Below, piece after piece: positions 1-64,000 of a stretch of DNA of 64,000 nucleotides; position 1 is the first letter of the stretch, and each line of letters starts with the position of its first letter. The stretch is from Bacteroidota bacterium (GTDB lineage Bacteria > Bacteroidota > Bacteroidia > JABDFU01): positions 1 through 64,000 of the forward strand of contig JABDFG010000007.1 in NCBI GenBank assembly GCA_013286655.1, read 5' to 3'. Below the pieces are notes generated by a model that was not told the DNA's origin, did no database searches, and saw only the letters and a program-made list of their open reading frames with translations. A program made the translations under genes and the position numbers.

Positions 1-404
1 GAAGCGGCCCCACTACAAGTCACCGTAGTCAAAGTAGCATTCCCTTCCACGTTAATTGTTCCGGTTGATATCGTCAATTTACCTGTCCCCGCTAAATTAC
101 CCGTTGTCCCGTTAATGGTCAGATTATTCGCACCTTCAGCCAGAACTCCTGTGCCATTTACTGTAACGGACATAAGACTATTATTAATCTGATTGGAGGT
201 GAGGGTGATCGTTATACCTGCCGGAATTATAGCCAAATCGTCCTGCCCGGCATTCTGGCCGGGGAAGGTGGAAGTAGAAGTACCTGACTTTGACCAGGAA
301 AGGGAGGAATTCCAGTTTCCTGTAAGTACAGCTGTGAAAGTAGTCTGCGAACGAACAGTACCAATGACAAAAAATAAAAAGAAAAACACCTGGTACTTTC
401 TCAC
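1..404 (-). CDS. Secreted surface protein, N-terminal part (partial, runs off left edge); probable T9SS cargo
   Basis: Reverse-strand translation by hand: VRKYQVFFFLFFVIGTVRSQTTFTAVLTGNWNSSLSWSKSGTSTSTFPGQNAGQDDLAIIPAGITITLTSNQINNSLMSVTVNGTG... Signal peptide followed by a 'GNWNSSLSW' motif typical of Bacteroidota surface proteins. No ATG; GTG start at 404 (or 413). Continues past base 1. Confidence 0.75.
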   Translation of the reverse strand, partial: MRKYQVFFFLFFVIGTVRSQTTFTAVLTGNWNSSLSWSKSGTSTSTFPGQNAGQDDLAIIPAGITITLTSNQINNSLMSVTVNGTGVLAEGANNLTINGTTGNLAGTGKLTISTGTINVEGNATLTTVTCSGAA

Positions 405-542
405 GATATCCACAACTGTTAAACCTTTTCCAACTATACGCAAGAAACCTCCAAATGTTTCAATTCCCTGCAATAATCAAAGTGATACATTCGCGTACTA
501 ATATCGGAAATATCAAGGTCAATACCAAACCCGTTATTTTGT

Positions 543-550
543 TAACTTTG
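543..550 (+). promoter_or_regulatory. Bacteroidota -7 element (TAnnTTTG consensus): TAACTTTG upstream of gldF
   Basis: Perfect match to TAnnTTTG 15 bp before the gldF ATG at 565. Confidence 0.5.
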
Positions 551-564
551 GCCAAAAGCAATTT

Positions 565-1296
565 ATGCTTACCCTATTTAAAAAAGAGATCAACGTTTTT
601 CTGAATTCCCTCATAGGTTATATTGCTATTGTTGTTTTTTTATTCACCATTGGACTTTTTATGTGGATACTTCCTACAGATTCCAATATTCTTGATAACG
701 GATTTGCCAATATCGATGCATTATTCGTAACGGCCCCCTGGGTATTTTTATTTTTAATCCCTGCTATTACCATGCGGACCTTCGCAGATGAAAAAAAAGG
801 CGGCACCATTGAATTATTGCTGACACGACCCCTGACCGACCTTCAGATCATCCTGGCAAAATATTTTGCCGGTGTTATCCTGGTTATTATTTCCTTACTC
901 CCAACCCTTATTTATTATTACACGGTTTCCTGCCTTGGAAATCCCCCTGGGAATATTGATACAGGAGGAATGTGGGGGTCTTACATAGGCTTATTGTTTT
1001 TGGCCTCAGCCTTTGTTGCTATAGGAGTCTTTGCTTCTGCTATTTCAAATGACCAGGTCACCGCATTCATCATCGCATTATTTCTTTGTTTCTTTTCTTA
1101 TGTAGGGTTTGAATATATCAGCTCCCTGGATCTTTTTGGAAAAATCAACAGTTTTATCCTTTCCCTTGGAATAAATGATCATTATCTTTCTATGAGCCGG
1201 GGAGTTATCGACACCCGGGATGTACTTTACTTTCTTAGCCTTATTTCGGTATTTATTATTTCAACTCGCACTTGTCTGGAGAGCAGAAAATGGTAA
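565..1296 (+). CDS. gldF: Gliding motility-associated ABC transporter permease GldF
   Basis: ABC-2 type permease: 'FADEKKGGTIELLLTRPLTDLQIILAKYFAG'; overlaps gldG. Confidence 0.9.
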   Translation: MLTLFKKEINVFLNSLIGYIAIVVFLFTIGLFMWILPTDSNILDNGFANIDALFVTAPWVFLFLIPAITMRTFADEKKGGTIELLLTRPLTDLQIILAKYFAGVILVIISLLPTLIYYYTVSCLGNPPGNIDTGGMWGSYIGLLFLASAFVAIGVFASAISNDQVTAFIIALFLCFFSYVGFEYISSLDLFGKINSFILSLGINDHYLSMSRGVIDTRDVLYFLSLISVFIISTRTCLESRKW

Positions 1297-2999
1297 ACGA
1301 AATCAAAAATAATCGTCCGAACAGGAAACGTGATCTGCTTTATCTGTCACTGAGTGTTATCATCATCATTCTGCTTAACTACATTGCAGGTTTTGTTTTT
1401 CATCGTTTCGATCTCACTTCCGAAAAACGTTTTACACTCACACCCAGTACGATTAAACTGGTCAAAAACCTGGACGATGTTGTTTTTGTAAAAGTGTATT
1501 TAGATGGGGAATTTCCAGGAGCGGCCGGTTTTAAACGATTGCGAAATTCTACCAAAGAGTTGCTGGATGAATTCCGGGCATATGGTGGCGATAATATTGA
1601 ATATGAATTTACAGATCCGAACGCGATAACGGACAAAAAACAACGCGAGCAACTGTATGAGCAGCTGAATAAAAAAGGTCTACAAGCAACCAATCTGGAA
1701 GTCAAGGGTGAAAAAGGATTAAACCAGCAGATTATTTTCCCGGGAGCAATTGTCACTTATAGGGGCCGGGAAATTCCCTGGATTTTACTAAAAACTCAAA
1801 TGGGTGTGAGCCCCGATGAGCAATTAAACAACTCTATACAAGCGCTTGAATATGAATTTTCGAACAGCATCCGTAAACTTAGCGTTGGTCTGAAGCCAAG
1901 GATAGCCTTTATTGACGGACAACATGAACTCGACTCTCTGCAACTTGCAGATATTTCGGCTAGTTTACAGGAATATTATGACATTGTTCATATAAACATT
2001 CAACATAAACTAAAATGCCTGAATGGATTGAAAGCTATTATTATAGCACACCCTGACAGTGCTTTTGACGAGAAGGACAAATTCATTATTGACCAATACA
2101 TCCTGAACGGTGGCAACGCACTCTGGCTGCTGAATCCTGTTTATGTAAGTTATGATAGCCTAACGAAAAGTGCTGTTACATTGGGATTGGAAAATCCAGT
2201 CAATCTAAAGGACCAACTTTTTAAATACGGGGTTCGCGTCAATCCAAATCTGATACAGGATCTGCAATGTGCTGCCCTTCCCGTAAATAAAGCCTTAGTA
2301 GGACAACAACCTGACTGGAAATTGATGCCTTGGGTATTCAGTCCATTGATCATCCCCACTGAACAACATCCGATTGTAAAAAATTTAGATGTCATAAAAC
2401 TTGACTTTGCAAGTTCTATTGATACAATCGGAACTCCTGATGTTCACAAAACTATTTTATTGAAAACCTCCCGCTACACTAAACTGGTTAACGCTCCTGC
2501 ACGTGTTAATCTTGCAATGGTCAATATCCGACCGGATGAAAATCAATACAGAAAATCATTTCAGGCTGTTGCTGTCTTGCTGGAAGGCAAGTTTGAATCA
2601 CTTTACAAAAACCGGCTCCCCCCGAATATAGCAAAGGACAGTGCCATCGGCTTTAAGGAAAATGGGAAACCCGCCAAAATGATTATCGTATCAGATGGGA
2701 ATATTATCCGGAATGGGATCGATCGGAACGGACAGGCTTTGCCCCTTGGGTATGACCGGTATACCGGAAAAATGTATGGTAACAAAAATTTTCTTCTGAA
2801 TTGTGTCAATTGGTTATGCGATGATTCAGGACTTATGTCAGCAAGAGCAAGAGATATAAAATTGCGCATGCTCAACAAGAAAAAAATTGCCGGAGAAAGA
2901 ATAAAATGGCAGCTTATTAACACTTTTCTGCCAATCATACTCGTTATTTCATTAGGGATTGTCCTTTTTTTCTTTCGAAAAAGAAAATACGCATCCTGA
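1272..2999 (+). CDS. gldG: Gliding motility-associated ABC transporter substrate-binding-like protein GldG
   Basis: Two TM segments flanking a periplasmic domain: 'HRFDLTSEKRFTLTPSTIKLVKNLDDVVFVKVYLDGEFPGAAGFKRLRNSTKELLDEF'. Confidence 0.9.
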   Translation: MSGEQKMVNEIKNNRPNRKRDLLYLSLSVIIIILLNYIAGFVFHRFDLTSEKRFTLTPSTIKLVKNLDDVVFVKVYLDGEFPGAAGFKRLRNSTKELLDEFRAYGGDNIEYEFTDPNAITDKKQREQLYEQLNKKGLQATNLEVKGEKGLNQQIIFPGAIVTYRGREIPWILLKTQMGVSPDEQLNNSIQALEYEFSNSIRKLSVGLKPRIAFIDGQHELDSLQLADISASLQEYYDIVHINIQHKLKCLNGLKAIIIAHPDSAFDEKDKFIIDQYILNGGNALWLLNPVYVSYDSLTKSAVTLGLENPVNLKDQLFKYGVRVNPNLIQDLQCAALPVNKALVGQQPDWKLMPWVFSPLIIPTEQHPIVKNLDVIKLDFASSIDTIGTPDVHKTILLKTSRYTKLVNAPARVNLAMVNIRPDENQYRKSFQAVAVLLEGKFESLYKNRLPPNIAKDSAIGFKENGKPAKMIIVSDGNIIRNGIDRNGQALPLGYDRYTGKMYGNKNFLLNCVNWLCDDSGLMSARARDIKLRMLNKKKIAGERIKWQLINTFLPIILVISLGIVLFFFRKRKYAS

Positions 3000-3040
3000 A
3001 CTGAGCAAAAGAACAAAGAAACTGTTTAAAACTACTTAAG

Positions 3041-4078
3041 ATGAAGCGGAACAGGATAGCAATCGTTCTTGTTGTGCTGATGGGGAGCATCAGCCTTTGG
3101 TTTATTCTGCACAATGGCAATACGACCTTAAAAAAAGGCTTGCGAAATTTCGCATTGGAAGATACTACACATATCACCAAATTGTTTTTAGCAGATAAGA
3201 ATAACAACACCATAACACTTGAAAAACAAAGGCCGGGAATATGGCGGTTAAATGGAAAATTTTATGCCCGGAATGATGCCGTCAACATGGTCTTAGGGAC
3301 TATGAAAATCATGGAAGTTAAAAGTCCAGTAGGAAAGAATGGACGGGAAGGTGTGTTAAAATCTCTGGCCACAGGAGGTGTTAAAGTGGAAGCTTACGAA
3401 GGGGATAAGTTGGTTAAGCTATTTTATGTCGGTTCCGAAACTCCGGATTTTATGGGCACTTATATGCTCCTGGCTGATCCCGAAACCCAGCAAAATTCGA
3501 TTTTCCCTTATGTCGTTTACATCCCGGGATTTGACGGCTTCCTTACTCCTCGTTTTTTCACCGGTGAAAACGAATGGCGCGACCGGACTATTTTTCATTA
3601 CATCCCTCCTGAAATAAAATCAATAAAAGTGGAATTTCCTCCCAAACCGGAAAATGGGTTTGAAATAACCAATCTTCCCGGAAGCAGGTTCGAAGTGCGT
3701 TCTTCTGTCGATAATCTGCCCTTGCAACACATTGATACCATGTCTGTAATGCAGTATGTCAGCTATTTTCAAAATATACAATACGAATTAATTGAAAAGC
3801 TGAGTAAGAGCTTCAAAGATTCTGTGCAGGCTTCTACCCCGATATCCAAAATATCGGTAACGGATACAAAGGGTCAAACAAATACGATAAAGGTCTTTTA
3901 CAGAAATCCAGGGCCAAAGTCAATAGATGCGACCGGGAAGCCTGCCAAATACGACCCTGACCGGATTTTTGCACTGATCAATAATGGAAACGACTTTGTC
4001 ACCATTCAGTTTTACGTCTTCGGTAAACTTCTGGAACCTATAGCCTATTTTACGCCCAGGAACTTTGTTAAAAGATAG
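3041..4078 (+). CDS. DUF4340-like protein
   Basis: N-terminal TM then a DUF4340-like sequence; directly downstream of gldG. Confidence 0.6.
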   Translation: MKRNRIAIVLVVLMGSISLWFILHNGNTTLKKGLRNFALEDTTHITKLFLADKNNNTITLEKQRPGIWRLNGKFYARNDAVNMVLGTMKIMEVKSPVGKNGREGVLKSLATGGVKVEAYEGDKLVKLFYVGSETPDFMGTYMLLADPETQQNSIFPYVVYIPGFDGFLTPRFFTGENEWRDRTIFHYIPPEIKSIKVEFPPKPENGFEITNLPGSRFEVRSSVDNLPLQHIDTMSVMQYVSYFQNIQYELIEKLSKSFKDSVQASTPISKISVTDTKGQTNTIKVFYRNPGPKSIDATGKPAKYDPDRIFALINNGNDFVTIQFYVFGKLLEPIAYFTPRNFVKR

Positions 4079-4178
4079 TGCATAACATTCATTTTAATCT
4101 CCCCCATATTCCTTTACATTCACTTAAATTTGATAGGCCATAAGAGTTAATGGTTCCTAACTTAAAACTAAACCTCCA

Positions 4179-5300
4179 ATGAAGTTTATTGTATCCAGTT
4201 CAGCACTTTTGAAACAATTACAGGCCCTGTCAGGCGTACTCAATTCAAACAACACGCTTCCGATACTCGACAACTTTTTGTTTGAAATTGAACGCGGTCA
4301 ATTAACCATTTCGGCTTCTGACCTGGAAACCACTATGACAACCATTATTTCTGTTGAATCAAAAGACGGTGGCAGCATTGCTATTCCGGCTAAATTGCTA
4401 ATCGATACGTTAAAAACTTTTCCGGAACAACCGCTTACCTTCAGCATAGACAAAAACAAATTTGGAATAGAAATAAGTTCTGATTACGGAAAATATAAAT
4501 TGACCGGACAAAACGGCGAAGAGTTTCCAAAAATTCCAAGTATCCAATCTGCTTCTTCCATTGAGGTTGATGCCCCTATTTTAGCCGAAGCGATCAATAA
4601 AACTATTTTTGCGACCGGAAATGATGAACTGCGTCCGGTCATGTCAGGAGTGTTTTGCCAATTGGATTCGGATAGCCTGACTTTTGTTTCCACGGATGCG
4701 CATAAATTGGTGCGTTACCGTCGCAATGATGCGAAATCAAAAGCCACAGCTTCTTTTATTCTTCCGAAAAAACCGTTGAACCTGCTTAAAAACATTTTGC
4801 CGAATGTTATTGAGAAAGTAAAAATTGAATTCAACGCCACCAATGCTTTCTTTTCTTTTATCGGCACAACAATCATTTGTCGTTTGATCGATGGTAAATA
4901 TCCTAACTACGAAGCCGTTATTCCTGCAAGCAATCCAAATAAACTTACAGTTGACCGTATGGCATTTCTAAATTCGATCAGACGTGTTTCGATTTTTTCC
5001 AATAAAACGACCCATCAGGTTCGTTTCAAAGTTGCCGGCAGCGAATTAAGCATCTCGGCGGAAGATCTTGATTATTCTAACGAAGCCAGTGAACGTCTCA
5101 CCTGCCAGTATGTGGGGGAAGATATGGAAATCGGATTTAACTCCAGGTTTATTCTGGAAATGCTTAGCAATATTAGCAGCGAGAGCGTTACCTTAGAAAT
5201 GTCGGCACCTAACCGGGCCGGGATTTTATTACCATCCGAACATAACAATAAAGAAGAAGATACGTTGATGCTCGTAATGCCTGTAATGCTCAATAATTAA
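4179..5300 (+). CDS. dnaN: DNA polymerase III subunit beta (sliding clamp)
   Basis: 'MKFIVSSSALLKQLQALSGVLNSNNTLPILDNFLFEI ... DLETTM' and C-terminal 'LMLVMPVMLNN'. Confidence 0.97.
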   Translation: MKFIVSSSALLKQLQALSGVLNSNNTLPILDNFLFEIERGQLTISASDLETTMTTIISVESKDGGSIAIPAKLLIDTLKTFPEQPLTFSIDKNKFGIEISSDYGKYKLTGQNGEEFPKIPSIQSASSIEVDAPILAEAINKTIFATGNDELRPVMSGVFCQLDSDSLTFVSTDAHKLVRYRRNDAKSKATASFILPKKPLNLLKNILPNVIEKVKIEFNATNAFFSFIGTTIICRLIDGKYPNYEAVIPASNPNKLTVDRMAFLNSIRRVSIFSNKTTHQVRFKVAGSELSISAEDLDYSNEASERLTCQYVGEDMEIGFNSRFILEMLSNISSESVTLEMSAPNRAGILLPSEHNNKEEDTLMLVMPVMLNN

Positions 5301-5323
5301 ACAACTCAACAACTCAACAACTC
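5300..5323. repeat. Three perfect tandem copies of AACAACTC
   Basis: aacaactc at 5300-5307, 5308-5315 and 5316-5323; overlaps the 3' end of purS. Confidence 0.9.
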
Positions 5324-5560
5324 AAACTCATAACTCTCCATAATCTGGTTAGCCAGAAGTTTTTTACAGGCTTCCTCCACCTTAACGGAAGCAACCTCTT
5401 TAGAAGGAGCTTCCACTTCCAATGTAATATGTTTACCAATACGCACATTTTGGATCTCCGGCAAACCTATATTTTTCATACTTCCGGTTACCGCTTTTCC
5501 CTGAGGGTCCAACAAGGCCTTCAATGGCATTACATCAATTTCTGCTCTGTATTTACCCAT
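5306..5560 (-). CDS. purS: Phosphoribosylformylglycinamidine synthase subunit PurS
   Basis: 84 aa: 'YRAEIDVMPLKALLDPQGKAVTGSMKNIGLPEIQNVRIGKHITLEVEA'. Confidence 0.92.
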   Translation of the reverse strand: MGKYRAEIDVMPLKALLDPQGKAVTGSMKNIGLPEIQNVRIGKHITLEVEAPSKEVASVKVEEACKKLLANQIMESYEFELLSC

Positions 5561-5575
5561 TTCCTTATTTTTTTA

Positions 5576-6511
5576 TTAGACAAATAACTTCTTGGTTAAA
5601 ACCTCCTCATAAACCGAACGGATTCCATCTTCCAGATTTATCTTATGTTTCCAGCCGAATGAATGAAGTTTGGTTACATCCATCAATTTACGGGGCGTCC
5701 CATCGGGCTGTGCAGGATTAAAGTTCAATTCTCCATTAAATCCTACCACTCTTTTTATCAGTAAAGCAAGATCCTTTATAGAAAGATCTTCCCCACAGCC
5801 AATATTTACCAAGCCTGATCCATTATAATTCTCCATCAAAAAAACACAGGCATCCGCCATGTCATTCACATGCAAAAACTCTCTTCGCGGATTCCCGGTT
5901 CCCCAAACTTCCACAAATGGCATACCTTCCACCTTGGCGGTATGTATTTTTCGTAGCAAGGCGGGAAGAACATGTGAATTATTCAAATCGTAATTATCAT
6001 TAGGCCCATATAAATTAGTCGGCATCGCTGACACAAAATTGCAACCATACTGACTTCGATAGGCATCGCACATTTTAATTCCGGCAATTTTTGCAATCGC
6101 ATAAGGCTCATTTGTCTGTTCCAAAGGACCGCTCAGCAAATATTCTTCTTTTAAGGGCTGGGGAGCCAGTTTAGGATAAATACAGGAAGATCCTAAAAAC
6201 ATCAGTTTCTTTACCTGATTCCGGTAAGACTGATGGATCACATTGGACTGGATCATGATGTTATCATAAATAAACTCTGCACGAAAAGTATTATTGGCAT
6301 AAATGCCACCGACTTTTGCAGCAGCCAAAAAAACAAGATCCGGTTTCTCAGCTTTGAAAAAGGTTTCTACTTGCGCCTGGTTACGAAGATCTAACTCCTT
6401 TGATCCACGTATTATAATATTTCTAAAACCAAGTATTTCCAATCTTCTGACAATAGCGGAACCCACCATTCCCCGATGTCCCGCTATGAATATTTTATCG
6501 TCTTTGTTCAA
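5576..6511 (-). CDS. fcl: GDP-L-fucose synthase
   Basis: SDR: 'IFIAGHRGMVGSAIVRRLE', 'FLGSSCIYPKLAPQPLKEEYLLSGPLEQTNEPYAIAKIAGIKMC'. Confidence 0.96.
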   Translation of the reverse strand: MNKDDKIFIAGHRGMVGSAIVRRLEILGFRNIIIRGSKELDLRNQAQVETFFKAEKPDLVFLAAAKVGGIYANNTFRAEFIYDNIMIQSNVIHQSYRNQVKKLMFLGSSCIYPKLAPQPLKEEYLLSGPLEQTNEPYAIAKIAGIKMCDAYRSQYGCNFVSAMPTNLYGPNDNYDLNNSHVLPALLRKIHTAKVEGMPFVEVWGTGNPRREFLHVNDMADACVFLMENYNGSGLVNIGCGEDLSIKDLALLIKRVVGFNGELNFNPAQPDGTPRKLMDVTKLHSFGWKHKINLEDGIRSVYEEVLTKKLFV

Positions 6512-6521
6512 TTTCAGGAAT

Positions 6522-7610
6522 CTATTCGTGAAAATTCATAATGTCATGGCCACCTTCTAAAAGGTATTTATCCTTTTCGAATAATTTCAGATCAGCCTGA
6601 ACCATTTCTTTGCAAAGTTCTTCCACACTGTATTTAGGTTTCCAGCCTAATTGATTAAAAGCTTTGGAAGCGTCTCCTACCAAAAGATCAACCTCTGCCG
6701 GCCGGAAATAACGGGGATCAATCTCAACCACCGTTTTTTTCGTCCTCGTGTCAATCCCCTTTTCCTCCACTCCCGCACCCTCCCATTTCAATTCGATCCC
6801 AACCTGCTTAAATGCCATCTCTACAAATTTTCGGACAGACACCTTTTTCCCGGTTGCCAGTACAAAGTCATCCGGATTATCCTGCTGCATCATTAACCAC
6901 ATACCTTCCACATAATCTTTCGCATGTCCCCAATCCCTTTCAGCATCGATATTTCCGAGAAAAAGTTTTTGTTGCAGACCCAAACTTATTTTGGCTGCGG
7001 CACGGGTAATTTTCCGGGTGACAAAAGTTTCACCCCGAACGGGACTTTCATGATTAAACAAGATACCGTTACAGGCGAAAATACCATACGATTCACGGTA
7101 GTTTTTGGTTATCCAGTAAGCATATAATTTGGCTACTCCATAGGGGCTTCGCGGATAAAACGGTGTTGTTTCGCGCTGAGGAATTTCCTGTACTAATCCA
7201 TATAATTCAGAAGTAGAGGCCTGGTAGAATTTTGTTTTCTTCTCCATACCAAGAATACGGATCGCTTCCAGCAAACGCAATGTACCGATTGCGTCCGCGT
7301 TCGCCGTATATTCAGGCGTTTCGAAAGAAACTTTTACATGTGATTGAGCAGCGAGGTTATAAATTTCATCCGGCTTTACCTCTTGTACAATACGGATTAA
7401 ATTAGTGGAATCTGTCAGATCACCATAATGTAAAAAAAAGTTAACCTTATTTTCATGAGTATCTTTATACAGGTGATCTATCCGGTCAGTATTAAAGAGC
7501 GAACTTCTTCTTTTTATTCCATGTACAATGTACCCCTTGTTCAACAGAAACTCACTTAAATAGGCTCCATCCTGACCGGTAACGCCTGTTAATAATGCTA
7601 CTTTTGCCAT
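6522..7610 (-). CDS. gmd: GDP-mannose 4,6-dehydratase
   Basis: '[44 protein letters not shown]'; 10 bp upstream of fcl. Confidence 0.97.
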
Positions 7611-7682
7611 ATAGATGCGCTATAAAAGTTGAACTGCAATAATACTAAAAATTAACGAATATCTTTACTGAATCCGATTTCG

Positions 7683-7690
7683 TACCTTCG
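7683..7690 (+). promoter_or_regulatory. Candidate Bacteroidota -7 element TACCTTCG upstream of der
   Basis: One mismatch to TAnnTTTG, immediately upstream of the der ATG (7697). Confidence 0.4.
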
Positions 7691-7696
7691 TGCCTC

Positions 7697-9004
7697 ATGG
7701 CAAATATGGTAGCAATAGTCGGGCGCCCGAACGTAGGCAAATCAACTCTTTTTAACCGTTTGACAGAAAGCAGGATGGCAATCGTTGAGGAAACCTCCGG
7801 AGTCACCCGCGATCGTCATTACGGAAAGGTGAATTGGAACGGACTGGAGTTTTCGATAATTGATACGGGAGGGTATGTCCGGGGTTCGGAAGATATTTTT
7901 GAAGCAGAGATACGTCGGCAGGTCGAACTGGCGATCGATGAGGCCAACATCATACTTTTTGTAGTAGATGTAACCATTGGGATATCACACTTGGATGAAG
8001 CTGTTGCCGCCCTGCTCCGTAAATCAAAGAAACAAGTAATGGTAGTTTCTAACAAAGTGGACAATAACGAGCGAATCAGCCTGTCTTCTGAATTTTATTC
8101 CCTGGGATTAGGTGATATATATTCGCTTTCGGCCATCAACGGCAGTGGCACAGGCGAGTTGTTGGATGAACTGGTGAAACACCTGGATAAGGAGGAAGTT
8201 GTGGAAGAAACCAATCTGCCGAAAATTGCTATTGTGGGCAGACCTAACGTAGGGAAATCCTCTTTGCTGAATTCCTTGCTCGGAACAGAACGCTCAATTG
8301 TTACAGATATTGCCGGCACAACACGGGACACCATCAATACACACTATAACCAATTTGGTAAAGATTTTATTTTAGTTGACACGGCCGGAATTCGCAAAAA
8401 AGCGAAGGTACATGAAGACATAGAGTTCTATTCCGTTATGCGTTCTGTAAAAGCTATTGAAGATTGCAATGTATGCCTGCTAATGGTGGATGCCCAGGTA
8501 GGCATAGAAGCTCAGGAAATGAGTATCTTCCGGCTTGCCGAAAAGAACAGAAAAGGCATCGTAATCGTCGTTAATAAATGGGACCTGGTAGAAAGTAAGC
8601 ATTCCAAGAGTACCAAAGAATATGAAGAGTACGTTCAGAAGAAAATCGCTCCATTTATAGATGTCCCGGTAGTCTTTACTTCGGCCACTACCAAACAAAG
8701 AATCTTAAAGGCTGTTGAGGTTGCTCTGGAAGTGAATGAAAACCGGATCAGGAAAATCCCCACTTCCAAGCTGAATGATGTCATGCAAATAGATATTGAA
8801 AATTATCCTCCTCCAGCTATCAAGGGAAAATATATAAAAATAAAATATGTCCAGCAGTTACCAACATATGCTCCATCATTTGCATTTTTCTGCAACCTGC
8901 CACAATATGTAAATGAACCTTACAAACGTTACCTGGAGAATAAATTGCGGGAGCACTTTAATTTCAGCGGTGTACCGATACAGGTTTTCATGAGGAAGAA
9001 ATAG
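7697..9004 (+). CDS. der: Ribosome biogenesis GTPase Der (EngA)
   Basis: Two tandem G domains: '[14 protein letters not shown]' and '[15 protein letters not shown]', C-terminal KH-like domain. Confidence 0.97.
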
Positions 9005-9043
9005 TCATCGTAATTAGTTCTGAATTACGGGTACTAATGACTA
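9002..9043. repeat. Imperfect inverted repeat between convergent der and the NHL-repeat gene
   Basis: TAGTCATCGTAATT pairs with AATTACG...ATGACTA (7-nt bulge in the right arm). Confidence 0.6.
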
Positions 9044-9044
9044 A

Positions 9045-10421
9045 CTATTTAATGACGGCCAGTCTTCCATTTTTCAAGGTGATGGTATTACTCAACCGAA
9101 CGGCATAAAGTCCCTGAGTCAAATTGCTTGCATCAACGGATTCCCTGTCGTTGAGCGATTGATCCAACACAAGTTTTCCGTTTAAATCAAATACCTGAAG
9201 CCTTTCTATTTCTTTTGAATGAGTGGATCCCTGATCAACAGGGATTTCGATAAAAAAATGATCCGAACAAGGATTAGGAAAAATTTTCAATTCTTCACTT
9301 TTGTTTTTTAATTCGTTGATCCCCGCTGCTATATTGGTCAACATGCGAACACGGTAAAAATTACCATCTGCGATATACAAATTTTGAAAATAGGAATCTA
9401 GCGCAACGCCAAAGGGGGACATTTCAGTTTCAGTAGCAGGTACACTGTCAAGGTAACCACTGCCGCCACCTGCTATTGTTCTGATCCTTCCATCAAATGC
9501 ACTCACCTTACGAATCCTACCTTCTCCTTCATCTGCTATGTACAAATTTCCGCCGGGATCTACTGCAATATCCGTAACATCACTCAATCCAGCATGAGTA
9601 GCCAGACTATCGTCTCCACTATCATTAGCTTCGCCATTACCGGCTACTGTTGTGATTTTCCCATCGCTGATGGTTACCTCCCGGATTCTGTTATTGCCAT
9701 TATCTGCAATAAAAATATTACCCGAAACATCTAACTTAATGGCCAAAGGCAGATTAAGTTCGGCATTAACCGCTGGGCCTCCATCTCCACTATAACCACC
9801 GATTCCCAGATTACTACCCGCCACAGTAGTTATAATCCCAGTACTGGCTTTTACTTTTCGGATACAATTATTAAACTCATCTGCAATATAAATATTTCCG
9901 GCAGTATCCAGCGCAACACCCACAGGGTACTGCAAAGATGCGACAGTCGCAGGACCATTGTCCCCATTGTAAGCCGGAATTCCATTTCCAGCAATCGTAG
10001 ATATGATCCCTGTCCCTGTCGCAAAGGAAACCTTTCGGATACGGCTATTTCCAAAATCCGCAATGTAGATATTACCCGAATCATCCAGTGCGACCGCCGA
10101 GGGGTTAAACAAAGCGGCAGCTGTCGCAGCCCCGCCATCACCCCCATATCCTTGGGTAGTATCTCCTGCAATAGTAGTGATGATATTACTGCCAACCGCA
10201 ACTTTCCGGATTCGGTTGTTCAGAAAATCTGCAATATAAATGTTCCCGGCAGCATCCAGCGTCACGCCATAAGGATCGATCCCTGCGTTTAAGGCTGGTC
10301 CTCCATCTCCGCTCCAATCTGGTATACTATCTCCGGCAACAGTATAAATAAACTGTGCATGCAGGCGAAGAGAACCAAGAACAACAAGAACAACAAGAAG
10401 AATGGTTAACTTTTTAATCAT
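9045..10421 (-). CDS. NHL-repeat secreted protein with T9SS type A C-terminal sorting domain
   Basis: Repeated 'GDGGPA...GVALDxxGNIYIADxxNNRIRKV' units; C-terminus 'LKIFPNPCSDHFFIEIP...LQVFDLNGKLVLDQS...GLYAVRLSN'. Confidence 0.9.
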   Translation of the reverse strand: MIKKLTILLVVLVVLGSLRLHAQFIYTVAGDSIPDWSGDGGPALNAGIDPYGVTLDAAGNIYIADFLNNRIRKVAVGSNIITTIAGDTTQGYGGDGGAATAAALFNPSAVALDDSGNIYIADFGNSRIRKVSFATGTGIISTIAGNGIPAYNGDNGPATVASLQYPVGVALDTAGNIYIADEFNNCIRKVKASTGIITTVAGSNLGIGGYSGDGGPAVNAELNLPLAIKLDVSGNIFIADNGNNRIREVTISDGKITTVAGNGEANDSGDDSLATHAGLSDVTDIAVDPGGNLYIADEGEGRIRKVSAFDGRIRTIAGGGSGYLDSVPATETEMSPFGVALDSYFQNLYIADGNFYRVRMLTNIAAGINELKNKSEELKIFPNPCSDHFFIEIPVDQGSTHSKEIERLQVFDLNGKLVLDQSLNDRESVDASNLTQGLYAVRLSNTITLKNGRLAVIK

Positions 10422-10643
10422 GTCCTGGTACTTATTTGAAAACTTTTGTCTTTATACTTAAGTAAGACTTTGCCAAAATGGATTTTCATGACCTCATTAA
10501 CGCAAAAAATGCACTTCTAGTATGTCAAATTATAAGGTGGAAAAAGTTGTGCTGATTTGCATTTATTCGCATCATTTTTCATTTTTCTTCGGTGCTCATG
10601 AATCCGCCATCGGCAGATTTCACTATTACTCAATTGACTACTC

Positions 10644-11294
10644 TTACTTAGCCAAATTACCTTTGAAAACCTTCTCAAACTTGTCCAGCTTTGGCTTGAT
10701 CACGAACTTACAATAAGGCTGTTCTCCATTAAGGTTATAATAATTCTGATGATAATCTTCCGCTTTATAAAAAACAGTAAAGGGACTAATTTCCGTTACC
10801 ACAGGGTTTTCCCAGGCACCGGAAGCGCTTAATTCCTTTTTAATTTTTTCAGCTATTTCTTTTTGTTTAGTGTTATGGTAAAATATAACGGAGCGGTATT
10901 GCGTACCATGGTCGTTACCTTGTTGATTAAGCGTTGTCGGGTCATGAACTTTCCAAAACACCTCCAATAATTGTTCGTAGCTCACTTGTTTCGGATCATA
11001 AAAAATCTGGGTAACTTCGGCATGACCGGTCGTTCCGGTACAGACCTCTTTGTAAGACGGATTTTTAACTGTCCCCCCCGAATATCCCGAACTAACAGCA
11101 ATTACCCCTTTGACCTGTTGAAAAACGGCTTCTACACACCAAAAGCAACCAGCCCCGAAAGTAGCAGTATCAAGATCATCCATAGATATTGTATTGGTTT
11201 CCATTTTTTTTTCAGTTTTATCTTTTGTTTGCGCACATGAAACCAAAGCCACTCCCACTAAGAAATAACTGAAAATTGATTTTAGCTTTTGCAT
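10644..11294 (-). CDS. msrA: Peptide-methionine (S)-S-oxide reductase MsrA, probable lipoprotein
   Basis: 'FGAGCFWCVEAVFQQVKGV' catalytic motif; N-terminus 'FLVGVALVSCAQTKDKTEKK' resembles a lipobox. Confidence 0.95.
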   Translation of the reverse strand: MQKLKSIFSYFLVGVALVSCAQTKDKTEKKMETNTISMDDLDTATFGAGCFWCVEAVFQQVKGVIAVSSGYSGGTVKNPSYKEVCTGTTGHAEVTQIFYDPKQVSYEQLLEVFWKVHDPTTLNQQGNDHGTQYRSVIFYHNTKQKEIAEKIKKELSASGAWENPVVTEISPFTVFYKAEDYHQNYYNLNGEQPYCKFVIKPKLDKFEKVFKGNLAK

Positions 11295-11427
11295 GTGTAA
11301 CTGGTTAAACTTTTCATTAAATAATCCTACTTAGATCAGTGATATATCCTTTTTATGTGATGACTATTTCATACTTATTCATACTTACTGCCAAAATTAG
11401 ATAAAATTCTCTTATTTTTATCTTAAG

Positions 11428-11458
11428 AAAACCACAGGTTATCTGTGGTTTTTGTTTT
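11428..11458 (+). terminator. Intrinsic terminator-like hairpin in the msrA/ruvA divergent intergenic region
   Basis: Stem AAACCACAG (11429-11437), loop GTTAT, stem CTGTGGTTT (11443-11451), then TTTGTTTT. Confidence 0.65.
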
Positions 11459-11467
11459 AAGAAGGTA

Positions 11468-11598
11468 AGAGACTATTCAAAATTTAGCTCATAAATTCGA
11501 TTATGTGTCTGTTTTGGCTGAGTTTAGGAATGTGACATTCGCATTTCGCTCAAAAACACATACTAATCAATTTTATACTATAAATTTGAACCGCCTCT
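11468..11598. mobile_element. MITE-like 131-bp imperfect long inverted repeat
   Basis: Terminal arms AGAGACTATTCAAAATTTA and (reverse complement of the right end) AGAGGCGGTTCAAATTTAT; homology between arms extends inward to the central palindrome GAATGT-G-ACATTC (11528-11540). No ORF. Confidence 0.65.
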
Positions 11599-11615
11599 GA
11601 AACTATATAAATACT

Positions 11616-12203
11616 ATGCTTAATCACATTAAAGGAGAGTTAGTAGAAAAAACACCCACCTATGCTGTTGTGGAATGCTCTGGAACAGGTTATTTGCTTA
11701 ACATATCCCTGAATACGTATACCAAACTACCAGGAAGTGGCAGCTGTAAAGTGTTTACAGAACAGATGTATGTTCGGGATGATTTGCCCAGACTTTTCGG
11801 TTTTGCTGACATTCAGGAACGGCAGTTATTCCGGCACCTGGTATCAGTCTCCGGCGTTGGAGGCACAAGTGCCATTATGATGCTTTCTTCCCTGTCAGCA
11901 CAGGAAATTCAGCAGGCTATCCTGAGTGGCAATGTGGCTGTTCTTAAAAGCATAAAAGGCATTGGTGAAAAAACAGCTCAACGCATCATTGTCGACCTGA
12001 AAGGCAAGCTTGGGAAAAGTGACTTATCGCCTGATTTTATGACAGTTCCATACAATAATACCCGCGAAGAGGCGTTATCAGCTCTGGTCATGTTGGGTTT
12101 TGCCAAAAATACGGCCGAAAAAGCCCTGGACAAAATCATAAAAGACTCACCCTCAGCACATAACGTTGAGGACTTGATAAAGGCAGCATTAAAAAATTTA
12201 TAG
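11616..12203 (+). CDS. ruvA: Holliday junction branch migration protein RuvA
   Basis: 'GVGGTSAIMMLSSLSAQEIQQAILSGNVAVLKSIKGIGEKTAQRIIVDLKGKL'. Confidence 0.95.
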   Translation: MLNHIKGELVEKTPTYAVVECSGTGYLLNISLNTYTKLPGSGSCKVFTEQMYVRDDLPRLFGFADIQERQLFRHLVSVSGVGGTSAIMMLSSLSAQEIQQAILSGNVAVLKSIKGIGEKTAQRIIVDLKGKLGKSDLSPDFMTVPYNNTREEALSALVMLGFAKNTAEKALDKIIKDSPSAHNVEDLIKAALKNL

Positions 12204-12224
12204 GCCGGGAATTATTAAATTGTT

Positions 12225-15200
12225 GTGGCGAATAGTGCACTCAAATACACATTAATAGCAGCAATTTCGGCAACTGCCTATTCCGCTTTTTATAGTAATG
12301 AAGCAGAAGATCGTCCTACCGATAACCAGGACGATCCTTCCCCCATAGTTCTTCCGATTGATTCGCCAAAACAAAAAACGGCTGCAATTGATACACCCCT
12401 AACAGCTCCTAAACTCAGGTACAACTTCCAGGATCAATCGGTACAGGATCCGCTCAATTACCCCAATGGAGGGGGTTTAAAACTAAAAGACCCCTCAAAT
12501 ATAAAAAAGGACGTTCAATATGACCCAACAACAGGGCAATATGAAATCACCCAAAAAATAGGAAATGAAGATTACAGGCCTCCAACCTATATGACTCCCG
12601 AGGAGTACGAAGATTACATTATTCAACAGAAGATCAAAAGCTATTGGGGACAACGTACAAAAGCCGAAGATGTCAAAAAAGGTAATCGCTCGCTGATACC
12701 TACCTTACATGTAGGAGGAGAATATTTCGACCGGATCTTTGGAGGAAATACCGTTGATATCCGACCCCAGGGTACGGCTGAACTTATTTTCGGTTTAAAC
12801 AATTCAACAACACAGAATCCGGCATTACCCGTCAATCAACGTAGTATCACCACCTTCAATTTCAATGAAAAAATTCAGTTAAACGTAGTCGGCAAAATCG
12901 GGGAAAAACTAAAACTCACAACAAACTATAATACAGAAGCCACTTTCGACTTTGAAAATCAAATGAAGATTGAGTACAATGGCCTGGAAGATGAAATCAT
13001 TAAAAAGATTGAAGCGGGCAATGTCAGTTTGCCCTTGACAGGTTCGCTTATTTCAAGCAGCACCAGTTTGTTCGGAATAAAAACGCAGATGCAGTTTGGA
13101 CGCTTAACCGCAACAGCCGTCTTGTCCCAGGACAAGGGTAAAAAATCAGTCATCAACGTAAGCGGAGGAGCTCAGACCACCAACTTTTCAATTACGGGCG
13201 ACCAATATGAAGCTAACCGCGACTACTTTTTAGCTCAATATTTCAGAGATCGGTTTGATACGGCAATGGGATCATTACCTGTTATTCTTTCGGATGTGAT
13301 TGTAACAAGAGTCGAAGTATACGTAACTAACAGGACCAATACGGTCGTCGGTTTACGCAACATTGTAGGCTTTGCCGATCTGGGAGAGGATAAGAAACAC
13401 AGTTCTCCTTTGTTCAAGGAAAATGTGATCCACGATGTGAGCCCAACTTCTGTTTTACCATACAATACTCAAAATGACGAATACCATCAGGTTGCAGATA
13501 CTATTTCCGGTTACCTAAAAGACCGCAATTTTAATACAGTAACAACAAAACTACCTGCCTGGTACGTGAATGCACGTGATTACGAGAATGTCAACCTGGC
13601 CAGGATGTTAGCTCCTACAGAATATACTTTCAATCCAAAACTTGGTTTCATATCACTCAACCAGGCTTTGAATTACGACCAGGTATTAGCTGTCGCCTTC
13701 CAATATACCTATAACGGAAAAGTTTACCAGGTAGGAGAATTTTCAACGGACGGAATTGTTAGTCCCAAACCTCTTTTTCTGAAACTGTTAAAAGGAACAG
13801 TCACCAACCCGCAATTACCAATCTGGAACCTGATGATGAAAAACATCTATTCCATTGGTGGCTATCAAATCAACCCGCAGAATTTTGTTTTGAATATTTT
13901 GTATAATAATATTTCCACAGGAGTCAACATTAATTATTTTCCCGATGGTCCTGTTTCCGGCAAACCCCTGGTACAGGTTTTTGGCCTTGATCGGCTCAAT
14001 TCCAACGGAGATGCCATACCTGACGGAGCATTCGACTTTCTGGATGGAGTCACGATCATGTCTGCCAGTGGACGCATTATTTTTCCTTCCGTTGAACCTT
14101 TCGGAAGTTATTTAATTAACAAACAGGTGATAAGGAAAAACCCCAATGACTCCACGTACGCGAAAAAATATGGGTTTAAACAACTATATGATTCCACCTT
14201 GATTGTAGCCCAGCAGTTTCCCCAGTTGAACCGTTTTACACTTTCCGGAAGTTTCAAATCTTCCTCCAGCTCCGACATATCGCTCAATACCGTTAACGTA
14301 CCACAAGGTTCCGTAACCGTTACCGCAGGAGGTATCAAATTGACGGAAAATGTCGACTATACAGTGGATTATACCTTAGGTCGGGTAAAAATCATCAACC
14401 AGGGGATTCTCAGTTCCGGTACTCCTATCCAAATATCACTGGAAAGCAATGCGTTGTTCGCATTGCAAACAAAAACCCTCATGGGCGCAAACTTTGATTA
14501 TAAAGTAAACAAGGATTTCAATATAGGAGGTACCATTTTAAATCTGAACGAACACCCCCTTACTCAAAAAGTAAACATTGGCGATGAACCCATTGACAAT
14601 ACCATTATTGGTGTTAATTCCAACTACCGGACCGCAGTCCCTTTCATCACCCAGTTGGTGAACAGATTGCCTTTCATCAATACAAAAGCTCCCTCGAACT
14701 TTGTTGCCTCCGGCGAAGCCGCCCGCTTATTTCCGGGACATAACCGGGCTATCGGCTCAGGTGCAGCCGGTGATTCGTATATCGACGATTTTGAAGGAAG
14801 CATTTCCAATATCGACCTGAAACAGCCCCAGTCCTGGAACCTGGCGAGTATTCCCCAGGGACAGCCTACGGTGTTTCCGGAAGCTTCTTTAAATGATAGT
14901 GCGGCTATTGGTTATAACCGGGCCCTTCTTAACTGGTATATTCTGGACCCCTTGTTTCTTCGTCAGACAAACGGACTTACACCTTCCTCCATAACCCTTG
15001 ATAGCATGTCCAATAATCAAACCCGGGAAGTTTTGGAAACAGAAATATTTCCGAACGAACAATTAGCCAGTGGCCTGCCAACAAATACGCCTATGTTTGA
15101 CCTGGCCTATTACCCTTACATACGCGGCCCTTACAATTATGATGTGAAAGGTTACCGCAATTCAAGTGGAACTGTGATTTCGAATGGGATTAACAGCAAT

Positions 15201-18200
15201 GGAAGTCTGAACCTCCCGGCAACTCGTTGGGGAGGCATCATGCGGGCCATTCAAACCAATGATTTTGAAGCCACGAACATTGAGTACCTGGAATTATGGA
15301 TGATGGACCCTTTCAACAAAGACAACCATAATCCTAATACCTCCGGCAACCTTTATATTAACTTGGGTGATGTCTCGGAAGATGTGATGAAAGATTCCCG
15401 GAAATCATTTGAAAATGGCTTGCCGATTGACGCGGCTAACTCGACGGGTGTTCCCTGTGATACTACAAATCTGGCAAGGGTTTCAGACATACAATCTCTG
15501 GTGAACGCGTTTGATGTGAATGCAAGCGCACGCCCTTTCCAGGATGTAGGCCTGGACGGGTTCAGCGATGCCCAGGAAGCTGCTTTTCCGACTGCCAGAA
15601 AATACCTGGCAAATATAGCGGCAGCCTTTGGTACAAGTTCTCAAGCTTATCAGCGCGCAGTTATTGATCCTTCAGGTGATGACTATAATTTTTACCGCGG
15701 ATCGGCCTACGATGACCTCAATGCAGGCGTTCTTACCCGGTACCTGAAATACAATGGTTATGATGGAAATTCCCCGCAAACGGGTCAATCTGACAATGTG
15801 ATATATGGGCAAAAACAGGCCTCCTATTCTCCGGAAAGTTATACAACCTCTGCTACGACCTTGCCCAACACAGAAGACATTAACAATGATAACACCCTGA
15901 GCGAAAATGAAGGCTATTATCAATACAAAGTGAGCTTGAAACCATCGGACTTTAACACAGTCGGAAACAACTACATTGCGGACATTCTTTCCACTAACGG
16001 ACAAAACATTAAAAATGGTGCACCCAAACCCATCAAATGGTACCAACTCAAAATTCCCATACACAGTTTTGATACCAAGGTAGGCAGCATCTCTGATTTT
16101 CGTTCCATACGTTTTCTTCGCATGTATTTCAAAGGTGTCGACCAACCCATTGTTTGCCGCTTTGCCCGTATGCAGTTTGTCCGGAGTTCCTGGATCATTT
16201 ATCCCAACTCCCTTCTGTCCGACGGAGAATACCTGGCCACCGACGGGGGAGGCGCATCCTTTTCCTTATCTTCCGTCAGCATCGTTGCAAATGGTACACA
16301 AGCACCCGTAAATTATGTCCTTCCTCCCGGCATTCAGCGTACCGTCAATGTTCAGTCTTCTAACCTGGCCCAGCAAAACGAACAATCCTTAGCCATGCAG
16401 ATTTGTGGCCTGCAGGATGGTGATGCCAAAGCCTGCTACCGGAATATGAATTTTGATATACGTAATTACAAAACAATACAAATGTTCGCGCATGCGGAAG
16501 CCCCCGTTCCAAATACGACCGATCTTAAAAGCAACGATTTGCGTTGGTTTATCCGTTTGGGTTCGGACTTTACAGACAACTATTATGAATATGAAATCCC
16601 CTTACAGGTCACTCCGGGAAAAAACTACAATGGGGGTCTCGAAAGCGACCAATACGCGGTTTGGCCTCTTGCAAATCAACTGGACCTGGCATTTGCAAAA
16701 CTGATAGCGGCAAAACAGGAACGTGATATCGCCATCAATTCCAAATCCGCATCAACTACCTTACGCTACCCGGTAAGTGACGGCAACAACACGATTTACA
16801 TCATGGGAAGTCCCAACCTGGGAGGTATTACAACGATTATGATCGGAGTACGTAACCCCAAACGCCAACCAGGAGTTCCCGGAGATGATGGATTGCAGAA
16901 ATGTGCGACAGTTTGGGTGGATGAACTCCGCCTGAGTGGCTTCAATGAATCAGGAGGATGGGCAGCATTGGGCCGGGCCAAAGTTGATCTTGCCGACCTT
17001 GGCTCCCTTTCTCTTGCAGGCAATTACAGCACCCCCGGCTGGGGTGGCCTTGAACAAACGATGGCTCAAAGACAACTATCAACAAATTTCGGCTACGACT
17101 TTTCCTCTAACTTTGAACTTGGTAAATTCACTCCTGCTAAACTTGGAATTAAAATACCCATGTATGCAGGTATTTCGGAAGGCATTATCATTCCGGAATA
17201 TAATCCGCTGGATCCGGACATTAATCTGAAAACGGTATTGAACGATCCCTCTATTCCAAAATCCCAGCGGGATTCACTGGGAAATGCAACAATCGACTAT
17301 ACCCTGAGGAAAAGTTTAAACTTTACCAACGTCAAAAAAGAACGATCGAAAACCAAGAAAAACATTCACATCTATGACATAGAAAATTTTTCTTTTACTT
17401 ATTCCTATACGGAGATCGACCACCGGGACATCAATACCCTGTTTAACAATACCCGTACTTACCATGCAGGGCTTATCTATTCCTATACTCCTGTGGCAAA
17501 AAGCCTAAAACCCTTCGCAAAAACAAAATTGAATCCTAAATATTTCGCACTCATTAAAGATTTAAATTTTTCACCCTTACCCACCAATTTAGGTTTTTCA
17601 TCCAATGTAGACCGCTATTTTAATGAAAGCCAGATCCGGGACAATACGGGAGATCTCCTGATCACTCCTTTGTATAATAAAACGTTCACCATGAACCGCC
17701 TCTATAATATGAATTGGGCGCTTACCAAAGGACTAAAAGTTGATTTTTCTGCTACTAACAATTCAAGAATATTTGAACCCTACGGTAGTCTTGATACAAA
17801 AGCACAACGTGATTCAGTTGTCAACAACCTCCTTGGATTAGGGACCACTACTGAATACAAACACAACCTGAATGTAAACTATGCCGTACCCATAAACAAA
17901 TTGCCCTTTCTTGATTTTGTGAATTCCACAGTTCATTATACGGGAAGTTACGACTGGATGCATGCCCCTTTTGCGGCAGACTCCCTGGGAAACACCATTC
18001 AGAATTCCAGATCCTGGCAATTCAATGGACAGTTTAACATGAGTACACTTTACAATAAAATATCCTACTTTAAAAAACTAGCCCTGAAACCTCTTTTCAT
18101 TAATCCGGAGGACAAGAAAAAGGAAGAAGATAAAAAGAAAAAAGAAATAGAAAAATTAGACCTGGCAATTAAAAAAGCTATCAGTGACACCTCTAGAAAG

Positions 18201-19664
18201 GCGAAAAAAACGCTGGATAGCTTAAAAACAGCAAAAGCAAAATTGAAGGGAGACAATCAATATGAAATTTTAGATTACCTGGGAAGATTGATCATCAGTG
18301 TCAAAAATATCACCTTAAGTTATTCCGACAACCGGGGAACTACTTTACCTGGCTATGCTCAATCGACCCAGATTCTGGGTATGGATCCCCGTTTTTCAGG
18401 CCCTACACCCGGCTTCGTATTTGGAAGCCAGGCAAACATTATACCGGAAGCCATGCGGGACGATTGGCTGGTCAAAACATCAACCTTCAGTTCTCCCTAT
18501 ATAACTAATTCCGCCCAAACTTTTACCGGACGTATGAATGTCGAACTTATCCCCGATTTAAAAATTGAATTAAATGTTAACAGGACATACAGTGAAAATT
18601 TCAGTGAGTACATTGTCTGGAACCCGACATTGGGGCCACATGGCCGTTACGATACACTTACGCCGACACAGACAGGTAATTTCAGCATGTCTTTCATAAC
18701 GATAAAAACAGCATTTGAAAGAGATAATTCAACCCACACTTCTCAGAATTGGGAAAATTTTCTTAACTACAGGGCTACAATTTCCACCTTCCTCGGTCAG
18801 AATTATAATCAGAATCATAGTTTACCCAGGATAGGTCCGACCGCGTCTGGTTATATCGATGGTTACGGTCCCGCATCCCAATCGGTAGTCATTCCGGCCT
18901 TCATTGCCGCCTACGAAGGCCATAGCCCAAGGCCAGGCGACCTTACCCTATTTCCGCTGATACCCTTACCTAACTGGCGGATAACGTACGATGGTTTAGC
19001 CAAATTCCCGGCAATTAAAAAACATTTTAAATCCATTACCCTGAGCAGTGCTTACCGCTCTTCGTATAATATTGCTTCTTTTACACAAAACCTGGACTAT
19101 GTCAGCGATAACAAAGATGATGGTCTTACAACAGTGCGGGACGCCACGGAAAATTTCATTCCAAAATTAAGCATTGCCTCCGTTTCCATTTCGGAACAAT
19201 TTAGCCCATTAATTAAAATAGAAACGGTGTGGAATAACAGTCTCATCTCCAGCCTGGAAATAAGAAAGGAACGAAGTCTTGCACTCCAAATGTCAGACAT
19301 TTCCTTACAGGAATTAGAATCACAGGCCGTCGTAATTGGCGGCGGCTATCGGTTTAGCAAGGTAAAAATAAGATTCATTCGTATTGGAGGGAAGCCTCTT
19401 CCCCCAAGCGACATGAATTTAAAGGTCGACCTTTCCTTTACCAATAATATTACCATCATGCGACAGTCCGATCCAGATGTATCCCAGGCGACCTCCGGTC
19501 AGAATATCATCACCCTCAAAAATTCCCTGGATTACAAAATGAATGACCGGCTTACGATCCGGATCTTCTTTGACCGGATCATGAATAACCCCGTCATTTC
19601 CTCCTCCTTCCCTACCTCGAATACAAATGCCGGATTCAGTTTAAGATTCACATTAACGGGTTAA
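12225..19664 (+). CDS. sprA: T9SS outer membrane translocon / cell surface protein SprA
   Basis: 2479 aa; very large beta-rich protein with 'TTNYNTEATFDFENQMKIEYNGLEDEIIKKIEAGNVSLPL' and 'GDSYIDDFEGS'; GTG start; downstream of ruvA. Confidence 0.95.
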   Translation: MANSALKYTLIAAISATAYSAFYSNEAEDRPTDNQDDPSPIVLPIDSPKQKTAAIDTPLTAPKLRYNFQDQSVQDPLNYPNGGGLKLKDPSNIKKDVQYDPTTGQYEITQKIGNEDYRPPTYMTPEEYEDYIIQQKIKSYWGQRTKAEDVKKGNRSLIPTLHVGGEYFDRIFGGNTVDIRPQGTAELIFGLNNSTTQNPALPVNQRSITTFNFNEKIQLNVVGKIGEKLKLTTNYNTEATFDFENQMKIEYNGLEDEIIKKIEAGNVSLPLTGSLISSSTSLFGIKTQMQFGRLTATAVLSQDKGKKSVINVSGGAQTTNFSITGDQYEANRDYFLAQYFRDRFDTAMGSLPVILSDVIVTRVEVYVTNRTNTVVGLRNIVGFADLGEDKKHSSPLFKENVIHDVSPTSVLPYNTQNDEYHQVADTISGYLKDRNFNTVTTKLPAWYVNARDYENVNLARMLAPTEYTFNPKLGFISLNQALNYDQVLAVAFQYTYNGKVYQVGEFSTDGIVSPKPLFLKLLKGTVTNPQLPIWNLMMKNIYSIGGYQINPQNFVLNILYNNISTGVNINYFPDGPVSGKPLVQVFGLDRLNSNGDAIPDGAFDFLDGVTIMSASGRIIFPSVEPFGSYLINKQVIRKNPNDSTYAKKYGFKQLYDSTLIVAQQFPQLNRFTLSGSFKSSSSSDISLNTVNVPQGSVTVTAGGIKLTENVDYTVDYTLGRVKIINQGILSSGTPIQISLESNALFALQTKTLMGANFDYKVNKDFNIGGTILNLNEHPLTQKVNIGDEPIDNTIIGVNSNYRTAVPFITQLVNRLPFINTKAPSNFVASGEAARLFPGHNRAIGSGAAGDSYIDDFEGSISNIDLKQPQSWNLASIPQGQPTVFPEASLNDSAAIGYNRALLNWYILDPLFLRQTNGLTPSSITLDSMSNNQTREVLETEIFPNEQLASGLPTNTPMFDLAYYPYIRGPYNYDVKGYRNSSGTVISNGINSNGSLNLPATRWGGIMRAIQTNDFEATNIEYLELWMMDPFNKDNHNPNTSGNLYINLGDVSEDVMKDSRKSFENGLPIDAANSTGVPCDTTNLARVSDIQSLVNAFDVNASARPFQDVGLDGFSDAQEAAFPTARKYLANIAAAFGTSSQAYQRAVIDPSGDDYNFYRGSAYDDLNAGVLTRYLKYNGYDGNSPQTGQSDNVIYGQKQASYSPESYTTSATTLPNTEDINNDNTLSENEGYYQYKVSLKPSDFNTVGNNYIADILSTNGQNIKNGAPKPIKWYQLKIPIHSFDTKVGSISDFRSIRFLRMYFKGVDQPIVCRFARMQFVRSSWIIYPNSLLSDGEYLATDGGGASFSLSSVSIVANGTQAPVNYVLPPGIQRTVNVQSSNLAQQNEQSLAMQICGLQDGDAKACYRNMNFDIRNYKTIQMFAHAEAPVPNTTDLKSNDLRWFIRLGSDFTDNYYEYEIPLQVTPGKNYNGGLESDQYAVWPLANQLDLAFAKLIAAKQERDIAINSKSASTTLRYPVSDGNNTIYIMGSPNLGGITTIMIGVRNPKRQPGVPGDDGLQKCATVWVDELRLSGFNESGGWAALGRAKVDLADLGSLSLAGNYSTPGWGGLEQTMAQRQLSTNFGYDFSSNFELGKFTPAKLGIKIPMYAGISEGIIIPEYNPLDPDINLKTVLNDPSIPKSQRDSLGNATIDYTLRKSLNFTNVKKERSKTKKNIHIYDIENFSFTYSYTEIDHRDINTLFNNTRTYHAGLIYSYTPVAKSLKPFAKTKLNPKYFALIKDLNFSPLPTNLGFSSNVDRYFNESQIRDNTGDLLITPLYNKTFTMNRLYNMNWALTKGLKVDFSATNNSRIFEPYGSLDTKAQRDSVVNNLLGLGTTTEYKHNLNVNYAVPINKLPFLDFVNSTVHYTGSYDWMHAPFAADSLGNTIQNSRSWQFNGQFNMSTLYNKISYFKKLALKPLFINPEDKKKEEDKKKKEIEKLDLAIKKAISDTSRKAKKTLDSLKTAKAKLKGDNQYEILDYLGRLIISVKNITLSYSDNRGTTLPGYAQSTQILGMDPRFSGPTPGFVFGSQANIIPEAMRDDWLVKTSTFSSPYITNSAQTFTGRMNVELIPDLKIELNVNRTYSENFSEYIVWNPTLGPHGRYDTLTPTQTGNFSMSFITIKTAFERDNSTHTSQNWENFLNYRATISTFLGQNYNQNHSLPRIGPTASGYIDGYGPASQSVVIPAFIAAYEGHSPRPGDLTLFPLIPLPNWRITYDGLAKFPAIKKHFKSITLSSAYRSSYNIASFTQNLDYVSDNKDDGLTTVRDATENFIPKLSIASVSISEQFSPLIKIETVWNNSLISSLEIRKERSLALQMSDISLQELESQAVVIGGGYRFSKVKIRFIRIGGKPLPPSDMNLKVDLSFTNNITIMRQSDPDVSQATSGQNIITLKNSLDYKMNDRLTIRIFFDRIMNNPVISSSFPTSNTNAGFSLRFTLTG

Positions 19665-20359
19665 AGCAGACCCTCATCTGCAAAACTATAATATCCGTTT
19701 TCGCAAAGAATCACATGATCCAAGACAGGTATTTCAAGCAGACGACCGGCTTCTTTTAGTTTTTTAGTAATCTGAAGATCCTGCTCGCTTGGCTTCCTGT
19801 TCCCCGAAGGATGATTATGACACAAAATAATGGAACTAGCCAAATGTTCTATCCCCGTTTTAAAAATAATTTTCAAATCTACAACCGTTCCTGTCACTCC
19901 TCCCCTGCTAATCATTTCCTTTTTTATCAAGTGGTTCGAACGATCCAGAAAAATCACCCAGAATTCCTCATGGGGCAGATCCAGCAACAAAGGCTTAAAA
20001 AGATGGTAGGCATCCATACTGGTAATAATTTTTTTTCGTTTTTCAATTTCAGCTTCTTTCCGGCGTCGTCCCAATTCAAGGGCCGCTATAATACTGATTG
20101 CTTTTGCTTCAGCAATTCCTTTAAATTTCTTTAAATCATTTACACCAAGCTTACTTAATTCATTTAGGTTATTATGAACAGATGCCAAAATTCGTTTAGA
20201 GAGTTCAACAGCCGTTTCTTCCCGGCTACCCGATACAATCAGAATAGCGACAAGTTCAGCATCACTTAATACCTGCCTTCCTTTATTTACCAATTTTTCT
20301 CTTGGCCGGTCATCTTCAGCCCAGGCAGTGATCGGCAGATTTTTTATGAGCGTACCCAT
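19661..20359 (-). CDS. radC: DNA repair protein RadC (JAB/MPN domain)
   Basis: 'DDRPREKLVNKGRQVLSDAELVAILI' and 'ILCHNHPSGNRKPSEQDLQITKKL'. Confidence 0.95.
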   Translation of the reverse strand: MGTLIKNLPITAWAEDDRPREKLVNKGRQVLSDAELVAILIVSGSREETAVELSKRILASVHNNLNELSKLGVNDLKKFKGIAEAKAISIIAALELGRRRKEAEIEKRKKIITSMDAYHLFKPLLLDLPHEEFWVIFLDRSNHLIKKEMISRGGVTGTVVDLKIIFKTGIEHLASSIILCHNHPSGNRKPSEQDLQITKKLKEAGRLLEIPVLDHVILCENGYYSFADEGLL

Positions 20360-20431
20360 TCCTCAAATTTGCCCTATTTTTCCATTAAAAACATCCGTAT
20401 AAGTACCTATTTTGTTACTTTTATACACGTA

Positions 20432-21442
20432 ATGAAGATTGATAAACACATAAGCGCTTTACTATATGATCATGACTGTATAATTGTGCCTGACTTCGGA
20501 GGATTTGTTTCCAGTTATGCTCCTGCAAAAGTTCATCCTACACAACATATATTCCATCCTCCTCATAAAAACATAACATTCAACAAGCATTTAAAAAGCA
20601 ATGATGGTTTGCTCGCCAGTCAAATATCCAGGTCAGAAAATAAAACATTTACGGAAGCAAACAGTATACTGGCCAGTTTTGTTTCGGAAAGCACCAGTGC
20701 GTTTAAACGGGGCGAAAAAATAACGCTCGAATGTATTGGATCACTTTATATGGATGTTGAACGAAACATACAGTTTGAACCCGATCATTCCACCAATTAC
20801 CTGACCGAAGCATATGGAATGACTTCACTTCAGTCTTTGCCGGTAAAACGGGAAGGTTTGCAGGATCGTATAGAAAAAGGATTTATTGATCGCAAAGCCA
20901 TTCCTCAGAAAAAAGGAAAAATGAAAGTATATTCAAGAGCAGGAGCCATATTTACCATATTGGTTATAGCCCTGGCAGGATCCATTATTTTTCTTTCCAC
21001 CCGTACCGGTGTTTTAAAAGAAATAAGTTATTCCTCCCTGAATCCTTTTGTTGAAAAAACAAAAATAGTTTCATCCGTTAAAGATCATGTCCCACCCAAA
21101 CCTCCTGCCAATGATTCTGTCCATAAAGCGATCACTCCTCCTCCTGGAGAAGTCGTTATTAAAAATCATGAGCCGGATAAAACCGCCGTCAGTGTCAACG
21201 GTGTCAAAACTGCAAAGAAGTATAAATATCACATTGTGAGTGGTTGCTTTAAAATCAAATCCAATGCACTTAACTTTTTGGCAAAGATGAAAAGTAAAAA
21301 CTTCAATGCTACTATTCTTGGCCAAAACAAGGATGGTCTGTATGTGATTAGCTGTGGAGATTATGCTCAAAAAGAAGAGGCTTATACTGAACTTGCCCGT
21401 GTGCGCTCCCAAAACATGGAAGCCTGGATGCTGGCAGAATGA
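20432..21442 (+). CDS. HU-CCDC81-like N-terminus plus TM plus SPOR-like C-terminal domain protein
   Basis: 'MKIDKHISALLYDHDCIIVPDFGGFVSSYAPAKVHP'; TM 'AGAIFTILVIALAGSIIFL'; C-terminal 'KYKYHIVSGCFKIKSNALNFLAKMKSKNFNATILGQNKDGLYVISCGDYAQKEEA'. Start moved to the internal ATG at 20432. Confidence 0.8.
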   Translation: MKIDKHISALLYDHDCIIVPDFGGFVSSYAPAKVHPTQHIFHPPHKNITFNKHLKSNDGLLASQISRSENKTFTEANSILASFVSESTSAFKRGEKITLECIGSLYMDVERNIQFEPDHSTNYLTEAYGMTSLQSLPVKREGLQDRIEKGFIDRKAIPQKKGKMKVYSRAGAIFTILVIALAGSIIFLSTRTGVLKEISYSSLNPFVEKTKIVSSVKDHVPPKPPANDSVHKAITPPPGEVVIKNHEPDKTAVSVNGVKTAKKYKYHIVSGCFKIKSNALNFLAKMKSKNFNATILGQNKDGLYVISCGDYAQKEEAYTELARVRSQNMEAWMLAE

Positions 21443-21444
21443 TT

Positions 21445-21981
21445 TTAGCGTTTGGTCTCTTTTCTTTTTTTTCTATAAACCAGTATCGAAACGGTTAGTA
21501 ATACCGCAAAGATTATCAAACCTGCGATCCCCCACCAATAATTAGCCTGTTCCTTCAAAACCACAATAAAAACAATCGCAAATAATAATAAGGTCGCGAC
21601 TTCGTTCCAAAAACGAAGTTTTGTGGAGGACCATTTAAACACATCGTTTTGCAGGCGTTTAAAAATCAAACCGCATTGCAGGTGATAGAGTGTTAAACCG
21701 AAAACGAAAACGAGCTTCAACATCAGCCATCCCGGGAAAGATAGTCCGAACATATCATACGCAAGCCAGAAGGCAAACACATACGTTAGAATTGCAGATG
21801 GCCAGGTAATCCCAAACCACAAACGTTTCGCCATTAATTTGAATTGATTAGACAAGATTGTTTTATCGGGTTCCGGTTTGCTTTGAGCTTCCGTATGATA
21901 AATAAATAAACGGGGGATGTAAAACAATCCCGCAAACCAGGTGACAACAAAAATTATATGAAGAGCCTTTAGGTATAGCAT
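21445..21981 (-). CDS. hemJ: CopD/HemJ-family membrane protein (protoporphyrinogen oxidase HemJ)
   Basis: 'LKALHIIFVVTWFAGLFYIPRLFIYHTEAQ ... KRLWFGITWPSAILT'. Confidence 0.8.
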   Translation of the reverse strand: MLYLKALHIIFVVTWFAGLFYIPRLFIYHTEAQSKPEPDKTILSNQFKLMAKRLWFGITWPSAILTYVFAFWLAYDMFGLSFPGWLMLKLVFVFGLTLYHLQCGLIFKRLQNDVFKWSSTKLRFWNEVATLLLFAIVFIVVLKEQANYWWGIAGLIIFAVLLTVSILVYRKKRKETKR

Positions 21982-22005
21982 TCGGTAAAGTTATAACTTT
22001 ACCGA

Positions 22006-22521
22006 ATGGCAAAATCAAAAACAGCAAAAGAATCACTGGCAATAACAACACATCATGTATTACCCAATGATACAAATAATCTTGGCAACCTTTTTGGAGG
22101 ACGCCTATTGGAATGGATGGACATCATTGCTTCCATATCAGCTCATCGGCATTGTAAACGTGTTGTAGTAACGGCTTCCGTCAATAATGTTGCCTTTGCC
22201 AAATCAATTACACATGGAAGTATCGTTACACTTGAAGCAAAAGTTTCCAGGTCTTTTAATTCCAGCATGGAAGTTTTTATTGATGTGTGGGTAGAAGACC
22301 CTGTCACAGGCGAAAGAAAAAAATCGAACGAAGCCATTTATACTTTTGTCGCAGTCGACCAGCATGGCGCACCTCTCGTTGTGCCCGAATTAATTCCTGA
22401 ATCAACAGAAGAAAAACTACGCTTTGAAGGAGCTCTGCGCCGAAAACAATTGAGTCTGATTCTGGCTGGAAAAATGAAACCGGAAGAAGCTACAGAGCTG
22501 AAGGCTTTATTTTTGAAATAA
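22006..22521 (+). CDS. Acyl-CoA thioesterase (hotdog fold)
   Basis: 'HHVLPNDTNNLGNLFGGRLLEWMDIIASISAHRHC'. Confidence 0.9.
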   Translation: MAKSKTAKESLAITTHHVLPNDTNNLGNLFGGRLLEWMDIIASISAHRHCKRVVVTASVNNVAFAKSITHGSIVTLEAKVSRSFNSSMEVFIDVWVEDPVTGERKKSNEAIYTFVAVDQHGAPLVVPELIPESTEEKLRFEGALRRKQLSLILAGKMKPEEATELKALFLK

Positions 22522-23482
22522 GTTCCGCTTCATTTATCTCCTTCATACATTTAAAGTGGCCTTTAGGGCATTCCTCGAATCCTATTTTTGAACAAGGCCG
22601 GCAGGGCAAATTCTTCACTTCGATTTTTGCACTTTGCACTTTGTGCTTTTCAGTATAATAAGGATACATTCCAAATTCCGGAACCGTATTTCCCCATACC
22701 GAAATAATTGGCTTTTGAAATGCTGCAGCTATATGCATCAGTCCCGTATCATGTGTAATTACCTTGTTCGCTTGATTTACCAGAGAAGCCGATTGATTCA
22801 GATTATATTTCCCACAGGCATTGTAAACTGTTGATCCGACAGTAGCCTCAATTTCCCTTCCATTTTCAACATCGTCTTTACCCCCAAGGAGTATAATTGG
22901 ACTGTTTATCTTTTTACATATAGAGATTATTTTATTCAGGGGTAAGCGTTTAGTCGCATGGGCTGCGCCGATAACAAAACCAGTATATCCCTGCCGGTGC
23001 GTTTCAGGAAGCGCAGCAATATTAATTTTATCCTTCTCCGGAATAAAATAATCTAACCCCATCCCGTCATTAGTAACTCCAAAATTCTTTACTGTTTCAA
23101 AATAACGATCGACGATGTGAACAGGTGGAAGCCTGTTGATTTTCAGATTAACGAGCAACCACTTTTCAATATTCAGTTTACGGAAAGAGAAAGACGGCCT
23201 ATTCAATTTTCGTTTTACCTGTAGTGTTCTCAGATTATGATGAAGGTCAATTATACAATCAAATTTTTCCTTCTTCAAAACATCCATTACTTCACTAAGA
23301 TCCTCATCAATGGAATGAATCTTATCCAGATAGGGATTGTTTTCTAAAATACTGCAAAAGCTCTTTTTTGTCAGATAATGAAGCTCCGCCTCCTTCAACT
23401 GCATTTTCGTACACCTTATAACAGGGGTGGTAAGAACAATATCTCCAATAGAACTAAAGCGTATAAATAGAATCTTTCTCAA
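22490..23482 (-). CDS. Glycosyltransferase family 9 (heptosyltransferase-like)
   Basis: 'ILFIRFSSIGDIVLTTPVIR', 'HDTGLMHIAAAFQKPIISVWGNTVPEFGMYPY'. Confidence 0.92.
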   Translation of the reverse strand: MRKILFIRFSSIGDIVLTTPVIRCTKMQLKEAELHYLTKKSFCSILENNPYLDKIHSIDEDLSEVMDVLKKEKFDCIIDLHHNLRTLQVKRKLNRPSFSFRKLNIEKWLLVNLKINRLPPVHIVDRYFETVKNFGVTNDGMGLDYFIPEKDKINIAALPETHRQGYTGFVIGAAHATKRLPLNKIISICKKINSPIILLGGKDDVENGREIEATVGSTVYNACGKYNLNQSASLVNQANKVITHDTGLMHIAAAFQKPIISVWGNTVPEFGMYPYYTEKHKVQSAKIEVKNLPCRPCSKIGFEECPKGHFKCMKEINEAELISKIKPSAL

Positions 23483-23518
23483 TTGCAGGCAAAGTTAGGG
23501 CTTTTTAACTGTTGATTG

Positions 23519-23544
23519 GGCAACTATTTATTGGCCTTGAAGTC
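23519..23544 (+). promoter_or_regulatory. ECF-type promoter P1 (GGCAAC-17 nt-GTC) upstream of the 36-aa microprotein
   Basis: GGCAAC 23519-23524, GTC 23542-23544, within the 14-bp word ATTGGGCAACTATT that recurs at P2. Confidence 0.65.
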
Positions 23545-23584
23545 TTATAAATAGGTCTGAAAATTTCACAAAAACCGAAATAAT

Positions 23585-23695
23585 ATGGAAACCATTAAAA
23601 AGAGTATTCATGAAAAGCTATCAGATATAGCAATCATTATCGTATTTGCAGCCATCCTTGCAATGGGTTTGTTCGCCTATATCGGAAAATTTTAA
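23585..23695 (+). CDS. 36-aa single-pass membrane microprotein
   Basis: METIKKSIHEKLSDIAIIIVFAAILAMGLFAYIGKF*; ATG and TAA verified; basic amphipathic N-terminus followed by one hydrophobic helix. Below the ORF-track length cutoff. Confidence 0.6.
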   Translation: METIKKSIHEKLSDIAIIIVFAAILAMGLFAYIGKF

Positions 23696-23727
23696 CTACT
23701 TAAAAATCAAATATATACGTATAATTG

Positions 23728-23752
23728 GGCAACTATTCAGGATTTATTAGTC
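23728..23752 (+). promoter_or_regulatory. ECF-type promoter P2 (GGCAAC-16 nt-GTC) upstream of the ECF sigma factor
   Basis: GGCAAC 23728-23733, GTC 23750-23752; same word ATTGGGCAACTATT as P1. Confidence 0.65.
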
Positions 23753-23768
23753 AAATTAGTGAATAGCT

Positions 23769-24317
23769 ATGCTGGATGAATTACAATTAATAGAAGACTG
23801 CAAACAGGGAAGTAATTCTGCATTTGAAAAACTTTACGTAAAGTATGCGCCAAAAATGAAAGGAATTGCATACAGGTATGTCGGAGACAGAATGAAAGCA
23901 GAAGATATAGTCCACGACGCATTTATTAAGGTATATGAAAAAATAAGCTCCCTGAAAGATAATGCCGTTTTCGGGGGCTGGCTCAGAAGAATCGTTGTTA
24001 ACCAGGCACTTGACGCGCTTAAAAGCGAAAAAAAACTGAAAACAATATCAGAGGAATCCTTGCAATTTAATTCGGAGGAGCCCTCGGATGATAAAGGAAT
24101 TTACGAAAACATCAGTGCAAAACAACTGATGGATACCCTTGCATCATTACCAACTGGTTATAAAACAATATTTAATTTATATGTGGTGGATGGTTTTCAA
24201 CACAAAGAAATAGCTGAACAATTGGGAATTTCGGAAGGTACTTCAAAATCCCAACTTGCTAAAGCGAAAATTTATTTACGAAAATTATTAATTGAAAAAT
24301 GCGTATTAAATGATTGA
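23769..24317 (+). CDS. RNA polymerase sigma-70 factor, ECF subfamily
   Basis: Sigma2 'FEKLYVKYAPKMKGIAYRYVGDRMKAEDIVHDAFIKVYEKI' and sigma4 'LPTGYKTIFNLYVVDGFQHKEIAEQLGISEGTSKSQLAKAKIYLRKLL'. Confidence 0.95.
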   Translation: MLDELQLIEDCKQGSNSAFEKLYVKYAPKMKGIAYRYVGDRMKAEDIVHDAFIKVYEKISSLKDNAVFGGWLRRIVVNQALDALKSEKKLKTISEESLQFNSEEPSDDKGIYENISAKQLMDTLASLPTGYKTIFNLYVVDGFQHKEIAEQLGISEGTSKSQLAKAKIYLRKLLIEKCVLND

Positions 24318-25923
24318 AGAAGAAGACATACTGGAATCCCTCTACAAAACCCACCTGGAGGATATTGAAATGCCTGTTTCCGATAGCCTTTGGAATCGCA
24401 TCAGAAAGACTATTGCATTGAATAGGTTAAGAAAAATTTTAGGAGCATTGGCATTGATAGGTGCGGTAATCGGATTGAGTTTGTTTTTTATTCATCCAGC
24501 TGATCTAAACAGAAACAGCTATGCTAAAGAAAATAAAACAAGGATCAGTTGGAAAAACAAACCGAATGGCAATGATCAGGAAGAAATAAGGGATACATAT
24601 CAGAAAAAGACATTAACGGTTACTAAAAAAAATAAAACAGATAGCCTTTGGGACAATATAACTTATATAGACAAAAAGGACATAAAAAATGTTGATCAGA
24701 AAAAAAAAATTTTAAAAAATGTAAATACGGAAATTAATAACTCAAAAAAAATAACTGAAATAGGGCTACCTTCTTCTCAACAGTCTAAACTTCCCGGGAA
24801 AAGAAGTCTCCATCCTTTGATAGTGGACAAAGGGCAGAAAAAATCAAATCAGAAAACGGAAATAGATATAAAACAAAAAAAATCCCTTCCGACCACCCAA
24901 AATGAAAATTCCCAAACGGAAAAAAACACTAAAAATAAAGAAGATTCGATAGCCAATCCTTTAAACAAAGAGATACTGTCAAACGGGAACAGTCCAAAAT
25001 CAGCCGAAAATAATACACCCTTGACGGATAGCATTCCAAAACTAAAAGACGGTAATCCGATAACCGGTCAAAACCAGGTTTTGAAAACAGACAGTAATCC
25101 GACAACCAGTCAAAACCAGGTTTTGAAGACAGATACCTTTCCAACACAACCCTCAGATTCCGCCGGAATGAATAGTTCCAATAGCCAAAAGCCGGATAGT
25201 ACGTTATCGGGAAATACACCTCCTCCTAAAGACAATGAAAATAAACTTAAGCTATTTATCAATGCAGAAAGCGGAGGTTTGATCCCTATTGTTAGCAGTT
25301 CAATTGCCGGTATCACTATGACAAACAATCCTACCGGGAATAAAGTTCAAAACTTGAGTTATGATGAACGAGTGGAGCTGGGATTTATGATCCAAAATAA
25401 GCTCAGCCTTAATATTGGCCTGGGGCTTTCACATTTTCAGGGAAACTATTCGCAGACAGTTAGCAATGCCATACAATGGAAAGACACGACAGGTAAAAAT
25501 CATACGACAACAGTTGTTATTAACTCAAAAGCCGGCTTTGATTGTCAGTTCTTAAATATTCCCGTTTTTGCAGAATACCTTTTTGGTTTAAGCCCCAAAT
25601 GGAACCTGGCACCCTCAATTGGAGTCATTTTAAATTATTTACTGAACGCTCAAAGTACCGCCTCTGCCTCCAGTAGTCAAAGTATACCTGGAGTTTCTCT
25701 TACAAATGCCACCAGTACAAACAGAACCACCGATTTTAAACCTCTTACTGCATCTACATTGACAGGACTCCGCTTAGAGTATATTTTGAATGAAAAATGG
25801 AAAATTTACCTATGTCCCAGTTATTCCTTTTTTATCGGAGATCTGGTTAAAGAAGGCAATATTTTAAAAATAACGCCTTCTGCCTTCAATGCAAATCTTG
25901 GAATAACCTATTTTTTCAGGTAA
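24310..25923 (+). CDS. Putative dual-membrane anti-sigma-like protein: cytosolic N-terminus, inner TM, long K/N/T/S linker, C-terminal outer-membrane beta-barrel
   Basis: N-term 'DILESLYKTHLEDIEMPVSDSLWNRIRKTI'; TM 'ILGALALIGAVIGLSLFFI'; about 250-aa low-complexity linker; beta-barrel ending 'LGITYFFR' (terminal Phe-Arg). Start overlaps the sigma gene. Confidence 0.75.
   Translation: MIEEEDILESLYKTHLEDIEMPVSDSLWNRIRKTIALNRLRKILGALALIGAVIGLSLFFIHPADLNRNSYAKENKTRISWKNKPNGNDQEEIRDTYQKKTLTVTKKNKTDSLWDNITYIDKKDIKNVDQKKKILKNVNTEINNSKKITEIGLPSSQQSKLPGKRSLHPLIVDKGQKKSNQKTEIDIKQKKSLPTTQNENSQTEKNTKNKEDSIANPLNKEILSNGNSPKSAENNTPLTDSIPKLKDGNPITGQNQVLKTDSNPTTSQNQVLKTDTFPTQPSDSAGMNSSNSQKPDSTLSGNTPPPKDNENKLKLFINAESGGLIPIVSSSIAGITMTNNPTGNKVQNLSYDERVELGFMIQNKLSLNIGLGLSHFQGNYSQTVSNAIQWKDTTGKNHTTTVVINSKAGFDCQFLNIPVFAEYLFGLSPKWNLAPSIGVILNYLLNAQSTASASSSQSIPGVSLTNATSTNRTTDFKPLTASTLTGLRLEYILNEKWKIYLCPSYSFFIGDLVKEGNILKITPSAFNANLGITYFFR
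25051..25134 (+). repeat. Two tandem 42-bp units in the linker-coding region
   Basis: Encodes NPITGQNQVLKTDS / NPTTSQNQVLKTDT. Confidence 0.9.
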
Positions 25924-25938
25924 AATCAGGGGATCTTT

Positions 25939-28074
25939 TTGGCTAAATTAGCGCCACGAATGAACAGCCGCTCCCAAACTTTCCTGGATACACCGATTGA
26001 ATACCTAAAGGGAGTCGGTCCTCAAAGAGCCGACCTTTTGAAAAAGGAGCTACAGGTCTTTACATTTTATGACCTGCTAACGCAATTCCCATTTCGTTAT
26101 GTTGATCGTACCCGGTTTTACAAAGTAAACGAAGTAAGCATTGACTATCCTTACGTTCAATTACGTGGTAAAATTAAATCAATGACAATGGCGGGGAAAC
26201 CACGAAACCAAAGACTGATTGCTAAATTTTACGACGAAAGTGGCACAATCGACTTACTCTGGTTTGCGGGCGCTAAATGGATGCTGGATAAATTAAAAGG
26301 CGAAAAAGAATTCATTGTATTTGGAAAAGCAACGAGTTTCAAGGGCCAAATCAATATTCCTCATCCGGAAATTGAAGAGGTAAGCGAAGAGAATACACGT
26401 TTAGCCAGTTCCCTCCAGGCTGTGTACAACAGCACCGAAAAACTCAAGAGTAAAGGACTTGACAGCAGAGGAATCTATAAGCTCATGCGCGTACTTGTTG
26501 CCAACATTCACAAAAATATACCTGAAACGATTTCAGACGAGCTGTTGGGTGAGTACAAATTAATGCAACGCGAACGGGCGTTCCAGACTATTCACCTGCC
26601 GGAAAACCCCGAAGCCTTAAGAAAAGCAGAATACCGGTTAAAATTCGAAGAATTGTTCTTTATCCAACTTCGTCTGCTTCGTTTAAAAGTGATCCGTCAG
26701 AAAAATTTCAAAGGTTTTGTATTCGGAAAAGTAGGAGAATACTTTAACACTTTTTATACCCAATACCTGCCATTCGATCTTACAGGAGCCCAAAAGCGTG
26801 TAATAAAGGAAATCCGTTACGACATGGGTTCGGGCAAGCAAATGAATCGTCTGTTACAGGGAGATGTAGGCAGTGGCAAAACATTGGTTGCATTGATGAC
26901 AATGTTAATAGCTCTGGACAATGGCTTTCAGGCATGTATTATTGCCCCGACTGAAATCCTCGCCGCACAGCATTATGAGTCCATCAGTAAAATGCTGGAA
27001 AAACTACCGATAAAAGTCGAATTGCTCACCGGCTCTACAAAAAAATCAAATCGAAAAATAGTGCATGAGCAACTACAAACGGGAACCTTGCACATATTGA
27101 TTGGTACGCATGCCTTAATGGAAGACGCCGTGCTTTTTAAAAATCTGGGGCTGATCGTAATTGACGAACAGCACCGCTTTGGCGTCGCTCAACGGGCACG
27201 TATGTGGAAAAAAAACACACAACCCCCACATGTATTGATTATGTCCGCTACTCCCATCCCCCGCACCCTAGCCATGACTTTATACGGAGACCTGGATGTA
27301 TCCATTATAGATGAATTACCTCCAGGACGAAAACCCATATCCACCTCCCACAAATTTGACTCCCAGCGCTTGCGTGTATTTGGTTTTATGAAAGAACAGA
27401 TCGCTATAGGTCGTCAGGTATATATTGTTTATCCCTTGATTGAAGAATCGGAAAAACTTGATTTAAAAAATCTGATGGATGGATATGAAAGTATTGTACG
27501 GGCATTTGCTCCTCCGGATTACCGGGTAAGCATTGTACACGGACAGATGAAGGCCGCAGACAAAAATTTTGAGATGCAGCGTTTTGTAAAGGGCGAAACG
27601 CAAATAATGGTGGCAACAACTGTCATTGAAGTAGGTGTGAATGTACCCAATGCAAGCGTCATGGTCATTGAAAATGCTGAGCGTTTTGGCCTTTCTCAAC
27701 TGCATCAATTACGGGGAAGGGTCGGGCGGGGAGCGGATAAAAGCTATTGCATCCTGATGACCTCCTTCAAACTGAGCGCCGATTCTAAAATACGGATCAA
27801 TACCATGGTTGGAAGTAACGACGGTTTTGAGATTGCCGAGGTGGATCTTAGACTTCGCGGTCCGGGAGACCTGTCAGGTACCCAGCAAAGCGGAGTCCTT
27901 GACCTGAAAATTTCGGACTTAGCCAAAGATGTACAAATAGTCCAATTGGCCAGAAGCTGCGCTTCACAAATTTTAGCAGAAGATCCCACACTGGAAAAAC
28001 CCTCCAACCAAAGGATTGCCCAACAATATGTCCAACTGAATCAAAATAAAACCAACTGGAGCAGAATAAGTTAA
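25939..28074 (+). CDS. recG: ATP-dependent DNA helicase RecG
   Basis: 'LLQGDVGSGKTLVALMTML', 'IDEQHRFGVAQRARMW', 'MSATPIPRTLAMTLYGDLDVSIIDELPPGRKPI', 'QLRGRVGRG'. The predicted start at 25939 is a TTG; ATG at 25960 is an alternative. Confidence 0.97.
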   Translation: MAKLAPRMNSRSQTFLDTPIEYLKGVGPQRADLLKKELQVFTFYDLLTQFPFRYVDRTRFYKVNEVSIDYPYVQLRGKIKSMTMAGKPRNQRLIAKFYDESGTIDLLWFAGAKWMLDKLKGEKEFIVFGKATSFKGQINIPHPEIEEVSEENTRLASSLQAVYNSTEKLKSKGLDSRGIYKLMRVLVANIHKNIPETISDELLGEYKLMQRERAFQTIHLPENPEALRKAEYRLKFEELFFIQLRLLRLKVIRQKNFKGFVFGKVGEYFNTFYTQYLPFDLTGAQKRVIKEIRYDMGSGKQMNRLLQGDVGSGKTLVALMTMLIALDNGFQACIIAPTEILAAQHYESISKMLEKLPIKVELLTGSTKKSNRKIVHEQLQTGTLHILIGTHALMEDAVLFKNLGLIVIDEQHRFGVAQRARMWKKNTQPPHVLIMSATPIPRTLAMTLYGDLDVSIIDELPPGRKPISTSHKFDSQRLRVFGFMKEQIAIGRQVYIVYPLIEESEKLDLKNLMDGYESIVRAFAPPDYRVSIVHGQMKAADKNFEMQRFVKGETQIMVATTVIEVGVNVPNASVMVIENAERFGLSQLHQLRGRVGRGADKSYCILMTSFKLSADSKIRINTMVGSNDGFEIAEVDLRLRGPGDLSGTQQSGVLDLKISDLAKDVQIVQLARSCASQILAEDPTLEKPSNQRIAQQYVQLNQNKTNWSRIS

Positions 28075-28111
28075 ATTGTGTAATTTCAGCAAACGGAGCC
28101 AGTAAATTCTG

Positions 28112-29314
28112 ATGATTTACTCTTTAAAAAGATATTTCAAGTATTTTAGTATAACCCTTTTTGCAAGAAAAGAAAGAAGCCTGTTATTCCGCGATTTTTT
28201 TTCGTACTTTCTGACCCGGTCTTTTTTAAAACAAAATTACTCCCCTTTTCATAAAGAGATTGCCTTGAAGAAAGCCATGTCCTGGCTTTTACATTCACAA
28301 AAAAGTTCGATCGATGGAGGTTTCAGCACATACAAAACAATCGAAGGCTGGACAAGTTCTTATCCCGAAACTTCCGGCTATATCATTCCAACGCTCCTTT
28401 CATTCAAGAAATTTTCACGGGAGGAAAATAACATAAAACACATTACTGCTTGTGCCGATTGGCTGCTTTCCATTCAAAAACCAAGCGGAGGCTGGCAAAG
28501 CATGTATGTAGCCGACGACAGACCCGAGGTTGTTTTTAATACCGGACAGGTTATCGGGGGACTTACAGAGATGTATACATATACCGGAGATGGGAAATAC
28601 CTGAATTCGATCCTAAAAGCCTGCGATTGGTTATGCTCCATACAGGAAGAAGACGGCTCCTGGAAAAAATTTGCCTTCATGAATCAGTCCCGCGTGTATG
28701 ATAGTTATGTAGATTATCCCCTGTTAAAGGTTTACAAGATTACCGGCAATGAACGCTATCGAAAAACAGCACTTAAAAATCTGGAATGGATCATTAAAAA
28801 GCACCAGACGAATGGCTGGCTGGAAGATTGCGACAATACGCTGAAACACAACGACAGACCCATAACCCATACGATCGCCTATACCCTGGATGGCTTACTG
28901 GAAAGCGGCCTGTTATTGAAAGACGAACGGTTTATACTGGCGGCTAAAAAAGCTGCAGACAAACTCCTGGAAATTTTCAATGAACAGGGTTTCTTAAATG
29001 GCCGATATGATCGCAACTGGCTCGGATCTGAATATATGATCTGCACAGGATGCGCCCAGATGGCGATTGTCTGGTTAAAACTTTACAAGGTGTACAAAAA
29101 TGAAACGTATCTTTATACTGCATCAAAAATGAATACGATGTTGGTATTTATACAAAACCGCACGTTCAATGAAAACACGAATACAAAAGGAGCAATGCCG
29201 GGCTCATTTCCCTTTTGGGGCAAGTACGAACCTTTTGCCTTTCCTAACTGGGCAACCAAATACCTCGCTGATTCACTCATGCTGGAATTAGAGCTACAAA
29301 AGGAAAAAAACTAA
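28112..29314 (+). CDS. Alpha/alpha-toroid protein (prenyltransferase/terpene-cyclase-like or six-hairpin-glycosidase-like repeats)
   Basis: Repeated 'ALKKAMSWLLHSQKSSIDGGFS', 'ACADWLLSIQKPSGGWQS', 'ACDWLCSIQEEDGSWKKF' units with QxxxGxW-like motifs. Confidence 0.65.
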   Translation: MIYSLKRYFKYFSITLFARKERSLLFRDFFSYFLTRSFLKQNYSPFHKEIALKKAMSWLLHSQKSSIDGGFSTYKTIEGWTSSYPETSGYIIPTLLSFKKFSREENNIKHITACADWLLSIQKPSGGWQSMYVADDRPEVVFNTGQVIGGLTEMYTYTGDGKYLNSILKACDWLCSIQEEDGSWKKFAFMNQSRVYDSYVDYPLLKVYKITGNERYRKTALKNLEWIIKKHQTNGWLEDCDNTLKHNDRPITHTIAYTLDGLLESGLLLKDERFILAAKKAADKLLEIFNEQGFLNGRYDRNWLGSEYMICTGCAQMAIVWLKLYKVYKNETYLYTASKMNTMLVFIQNRTFNENTNTKGAMPGSFPFWGKYEPFAFPNWATKYLADSLMLELELQKEKN

Positions 29315-29323
29315 AAAATACAA

Positions 29324-29653
29324 ATGGATCAGGGAAAAGACAAAGTGGAAAAAATTATTTTTGCAGCTATTGATGATTACAATGATTTCCATCCGGAAGA
29401 ACAGAAGCTTGAAAAGAATACGGGAACAGTTTTGTTTTCAAGAGCAGGGTTTACAAAATCAGGGAAACTAGACAGCATCGGCCTCGTTAACCTTCTCGTT
29501 TTGATAGAAGAAAAAATGAAAACGGTATTTGGAAACGCATTTATGTTAGATATTCAACAGCTGATCCAGGAGAAAGAAAAATATTTAAAAGATCTGGGTA
29601 CACTGCTTGATTATCTTGAAATAATGTCTCGTAAAATTGAAAACAACACTTAA
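29324..29653 (+). CDS. Acyl carrier protein-like protein
   Basis: 'TKSGKLDSIGLVNLLVLIEEKM' matches the phosphopantetheine attachment region (D-S-I/L). Confidence 0.8.
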   Translation: MDQGKDKVEKIIFAAIDDYNDFHPEEQKLEKNTGTVLFSRAGFTKSGKLDSIGLVNLLVLIEEKMKTVFGNAFMLDIQQLIQEKEKYLKDLGTLLDYLEIMSRKIENNT

Positions 29654-31295
29654 AGGCATACTCATATCTGATTTTACCATCAACAATCTGAAGGGCTATC
29701 TTTCCAATTCCAACAGCGAACCCAGGATAGAATCCATACTTGCGCCCTTTAACCAGGTGCAACAGGTATTGTTGGACACTCAACTTGAATGCTGGGCAGC
29801 CAAACCCGATTTCGCAATTATTTGGTGTTTGCCCGAGCGCATTATTCCCTCTTTTGGAAAGGGATCAATCGAAACAGTACTTCAGGAAACGGATGAATTT
29901 ATCGATTTGTTAAAACCCTTACACCAACGGGTTAAATTCACGTTGATTGCTTCGTTCGCAATAGACCCCGGGAGGTTTAACGGATTAACAGCTCTCAAAA
30001 GCAAGACCGGTATCGAAAATATTCTTATGCAGATGAATCTGCGGATGATCGAAAAGCTGAATGAATCACAGGGGTTTTACTTGCTTGACTCCCAAAGGTG
30101 GATCGCCTCTTCGGGAACGTTAGCTTTTCAACCAAAACTATGGTACTTAAGTAAAAACCCTTTTCACAATTCCGTTTTTGAAAAGGCTGCAGAAGAAATT
30201 CAGTCATCCGTCAGGGGAATTCTTGGGCTGTCAAAAAAAATGATCATTGTAGATCTGGACGATACTCTTTGGGGAGGAATTCTTGGCGATATAGGATGGG
30301 AAAACCTGATCCTTGGAGGACATGATGCACTTGGGGAAGCCTATGTCGATTTTCAACGCGAATTGAAAATCCTGGCCGACAAGGGAATACTAATAGCAAT
30401 CGTCAGTAAAAACGAAGAGAAAACAGCACTTGCTGCTATCGAGAAACATCCGGAAATGATCCTTCGCAAAAAAAATATCGCGGCCTGGAGGATCAACTGG
30501 GAGGACAAAGCCAAGAATATTACAGAACTTGTTAAGGAGCTTCGCCTTGGACTTGATTCAGTCGTTTTTATCGACGACAATCCTGTCGAACGAGCAAGAG
30601 TGAGCGAATCATTGCCAGATATTTTTGTTCCTGAAATGCCAGCCGACAAACTTTTCTACCCTGCTTTCCTGCGCAGTCTTAATTGTTTTAACAAGCCTTT
30701 CATAAGTCAGGAAGACAGGAATAGAAACCTTCTGTATGCAGAAGAAAAAAACAGAACTGAAAACAGGAATTCATTCCAGTCATTGGATGAATGGCTTTCG
30801 GGTATTGGTATAAAAATCAAGGCAGAAAGAGTTAGCAAAAAAAACAGTCAGCGAGTTACCCAGCTTTTAAACAAGACCAATCAACTCAATCTTCGTACAC
30901 GCAGAATGACCGAACAGGAAATTCTGGACTGGGACGCCTCTTCAGATAACTTTATGTGGGCTTTTAGCACCAGTGACAGATTCGGCGATGCCGGACTAAC
31001 AGGAATTATAAGTATTTCTGTTAAAGGAGAAACAGCATTTATCGCTGATTTCATTCTTAGTTGCAGAGTCATAGGAAGAAAAACCGAAGAAACCATGCTG
31101 GGCTTCGCTAACCTGCAAGCTATTAAAAACAAGTGCCTGTTTTTGAAGGCCGAATACCTGCCAACTGACAAAAACAATCCCTGTTTTCTGTTCTTTAAGG
31201 GATCCGGAATGAGACGAAAAGACAATACATTCACCTGGGATTGTACAGCTGAATTTAAAATTCCACCCTATATCCATTTCACGTATGAAGTTTAA
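29637..31295 (+). CDS. HAD-IIIC family FkbH-like protein
   Basis: 'IIVDLDDTLWGGILGDIGWENLILG', 'VVFIDDNPVERARVSESLPDIFVPEMP', 'LLNKTNQLNLRTRRMTEQEI'; TTG start overlapping the ACP gene by 17 bp. Confidence 0.93.
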   Translation: MKTTLKGILISDFTINNLKGYLSNSNSEPRIESILAPFNQVQQVLLDTQLECWAAKPDFAIIWCLPERIIPSFGKGSIETVLQETDEFIDLLKPLHQRVKFTLIASFAIDPGRFNGLTALKSKTGIENILMQMNLRMIEKLNESQGFYLLDSQRWIASSGTLAFQPKLWYLSKNPFHNSVFEKAAEEIQSSVRGILGLSKKMIIVDLDDTLWGGILGDIGWENLILGGHDALGEAYVDFQRELKILADKGILIAIVSKNEEKTALAAIEKHPEMILRKKNIAAWRINWEDKAKNITELVKELRLGLDSVVFIDDNPVERARVSESLPDIFVPEMPADKLFYPAFLRSLNCFNKPFISQEDRNRNLLYAEEKNRTENRNSFQSLDEWLSGIGIKIKAERVSKKNSQRVTQLLNKTNQLNLRTRRMTEQEILDWDASSDNFMWAFSTSDRFGDAGLTGIISISVKGETAFIADFILSCRVIGRKTEETMLGFANLQAIKNKCLFLKAEYLPTDKNNPCFLFFKGSGMRRKDNTFTWDCTAEFKIPPYIHFTYEV

Positions 31296-31695
31296 TCATA
31301 TAGGCATAGCCGTGGAAAGCATTGAACGGTATTTTCAGGACATACTGGGACCGCTGTTTGATTGCAAAATGAAAAGCAGGATATACACGGACCCTTTACA
31401 GGATTCCAGAGTTGCCTTTGTAGAAACGGCGGATGGTTCGACAATCGAATTGATAGAGCCACTCAGCCCTGCCTCTCCTGTTTCTACTATTCTCCGCAAC
31501 AAAAGAGGAGGTCTTCATCATTTGTGTTTTATGGCAGATAATTTTGAAAACGACCTGGCGAAATTAAAAAAGAGTAAATTCGTATTGGTTTCCTCTCCTA
31601 AAAAAGCAATTGCATTCAACAACCGGAAAATAGCATTTTTCCTTAGTCCTTCGAATGAGCTTATCGAAATCATTGAACCGGAAAAACAGTCTTGA
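31285..31695 (+). CDS. VOC-family protein (methylmalonyl-CoA epimerase-like)
   Basis: 'FNHIGIAVESIERYFQDILGPLFD ... VAFVETADGSTIELIEPL ... GGLHHLCFMADNFE'. Confidence 0.88.
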   Translation: MKFNHIGIAVESIERYFQDILGPLFDCKMKSRIYTDPLQDSRVAFVETADGSTIELIEPLSPASPVSTILRNKRGGLHHLCFMADNFENDLAKLKKSKFVLVSSPKKAIAFNNRKIAFFLSPSNELIEIIEPEKQS

Positions 31696-32498
31696 TGGAA
31701 GTTACGTATGCCTATTACGAAATTCCGGGAAAGCTTGCCATCCAATCCGACAATACCATCTTGATCGCCTCTGATATAAGCAAACTAGCCTATCATGCCG
31801 CAAAATCGGGTCTTAGATTTGACGCCGATAAATTCATTGACAGTCTGAAAGAAAAATTCAAAACCGGAACCTTGTTATTTCCTGCCTTTGTAAACCATTC
31901 TTCTTATCAATCTTCCTTTGATAGTTTACATTCAATTCCGGAAACCGGAACCCTGTCACTTGCCGCCTTTAAACGAAAAGATTTTACAAGGACCTCCGAC
32001 CCCCTCCATTCCTTTATGGTATGGGGCAAGCATTCGAATGAACTAATGCAATTAAAAAATAAAAGCACTTTTGGTGCTGATTCCGTTTTTGGGTTTCTTC
32101 ACCGGAACGCCGCCAAAATGTTGCTGATTGATATCGACCTTCAACATAGCTTTACCTTTGCCCATTATGTAGAAGAACAGGAACGAGTCAGATACAGGGA
32201 ATGGAAAAACTATACCATACATTGCAGGGACCAGAATGGACATTCTGAATGGAGGAACATTCGTTTTTACGAGAAAAAGAATGGTGTTATGATTAACCTG
32301 GAAGGATTGAGAAATATATTTTTAATGAATGGAGCCGCATCCGAGTTATACATAAACAATTCTTCCTTTACGATCATTGACCTGCAAAAAAGTTTTGAGC
32401 TGATTCAAAAGGATATTCAAACCAATAAGGCATCTAATCTTCATAAAACAAGTGTTTCACTTTTTATTAAAACCTTGATCAAAAAACTTATCCGATAG
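31692..32498 (+). CDS. AAC(3)-family (aminoglycoside 3-N-acetyltransferase-like / YokD-like) acyltransferase
   Basis: 'TGTLLFPAFV', 'TGTLSLAAFKRKDFTRTSDPLHSFMVWGKHSNELM', 'FGADSVFGFLHRNAAKMLLIDIDLQHSFTFAHYVEEQERVRYR' match the AAC(3)/YokD layout (R-x-x-x-P-x-H-S, T-x-x-H-x-x-E). Confidence 0.78.
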   Translation: MMEVTYAYYEIPGKLAIQSDNTILIASDISKLAYHAAKSGLRFDADKFIDSLKEKFKTGTLLFPAFVNHSSYQSSFDSLHSIPETGTLSLAAFKRKDFTRTSDPLHSFMVWGKHSNELMQLKNKSTFGADSVFGFLHRNAAKMLLIDIDLQHSFTFAHYVEEQERVRYREWKNYTIHCRDQNGHSEWRNIRFYEKKNGVMINLEGLRNIFLMNGAASELYINNSSFTIIDLQKSFELIQKDIQTNKASNLHKTSVSLFIKTLIKKLIR

Positions 32499-32502
32499 TG
32501 TT

Positions 32503-33798
32503 ATGCTGTTGATATTTGCCAAAAAAAACACATCGAGACTTCAGTACATCATTCATTATTTCTTCCGGGACATATTGAACACAGAATTCAATTTAATCAA
32601 TGATGCAAAACAATTTGAAATCTATACCGGGCCAAAGCTAAATTATTCTGTACAATCATTTGAAAATTGCATCAGCATCTGTCCCCAGGGCATCCTTTTT
32701 GAGGATGATATCAAACAGATAAAAATAGCCGTCTTTGATTTTGAAACAACGAAAGCTTTCTTCCGTACATCCTCTCCCGACTTTTCATTTGATCTTTTTG
32801 GAGCCAGTTTTTACCTGCTCAGCAGATATGAAGAATACCTGCCATTCATAGCCGACCAGCATGGGCGGTTTGAAGCAAAACAAAGCCTTTCAGCTAAATA
32901 CAATTTTCTATTTCAGCCAGTAATAAACTATTGGGCCGACTCGTTAAAAAAAACACTACGCTTGCGGTTTCCCTCCATTCCATTCAAGGAAAACAAGTAT
33001 CATTTTATCCCAACCATAGATGTAGACAATGTATACGCCTACACCGGCAAAGGATTTTTCAGATCAACCGGGGCATATTTAAAATCAGTTTTAAAACTCG
33101 ATCTTGAAACCATTGTTGACAGAACGTATGTGCTTTTGGGGAAGCGATTCGATCCCTTTGACGGATACCTCGAACAGGAATATCTTGTAAAAAAGCACCA
33201 ACTTCAATTGATTTATTTTTTATTGTTTGGTTCCAGGTCAAAATACGATCACAACGTAGCTCCTGAAAACAAAAAGTATCAAACTTTAGTACAACACCTT
33301 TCTGCATTTTCCGAAATTGGCATTCACCCTTCTTATCGATCCAATGGCCGGTCTTCCGGAATTATCTCTGAAAAAGAACACCTGGAAAAGATAACTAAGA
33401 AAAAGGTTCTGCAAAGCAGACAGCATTTCCTGAAAATGAAACTACCGGATACATACCGGAACCTGATTGAATCAGGAATTACAGAAGATTATAGTATGGG
33501 CTATGCCTCTTCTCCCGGCTTTAGAGCCGGCACCTGCATTCCGTTTAACTTTTTTGATCTGGAACAAAACGAAGAAACGAATCTTAGAATATTTCCTTTC
33601 GCGGTGATGGATATTACCTTTCGTGATTATTTGAAAATTGGACCCAAGGAAGCCTTAGCACATATTGAAAAACTGATCACGGAAGTTAAAAAAATGAATG
33701 GAGTTTTTATTTCCGTATGGCACGATCGTAGTTTTAGCACCACGCATTATCCAGGCTGGAAACAAATCTTCGAAAAAATGATCGAATTAGCAAAATGA
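32503..33798 (+). CDS. Polysaccharide deacetylase-like protein (DUF7033-type N-terminus)
   Basis: 'FSFDLFGASFYLLSRYEEYLP', 'YHFIPTIDVDNVYAYTGKGF', 'FSEIGIHPSYRS', 'VFISVWHDRSFS'. Confidence 0.8.
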   Translation: MLLIFAKKNTSRLQYIIHYFFRDILNTEFNLINDAKQFEIYTGPKLNYSVQSFENCISICPQGILFEDDIKQIKIAVFDFETTKAFFRTSSPDFSFDLFGASFYLLSRYEEYLPFIADQHGRFEAKQSLSAKYNFLFQPVINYWADSLKKTLRLRFPSIPFKENKYHFIPTIDVDNVYAYTGKGFFRSTGAYLKSVLKLDLETIVDRTYVLLGKRFDPFDGYLEQEYLVKKHQLQLIYFLLFGSRSKYDHNVAPENKKYQTLVQHLSAFSEIGIHPSYRSNGRSSGIISEKEHLEKITKKKVLQSRQHFLKMKLPDTYRNLIESGITEDYSMGYASSPGFRAGTCIPFNFFDLEQNEETNLRIFPFAVMDITFRDYLKIGPKEALAHIEKLITEVKKMNGVFISVWHDRSFSTTHYPGWKQIFEKMIELAK

Positions 33799-34712
33799 TA
33801 AAGCATATTACGCATCGGGAGATTGATAAAAAAAAATGGGACGTTAGCATTGCTAATGCCGGCAATTCCCTCATTTATGCATATTCCTGGTATCTTGATA
33901 TTGTAAGCCCTGGCTGGGAAGCCTTGATAGAAGGAGACTATCAGACCCTTATGCCACTTACCTTAAATAAGAAATATGGCATCCCTTATCTATACCAACC
34001 CTTTTTCACCCAACAGCTTGGGATATTCTCCCCCGAAACGCTGACGGAAAATAAAACAGGAGCTTTTCTAGAGGCTCTTCCACCGCAGTTTAAGCTTATT
34101 GAGATCAATTTGAATACCTCCAATGAAACGAAAAATTCCGCTTTTTATCTCAGAAAAAATACCAGTTTCAAGCTAAACCTCGCCCAACCATATTCAACGA
34201 TCGTTCAAAAATATTCTGAAAACACAAAACGGAATATAAAGAAAGCACAGAAGCAGGGACTCGTTTTAAGGAAGAATGCTGATCCTAAAAAAATCATCCG
34301 TTTATTCCGGCATAACCGGGGCAAAAAAATTGAGACCCTTTCCGGAAAACACTACCTGTTATTAGAGAAGCTGCTGGAAGAACTAATTAAAAGAGATGCC
34401 GTTCAGATTCTTTCGGTAGAAACAGCAAATAAAGAATTATCTGCCGGAGCCTTTTTCATTGAAAGTGGTGTAAATGCAGTGTTTTTATTTTCAGGATCAG
34501 ACGAGGGCTCGCGTGAAAACGGAGCCATGTTTTATCTTATTGACAGATTTATTTCGGAGAATGCACAACGTCTCTATACGCTGGATTTCAATGGTTCCAA
34601 CAACCCTAATCTCGCAAGATTTTATAGCGGATTCGGCTCCCTTCCACAGACCTACTCGCAAATCAGAAAAAACAATCTTCCGTGGCTAATCAGATGGCTT
34701 AAAAAACACTAA
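33795..34712 (+). CDS. FemAB-like GNAT acyltransferase
   Basis: 'YSENTKRNIKKAQKQGLVLRKNADPKKIIRLFRHNRGKKI', 'LYTLDFNGSNNPNLARFYSGFGSLPQTYSQIRKNNLPWLIRWLK'. Confidence 0.75.
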   Translation: MIKHITHREIDKKKWDVSIANAGNSLIYAYSWYLDIVSPGWEALIEGDYQTLMPLTLNKKYGIPYLYQPFFTQQLGIFSPETLTENKTGAFLEALPPQFKLIEINLNTSNETKNSAFYLRKNTSFKLNLAQPYSTIVQKYSENTKRNIKKAQKQGLVLRKNADPKKIIRLFRHNRGKKIETLSGKHYLLLEKLLEELIKRDAVQILSVETANKELSAGAFFIESGVNAVFLFSGSDEGSRENGAMFYLIDRFISENAQRLYTLDFNGSNNPNLARFYSGFGSLPQTYSQIRKNNLPWLIRWLKKH

Positions 34713-34732
34713 GAATCCGTATATTTATAGGT

Positions 34733-35197
34733 ATGGGCTTGAGAGAATGGCTTGAAATATTGGGAGTATTCGTACTCAGCGCACTCAAATTTGGATTGGC
34801 AGGAGTTCCGACGGCTGTCTTTGCCAAATGGTCTTTTTTTAAAGTATTGACCGTTACTATTAGCGGAGGAATAACCGGCACGGTTGTATTTACATTTATC
34901 AGCGAAGCGATTATCCGTTTCTTTAAAGATATCAGAAAACGACTTGGACATCTGCCGGAAAAATCTAAAAAGAAATTCACCTTCACAAATAAGATTATCG
35001 TAAAAGTAAAACGGCGGTTTGGTCTATTGGGTATTGCTATCCTGGGGCCCTCCGTACTTTCTATACCATTAGGCGTCTTTTTATCCGTCCGCTATTTTAA
35101 GAACAGAAAAAAAATCATGTCTTACTTTTTCCTTTCGATAATAGCCTGGGCAATTATCCTGTATTTCTTTTATAATATTATTTATCGTCATATTTAA
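34733..35197 (+). CDS. Small multi-pass membrane protein (small multidrug export-like)
   Basis: 154 aa, about four hydrophobic segments, 'RRFGLLGIAILGPSVLSIPLGVFLSVRYF'. Confidence 0.55.
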   Translation: MGLREWLEILGVFVLSALKFGLAGVPTAVFAKWSFFKVLTVTISGGITGTVVFTFISEAIIRFFKDIRKRLGHLPEKSKKKFTFTNKIIVKVKRRFGLLGIAILGPSVLSIPLGVFLSVRYFKNRKKIMSYFFLSIIAWAIILYFFYNIIYRHI

Positions 35198-35199
35198 CG

Positions 35200-35892
35200 T
35201 TGCAATACAAACACATTTTTTTCGATCTGGACCACACGCTGTGGGATGCGAATGCCAATTCCGCAGAAGCCTTAAAAGAGTTGTTCCATAAACATAAACT
35301 CCAGGACAAAGGAATTTCTTCCTTCAACGAATTTGTTTCAAAGTACAATGAGATCAATCAGGAATTCTGGGATAATTACGCGAAAGGGCACATAAGCAAA
35401 CAAACCTTAAGATATAAGCGTTTCTTATTGACCCTTCAGCATTTTAATATAAAAAACTACGACCTGAGTTATTCCTTGAGTGAAGATTATATAGCCTTAG
35501 CGCCTACTAAAAGCGGCTTACAACCTCACACACTGGAAATCTTAAGATACCTGGCAGCCAAATATACACTGCACATCATCACAAATGGGTTTGAGGATGC
35601 CCAATACAGCAAGTTAAAATCATCCGGCATTGACGGGTATTTCCGACATATTATAACGGCAGAAAAAGCGGGCAGTAAAAAACCTGCAGAGGGCATATTT
35701 GAGTATTCCATAAAACTCGCAAAAACAAATGTGCAGGAAAGTATAATGATTGGAGACAACCTGGAAGTAGATATACTTGGCGCCCGTTCAGCGGGAATAG
35801 ACCAAGTATATTACAATATAAACAATCTGGCACATACGGAAATGATCAGTTTTGAAATACGTTCATTGATTGAATTAAAAGAAATTTTATAA
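35200..35892 (+). CDS. YjjG-family noncanonical pyrimidine nucleotidase (HAD)
   Basis: 'KHIFFDLDHTLWDANANSAEAL', 'ITNGFEDAQYSKLKSSGI', 'MIGDNLEVDILGARSAGID'; TTG start. Confidence 0.9.
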   Translation: MQYKHIFFDLDHTLWDANANSAEALKELFHKHKLQDKGISSFNEFVSKYNEINQEFWDNYAKGHISKQTLRYKRFLLTLQHFNIKNYDLSYSLSEDYIALAPTKSGLQPHTLEILRYLAAKYTLHIITNGFEDAQYSKLKSSGIDGYFRHIITAEKAGSKKPAEGIFEYSIKLAKTNVQESIMIGDNLEVDILGARSAGIDQVYYNINNLAHTEMISFEIRSLIELKEIL

Positions 35893-35946
35893 AGTTTCTT
35901 ATTAACTTAGTATTTAGTCGTCGGTATGGAATTTTGAGCTAATGAT

Positions 35947-35965
35947 TTATGACGAACGACTTATA
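35947..35965. repeat. Dispersed short repeat TTATGACGAACGACTTATA (copy A)
   Basis: 18/19 identical to 40646-40664; followed by a related word TTATGATAAACGACTTAG that includes the hemE start codon. Confidence 0.85.
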
Positions 35966-35969
35966 ACTT

Positions 35970-36989
35970 ATGATAAACGACTTAGTTTTACGTGCAGCAA
36001 GAGGAGAAAAAGTAGAACGAACCCCCATATGGCTCATGCGCCAGGCAGGACGGATATTACCGGAATATCGTGCGGTGAGGTCAAAACTAAGCGGGTTTAA
36101 AGAATTAGTTGAATCTCCTGACTTGGCCTGCGAAGTAACCATTCAACCCGTCGATAGTTTAGGGGTGGATGCTGCAATTATATTCTCCGACATCCTTGTT
36201 ATCCCGGAGGCTATGGGCCTCCCCTACCAGATGATAGAAGCAAAAGGCCCCTGGTTTGAAAAAACGATACAGTCTCAAAAGGACATAGAACAACTTCGGA
36301 TAGCACAAGCAGACGATCTTCCATATGTAATGAACGCCTTAAAACTAACGAAGCGGGAATTGAATAACAGAGTTCCCTTGATTGGCTTTTGCGGCGCTCC
36401 ATGGACCCTCCTTGCCTATATGATAGAAGGATCAGGATCCAAAACATTTTCCAAGGCCAAAAAATTTCTCTACACACAACCCCAACTGGCTCATCAATTA
36501 CTGGAAAAGATCACACAAAGTTCGATTAACTACCTGAAAGGACAGGTGATAGCCGGAGCCGACATGTTACAGGTATTCGACAGTTGGGCAGGCATTCTTT
36601 CTCCTGAACAATACACCGAATTTTCATTAAACTATATATCACAGATATGCAATGCGGTGAAGGAAGTACCCCTCACTGTTTTTGCAAAAGATGCCTACTT
36701 TGCCCGCAAAGCAATGAGCCAGTTAAATTGTGCGACCATCGGACTGGACTGGACCATGGATATAGCTGAAAGCCGGGAAATTATTGGAAACACAAAGACT
36801 TTGCAGGGCAATATGGATCCTTGCTTACTATACGCTGATCAGGACATTATTAAAAAGGAAACCATAAAAATGCTGAAAGCTTTTGGCCCTAACCGGCATA
36901 TAGCTAACCTTGGACATGGAATATATCCCGATACGGAGAAAGACAAAGTGAAATTTTTTGTTGATACGGTTAAAGAATTCCGGCATTGA
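35970..36989 (+). CDS. hemE: Uroporphyrinogen decarboxylase
   Basis: '[28 protein letters not shown]', '[22 protein letters not shown]'. Confidence 0.97.
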
Positions 36990-38050
36990 AGATACCTTAT
37001 CTTTTCTTCCTGTTGCTATCAACGGCATTTGCTCTATCTGCTCAAAAAAACCTTGTTCCAAATGGAGGTTTCGAAGCCCATAAAAATAAACGAAACACAA
37101 ACATCTCCAATGCCGCTCCCTGGAAAGGAATTGCGAGTGTCGATTATTATCTCCAGTCATTAAAGCTCGACACCAGCAGGTATCATGGACCGCACTCGGG
37201 CGATGCAAGTGTAGGACTTCGCTTTCAATTGAAATACAAAGAATATTTGTACGTTAAATTGATAGAGCCCCTGAAGGCGGGAAAAACGTATCACTATGAG
37301 ACCTGGTTCCGCCTGCTTTCCATCAGTACGATGGGATTAAAACATTTTGGTGTTTTTTTTTCCAGAAAACCATTCGTTTTTTCGGACAAAATCGATTCCA
37401 CGAATTCCCTTTACATGTATAACCCGAAGGGACTGATCAATAATTACAACTGGATAAAACTGGAAGGCGAGTACACCGCTCAGGGAGGAGAACGATACAT
37501 TACGATCGGAAATTTTGTAAAAAAAACCAAACACGATATGTACCGATTGAACCGAAAAAAGCTGTTTTCCTATTTTCACGAAGCCTATTACTTTGTCGAC
37601 GATGTGCTTCTTACCGAAAAGATCGATCCGGCATTACTTATACAGACCAAACAAAATACTGGCAAAAAAGATTCAATACCCGTTGTTAAAAATGAATTAA
37701 AGTCTGGTGATGTTATTCAGCTGAAAAGTATTTTCTTTGAAACGGGAAAAACGGAGTTGATGGACGACTCTTATCCCGAATTAGACAAATTGGTTGATTT
37801 ATTGGAACGGAATCCTAAAATGGAAATTCGCATTAATGGACATACAGACAGCCAGGGTAATTCCGAAAGTAACCAGAAATTATCGGAAGACAGGGCCAAA
37901 GCCGTATTTGATTACCTCCTTGAAAAAGGAATTTCCAACGAAATTGATTTCAAAGGCTTTGGAAGTACAAAACCTATTGCAGGAAATGACACGGAAGAAG
38001 GACGAAAAAGGAACAGACGGGTCGAATTTGAAGTTTTGCAAGGTCACTGA
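36986..38050 (+). CDS. OmpA-family protein with N-terminal carbohydrate-binding-like domain
   Basis: '[15 protein letters not shown]'; C-terminal '[59 protein letters not shown]'. Confidence 0.9.
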
Positions 38051-38062
38051 TAAATAGGGAAT

Positions 38063-38181
38063 AGCGAGTAGCCAATAGCGAATAGGGGGATAGAAGTTTA
38101 GAAATCAGTAAGGTCAAATTAAGGTGGAAAATAAACTATATTTCAACCCTGTTGGCTATTCGCTACTCACTAGTCGCTAAT
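38063..38181. repeat. Word-shuffled inverted repeat (GAGTAGC / GCGAATAG versus GGCTATTCGCTACTC)
   Basis: Left arm 38063-38085, right arm 38154-38181; the right arm shares CACTAGTCGCTAAT with 43405-43418 (13/14). Confidence 0.75.
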
Positions 38182-38188
38182 AATTAAA

Positions 38189-39475
38189 ATGGAAAAAGGA
38201 AATAAAAAAATAATCAACGCCTGGGCTTTCTACGATTGGGCCAATTCCTCTTATCCACTTGTCATTACTGCAGCAATTTTCCCGGTGTTTTACGAAAATG
38301 TAACCAGTACAGTTCTGAATGGAAAAACAATCAGTGATACGGTGCACCTGTTTGGCCGGGAGTATAAAAATACAGAGCTCTATTCCTACGTAGTTTCATT
38401 GTCATTCATTATTGTTTCTCTTTCAGCGCCCATACTTTCAGGAGTCGCGGATTACTCTGGCAATAAAAAAAAATTTATGCGGTTTTTTTGTTACCTCGGA
38501 TCCTTATCCTGTGCCTCCCTTTATTTCTTCCGTACAGAGAACCTTTTTTGGGGTTTGCTCTCCATCCTTCTGGCAAGTGTAGGCTTTTGGGGAAGCCTGG
38601 TATTTTACAACGCTTATTTGCCGGAAATAGCCGAACCAGAGGATCACGACCGGATAAGTGCAAAAGGATTTTCCATGGGCTACATCGGGAGTGCCCTTCT
38701 CCTGATTATTAACCTCGTTCTAATAAAAGGATTTAATATGCCAGCGCGCTGGTCTTTTGTATCAGTTGGACTTTGGTGGGCCGGATTCGCTCAAATAACC
38801 TTCTCGACACTTCCTGATAATATATATGGGCATAAACCTCATGGCAACATTCTATTTAAAGGATTTAACGAACTGAGCGTTGTTTGGAAAGAACTCAAAA
38901 CGATACCAAGACTGAAACGTTACCTGAGTTCGTTTTTTTTGTACAGCATGGGTGTACAAACGGTAATGCTGATGGCGGTACTTTTTGCAAAAAAAGAAAT
39001 TGTCGGGATAGAAGACAGTAACCTGATCATTAGTATATTGCTCATCCAATTTCTGGGGATCGCTGGTTCTGTTTTATTCTCAAGACTATCCAGATGGATA
39101 GGAAATATAAGGGCATTAGGCATAGCCATTTTTATCTGGATTGGCATTTGTGTAGGAACTTATCTTTGGGTGTATACTCCAACTGATTTTTATATCATCG
39201 CTTCATTAGTCGGACTTGTCATGGGTGGAATACAATCCCTTTCGCGTTCTACCTACTCAAAGTTATTACCCGAAACCGAGGATCATGCATCTTACTTTAG
39301 CTTTTTCGACGTATGCGAGAAAATAGGCATTGTGATTGGCACCTTTTCTTTCGGTTATATTGAAGGGATAACGGGAGGCATGCGGAATTCAATACTTGCC
39401 CTGATCGTATTCTTTGTGTTCGGCTTTGTCGTCTTGTTGACAATTCCCAAAAGTAAAAATATCGAAGCAGAATGA
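38189..39475 (+). CDS. MFS transporter, UMF1/Atg22-like
   Basis: 'INAWAFYDWANSSYPLVITAAIFPVFYE', 'GLVMGGIQSLSRSTYSKLLPE'. Confidence 0.92.
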   Translation: MEKGNKKIINAWAFYDWANSSYPLVITAAIFPVFYENVTSTVLNGKTISDTVHLFGREYKNTELYSYVVSLSFIIVSLSAPILSGVADYSGNKKKFMRFFCYLGSLSCASLYFFRTENLFWGLLSILLASVGFWGSLVFYNAYLPEIAEPEDHDRISAKGFSMGYIGSALLLIINLVLIKGFNMPARWSFVSVGLWWAGFAQITFSTLPDNIYGHKPHGNILFKGFNELSVVWKELKTIPRLKRYLSSFFLYSMGVQTVMLMAVLFAKKEIVGIEDSNLIISILLIQFLGIAGSVLFSRLSRWIGNIRALGIAIFIWIGICVGTYLWVYTPTDFYIIASLVGLVMGGIQSLSRSTYSKLLPETEDHASYFSFFDVCEKIGIVIGTFSFGYIEGITGGMRNSILALIVFFVFGFVVLLTIPKSKNIEAE

Positions 39476-39594
39476 TTAAGGATTGGGGATGAAGGATTTA
39501 GACAGAATGTTATGTGATTTTTAAACCTAAAACCGTAAATTGCAATATTAATTAGTTTAATCCTGAATCCAAATTCCTGAATCCCTGATTCTCT

Positions 39595-40317
39595 ATGATT
39601 GTAGACATATTTATCCCCTGTTTTATTGACCAGATTTATCCAAAAGCTGCGGAAAGCATGGTAAAGGTGCTCGAAAAGGTAGGCTGCGCGGTAAATTATA
39701 ACCCAGAGCAAACCTGCTGTGGACAACCGGCTTTCAATGCAGGCTATTGGAGCGAGGCGAAAGAAGTGAGCGAGAAATTTATCAAAGAATTTCAGAATGA
39801 TCGTTACATTGTTTGCCCTTCCGCTTCCTGCGCCGGTTTTGTAAAAAATTACTTTCCTGAAATGTTCCATAATTCCGCCTTACACAATGAATTCAAACAA
39901 ATTCAAAAGAACATGTTTGAGTTTACCGATTTTATGGTGAACATTTTAAAGATCACCGATATTGGCGCCACGCTGAAGGGGATTGCGACGTATCACGATT
40001 CCTGCGCTGCGCTGCGCGAATATGGAGTTCGACGAGAACCACGTGTATTACTTGAAAAAGTAAAAGGGCTTGAATTACGTGAAATGAAAGACACGGAAAC
40101 CTGTTGTGGATTTGGAGGCAGTTTTGCAGTAAAATTTGAACCCATTGCGGTGGGCATGGGACAAGAAAAAGTCGGACATGCCCTTGAAGTGGGTGCGGAG
40201 TATCTTATATCAACCGATATGTCTTGCTTAATGCACATGGAAGGATATATCAAAAAACAAAACATGAACCTGCAGGTTATGCACATTGCTGATGTGCTGG
40301 CGAGCGGATGGGAATGA
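39595..40317 (+). CDS. lutA: LutA/YkgE-family (Fe-S)-binding protein (CCG domain)
   Basis: 'DIFIPCFIDQIYPKAAESMVKVLEKVGCAVNYNPEQTCCGQPAFNAGYW', 'DTETCCGFGGSFAVKF'. Confidence 0.85.
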   Translation: MIVDIFIPCFIDQIYPKAAESMVKVLEKVGCAVNYNPEQTCCGQPAFNAGYWSEAKEVSEKFIKEFQNDRYIVCPSASCAGFVKNYFPEMFHNSALHNEFKQIQKNMFEFTDFMVNILKITDIGATLKGIATYHDSCAALREYGVRREPRVLLEKVKGLELREMKDTETCCGFGGSFAVKFEPIAVGMGQEKVGHALEVGAEYLISTDMSCLMHMEGYIKKQNMNLQVMHIADVLASGWE

Positions 40318-40318
40318 T

Positions 40319-40651
40319 ATGCGTGAAGATTTTTTTAAAGATGTTTTTGAGGTAGTTTGCCTTATACCGAAAGGTCGTGTCACCAATTACGGAGCTATTG
40401 CGAAATACCTCGGCACAGCCCAATCATCGCGCATGGTTGGCTGGGCTATGAACGCCTCCCATTCATATAAAAAGAAAGTTCCGGCGCACCGCGTTGTCAA
40501 TCGCAATGGCATGCTTACTGGGAAACATCACTTTACAGATCCTTATAGGATGCAGCAACTCCTTGAAAAAGAAGGCATAAAAGTCAAAAATGACAAAGTG
40601 CTCGAGTTCCGAAAATTGTTTTGGGATCCTACTGAAGAATTAAGATTATGA
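40319..40651 (+). CDS. Alkyltransferase-like (ATL) protein of the MGMT family
   Basis: 'CLIPKGRVTNYGAIAKYLGTAQSSRMVGWAM...VPAHRVVNRNGMLTGK': PAHR replaces the PCHR active site. Start moved to the ATG at 40319. Confidence 0.88.
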   Translation: MREDFFKDVFEVVCLIPKGRVTNYGAIAKYLGTAQSSRMVGWAMNASHSYKKKVPAHRVVNRNGMLTGKHHFTDPYRMQQLLEKEGIKVKNDKVLEFRKLFWDPTEELRL

Positions 40652-40664
40652 CGAACGAATTATA
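40646..40664. repeat. Dispersed short repeat TTATGACGAACGAATTATA (copy B)
   Basis: 18/19 match to 35947-35965; covers the stop codon of the ATL gene. Confidence 0.85.
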
Positions 40665-41784
40665 CCACAAACAGGTCGCTGGCAATCTTATCCGCCAGTA
40701 ATTTCCCTTTATCCGTTAAATTCAACAGCGAATTCTTTTGGATAACGTCACCGGACATAATATACCTCTGAACTTCTTTAACACAGGTTGTATAATAGTC
40801 TTCTCCCATTTTTCGTATACAGTCTAAATCCGTACCCCAGATGGTACGCAAAGAGGTTAATATATATTCATTATAGTGCTGATCAGGCTTAAGAATTTCC
40901 TTCTCAAAATCAAGTGTTCTTTTTTCCAAAGCCCGTATGTACCGGTTATTATTCCGGACATTCCATTGCCGGCTATATCCATTGTAGGAGTGGGCAGAAG
41001 GTCCTAAACCTAAATAATGTTCCTTTAACCAGTAATTACTGTTGTGTTTTGACAAAAAACCCTCTTTACAAAAATTAGATATCTCATACTGTATAAAATC
41101 ATTCTTTTTCATTTCAGCAATCAGCGTTTCAAACTGGTAAGCTGTCTGCCGTTCATCTGGATTTTCCGATTTTCCTGATCGAATGAAGCGGTCAAGTGCC
41201 GTCTTGGGTTCAACCGTTAAAGCATAACAAGAAATATGTTTGACTTGGAGCGCAAATACCTTATCGAGGTTATTCAGCCAGACATCCTTACTTAAGGTTG
41301 GAGTGCCATAGATCAGGTCGACAGAGATATTGTTAAAGCCGGCATCCTGGGCATCTTTAACCGCAGCACTTCCCATTTCTGCCGTATGCGCACGATTCAT
41401 ATAACGAAGGTCTTTCTCTGCGAAGGATTGCAAACCGATACTCAGACGGTTAACCGGAGTTTCCTTCAATTGCCGTAATTTTTCATGTGTCAGGTCATCC
41501 GGATTTGCCTCCAGGGTAATTTCAGCATCTGCTGAAATTGAATAATTCTCATTTAGCTCCTGAAAAACATCCAGCAGTTCCCTTTGAGAAAGTAAAGAAG
41601 GAGTACCACCTCCCAAATAAACAGACTTGATCTCCTGACCTTTCAAGTAATTCTTCTGCAAAGCTATTTCCAGTTTCAAAGCATCTAAAAAAGCTTGTTT
41701 GTTTTTCAGTGAAGTGGAAAAATGAAAATCGCAGTAATGACAGGCTTGTTTACAAAATGGTATATGTAGGTATATACCTGCCAC
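40660..41784 (-). CDS. hemW: Radical SAM family heme chaperone HemW (coproporphyrinogen III oxidase-like)
   Basis: 'GIYLHIPFCKQACHYCDFHFSTSLKNK' (CxxxCxxC), 'SVYLGGGTPSLL'. Confidence 0.95.
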   Translation of the reverse strand: MAGIYLHIPFCKQACHYCDFHFSTSLKNKQAFLDALKLEIALQKNYLKGQEIKSVYLGGGTPSLLSQRELLDVFQELNENYSISADAEITLEANPDDLTHEKLRQLKETPVNRLSIGLQSFAEKDLRYMNRAHTAEMGSAAVKDAQDAGFNNISVDLIYGTPTLSKDVWLNNLDKVFALQVKHISCYALTVEPKTALDRFIRSGKSENPDERQTAYQFETLIAEMKKNDFIQYEISNFCKEGFLSKHNSNYWLKEHYLGLGPSAHSYNGYSRQWNVRNNNRYIRALEKRTLDFEKEILKPDQHYNEYILTSLRTIWGTDLDCIRKMGEDYYTTCVKEVQRYIMSGDVIQKNSLLNLTDKGKLLADKIASDLFVV

Positions 41785-43295
41785 TATTTATTCAATACAA
41801 TCCTGAACGTAGTTCCTTTATTGATTTCCGACCACTTGACGAATAACTCCCCCGAATGATAATTCTCAATAATACGTTTGCTAAGAGAAAGCCCAAGTCC
41901 CCAGCCACGCTGTTTAGTTGTATAACCTGGTTTAAAAACAGTTTTATACTTTGATTTAGGAAGCCCCTTACCAGTATCTGTTATGTCAATGTACACAAAC
42001 TGATGTTGATCATAAATGTCAACCCTGATGGCACCATTCCCATTCATAGCGTCAACAGCGTTTCTGCACAAATTTTCAATTACCCAGGCAAATAAGGCGA
42101 CATTCAACTTTGCAGTTACCTGCTCTCCATCATGCGGCTGAATACTATAGATAACATTTTTAGAAGTACGTGTTTTCAAATAGTTAATAGCTTCTTCCAT
42201 TACGCTGAAAACATTTTCATTTTCGAGTTTGGGTACAGAACCGATCTTGGAGAAACGCTCGGTTATCGTTTCCAGACGTTTAACGTCCTTTTCGAGTTCA
42301 GATATCATGTCAGGAGGAACATCTTTCGTTTTTAAATATTCAACCCAGGCCATCAGGGAAGAAAGCGGAGTCCCCAATTGATGAGCCGTTTCCTTCGCCA
42401 TTCCAACCCAAACCTGATTCTGTTCAGCATTCCTGGAAGTACTGAACAACGTATAGGCAATCAGAAAAAACAAGCCAATTACAACAAATTGCACGTATGG
42501 ATAATACTTAAGCTGAGTAAGTAAAATTGAATCTTCATAGAAAATAAATTGTTCGCCTTCTTCTCCAAAATTAATGACAATGGGAGGCTTGGAAGACTCC
42601 ATCTTTTCAATAGTCTCTTTTAGCCTTTGAGGAGTGGACATCTTAACCGAATCGACATTTCCGGAAGCAATCACATGAAGCCGGGTAGAGTCTGTGAAAA
42701 CAACCGGCACAGAGGCCGAATTAACAGCCACTTCCGAAATAAAAGACTTCACAAGATCATCCAGAACAGTTCTCAATTCCGAAAAAAGCCTGGAATCCTT
42801 ATAATACAAATAATTCTTTTGTCCCTTAGAAAGTGTGATTTCTATCGGATGATGTTGCTGACGCATTATTCGCATCTCCTGCTCCAGATAGTTTTTGTCA
42901 TTGACTTTGGTCGAATCCAGGTTTCGCGAGTTAATAATCGCTCCAGTGGCATCCGCCAATATAACAGGAACCGTTTGATTATTTTTAATGACTTCAAATA
43001 TAAAACTCACATCCTCCATTTGTAATGATGGATTAGCAAGTTGCCGGGTGCCGGTTGCCAATAATTCAACCTTTTTACGTTCCTCTATGGCTATTTTTGT
43101 AAACAATTCATTGGTATATTGAACGAGTTTTGCTTTTTTGCGAATTGCATCCGCCCACAATTTTACTTTCTTCCGTTCATCAGCTGCTATTTTGTTAACG
43201 AGCGTATTGGTATACCAAAGCGATAAGGCTACAATGAATAATGCAGCAATACAGAGCAGCAATTTCCATCGTTGTTTTTGCGAATAGATATTCAT
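41784..43295 (-). CDS. Sensor histidine kinase with tandem-duplicated periplasmic module
   Basis: 'MAKETAHQLGTPLSSLMAWVEYLK' (H-box variant), 'NLCRNAVDAMNGNG', 'DTGKGLPKSKYKTVFKPGYTTKQRGWGLGLSLSKRI'. Confidence 0.93.
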   Translation of the reverse strand: MNIYSQKQRWKLLLCIAALFIVALSLWYTNTLVNKIAADERKKVKLWADAIRKKAKLVQYTNELFTKIAIEERKKVELLATGTRQLANPSLQMEDVSFIFEVIKNNQTVPVILADATGAIINSRNLDSTKVNDKNYLEQEMRIMRQQHHPIEITLSKGQKNYLYYKDSRLFSELRTVLDDLVKSFISEVAVNSASVPVVFTDSTRLHVIASGNVDSVKMSTPQRLKETIEKMESSKPPIVINFGEEGEQFIFYEDSILLTQLKYYPYVQFVVIGLFFLIAYTLFSTSRNAEQNQVWVGMAKETAHQLGTPLSSLMAWVEYLKTKDVPPDMISELEKDVKRLETITERFSKIGSVPKLENENVFSVMEEAINYLKTRTSKNVIYSIQPHDGEQVTAKLNVALFAWVIENLCRNAVDAMNGNGAIRVDIYDQHQFVYIDITDTGKGLPKSKYKTVFKPGYTTKQRGWGLGLSLSKRIIENYHSGELFVKWSEINKGTTFRIVLNK

Positions 43296-43404
43296 CCCTT
43301 CAAATTTACCTAAATTTAAACTTCAAATCAGTTAAGTGTGTTCCTAAATGCTTCCCATTTTCGGCTATTACTTACCTCTTATAGCCTATGAATCCGACTT
43401 TCGT

Positions 43405-43418
43405 CACTACTCGCTAAT
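43405..43418. repeat. Dispersed word CACTACTCGCTAAT
   Basis: 13/14 match to 38168-38181; overlaps the stop codon of the AsmA-like gene. Confidence 0.6.
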
Positions 43419-46047
43419 TATCTTCCTTCTCATCCTTCCCACTTTCATCCCATTTAACTTTCAGTTTATCCGATTTCTTCTGAGTACCTTTTTCCGGTGC
43501 TTTAGTAAGCGTGCTGTCTTTCTTAAACCAACCAAACTCATCTTTCAATAGGCCTTTCAAATTGTGCTTTTCTTTCTTAATATCCGCTTTAATTTTTTGA
43601 AACATTCCTTTTCGGTCGTAGTTGATAAGAGGGTGATCAACAGTTCCTTTCATTGAAATAAATAAGGTTCTGCTCAATCCGTCATCTGCCACTTCACCAA
43701 ATTCATCATTCTCTTTTTTCACTTTACCTGCCTTTTGAGCCAATAATTCACGCATCAATAAGCTAATCTCGTAATCTATTTCATTGTTAAAGGTATGTTT
43801 ACCCAGACAGGTGAGGTTGAGAACGCTGTTTTTTATTTCCATTTTAGGAATAAAAATAGTTTGATTTTTAATTTCAATTTTATTTTCCAACGTAGCGAAT
43901 TTGATATCCTCGAGTTCCTTCAGACGAATAAATTTGGAAAATGCTTTCAAAGGTTCAAAATTCAACAATTCTCCTTTTTCAATTTTTATTTCTGCCCGGG
44001 CTTTTACTTTGTCAAGGTTGGCAATAAGCTCCGGGCTCCATTCGGAAGAATAGTGTATTTCCGAAGTTAATAAACCTCTTAAATTTTTATTCGTAAGCGT
44101 CGTTTGTCCGAAATTATCCAGTTCAGCAAACAATTTGCTGATATTCACTTTATCAAGCGAAGCCTCACAGGAAATGAATAGTCGTTTTCCATCACTGCCA
44201 TCTATTATACCACTCCCTTCCACCTTTCCGTCCATCGAGTTAAACGAAACAGGTTCGATGATCATCCTTTTATCATTCAAAGTTATCTGAGCATATATAT
44301 TCTCCGCCTCAAAACGTTTAAAATTCAGTTTCTTTATAGCTGTATGAAGATCCAGACGCAGGTATTCCGGAAACCGGAGTTCATAAATGGTATTGCGCGG
44401 AGTTGACTTATTTTCATCCGCCAATAGCTCGTCCAGATCAAGTCTTTTACACTTCAATTCGGCTTCGACAGTCAATGTTTCCCTGTCCAGAAAAATGGAA
44501 GGCAAAACATTTTTCACAAGCCCTGTTAATTCAAAATCGCTGTTAGCAATACGACCCTTAAAATCATTTATCACTACATCATTGTTATCAAATTGAAAAG
44601 AACCTTGAATACTGTCAACGCTGTTCTTATTACGCTTAAATCGCACCTGAACATCCTTCAGTTCTATTGTCCCGGATGTTATTGCATTTTTCAGATCCTT
44701 TTCCACAAACGACTTTCCATTTTTAACCTCCGGCAATTTTCCGGAGTAGGTCAGAACGACCTTTGCACGACCTTTGATTGATTCAATGGTATCTATCTCT
44801 ATAAACTTCTGAAAATTTCCAAGATCAAAATCGGCTCTTATATTCATTTTTAAATATGGATTGCTAAAGTTTTCAAGAAGACCATAACCACTTAACTGCC
44901 CTTCATTCAACTTACCGGAGAAATGTTCAATCAATAATCTCGATTCTCCACTGTTGGTATATGTCCCTTTAAGTGTCAATCCATTGAAAGTAAGCCCCGA
45001 TTTTTTATGGGTAATTTTCCCATCCTGAATTCCGAAATGAGCATTTACGACAGGAGTTTCAAAATGACTCCATTTCCCCTTAATACTTGCATCAAAATAA
45101 AAATCGCCCTCTTTCGAATAATCAGTTAGTTTATTTCTGTATTTATCAGGGACCAATGATAAGACAGAACCGATCTCCAGGTCACGTCCCTTCACCTGAA
45201 GATCAACTCCTGCAGAAGAATCCCGGTACGTCAGATTCCCTTTCAGGTCAAAATTCAAACCAGCCACTTTAATCCTCCCGATTTGAACACCATAGGTGCC
45301 GGATTTGTTTTCCATATAAAAATCTGCTTTTAATTCAGCATCCTTATTTTCCAAGTATACGGTATTGCCGGATTTCACCTGCAGCAGGAATAATTGCAGA
45401 TCCGTACTTAAATGATAGGTTTCTTCTGTAAATTTTCCGGACAATGTACCTTTGGATATTTTCAGACGATGAATCTGTTTGTTTGCGAGGTCAGTATAGC
45501 TCAGACAAACATTTTTTAAAACTATTTTTTCTAAAGCAAAAGAAAACTTTCCGGAAATACTGTCGCTGGAATCTTTCCAGAAGTGATAATTGTCCTTACC
45601 ATTCTTATCAATTTTTATTTTCATGACAAGATCTGCCAAAGAGAGTTTACGGATTCTGTAATTCCTGTTAAAAATATCCCGGATATCAAATTGAAGTGAA
45701 ACTGATCCGGCAAAAAAAAGGGTGTCCCTTTCGGGCGTATCTTTAGGATTGACATCCAAGGCAAGTACTTCCCTGAACTCAACAGAGGCAGAAGGAAAAT
45801 TTTTCAGTACAGAAAAATGGATATCGCGGGGAGAAACGACAACTTGCACATTCAATCGTTTGTTAACCTGCTCAATAATATAGGACTTGACTTCATCTCC
45901 GTAAAAATTACCAATGATCAATCCAAAAATCAGGAAGAGAAAAACGGACAGGAGCAATCCAATAAAAAATCGTCCTGCAGTTTTTCCGGCCGGTATTTTT
46001 TTACCTGCTCTCTCAGATGGAGAGATAGAACCTTCCTTGATTTCCAT
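43414..46047 (-). CDS. AsmA-like large membrane-anchored protein
   Basis: 877 aa; N-terminal TM; 'VVVSPRDIHFSVLKNFPSASVEFREVLALD', repetitive beta-rich body, AsmA-like C-terminus. Confidence 0.8.
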   Translation of the reverse strand: MEIKEGSISPSERAGKKIPAGKTAGRFFIGLLLSVFLFLIFGLIIGNFYGDEVKSYIIEQVNKRLNVQVVVSPRDIHFSVLKNFPSASVEFREVLALDVNPKDTPERDTLFFAGSVSLQFDIRDIFNRNYRIRKLSLADLVMKIKIDKNGKDNYHFWKDSSDSISGKFSFALEKIVLKNVCLSYTDLANKQIHRLKISKGTLSGKFTEETYHLSTDLQLFLLQVKSGNTVYLENKDAELKADFYMENKSGTYGVQIGRIKVAGLNFDLKGNLTYRDSSAGVDLQVKGRDLEIGSVLSLVPDKYRNKLTDYSKEGDFYFDASIKGKWSHFETPVVNAHFGIQDGKITHKKSGLTFNGLTLKGTYTNSGESRLLIEHFSGKLNEGQLSGYGLLENFSNPYLKMNIRADFDLGNFQKFIEIDTIESIKGRAKVVLTYSGKLPEVKNGKSFVEKDLKNAITSGTIELKDVQVRFKRNKNSVDSIQGSFQFDNNDVVINDFKGRIANSDFELTGLVKNVLPSIFLDRETLTVEAELKCKRLDLDELLADENKSTPRNTIYELRFPEYLRLDLHTAIKKLNFKRFEAENIYAQITLNDKRMIIEPVSFNSMDGKVEGSGIIDGSDGKRLFISCEASLDKVNISKLFAELDNFGQTTLTNKNLRGLLTSEIHYSSEWSPELIANLDKVKARAEIKIEKGELLNFEPLKAFSKFIRLKELEDIKFATLENKIEIKNQTIFIPKMEIKNSVLNLTCLGKHTFNNEIDYEISLLMRELLAQKAGKVKKENDEFGEVADDGLSRTLFISMKGTVDHPLINYDRKGMFQKIKADIKKEKHNLKGLLKDEFGWFKKDSTLTKAPEKGTQKKSDKLKVKWDESGKDEKEDN

Positions 46048-46230
46048 GAAATAGTGTTGGAATACAAATATTCTGAAAATTACGGGCTAAAATTCATAAA
46101 ACGGCCGTATCTTATTAATAACGGGAAGTGGATAAGAATAGTATCGAATGATCTCTGTATCAACAATTAATTGTTTTTAACTTATCGGGAAACCCACGAA
46201 TAATACTTCTCCATCCTCTATTTTTGATAA

Positions 46231-47463
46231 ATGGTGCTTAATTTTATCTGGATCGCCTTTTTCCTGATCGCCTTCCTGATCGCCCTGGTAAAACTTTTAT
46301 TCTTTGGGGATACGGAAATATTTAAGCTGCTTGTCGACAGCACCTTCACTTCTTCTGCGGATGCGTTCACAATATCCATCGGTTTAACCGGAATCATGAG
46401 TCTTTGGCTGGGATTAATGAACATAGGTGAAAAAGCGGGAGCCATTACTTTTTTTTCCAGGCTGGTCAACCCTTTGTTCAGCCGTTTGTTTCCGGATATC
46501 CCGAAAGAACACCCGGCCATCGGAGAGATCGTAATGAATTTCACCGCCAATATGCTTGGTCTTGGAAACGCAGCGACTCCATTGGGACTAAAGGCCATGC
46601 AGAGTATGCAGGAGCTTAATACCGATAAGGAAACAGCATCCAATTCACAAATAATGTTCCTGGTATTGAACACAGCCGGGTTTACGCTTTTGCCAGTAAC
46701 GATCATGATGTTTCGCGCCCAAAAAGGTGCGACTGACCCCTCGGACGTTTTTATTCCTATACTCCTGGCCTCTTTTTTTGCAACCATCGGAGGCGTAACG
46801 TTCGTCGCGTTGCGCCAACGTATTAAAATCTTGGACCCGGTTCTTTTGACATGGGTACTAGCCATTAGCGCTGCAATTACCGGCCTCGTTTTCTACTTCC
46901 ACAGTTTAACACATGAAAAACTCGTTATCGTTTCTAAAGTAGCAGGCAATTTCATTTTATTCGGAATTATAACTTCATTCATTACTGCAGCCTTCATTAA
47001 GAAAGTGAATGTATTTGAGAGCTTTATTGAAGGCGCCAAAAACGGCTTTGGGACAGCCATTAAAATTATTCCCTACCTGGTTGCCTTTCTTGTTGGAATA
47101 GCGGTATTCCGTGCATCCGGCGCTATGGACCTTTTATTAAAAGGTATCGGGTATATCCTCTCTGCAGCAGGCCTGCCTACAGACATTGTGAATGCATTGC
47201 CCACTGCCTTTATGAAACCTCTGAGTGGAAGCGGCGCCAGCAGTATGACGCTCGATACCATGAAAACATACGGAGTTGACTCCTTCGCAGGCCGCTTAGC
47301 CTGTACCTTCCAGGGTTCGGCCGATACCACATTTTACATAGTGGCTTTGTATTTCGGATCAGTAGGAATCCGGAAAACCCGCTATGCCATAACATACGGT
47401 CTATTGGCTGACCTCTTCGGATTTATGGCAGCTGTATTTGTAGCTTATTTATTTTTCAAATAG
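46231..47463 (+). CDS. Nucleoside recognition (Gate) domain protein, fused SpmA/SpmB-like
   Basis: 'SIGLTGIMSLWLGLMNIGEKAGAITFFSRLVNPLFSRLFPDIPKEHPAIGEIVMNFTANMLGLGNAATPLGLKAMQ' (SpmA) and 'FIEGAKNGFGTAIKIIPYLVAFLVGIAVFRASGAMD' (SpmB). Confidence 0.9.
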   Translation: MVLNFIWIAFFLIAFLIALVKLLFFGDTEIFKLLVDSTFTSSADAFTISIGLTGIMSLWLGLMNIGEKAGAITFFSRLVNPLFSRLFPDIPKEHPAIGEIVMNFTANMLGLGNAATPLGLKAMQSMQELNTDKETASNSQIMFLVLNTAGFTLLPVTIMMFRAQKGATDPSDVFIPILLASFFATIGGVTFVALRQRIKILDPVLLTWVLAISAAITGLVFYFHSLTHEKLVIVSKVAGNFILFGIITSFITAAFIKKVNVFESFIEGAKNGFGTAIKIIPYLVAFLVGIAVFRASGAMDLLLKGIGYILSAAGLPTDIVNALPTAFMKPLSGSGASSMTLDTMKTYGVDSFAGRLACTFQGSADTTFYIVALYFGSVGIRKTRYAITYGLLADLFGFMAAVFVAYLFFK

Positions 47464-47471
47464 CAGCTATT

Positions 47472-47885
47472 ATGTGGTGGATATTCGCTTTACTATCCGC
47501 ATTTTTTGCAGCCTTAACAGCTATACTGGCAAAAGTCGGGATCAAAGGAATTGATACCAATCTGGCCGTAGCTATTCGTACAAGCGTTATATTATTTTTA
47601 ACCTGGGGAATTGCTTTCTTTTCAGGAGGAATCCGAAATATTTCTACAGTTAACAAACAGAATCTCATTTTTTTGGTCCTTTCCGGCCTTACCACCGGAA
47701 TATCCTGGCTATTCTATTTTAAAGCCCTTGAAATTGGCAAATTATCTCAAGTTGCACCGGTAGATAAACTCAGCATTGCATTAACCATACTTTTAGCTTA
47801 CTTTATTCTGAACGAAACAGTGGATCTGAAAACATTAATAGGTGCCCTTTTGATCCTGGGAGGAACAATCGTTATTATTTTTTAA
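47472..47885 (+). CDS. EamA-family transporter, half-size
   Basis: 137 aa: 'WWIFALLSAFFAALTAILAKVGIKGIDTNLAVAIRT ... SQVAPVDKLSIALTILLAYFILNE'. Confidence 0.88.
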   Translation: MWWIFALLSAFFAALTAILAKVGIKGIDTNLAVAIRTSVILFLTWGIAFFSGGIRNISTVNKQNLIFLVLSGLTTGISWLFYFKALEIGKLSQVAPVDKLSIALTILLAYFILNETVDLKTLIGALLILGGTIVIIF

Positions 47886-47894
47886 CCTGACTTC

Positions 47895-50051
47895 TTATAA
47901 CTTAATTCCGATAAGCGTCACATCATCTGTTTGCTCCTGATTACCTTTCCACTCGTCAAAAGATTTTGATAAGATAGCCTGTTGTTCTGAAAATGGTTTT
48001 GAACAAATCTCCACTAACAGGCTTTTAAGTTGCTTGTACATGAATTTTTTACCGACAGGTCCACCAAACTGATCTGCGAAACCATCCGTTAATAAATAAA
48101 AGACGGTGTCCCTGTTCCATTTAATACTATGCGTAATAAACGGGCCAGGATTATCCGTTTTGCCAATAGGTTGTTTGTCAGCTCTGATTTCTTTCAATTC
48201 TCCCTGTTCCATATACCACAAAGGATTATTAGCTCCGCTCCAGGAAATTTTTTGCAAGTGTTTATTAAAGGATAATAATGAAATATCCATTCCATCCCTT
48301 ACCTCACTATTGCTTTTGGCAAACGTTTCCAAGACCAGTTCACGGGTCTTGTCCAAGATTTCCCCGGTTTCCCGCAATCCGAATTCTTTAACTGCCCTAT
48401 TCAAGGCATTGCTACAAACAACACTCACCAAAGCACCCGGAACCCCATGACCCGTACTATCCGCAGCGGCAATAAAAGTTGTTTCCCCGGATTGTTCCAT
48501 CCAATAAAAATCCCCGGCTACAATGTCCTTGGGTTTGAATATTAAAATACTTTCCGGAAAGCATTTTAATATTTCTTCATCCGACGGGAAAATGGCTTGT
48601 TGTAATCGTTTAGCGTAAGTAATACTTTGAACCATTTCTTTTCGATGTTCCTCCACCATTATTTTTTGCTGCTTAATTACTTGACTTTGTTCGACGGCAA
48701 TAATTCTTTCACTTTCAGCTAATTCTCTTTGTTTTTCAACTTCTCCTTTTTGTTTCTCAATAATCACATTCTGACCCTGCGTAATTTTAAACCTGCGGTA
48801 CAGAGAAAATGAAAAAATGATAACAAGTAATAAAATACCCGCAACTCCATAAATCACAAGTCTCTGTTTCCTTTTTTCCATAAAATCAATCGCTTGCTGA
48901 GCCTCTGCCTGAGCCTTCATCTCTGTCTCTTTTTTCGTTACCTCAAAATTTGTTTTTAAATCGCCGAGTTGTTTGTTCTTGTCAGTATTAAAAATACTAT
49001 CCTTCAATTTTGTAAATTGCACATAGTTATTATAAGCGTCCTGATATATACCAGTCTGGGCATAAACATCCGAGATATTTTGATATAAAAAACTTTCCGT
49101 GTTAATATCTCCAATCTCCTTAGTTAATCGCAGACCAGAATCAATATATTCAATAGCGAGCTTATACTTTTTGACTTTATTATAAAATACACCCATATTA
49201 TTGTAACAATTTGCTGCCCCCTCCTTATTTCCTATTTCCTTTTGTATTTGCAAATCTTTTAATTCATACTGGATGGCTTTAGAATAGTCAGACAAATGTT
49301 GATAGGCAATTCCAATATTTCCATAACAATTTCCTATGCCATTTTTATCTCCCAATTCTTCCAATATTTTTAAAGCTTTATTTTGATAATCCAAAGCTTT
49401 TACAAAATCCGATTGAGAACCATATACAATTCCGATGTTAACATAACAAAATCCCAATGTTTGCTTGTCTTTATTTTCCTTTGCTATTTCTAAAGATTTT
49501 AGCAAATATTCTAACGCTTTGGCATAATTACCCTGAACTATGTAAATGATACCAATGGTGTTGTAACATTCTCCAACCCCTTGCTTATATCCAATTTCCT
49601 GCCTGATTTCTAACGCTTTAAGAGAACACTCAAGGGCTGTGGGATAATCACTTTGATGCTGATAAACCAATCCCATATTATAATATACATTTCCTACTCT
49701 TTTTTTATCTCCGATTTCTTCAAATTTCTTAAACGCTTTTAAATAATATTCCAAAGCGGAGGGATAATTACTTTTATTATCTAACGAAGAGCCTATCGTA
49801 TTATATGCCTTTCCTTCAAATTCCTTTTGATTTGTCTTTTCAGCTAAGTGTCTTTCCTGCTCCGCAAGTATAATTGCCGTATCAGGTTTATTACTGCGAT
49901 AGCTCCAGGCAATATCTTGTATCGCTTTCAGGCGGTTCGTATCCGCCTGATTCATATTATTATATACAGTCCACAGCGAATCCAATTTTTTATTCTGTCC
50001 TTGAATAAAGGAGCAAATAAAAAAACAGATGAGAAATAGGCATTTTTTCAT
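47895..50051 (-). CDS. TPR-repeat protein with TM and C-terminal SpoIIE/PP2C-type phosphatase
   Basis: Tandem TPRs ('GNVYYNMGLVYQHQSDYPTALECSLKALEIRQEIG'), TM 'LVIYGVAGILLLVIIFSFSLY', 'KDIVAGDFYWME', 'AAADSTGHGVPGALVSVVCSNAL'. Confidence 0.92.
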   Translation of the reverse strand: MKKCLFLICFFICSFIQGQNKKLDSLWTVYNNMNQADTNRLKAIQDIAWSYRSNKPDTAIILAEQERHLAEKTNQKEFEGKAYNTIGSSLDNKSNYPSALEYYLKAFKKFEEIGDKKRVGNVYYNMGLVYQHQSDYPTALECSLKALEIRQEIGYKQGVGECYNTIGIIYIVQGNYAKALEYLLKSLEIAKENKDKQTLGFCYVNIGIVYGSQSDFVKALDYQNKALKILEELGDKNGIGNCYGNIGIAYQHLSDYSKAIQYELKDLQIQKEIGNKEGAANCYNNMGVFYNKVKKYKLAIEYIDSGLRLTKEIGDINTESFLYQNISDVYAQTGIYQDAYNNYVQFTKLKDSIFNTDKNKQLGDLKTNFEVTKKETEMKAQAEAQQAIDFMEKRKQRLVIYGVAGILLLVIIFSFSLYRRFKITQGQNVIIEKQKGEVEKQRELAESERIIAVEQSQVIKQQKIMVEEHRKEMVQSITYAKRLQQAIFPSDEEILKCFPESILIFKPKDIVAGDFYWMEQSGETTFIAAADSTGHGVPGALVSVVCSNALNRAVKEFGLRETGEILDKTRELVLETFAKSNSEVRDGMDISLLSFNKHLQKISWSGANNPLWYMEQGELKEIRADKQPIGKTDNPGPFITHSIKWNRDTVFYLLTDGFADQFGGPVGKKFMYKQLKSLLVEICSKPFSEQQAILSKSFDEWKGNQEQTDDVTLIGIKL

Positions 50052-50064
50052 TCGCCGAAGTTTG

Positions 50065-50679
50065 TCAAGCTATGTGTGATTGAAGCACTTCCCGTATAAG
50101 AGGATACGTATTCTTTAGGGCCAGTTTCAGTTCTTCCTGATTCATCCAACGGGCATCGGTAATATTTTCTTCCAATTGAGGAGTTAATGTATAATCAGAT
50201 CCTGTATAATTCATCTCAAACCAATAGGTTTTTTTGAGTATGTGTTTCCCATTCAAAAGGTACGTATGATAGGTAACAGGCGCCTCCCCACTTATCTTAA
50301 TCTCCTGTATACCACATTCTTCCTGTACTTCCCGGATAGCCGCCGCCTTCACTTGCTCCCCTTTTTCAATTTTCCCCTTTGGCAAATCCCAACGCTCCAG
50401 ACGGAAAATTAATAGCAATTCCGCCCTATTGTTTTTAACGAGTCCTCCAGCTGCTTCTATCAGTTTAAAACACTCCTGGAATTTCTTCCAGAGAAGCTCC
50501 ACATCAGCATATAAAAAACAAAGCTTCTGAATAAAGCTTTGTTCCACAAATATTTTATACTCCCTAAAAAGCTGCTCCTGACTCAGATACCTTATCACCT
50601 GGATATGATTATCCTCCACAAAAGAATTCTTTTCATGAACCAGATGAACGATTTTATCTTTTGCAAAAATTGTATACAC
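50065..50679 (-). CDS. NUDIX hydrolase
   Basis: Nudix box 'GEQVKAAAIREVQEECGI'. Confidence 0.9.
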   Translation of the reverse strand: MYTIFAKDKIVHLVHEKNSFVEDNHIQVIRYLSQEQLFREYKIFVEQSFIQKLCFLYADVELLWKKFQECFKLIEAAGGLVKNNRAELLLIFRLERWDLPKGKIEKGEQVKAAAIREVQEECGIQEIKISGEAPVTYHTYLLNGKHILKKTYWFEMNYTGSDYTLTPQLEENITDARWMNQEELKLALKNTYPLIREVLQSHIA

Positions 50680-50697
50680 AGTATTTTTTTGTTTATC

Positions 50698-50744
50698 AGA
50701 TGTTGTTCAAATTTATATTATTAGATAAATTTTGAACAGCCTCT
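50698..50744. repeat. Short palindromic repeat related to the ends of the 11468-11598 element
   Basis: AGATGTTGTTCAAATTTAT ... ATAAATTTTGAACAGCCTCT; the right arm reverse complement AGAGGCTGTTCAAAATTTAT matches AGAG(A/G)CNNTTCAAA-TTTA termini at 11468/11598. Confidence 0.65.
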
Positions 50745-50775
50745 TAGAGATAAATATTATGGTTATATTCGCCGA

Positions 50776-51432
50776 ATGATAAAGAACGAGGAAACTGCGC
50801 TTAAAATTGCTGAATTTTTACTTCAAATCAAAGCGATAAAATTACAACCGAACAATCCTTTTACCTGGGCATCTGGCTGGAAATCGCCCATCTATTGCGA
50901 CAACCGCAAAACACTCTCCTATCCTAAGGTACGTACAAATATTCGCCAACAATTTGTGGAAATGATCAACTCCGAATTTGGAAAACCGGACGTGATTGCG
51001 GGTGTTGCAACAGGAGGAATAGCACATGGTGCATTGGTAGCACAGGAATTAGGACTTCCCTTTGTTTACATCCGTTCTGAAGCGAAGGCTCATGGACTTG
51101 GCAACGTAATAGAAGGAGTGGTTGAAAGCGGGCAATCGATAGTTGTTGTGGAAGATCTCATATCCACCGGAGGCAGTAGTCTGAAAGCGGTAGAGGCTTT
51201 ACGTAAAGAAAAATGCTCCGTAAAAGGACTTATTTCTATCTTCTCCTATGGTTTTCAAATTGCAGACGAAGCTTTTAAAAAGGCAAAATGCAAGGCTGTT
51301 TCTCTTTGCGATTATGATATTTTAGTAAAGCAAGCCCTTAAGTCAAAATACATAACTGACAATGATTTGCTTTCTCTGCAAAGCTGGCGTGAAAATCCAG
51401 CGGGATGGGGCCTGGAAATAAAAAGTCGTTAA
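50776..51432 (+). CDS. pyrE: Orotate phosphoribosyltransferase
   Basis: 'NPFTWASGWKSPIYCDNRKTLSYPKVR', 'VVVEDLISTGGSSLKAVEALR'. Confidence 0.96.
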   Translation: MIKNEETALKIAEFLLQIKAIKLQPNNPFTWASGWKSPIYCDNRKTLSYPKVRTNIRQQFVEMINSEFGKPDVIAGVATGGIAHGALVAQELGLPFVYIRSEAKAHGLGNVIEGVVESGQSIVVVEDLISTGGSSLKAVEALRKEKCSVKGLISIFSYGFQIADEAFKKAKCKAVSLCDYDILVKQALKSKYITDNDLLSLQSWRENPAGWGLEIKSR

Positions 51433-51475
51433 TTGTCAGACAATGCTTTAGTATAAATGACCAATTAATTAAACG

Positions 51476-51877
51476 ATGACCACTATAGAAAGTAACAAAA
51501 TTGAAATTGACAACTCAGCTGAAAATGTATTCAATTACCTCAGTAATTTCAATAACTTTCAACGCTTAATGCCTGATCAGGTTACCAATTGGAGTTCCTC
51601 TGAAACCGAATGCTCTTTCACCATTAATGGTATGGCGACGATTGGAATGAAAATCATAGAGAAAACACCGAACTCTCACATTAAAATAGCCTCTAATGGA
51701 AAGGTGCCTTTCAACTTTATCCTGCATACTAACCTTACCTCTGTTTCTCCGGACAAAACAAACGGTCAATTGGTTTTTGAAGCCGAATTGAATCCCATGA
51801 TAAAAATGATGGTAGAAAAACCCTTGACCAATTTTTTTAATCTTTTGGCAGAAAAAATGAAAGACATAAAGAAATAA
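51476..51877 (+). CDS. SRPBCC (START-like) family protein
   Basis: 133 aa, 'IDNSAENVFNYLSNFNNFQRLMPDQVTNWSSSETECSFTINGMATIGMKI'. Confidence 0.75.
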   Translation: MTTIESNKIEIDNSAENVFNYLSNFNNFQRLMPDQVTNWSSSETECSFTINGMATIGMKIIEKTPNSHIKIASNGKVPFNFILHTNLTSVSPDKTNGQLVFEAELNPMIKMMVEKPLTNFFNLLAEKMKDIKK

Positions 51878-51878
51878 A

Positions 51879-52646
51879 TTAAGAATTACCACAAAAAGTG
51901 ATTTCCTTAAAACCATATTCCGAAATTTCCCCGTTTTCCTGTTTAAGCAATAATTTTCCTTGTTCATTTACACCTGTTAAAATAGCGCCAAACCGCTTTC
52001 CATCTTTTTCATAATCACCCAGTTCGCCTAATTTATACAAACGTTCTTCGTAATCCGAATCCAGTAATTCCATTTTATTGGCTTTTAGCTGCAAATACCT
52101 GGCTTCAATATGTTCACAAAGCCTGCTCAGACAATCGCTCAAATCGAAAACGGTATTCGACAGTATTTGCAGAGAAGTTGCATTACTCAAACCATTAAAT
52201 TTTTTCTGATTCACATTCAGCCCAATGCCAATTACACTGGAAAAAATCTGTTCTGCTCTTAAATTATTTTCGATTAATACACCTGCTATTTTTTTATCCG
52301 ATACATAAATATCATTAGGCCACTTTATTTTAATATCCGATCCAGCATCTTTTTTACCGATTAATTCTGATACAAATGTTTCAAGTCCAAGTGCAATAAC
52401 CTTGGTCAGGTAAAATTGCCTCCTAACCGTTAAATCAGGATACAAAATGATACTCATTGTCAGATTCTGAAAAGGCTCAGCCAACCAATTATTTTCCCTT
52501 TGTCCTCGTCCTTTTGTTTGTTCCAGAGCCCATATAAGGGTACCTTCCATCACCTGAGTATCTTTCAACAGCTGCAAGGCATAATTATTGGTCGAATCAA
52601 CGGAAGCCAATCGGACCAGGTTTTGCCCTATAAATAACGTTTGCAT
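51879..52646 (-). CDS. birA: Biotin--[acetyl-CoA-carboxylase] ligase
   Basis: 'SVDSTNNYALQLL', 'EQTKGRGQRENNWLAEPFQNLTMSIIL', 'IKWPNDIYVSDKKIAGVLIE'. Confidence 0.94.
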   Translation of the reverse strand: MQTLFIGQNLVRLASVDSTNNYALQLLKDTQVMEGTLIWALEQTKGRGQRENNWLAEPFQNLTMSIILYPDLTVRRQFYLTKVIALGLETFVSELIGKKDAGSDIKIKWPNDIYVSDKKIAGVLIENNLRAEQIFSSVIGIGLNVNQKKFNGLSNATSLQILSNTVFDLSDCLSRLCEHIEARYLQLKANKMELLDSDYEERLYKLGELGDYEKDGKRFGAILTGVNEQGKLLLKQENGEISEYGFKEITFCGNS

Positions 52647-52671
52647 GGACTGTTTATCAGGGATTAATGCT

Positions 52672-52679
52672 TATTTTTG
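52672..52679 (+). promoter_or_regulatory. Candidate Bacteroidota -7 element TATTTTTG upstream of rsfS
   Basis: Matches TAnnTTTG, 34 bp before the rsfS ATG in the birA/rsfS divergent region. Confidence 0.45.
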
Positions 52680-52713
52680 TGCGAATAATACCAAAGTAAC
52701 TCATTTATTTTGA

Positions 52714-53082
52714 ATGGCTAAAAAGAAAAAGAAATCTCAATCGTCTACCCTGGTAGAAGCAATAATTAAAGGAATACAAGAGATAAAAGGACAGAACATC
52801 ATATGCCTGGATCTGAGAAAAATACAAAATGCAGTTTGTGAACATTTTATAATATGCGAAGGGACAGCTACTACACAAGTGAGTGCAATAGCCGACTCCA
52901 TCAAAGAAGAGGTTAAAAAAGGGACCGGAGAAAAACCTTTTCATTCCGAAGGATATGAAAATTCGCAATGGATATTGGTGGATTACATAACTGTGGTAGT
53001 GCATGTGTTTCTTCCGGACGTTCGTAACTTCTATAACCTGGAAGATCTTTGGGCAGATGCAGAAACAATGGCATACGCTTAA
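52714..53082 (+). CDS. rsfS: Ribosome silencing factor RsfS
   Basis: 'ICLDLRKIQNAVCEHFIICEGTATTQVSAIADSI', 'WILVDYITVVVHVFLPDVRNFYNLEDLWADAE'. Confidence 0.95.
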   Translation: MAKKKKKSQSSTLVEAIIKGIQEIKGQNIICLDLRKIQNAVCEHFIICEGTATTQVSAIADSIKEEVKKGTGEKPFHSEGYENSQWILVDYITVVVHVFLPDVRNFYNLEDLWADAETMAYA

Positions 53083-53107
53083 AATTAAATAGTTTAATGA
53101 TTAATCA

Positions 53108-55129
53108 ATGAGCGAAGACACTAAAAAGAACGAGGGCAAGAATCAGTTCGAAAAAGTTAAAGAACGATTGTCGAAAAAACCTCAAATGCCTAAGAATTCC
53201 TTCAATATTTATTGGATATATGCGGTCATATTGGCCATTCTGATAGGTTTGGAACTTTTCAGCCCTTTTGGGGGAGAAGGAAAAGAAATCAGCACCGGCC
53301 GTTTTTTAGATGAAATGCTCAAAAAAAATCATGTTAGAAAAATTGTGGTTGTAAACGGGGATCTGGCCGAAATTTTTATCAAGAAAGACAGCCTCGTTTT
53401 ACATCAGTATGATTCTGTTCGTGTAAAATCAATTGGGGGAGGAATAAATACAGGACCTCACTTCCTGATCAAAAATCTGAATGACGAAAATTTCGAAAAA
53501 GCAGTTGCGGAAGTTCAAAAAGACATTCCCTACAAGGACCGGGTCTATCCTGAAAAAATAACCCGAACCAATTGGTACGAGCCTATTGGTTCGCTTCTTA
53601 TTCCAACTATTATCATTATCATTATATGGATCATTGTTATGCGCAGAATGGCTGGAGGAGGAGGAGGAGGACAAATATTCAATATCGGCAAATCCAAAGC
53701 CCAGCTTTTTGATAAAGATACCAATGTAAGCATAACTTTCAATGATGTCGCGGGTTTAGAAGGCGCCAAAATTGAGATAAAAGAAATTGTCGATTTTCTG
53801 AAGCAACCGAAAAAATACACTGAACTGGGTGCTAAAATTCCTAAAGGTGCATTATTGGTTGGCCCTCCCGGTACGGGAAAAACACTTTTGGCAAAGGCCG
53901 TTGCCGGAGAAGCAAAAGTTCCATTCTTTTCTTTATCGGGTTCCGACTTTGTGGAAATGTTTGTCGGTGTAGGAGCATCCCGGGTACGTGATCTTTTCCG
54001 CCAGGCAAAGGAAAAAGCCCCTTGCATCATTTTCATTGATGAAGTAGACGCCGTTGGACGGGCCAGGGGCAAAAGCCCAATGACCGGAGCAAATGATGAG
54101 CGCGAAAGCACTTTAAACCAACTGTTAACAGAAATGGACGGCTTTGGGACCAATAGCGGTGTCATTATTTTAGCCGCCACAAACAGGGCGGATGTATTGG
54201 ACAGAGCACTTTTGCGGGCAGGTCGATTCGACAGGCAGATATATGTCGATATGCCCGATAAAAATGAGCGCAGTGAAATATTTAAGGTGCATTTAAAACC
54301 ATTGAAACTGGATCAGGGACTGGATATAGAATTTCTGGCTAAACAGACACCTGGTTTTTCGGGAGCGGACATCGCAAACGTATGTAACGAAGCCGCACTT
54401 ATTGCTGCCCGTCACGATAAAAAAACCGTCGGCAGACAGGACTTCCTGGATGCAGTGGACCGTATCATTGGAGGATTAGAAAAAAGGAATAAAATCATTT
54501 CAGTACACGAAAAAAAGGTAATTGCTTTTCATGAAGCGGGTCACGCTGCTGTCAGCTGGCTGATGGAACATGCTTCCCCTTTGGTAAAAGTTACGATCGT
54601 GCCACGTGGAAGGTCCCTTGGAGCCGCCTGGTATTTACCGGAAGAGCGCCAAATAACGACAACAGAACAAATGTTTGATGAACTTTGTGCTGCCCTTGGA
54701 GGACGCGCGGCGGAAGAAATTATTTTTGAAAAAATTTCAACCGGAGCTTTAAGTGATCTTGAAAAAATAACCAAACAGGCTTATGCGATGGTCATGTATT
54801 ATGGCCTGAACGATAAGGTAGGAAATGTCAGCTTTTACGATTCTACCGGACAGTCTGAATATGCTTTTAATAAACCTTACAGCGAAAAAACAGCCCAGAT
54901 AATTGACGAAGAAGTAAGCAAGCTGATTGAAAAAGCTTACCTGCGCACCAAAGAAATATTAATACAAAATAAGCACTTACTCACACAACTGGCCGATTTA
55001 TTATTGGAAAAAGAAGTGATTTTCAAAGAAGACTTGGAGCGAATCTTTGGAGAACGACCTTTTGATAAAAAAGAAGAAGTAATGACCGAGCTATCCAAAG
55101 CCGCAGAAAACCCAGCAACTTTATTTTAA
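53108..55129 (+). CDS. ftsH: ATP-dependent zinc metalloprotease FtsH
   Basis: 'GPPGTGKTLLAKAVAGEAKVPFFSLSGSDFVEMFVGVGASRVRDLF', 'HEAGHAAVSWL'. Confidence 0.98.
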   Translation: MSEDTKKNEGKNQFEKVKERLSKKPQMPKNSFNIYWIYAVILAILIGLELFSPFGGEGKEISTGRFLDEMLKKNHVRKIVVVNGDLAEIFIKKDSLVLHQYDSVRVKSIGGGINTGPHFLIKNLNDENFEKAVAEVQKDIPYKDRVYPEKITRTNWYEPIGSLLIPTIIIIIIWIIVMRRMAGGGGGGQIFNIGKSKAQLFDKDTNVSITFNDVAGLEGAKIEIKEIVDFLKQPKKYTELGAKIPKGALLVGPPGTGKTLLAKAVAGEAKVPFFSLSGSDFVEMFVGVGASRVRDLFRQAKEKAPCIIFIDEVDAVGRARGKSPMTGANDERESTLNQLLTEMDGFGTNSGVIILAATNRADVLDRALLRAGRFDRQIYVDMPDKNERSEIFKVHLKPLKLDQGLDIEFLAKQTPGFSGADIANVCNEAALIAARHDKKTVGRQDFLDAVDRIIGGLEKRNKIISVHEKKVIAFHEAGHAAVSWLMEHASPLVKVTIVPRGRSLGAAWYLPEERQITTTEQMFDELCAALGGRAAEEIIFEKISTGALSDLEKITKQAYAMVMYYGLNDKVGNVSFYDSTGQSEYAFNKPYSEKTAQIIDEEVSKLIEKAYLRTKEILIQNKHLLTQLADLLLEKEVIFKEDLERIFGERPFDKKEEVMTELSKAAENPATLF

Positions 55130-55776
55130 TGGAAGAAAGCACCTCCAAGGAAAAAATACTAAAAAAAATACGGAAAGCGCTGATCCATAAATCCGAATTG
55201 GATTATGGAACCGTTGACTTTGATTCGGAAATATATGCATCATCCGGAGAACCTCTGGAAATATTATTTGCCCAACAGTTTACAGCTCTTAACGGTAAAT
55301 TCGCTTTTTGCGAAAACGAAAACGAGTTTCTAACAACCTTTTCCTCCCTCATCAAAGAAAATAAATGGGAGCAGGTATTTTGCCTGGATGAAAAAATAAA
55401 AACTCTTTTAAAAAAAGGGGATATTACTTTTTTCGATAAGGAAGCAGATTTCGCTAATGTCAATGTCGGAGTTACAACCTGTGAATACCTGATTGCCCGT
55501 ACAGGAAGTGTTCTTATCAGTTCAAAACAAGAATCCGGCAGGCGTCTACCAGCTTATGCCAATTACCATGTTGTCCTTGCTTACAGCAATCAGTTGGTGC
55601 ACAGCGTAAAAGATGCCCTGAAAGAAATGAAAAGCAAATACGGCAACAATGTCCCCTCACTTATCTCTGCTATTACTGGTCCCAGCCGTACAGCAGATAT
55701 TGAGAAAACCCTGGTACAAGGAGCACATGGTCCGAAAGAGATCTACGTTTTATTAATCGACTCACCAGCCAACTAA
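55129..55776 (+). CDS. LUD-domain protein (LutC/YkgG-like)
   Basis: 'VGVTTCEYLIARTGSVLISSKQESGRRLPAYANYHVVLAYSNQLV', 'SAITGPSRTADIEKTLVQGAHGPKEIYVLLID'. Confidence 0.87.
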   Translation: MEESTSKEKILKKIRKALIHKSELDYGTVDFDSEIYASSGEPLEILFAQQFTALNGKFAFCENENEFLTTFSSLIKENKWEQVFCLDEKIKTLLKKGDITFFDKEADFANVNVGVTTCEYLIARTGSVLISSKQESGRRLPAYANYHVVLAYSNQLVHSVKDALKEMKSKYGNNVPSLISAITGPSRTADIEKTLVQGAHGPKEIYVLLIDSPAN

Positions 55777-55785
55777 AAAATTGTT

Positions 55786-56619
55786 TTGACACAGCGCACT
55801 ATAACCGGAGGTATATTTGTGAGCATACTCATTGGCGCTATTCTATTCAGTGCTTATTCATTTTCTCTTTTATTTTTCGGGATTACTATTATTGGGTTAT
55901 GGGAATTTTACATCCTTTCCATTAAAACAGGTCATGATCCACAAAAAATAATGGGAATACTGATCGGTGCGCTTATATTTACCGGGAACACATTGAATTT
56001 TAGTTCTACTTTCCGGCAGTATACTTTTATCCCATTAGCGTTATTATTACCTGCCATATTCAGCGTTTTCATAATTGAATTGTACCGAAAAAAGGATAAG
56101 CCTTTTGGAAATATTGCTTTCACTTTTGTCGGGATTATCTATATTGTTCTACCCTTTTCATTGCTGAGCATGATTGCCTTTCAGGATGCATGGTGGATAG
56201 GTAGTTATATTTACAATCCTCACAAAATAGCAGGAATCCTTTTTATTTTATGGGCAAGTGATACTGGCGCCTACTTATCGGGAAAAGCGTTCGGGAAACA
56301 TAAACTATTTGAACGGATTTCACCTGGAAAAACATGGGAAGGAACAATTGGAGGTGGGATTCTTAGCCTCGCGATAGCCTATGTGGTTTCCCTATTTTAT
56401 AAGGAGTTAACAGTAATTGACTGGATGATTATTTCGCTGATTATTGTGGTTATCGGAAACTTCGGCGACCTGGTAGAATCTCTATTTAAAAGAAGTATTG
56501 ACGCAAAAGATTCCGGAACTATTTTACCCGGACACGGAGGTATTTTAGACCGGTTTGACAGCCTGATATTATCAACTCCGTTTATATTTATGTACCTTAT
56601 TTTTACAAATAAATTATGA
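55786..56619 (+). CDS. cdsA: Phosphatidate cytidylyltransferase
   Basis: 'WASDTGAYLSGKAFGKHKLFERISPGKTWEGTIGG', 'GNFGDLVESLFKRSIDAKDSGTILPGHGGILDRFDSL'. Confidence 0.96.
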   Translation: MTQRTITGGIFVSILIGAILFSAYSFSLLFFGITIIGLWEFYILSIKTGHDPQKIMGILIGALIFTGNTLNFSSTFRQYTFIPLALLLPAIFSVFIIELYRKKDKPFGNIAFTFVGIIYIVLPFSLLSMIAFQDAWWIGSYIYNPHKIAGILFILWASDTGAYLSGKAFGKHKLFERISPGKTWEGTIGGGILSLAIAYVVSLFYKELTVIDWMIISLIIVVIGNFGDLVESLFKRSIDAKDSGTILPGHGGILDRFDSLILSTPFIFMYLIFTNKL

Positions 56620-57269
56620 TACACAGAGAAGGATACCCTACCATTGGTTTAACATTCTTGTTCAGCTTACTGATACTATTTCTGGCAGAGCATTATACAG
56701 GCAATAGCTTTGTACATGCCTTTGCCTATTCATTGTCCGGATTTCTTTTAATTACTGTCCTTCAGTTTTTTCGCAACCCTAAACGTACAACCATACTGAA
56801 CGATAGCCAGGTCATTGCACCTGCTGACGGAAAAGTAGTGGTAATTGAAGAAGTAGAAGAACCCGAATATTTTAAAGACAGACGCTTACAGCTTTCCATT
56901 TTCATGTCTCCGGTAAACGTACATGTAAACCGATTTCCAATCGGCGGTATTGTTAAATACATAAAATACCATGCCGGCCTGTATTTAGTTGCCTGGCACC
57001 CGAAATCATCCACAGAAAATGAACGCACAACTATTGTAGTTGAGCACAGCGGTGGAAAATCTGTCTTGTTCCGCCAGATAGCCGGAGCCATGGCCCGACG
57101 AATTGTTTATTATTGCAAAGAGAATGACACCGCCCGGCAAGGTGCTGAATTCGGTTTCATAAAATTCGGATCAAGAGTAGATATTTTTTTGCCGATCGGA
57201 ACGAAAATAAATGTAAGTCTGAACGAAGCGGTCAGAGGTGGAGAAACTGTTATCGGAACATTTAATTAA
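56616..57269 (+). CDS. psd: Phosphatidylserine decarboxylase family protein
   Basis: 'VIAPADGKVVVIEEVEEPEYFKDRRLQLSIFMSPVNVHVNRFPIGG', 'FGFIKFGSRVDIFLP'. Confidence 0.93.
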   Translation: MIHREGYPTIGLTFLFSLLILFLAEHYTGNSFVHAFAYSLSGFLLITVLQFFRNPKRTTILNDSQVIAPADGKVVVIEEVEEPEYFKDRRLQLSIFMSPVNVHVNRFPIGGIVKYIKYHAGLYLVAWHPKSSTENERTTIVVEHSGGKSVLFRQIAGAMARRIVYYCKENDTARQGAEFGFIKFGSRVDIFLPIGTKINVSLNEAVRGGETVIGTFN

Positions 57270-57277
57270 TAAGCCAA

Positions 57278-57760
57278 TTATTTCTTGTCCGGTATAAACT
57301 TCAGGGACACAGAATTCACACAATAACGTAATCCGGTTTCCTTAGGACCATCGTCAAACACGTGTCCCAGGTGACCTCCACAACGGGCGCAGGTAATCTC
57401 CGTCCTTTTCATTCCCAAGGTATAATCCGGTGTTTCAATTATATGTCCTTTGGCAGCTTCCCGGTAAAAGCTGGGCCATCCACAGCCGGCATCGAACTTA
57501 GTATCCGATTTAAACAATACATTTCCACAGGCCGCGCAAACATATGTACCCGGTTCAAAGGTCTTTTCATACTCTCCACTATATGGCCTTTCCGTACCTT
57601 TTTCCCGAAGCACCCGGTACTGTTCAGGGGTCAATACCCTTTTCCACTCCTCCTCACTTTTCTTAACAGTATCCTGCATGACAGTTATTTTATTTGTTGT
57701 CTTTGTACTGTCTCCGCACGAAGCACAATACAATCCAATTATAAACATCAATGTTTTCAT
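57278..57760 (-). CDS. msrB: Peptide-methionine (R)-S-oxide reductase MsrB, probable lipoprotein
   Basis: '[25 protein letters not shown]', '[16 protein letters not shown]', '[11 protein letters not shown]'; N-term '[18 protein letters not shown]' resembles a lipobox. Start at the internal ATG. Confidence 0.93.
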
Positions 57761-57841
57761 TTCTTTATAAAGGTACGGACTAAGTGTCAAAAAAGCCAAA
57801 CGAATATCTCCCGACTATTTGTATTAGTCGCAAAATAATCC

Positions 57842-60109
57842 TTATGCTTTTACACTTGCCCGGATAATGTTAAGAGCACCACCTGCCTTGAACCATTCAA
57901 TTTGCTGAGCATTATAACTATGGTTTACCTTTATTTCATCCTTCGTTCCGTCTGCATGATGGAGTACCACCGTTAAAGGAATACCGGGTGTGAAATGTGT
58001 TAAGCCATTGATATCAATGTTATCATCCTCCAGCACTTTAGCATAATCCTCTTTGTTGGCAAAAGTAATCCCAAGCATACCTTGTTTCTTCAGGTTTGTT
58101 TCATGGATCCGTGCAAACGACTTTACCAATACCGCACGAACACCCAGGTGGCGCGGTTCCATTGCCGCATGCTCCCGGGAAGATCCTTCCCCATAGTTTT
58201 CATCCCCCACCACAATTGAACCCATTCCTTTAGCTTTGTATTGTCGCTGAACTTGTGGTACCGATTGATATTCATCCGTCAATTGATTTTTTACGGAATC
58301 TGTTTTATCATTGAAAGCATTTACAGCCCCAATCAGCATATTATTGGAAATATTATCCAGGTGCCCGCGGAATTTAAGCCAAGGGCCTGCCATAGAAATA
58401 TGATCAGTTGTACATTTACCTTTGGCTTTGATCAATAGTTTGAGCCCTTTCATATCCGTTCCTTCCCAGGCTGAAAACGGATCCAGGAGTTGAAGACGAT
58501 CCGATGCAGGCGAAACCAAAACCTCCACCTTATCCCCATTCGCAGCAGGAGCCTGATAACCGGCATCCTTTACATCAAAACCCTTTGGAGGAAGTTCCAA
58601 TCCTTCCGGTTCAGCCAATTTCACTTTTTCTCCCTTTTCGTTCGTAAGGTAATCCTTCAACGGGTTAAACGATAAATCTCCCGCCAGTGCAAGAGCGGTA
58701 ACAATCTCCGGTGAGGCCACAAAAGCATGTGTATTCGGATTTCCATCATTCCGTTTCGCAAAATTTCGGTTAAAAGAAGTGATAATTGAATTTTTCCTGT
58801 TCGGGTCATTCGAATGACGTGACCATTGTCCGATGCAAGGTCCGCAGGCATTTGCCAATACTACCCCTCCTATCTTTTCGAAGACCCCAAGGTAACCATC
58901 CCGTTCCACAGTATAGCGCACTTGTTCAGAACCAGGTGTGATCGTAAATTCCGATTTTGTTTTCAATCCTTTCTCAACCGCCTGTTTTGCCAGGGATGCC
59001 GAACGGGAAATATCTTCGTAAGAAGAATTGGTACAAGAGCCGATGAGCCCCACTTCCAATTTAGAAGGCCAGCCATTCTCCTTCACGGCTTGTGCGAATT
59101 GGGAGATCGGCCAGGCAAGATCCGGAGTAAATGGGCCATTTACATGCGGCTCCAACTCAGAGAGATTAATCTCTATCACCTGGTCAAAATAGTTTGCAGG
59201 AGAAGCATATACCTCCCGATCCCCGCGCAGGTGTTCTTTTACTTTATCCGCCAGTTCAGCCACTTCCTTCCGTTCCGTTCCCTTCAGGTAAGCACTCATT
59301 TTTTCATCGTAACCAAAAACAGAAGTAGTCGCTCCAATTTCTGCACCCATATTACAGATAGTCCCCTTTCCCGTACAGGAAAGCGAATCTGCTCCTTCTC
59401 CGAAATATTCAAGTATAGCATCCGTGCCACCCTTCACAGTAAGTATCCCGGCAACTTTCAGAATTACGTCTTTCGAAGAAGTCCATCCACTTAATTTTCC
59501 CGTCAGTTTTACCCCAATAATTTTGGGCATTTTTAATTCCCAGGGAAGTCCAGCCATCACATCACAGGCATCAGCACCACCCACACCAATAGCAATCATT
59601 CCCAATCCACCCGCATTCACTGTATGCGAATCCGTACCGATCATTAATCCACCCGGAAATGCATAGTTTTCCAGTATCACCTGATGAATAATCCCGGCCC
59701 CCGGTTTCCAGAAACCAATACCGTACTTATTAGAAACCGAAGAAAGAAAATTATAAACTTCCTCATTTGTCTTTATAGCCCGTTGCAAATCTTCCTTAGC
59801 CCCCGACATAGCAGTAATCAGGTGATCACAATGTACCGTAGAAGGAACGGCCACTTTGGGGCGGCCGGCCTGCATAAATTGCAGCAAGGCCATTTGGGCG
59901 GTAGCATCCTGCATAGCAACACGGTCAGGATTAAAATCCACATACGATTTTCCGCGTTCATACGGTTTTACGGGCAATGCCTCCGAAAGATGCGCATACA
60001 GAATTTTTTCAGTAAGCGTCAGAGGTTTACCAACCAATTTGCGTGCAGCAGCAATTTTATCAGGAAGAGCAGCATACACCTTTTTGATCATTTCAATGTC
60101 AAAAGCCAT
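57842..60109 (-). CDS. Aconitate hydratase (mitochondrial-type, about 755 aa)
   Basis: '[13 protein letters not shown]', '[43 protein letters not shown]', '[16 protein letters not shown]', '[39 protein letters not shown]'. Confidence 0.97.
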
Positions 60110-60182
60110 GTTTTTTTAATATTAGTTGTCTACTAAACGAAAGTAACAAATTCTAAGTTTTTCAGATACAAAAGCCAAAAAC

Positions 60183-60290
60183 TTATTCACGGTGATGATG
60201 CCATCTCCAATGACGATGACCATTTTCAACAATACAGGAAGAGAAAAAAACACCTGCAATAACGGCGATAATAATCACTGATTTCTTCAT
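60183..60290 (-). CDS. 35-aa putative lipoprotein with His/Trp-rich tail
   Basis: MKKSVIIIAVIAGVFFSSCIVENGHRHWRWHHHRE*; ATG (60290) and TAA (60183) verified; lipobox-like FFSSC. Below the ORF-track cutoff. Confidence 0.6.
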   Translation of the reverse strand: MKKSVIIIAVIAGVFFSSCIVENGHRHWRWHHHRE

Positions 60291-60545
60291 AACGCTTTGT
60301 TTATTTAATTAAACTTTTGAAATATAAAGGACGAAATCGTTAATGGGCATAAATTTACAAAATATACTTGTCTGGGTATTAATCCAAAAGGTATTATTCC
60401 TCAAATGGAGCCCCCATACCCTTTTTTTCTAACTTTAGATCCCAAAAGCTATTCTTTATTCTACATGAAGCATTTCGACTTTTATGCGATCATCCAATAA
60501 AACGGGTCGGTGTATCGAGCAGGTATTACCTAGATTTTAAAAACC

Positions 60546-61790
60546 ATGAACCGGCTCCTGTTAGAGAACATAAAAACCTCCCTTCAATCTATCCGGAGCC
60601 AACTGCTTCGCACCATTCTCACCATTTTGATCATTTCCATTGGAATCATGGCCCTGATCGGAATTTTAACAGCCATTGAAGTAATTAAATCATCCATCAA
60701 TGGAAAATTTACCAACATGGGAGCCAATACCTTCACGATTCGCAATCGTGAAACCACTATACGCATCGGTAAACGCGGCATGGGGCCAAAAAATTACAAG
60801 GCTATTAGCTACGAAGATGCACTTCGGTTTAAAAAGCAGTTTAACTATCCTGGCTCCCTTTCTTCTATATCTGTAAGAGCAACGGCCGGTGCTACCCTCA
60901 AGTACAAGTCACAAAAAAGCAATCCAAATATCTTTGTTTTCGGGGTGGACGAAAATTACCTGGCGACTTCCGGTTACGACATAGCAAGCGGCCGCAATTT
61001 TTCCCTGCAGGAAATCTTATCCGGAACAAATGCCATACTGCTCGGGCAAGACGCAATGAAAGCCATTTTCGATAAAAAAGAAGCCCCCCTTGATAAAGAA
61101 ATAACCCTGGGAGGCATCAAATATAAAGTTGCCGGCATTCTCAAGGAAAAAGGAAATGCCGCTGGTTTTGGAGGAGACAAAATCTGCCTGATTCCCCTAA
61201 ACAGTGCCAGACAAGACTTCTCCCGTCCGGACATGTCTTACATGATCAGTGTATTATCCCCCGGAGCCCAACAAATAGATGCTGCGGTTGGCGAAGCCAC
61301 CGGAACCATGCGGGTCATTCGAAAGATTCTTCCGGGTCAGGATGATAATTTCGACCTGAGCAAAAGCGACAACCTGGCCAACCTGTTAATCGACAACCTT
61401 CAAAAAGTAACCATTGGAGCAACCGCAATTGGATTTATTACTCTTTTGGGAGCTGCAATCGGACTCATGAATATTATGCTGGTATCCGTTTCTGAACGCA
61501 CCAGGGAAATTGGTGTACGCAAAGCCCTTGGGGCAAACAAAACAACCATACGCCGGCAATTCCTGATCGAAGCAATTGTAATTTGTCAACTGGGAGGCTT
61601 GCTTGGCATTTTATTAGGAGTTTCAGCCGGCAACCTCCTTGCCCTGCAATTTGACGTAGCCTTTATAATTCCCTGGGTATGGGTGATCAGCGGGATTATA
61701 CTATGTATTGCAGTAGGAATATTATCAGGAATTTATCCGGCTATTAAAGCATCTAATTTAGATCCGATTGAAGCGCTGAGGACAGAATAA
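60546..61790 (+). CDS. ABC transporter permease (MacB/FtsX-like)
   Basis: N-terminal MacB-PCD 'LLENIKTSLQSIRSQLLRTILTILIISIGIMALIGI'; C-terminal FtsX-like 'GLMNIMLVSVSERTREIGVRKALGANKTTIRRQFLIEAI'. Confidence 0.93.
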   Translation: MNRLLLENIKTSLQSIRSQLLRTILTILIISIGIMALIGILTAIEVIKSSINGKFTNMGANTFTIRNRETTIRIGKRGMGPKNYKAISYEDALRFKKQFNYPGSLSSISVRATAGATLKYKSQKSNPNIFVFGVDENYLATSGYDIASGRNFSLQEILSGTNAILLGQDAMKAIFDKKEAPLDKEITLGGIKYKVAGILKEKGNAAGFGGDKICLIPLNSARQDFSRPDMSYMISVLSPGAQQIDAAVGEATGTMRVIRKILPGQDDNFDLSKSDNLANLLIDNLQKVTIGATAIGFITLLGAAIGLMNIMLVSVSERTREIGVRKALGANKTTIRRQFLIEAIVICQLGGLLGILLGVSAGNLLALQFDVAFIIPWVWVISGIILCIAVGILSGIYPAIKASNLDPIEALRTE

Positions 61791-61847
61791 CCGGAGACTT
61801 TAGTATCCACTTAAGAAAGAATATCTTTGAATATAATTAGTTAACAA

Positions 61848-62987
61848 ATGTTAAAAATAATTACACTGATAGGTGCCCGTCCGCAGATCATAAAAGCAGC
61901 TGCATTAAGCAGAGCCATACGAAATAATTTTTCAGACAAACTGAAAGAAGTCATTGTACATACAGGGCAGCATTACGACGAAAACATGAGCCAGGTGTTT
62001 TTTTATGAATTACAGATACCCGCACCCGATTACAATCTCAACATCGGCTCCGCTTCGCATGGCAAACAAACGGCGGCTATGATCGTCGGAATAGAAGAAA
62101 TACTTGAAAAAGAAAAACCGGCCTACCTGATTGTATATGGAGACACCAATTCAACCCTTGCGGGCAGTATTGCGGCCGCCAAGATGCAAGTGCCTGTTAT
62201 ACATATAGAAGCAGGACTTCGTTCTTTTAACAAAGCCATGCCGGAGGAGATCAACCGCATTCTATGCGATCACATTTCAACCCGGCTCTTCTCCCCTACA
62301 AAAGCCGGTTATCTGAATTTGCTGAAAGAAGGATTCAAGGAAAACAACAGCCCTCCCTATTCTGCAGACAATCCCAGAATTTATCATTGCGGAGATGTAA
62401 TGTACGATAACAGTTTATATTTTTCGACAGTCGCTGAACAAAAAACAGGGATCATCGGACGACTGGATTTACAAAAAGGACAGTATATTTTGGCAACCAT
62501 ACACAGAAATAACAACACAGACGAACCCAAACGCTTGTCTTCCTTATTCCGTGTTCTGTTGAAATTATCATCGGACGAACGGATATCAATTGTACTTCCA
62601 TTGCACCCCCGCACAGCCAAACTACTTGACAAGAACCTGGAAGCCAACCTGCATCAACAAGTAAAGAAAAGCCCTTTTATAAAAATAATTCCTCCCGTTT
62701 CTTTCCTGGAAATGATTGCTCTTGAAAAAAACTGTCAATTAGTGATGACCGATTCAGGAGGCGTTCAAAAAGAGGCTTTCTTTTTCAAAAAGCCCTGTAT
62801 CATTTTACGTTCAGAGACAGAATGGGTGGAACTGGTTGAATGCGGTAGTGCGATCCTCACGGATGCCGACGAAAAAAAAATAGAGGACGCATATCACCAT
62901 TTTGCAGATAAACCCAACCTGCAATTTCCCGAACTCTTTGGAGATGGGAAAGCTGCTGAATTTATTTGTTCAGAGCTTTTGAAATAA
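61848..62987 (+). CDS. wecB: UDP-N-acetylglucosamine 2-epimerase (non-hydrolysing)
   Basis: 'GARPQIIKAAALSRAI', 'HTGQHYDENMSQVFFYEL', 'VYGDTNSTLAGSIAA', 'HIEAGLRSFNKAMPEEINRILCDHIS'. Confidence 0.94.
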   Translation: MLKIITLIGARPQIIKAAALSRAIRNNFSDKLKEVIVHTGQHYDENMSQVFFYELQIPAPDYNLNIGSASHGKQTAAMIVGIEEILEKEKPAYLIVYGDTNSTLAGSIAAAKMQVPVIHIEAGLRSFNKAMPEEINRILCDHISTRLFSPTKAGYLNLLKEGFKENNSPPYSADNPRIYHCGDVMYDNSLYFSTVAEQKTGIIGRLDLQKGQYILATIHRNNNTDEPKRLSSLFRVLLKLSSDERISIVLPLHPRTAKLLDKNLEANLHQQVKKSPFIKIIPPVSFLEMIALEKNCQLVMTDSGGVQKEAFFFKKPCIILRSETEWVELVECGSAILTDADEKKIEDAYHHFADKPNLQFPELFGDGKAAEFICSELLK

Positions 62988-63015
62988 ATCCAGCACGACC
63001 TTGCTAATTTTAGTC

Positions 63016-64000
63016 CTACTTAACCAACGTAACATTTCCTCTTCCGTTTATGTTTTGTCCATTTGATAAAGTAGCCGTCAGGTAATAAGCGAAAACTCCC
63101 GTTTCCATTGTTTTACCCTTAAAAGTCCCGTCCCAACCCGTTGCTGGATTTGTGGTTTCAAATACCACTTCTCCCCAGCGGTCAAACAGTTGAAAATGCA
63201 GTTGGGTGGCACAGAGTGCTCCCCTCACATAGAGTATATCATTCTGTCCATCTCCGTTGGGTGAAAAGGCGGTAGGAACAAACACATTCTTTGAATCGCA
63301 AGGGTTCGGCACCTCCTCGATAGCAATTTGTATACTAGCGGTCTCCGAACAACTGTTGACGCCGGTAACCGTTACTGTATAGTTTGTTGTTTGGGTTGGA
63401 TCCGCAATAGGATTATAGATTGTGTCACTGTTCAAGGATGAAGAGGGTGTCCATAAATAAGTTTTCCCTCCGCTTGAATTAGCTATTAGCTGAACAAATT
63501 GCCCTTTTTTTATGGCAGTATCCGGTCCGACCATAACGGAGGGATTAGCTAGTTGAAGAATAGTTACTGTTTTGGTAGCCGTGCATCCAGTCCCGTCTGT
63601 TACAGTAACGGTATAGGTTCCTCCGGGAAGATTATTTTGATTTTGTGTGGTGGAACCATTACTCCAGACATACGTATTTGCCATAGCGGTAGCTGATAAA
63701 GTGATGGCTCCATTCATTTTTCCCTGACAGGTATTGATTGAATCTACCACATTTACTTTTGGCCCATTACTGTTTTGAATAGTAGCAGAGGAGGTACCGG
63801 AACATCCCTTTGTGTCAGTAACAGTAACCGTATAAGTACCCGCTCCTATATTATTATTGGTTACTCCTGTAATCAGATTGCTCCAGGTATAAGTCAGCAT
63901 ACCTGTCCCCCCTGTCGCCATCACTTCAGCACTCCCATCAGACAAATTGCAAACCGCCGGCGCTAGTTGTGCGGCTGTCACATTGATTGCCGGCAAAATC
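63016..64000 (-). CDS. T9SS type B (gliding motility-associated C-terminal domain) surface protein with SprB-like repeats; partial, runs off right edge
   Basis: 'GTGMLTYTWSNLITGVTNNNIGAGTYTVTVTDTKGC' repeats; C-term 'VFVPTAFSPNGDGQNDILYVRGALCATQLHFQLFDRWGEVVFETTNPATGWDGTFKGK'. Confidence 0.92.
   Translation of the reverse strand, partial: ILPAINVTAAQLAPAVCNLSDGSAEVMATGGTGMLTYTWSNLITGVTNNNIGAGTYTVTVTDTKGCSGTSSATIQNSNGPKVNVVDSINTCQGKMNGAITLSATAMANTYVWSNGSTTQNQNNLPGGTYTVTVTDGTGCTATKTVTILQLANPSVMVGPDTAIKKGQFVQLIANSSGGKTYLWTPSSSLNSDTIYNPIADPTQTTNYTVTVTGVNSCSETASIQIAIEEVPNPCDSKNVFVPTAFSPNGDGQNDILYVRGALCATQLHFQLFDRWGEVVFETTNPATGWDGTFKGKTMETGVFAYYLTATLSNGQNINGRGNVTLVK

Follow-up and report, generated by a model that had tools for sequence, protein, structure and literature searches.

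The question raised by this locus is whether one extracytoplasmic function (ECF) sigma factor of an uncultured Bacteroidota bacterium reads two nearly identical sites, one in front of its own gene and the other in front of a neighboring 36-amino-acid open reading frame (ORF). Within the window, i.e., the whole 64-kb stretch of DNA analyzed, the 14-bp word ATTGGGCAACTATT occurs at 23515 to 23528 and 23724 to 23737, and these are its sole copies even when up to two mismatches are allowed. The first predicted ECF-type promoter (P1; 23515 to 23544, + strand) consists of GGCAAC (23519 to 23524), a 17-nt spacer, and GTC (23542 to 23544), which is separated by 40 nt from the start codon (ATG) of the 36-amino-acid ORF. 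The second (P2; 23724 to 23752, + strand) has GGCAAC (23728 to 23733) and GTC (23750 to 23752) separated by 16 nt, with the ATG of the sigma gene following after a further 16 nt. A preliminary description of this DNA had reported the repeated word, the two blocks with their spacers, and the placement of one promoter before each gene, and all three observations hold. The bare pattern GGCAAC-N14-19-GTC is nevertheless weak evidence alone: it occurs 5 times in the window versus 1.5 times expected, which is only mildly unusual. Homologous loci were therefore needed, and the strength of the case comes from them.

The product of the gene at 23769 to 24317 (+ strand; 182 amino acids) contains sigma-70 regions 2 and 4 only, in a protein of about 180 residues, as in ECF sigma factors. 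Sigma70_r2 (PF04542; residues 22 to 88; Pfam E value, 1.4e-16) and Sigma70_r4_2 (PF08281; residues 119 to 167; 1.5e-15) are both above the cutoff, as is TIGR02937, while the Bacteroides expansion family model TIGR02985 scores 117.7, under its cutoff of 126.4. In the genome contigs searched for close relatives of this sigma factor, the sole match had 27% identity. As no close orthologue of the sigma/microprotein locus was found, P1 and P2 themselves cannot be footprinted. In a congener (G004), the corresponding position, flanked by the glycosyltransferase and recG genes, is occupied by a small PIN-type toxin-antitoxin-like pair (54 and 123 amino acids; L167:2390-2912 on G004:C73), which was named from sequence without a profile search. 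The presence of a different pair at the same site marks the cassette at 23515 to 25923 as a variable insert.

A search for homologues of the window sigma factor covered 59 genomes of a single class, most of them representing separate families. It gave 70 loci with the window sigma factor included, and their upstream DNA was read strand corrected. Of the 70 loci, 41 had KGCAAC (i.e., [GT]GCAAC) in the 200 nt preceding the sigma gene, compared with 8.1 (standard deviation, 2.75) in shuffled sequences, and KGCAAC-N16-18-GTC was present in 16 of 70 (shuffles: mean, 0.19; maximum, 2). The spacer between KGCAAC and GTC showed a clear preference, with 5 loci at 16 nt, 10 at 17 nt, and 0 to 2 at every other length. 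When A was also permitted at the first position and the spacer was set at N15-18, the pattern was found at 24 loci in 24 genomes, with one occurrence on the reverse strand and one in mirrored sequence. The class-wide profile is DGCAACCyTT ... cGTCwT. At eight loci (L002, L008, L024, L026, L131, L133, L150, and P2), GTC lies 13 to 21 nt before the start codon, so the short leader of the window sigma gene is usual.

The ECF-type architecture that had been proposed for the two sites is thus borne out, as an AAC-type −35 block and a GTC −10 block, 16 to 17 nt apart and upstream of a sigma gene, recur as GCAAC and GTC before homologous sigma genes across the class. The motif word that had been put forward fared less uniformly: its GCAAC and GTC blocks are shared class-wide, but the ATTG preceding the −35 block and the exact CTATT following it are local. 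A weight matrix was built from 23 sites of other genomes, with the genome of the window excluded, and the whole 64 kb was scanned on both strands. The training sites were selected by pattern, which fixes GCAAC and GTC, and the weights at the other positions are independent of the window. P1 ranked first (21.5 bits), a score not reached in any of 20 random 64-kb sequences. P2 ranked second (16.0 bits); a random 64-kb sequence is expected to contain 0.65 sites of this quality, and the score of P2 on its own is only moderate.

The gene downstream of the sigma gene (24310 to 25923, + strand; 537 amino acids) overlaps it by 8 nt and encodes a predicted anti-sigma factor of dual membrane-spanning (Dma)-like type. 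Its layout comprises a cytoplasmic part (about residues 1 to 40), a transmembrane segment (about 40 to 60, beginning at residue 40 by hydropathy), a long low-complexity linker, and a predicted outer-membrane barrel domain (357 to 500), where PF13568 matches at 28.5 bits, just above the cutoff of 27. The product has two features characteristic of Dma proteins: a short cytoplasmic domain leading into one transmembrane helix, and a position next to an ECF sigma gene. Residues 1 to 60 match a profile of other sigma-adjacent proteins (E value of 6e-7 among the 283 reading frames of the window). A single-sequence structure model has helices at 4 to 16 and 25 to 61, the latter in its better part, and is too poor (pLDDT below 50) to show the barrel. 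By architecture and gene order the protein resembles Dma, which is an assignment of likeness and not proof of membership.

Proteins adjoining the homologous sigma genes vary in their outer parts. A type IX secretion signal domain (CHU_C) follows the cytoplasmic domain and one transmembrane helix in 15 of 29, often together with PKD domains, and some of the remainder have outer-membrane barrel ends, in a set that includes L002, L008, L016, L017, L020, and L026. This arrangement suggests that sigma-adjacent proteins are anti-sigma factors with an outer part reading type IX secretion or the outer membrane. A literature search for sigma-adjacent CHU_C/type IX anti-sigma proteins found no paper on them.

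We consider it probable that the sigma factor reads both P1 and P2, so that its own operon and the microprotein gene would be under common control, with the sigma factor held by the anti-sigma factor until an envelope signal arrives. In a resting cell, the overlapping Dma-like protein would bind the sigma factor through its N-terminal domain. A signal at the outer envelope, sensed through the periplasmic and outer-membrane part of that protein, would release the sigma factor, which would then transcribe the sigma/anti-sigma operon from P2 and the 36-amino-acid microprotein from P1, possibly with read-through into the sigma gene.

The microprotein (METIKKSIHEKLSDIAIIIVFAAILAMGLFAYIGKF; 23585 to 23695, + strand) is a single-pass membrane protein with homologues in G001 (57%), at C10 in the same genome (55%), and in G005, giving four members in total, all in one genus. 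When 389 genomes of the class were searched with a profile, no convincing member turned up in any other genus. Codon differences are concentrated in the third position (e.g., 12, 6, and 22 at positions 1, 2, and 3), and by this pattern of substitution the microprotein is a true coding gene. The other three copies (L054 around 6116 to 6435, − strand; L053 around 6927 to 7225, + strand; and L096 around 5427, + strand) are each followed by a small basic ORF of the LSAKELRKVRHERRKE.. type and preceded by TTAACA-N4-TTAAC and a σ54-like −24/−12 pair. The σ54 reading of these loci is a consensus match only, strong in G005 (11/12) and weak in the other two (9/12 and 8/12), and in G001 the elements sit before an ORF upstream of the microprotein gene. 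The ECF motif is absent from all three loci; at the window copy it is present, and the TTAACA and σ54-like elements are missing. Judging from these upstream sequences, the regulator that drives the microprotein gene therefore appears to differ among the loci of the family.

Related ORFs with KLQ.AM.LWN..H.KSKILF are found at L099:1794-2099 and L053:6584-6904, one of them immediately upstream of the G001 microprotein gene. A σ54 reading of P1 was rejected, since the best match was 8/12 and lay away from P1 itself. The TAnnTTTG-type −7 element (consensus taken from PMC7366714) does not occur within 450 nt before the window microprotein gene.

A more specific role for the microprotein may be imagined, in which it serves the sigma/anti-sigma pair as a dedicated partner (e.g., through feedback on the transmembrane part of the anti-sigma factor), having been co-opted from a family that is confined to the genus and is elsewhere under σ54-type control. 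We regard this as doubtful; if true, one microprotein would answer to two different regulators.

The preliminary description had also expected the motif to find the rest of the regulon, and in this respect it was disappointed. The genome scanned is a draft, 72.6% complete. GGCAAC-N16/17-GTC occurred 18 times genome-wide, compared with 34 for the reversed control, and two refined patterns occurred 7 versus 5 and 3 versus 7 times, with no enrichment in any of the three scans. Four of the five refined-pattern matches outside the window lie inside ORFs. Only the match at G000:C4:20122-20147 (L101:3123-3148; GGCAAC-N17-GTCTT) falls between genes and ahead of an ORF, which encodes a secreted protein carrying a type IX sorting tail; this match is a possible third target of the sigma factor. 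By itself, the motif does not define the regulon in this incomplete genome.

Several other accounts of the two sites deserve consideration. P1 could be read by a different ECF sigma factor, as related ECFs have similar motifs; only P2 would then be the autoregulatory promoter, and the microprotein would fall outside the regulon. The motif occurs with numerous ECF subtypes throughout the class, and about ten further ECF-like sigma genes are present in the genome. However, P1 and P2 are identical over 14 bases, some of which lie beyond the class-wide consensus, and of the 12 sigma genes identified in the genome, only that at 23769 to 24317 has the full motif upstream. We consider separate control of P1 unlikely.

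Much less probable still is that the two copies of the word form operator sites, bound by a DNA-binding protein such as a repressor or response regulator, and not a pair of promoters. Two identical 14-bp copies before neighboring genes would also suit an operator, but the word is not palindromic, and what other genomes keep is two short blocks with a preferred spacing of 16 to 17 nt before sigma genes, nearly all on the coding strand, as a sigma factor predicts. We give similarly little credence to a single P1 transcript spanning the microprotein, sigma, and anti-sigma genes, in which the short ORF would serve mainly as a leader tuning sigma production and P2 would be secondary. The genes from the microprotein through the anti-sigma-like ORF are all on one strand, no terminator-like site was found between them on that (+) strand, and P1 scores above P2. 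Against this, conservation of the short ORF at the protein level extends to loci where no sigma gene adjoins it, and it is hence more than a leader. Chance, i.e., two look-alike words in AT-rich intergenic DNA, is the least credible explanation, since, despite the 1.5 occurrences of the bare pattern expected per window, none of 2000 dinucleotide-shuffled pairs of the two intergenic stretches (102 and 73 nt) yielded a shared 14-bp word (longest shuffled match, 12), and P1 and P2 are ranks 1 and 2 by an independent matrix. Autoregulation of the sigma factor together with co-control of the microprotein is thus, as far as sequence comparison can indicate, the likely mechanism.

Promoters of autoregulated ECF sigma factors in general have an AAC-type −35 and a GTC-type −10 element upstream of the sigma factor's own gene. 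The locus described here is similar in having AAC and GTC blocks at 16 to 17 nt before its own sigma gene, and differs in that the −35 block is of the specific DGCAACC form common to this Bacteroidota sigma group. Few ECF promoters have been defined in Bacteroidota, and according to a 2020 paper (PMC7366714), none of the alternative ECFs of B. thetaiotaomicron had a known motif. DGCAACC-N16/17-cGTC before sigma/anti-sigma operons provides a concrete predicted promoter for a large envelope-sensing group, class-wide, although part of this signature may already be recorded in published ECF-group promoter predictions. This class-wide signature would also tie a tiny membrane protein to one envelope-sensing system.

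Two systems of the same phylum invite comparison. SigP of Porphyromonas gingivalis has been described as an ECF sigma factor activating its own gene (PMC7712824), as predicted for the window sigma factor. Unlike the latter, SigP is under the control of PorXY and not of an overlapping transmembrane anti-sigma gene, and it has no microprotein. In the Dma-type systems of Bacteroidota, studied in B. thetaiotaomicron (PMC13088901), an ECF sigma gene likewise adjoins the gene for a protein spanning the cytoplasm, inner membrane, and an outer-membrane barrel domain. The likeness is one of architecture and gene order, and, unlike in those systems, the sigma gene described here is preceded by a microprotein gene that has a promoter copy to itself.
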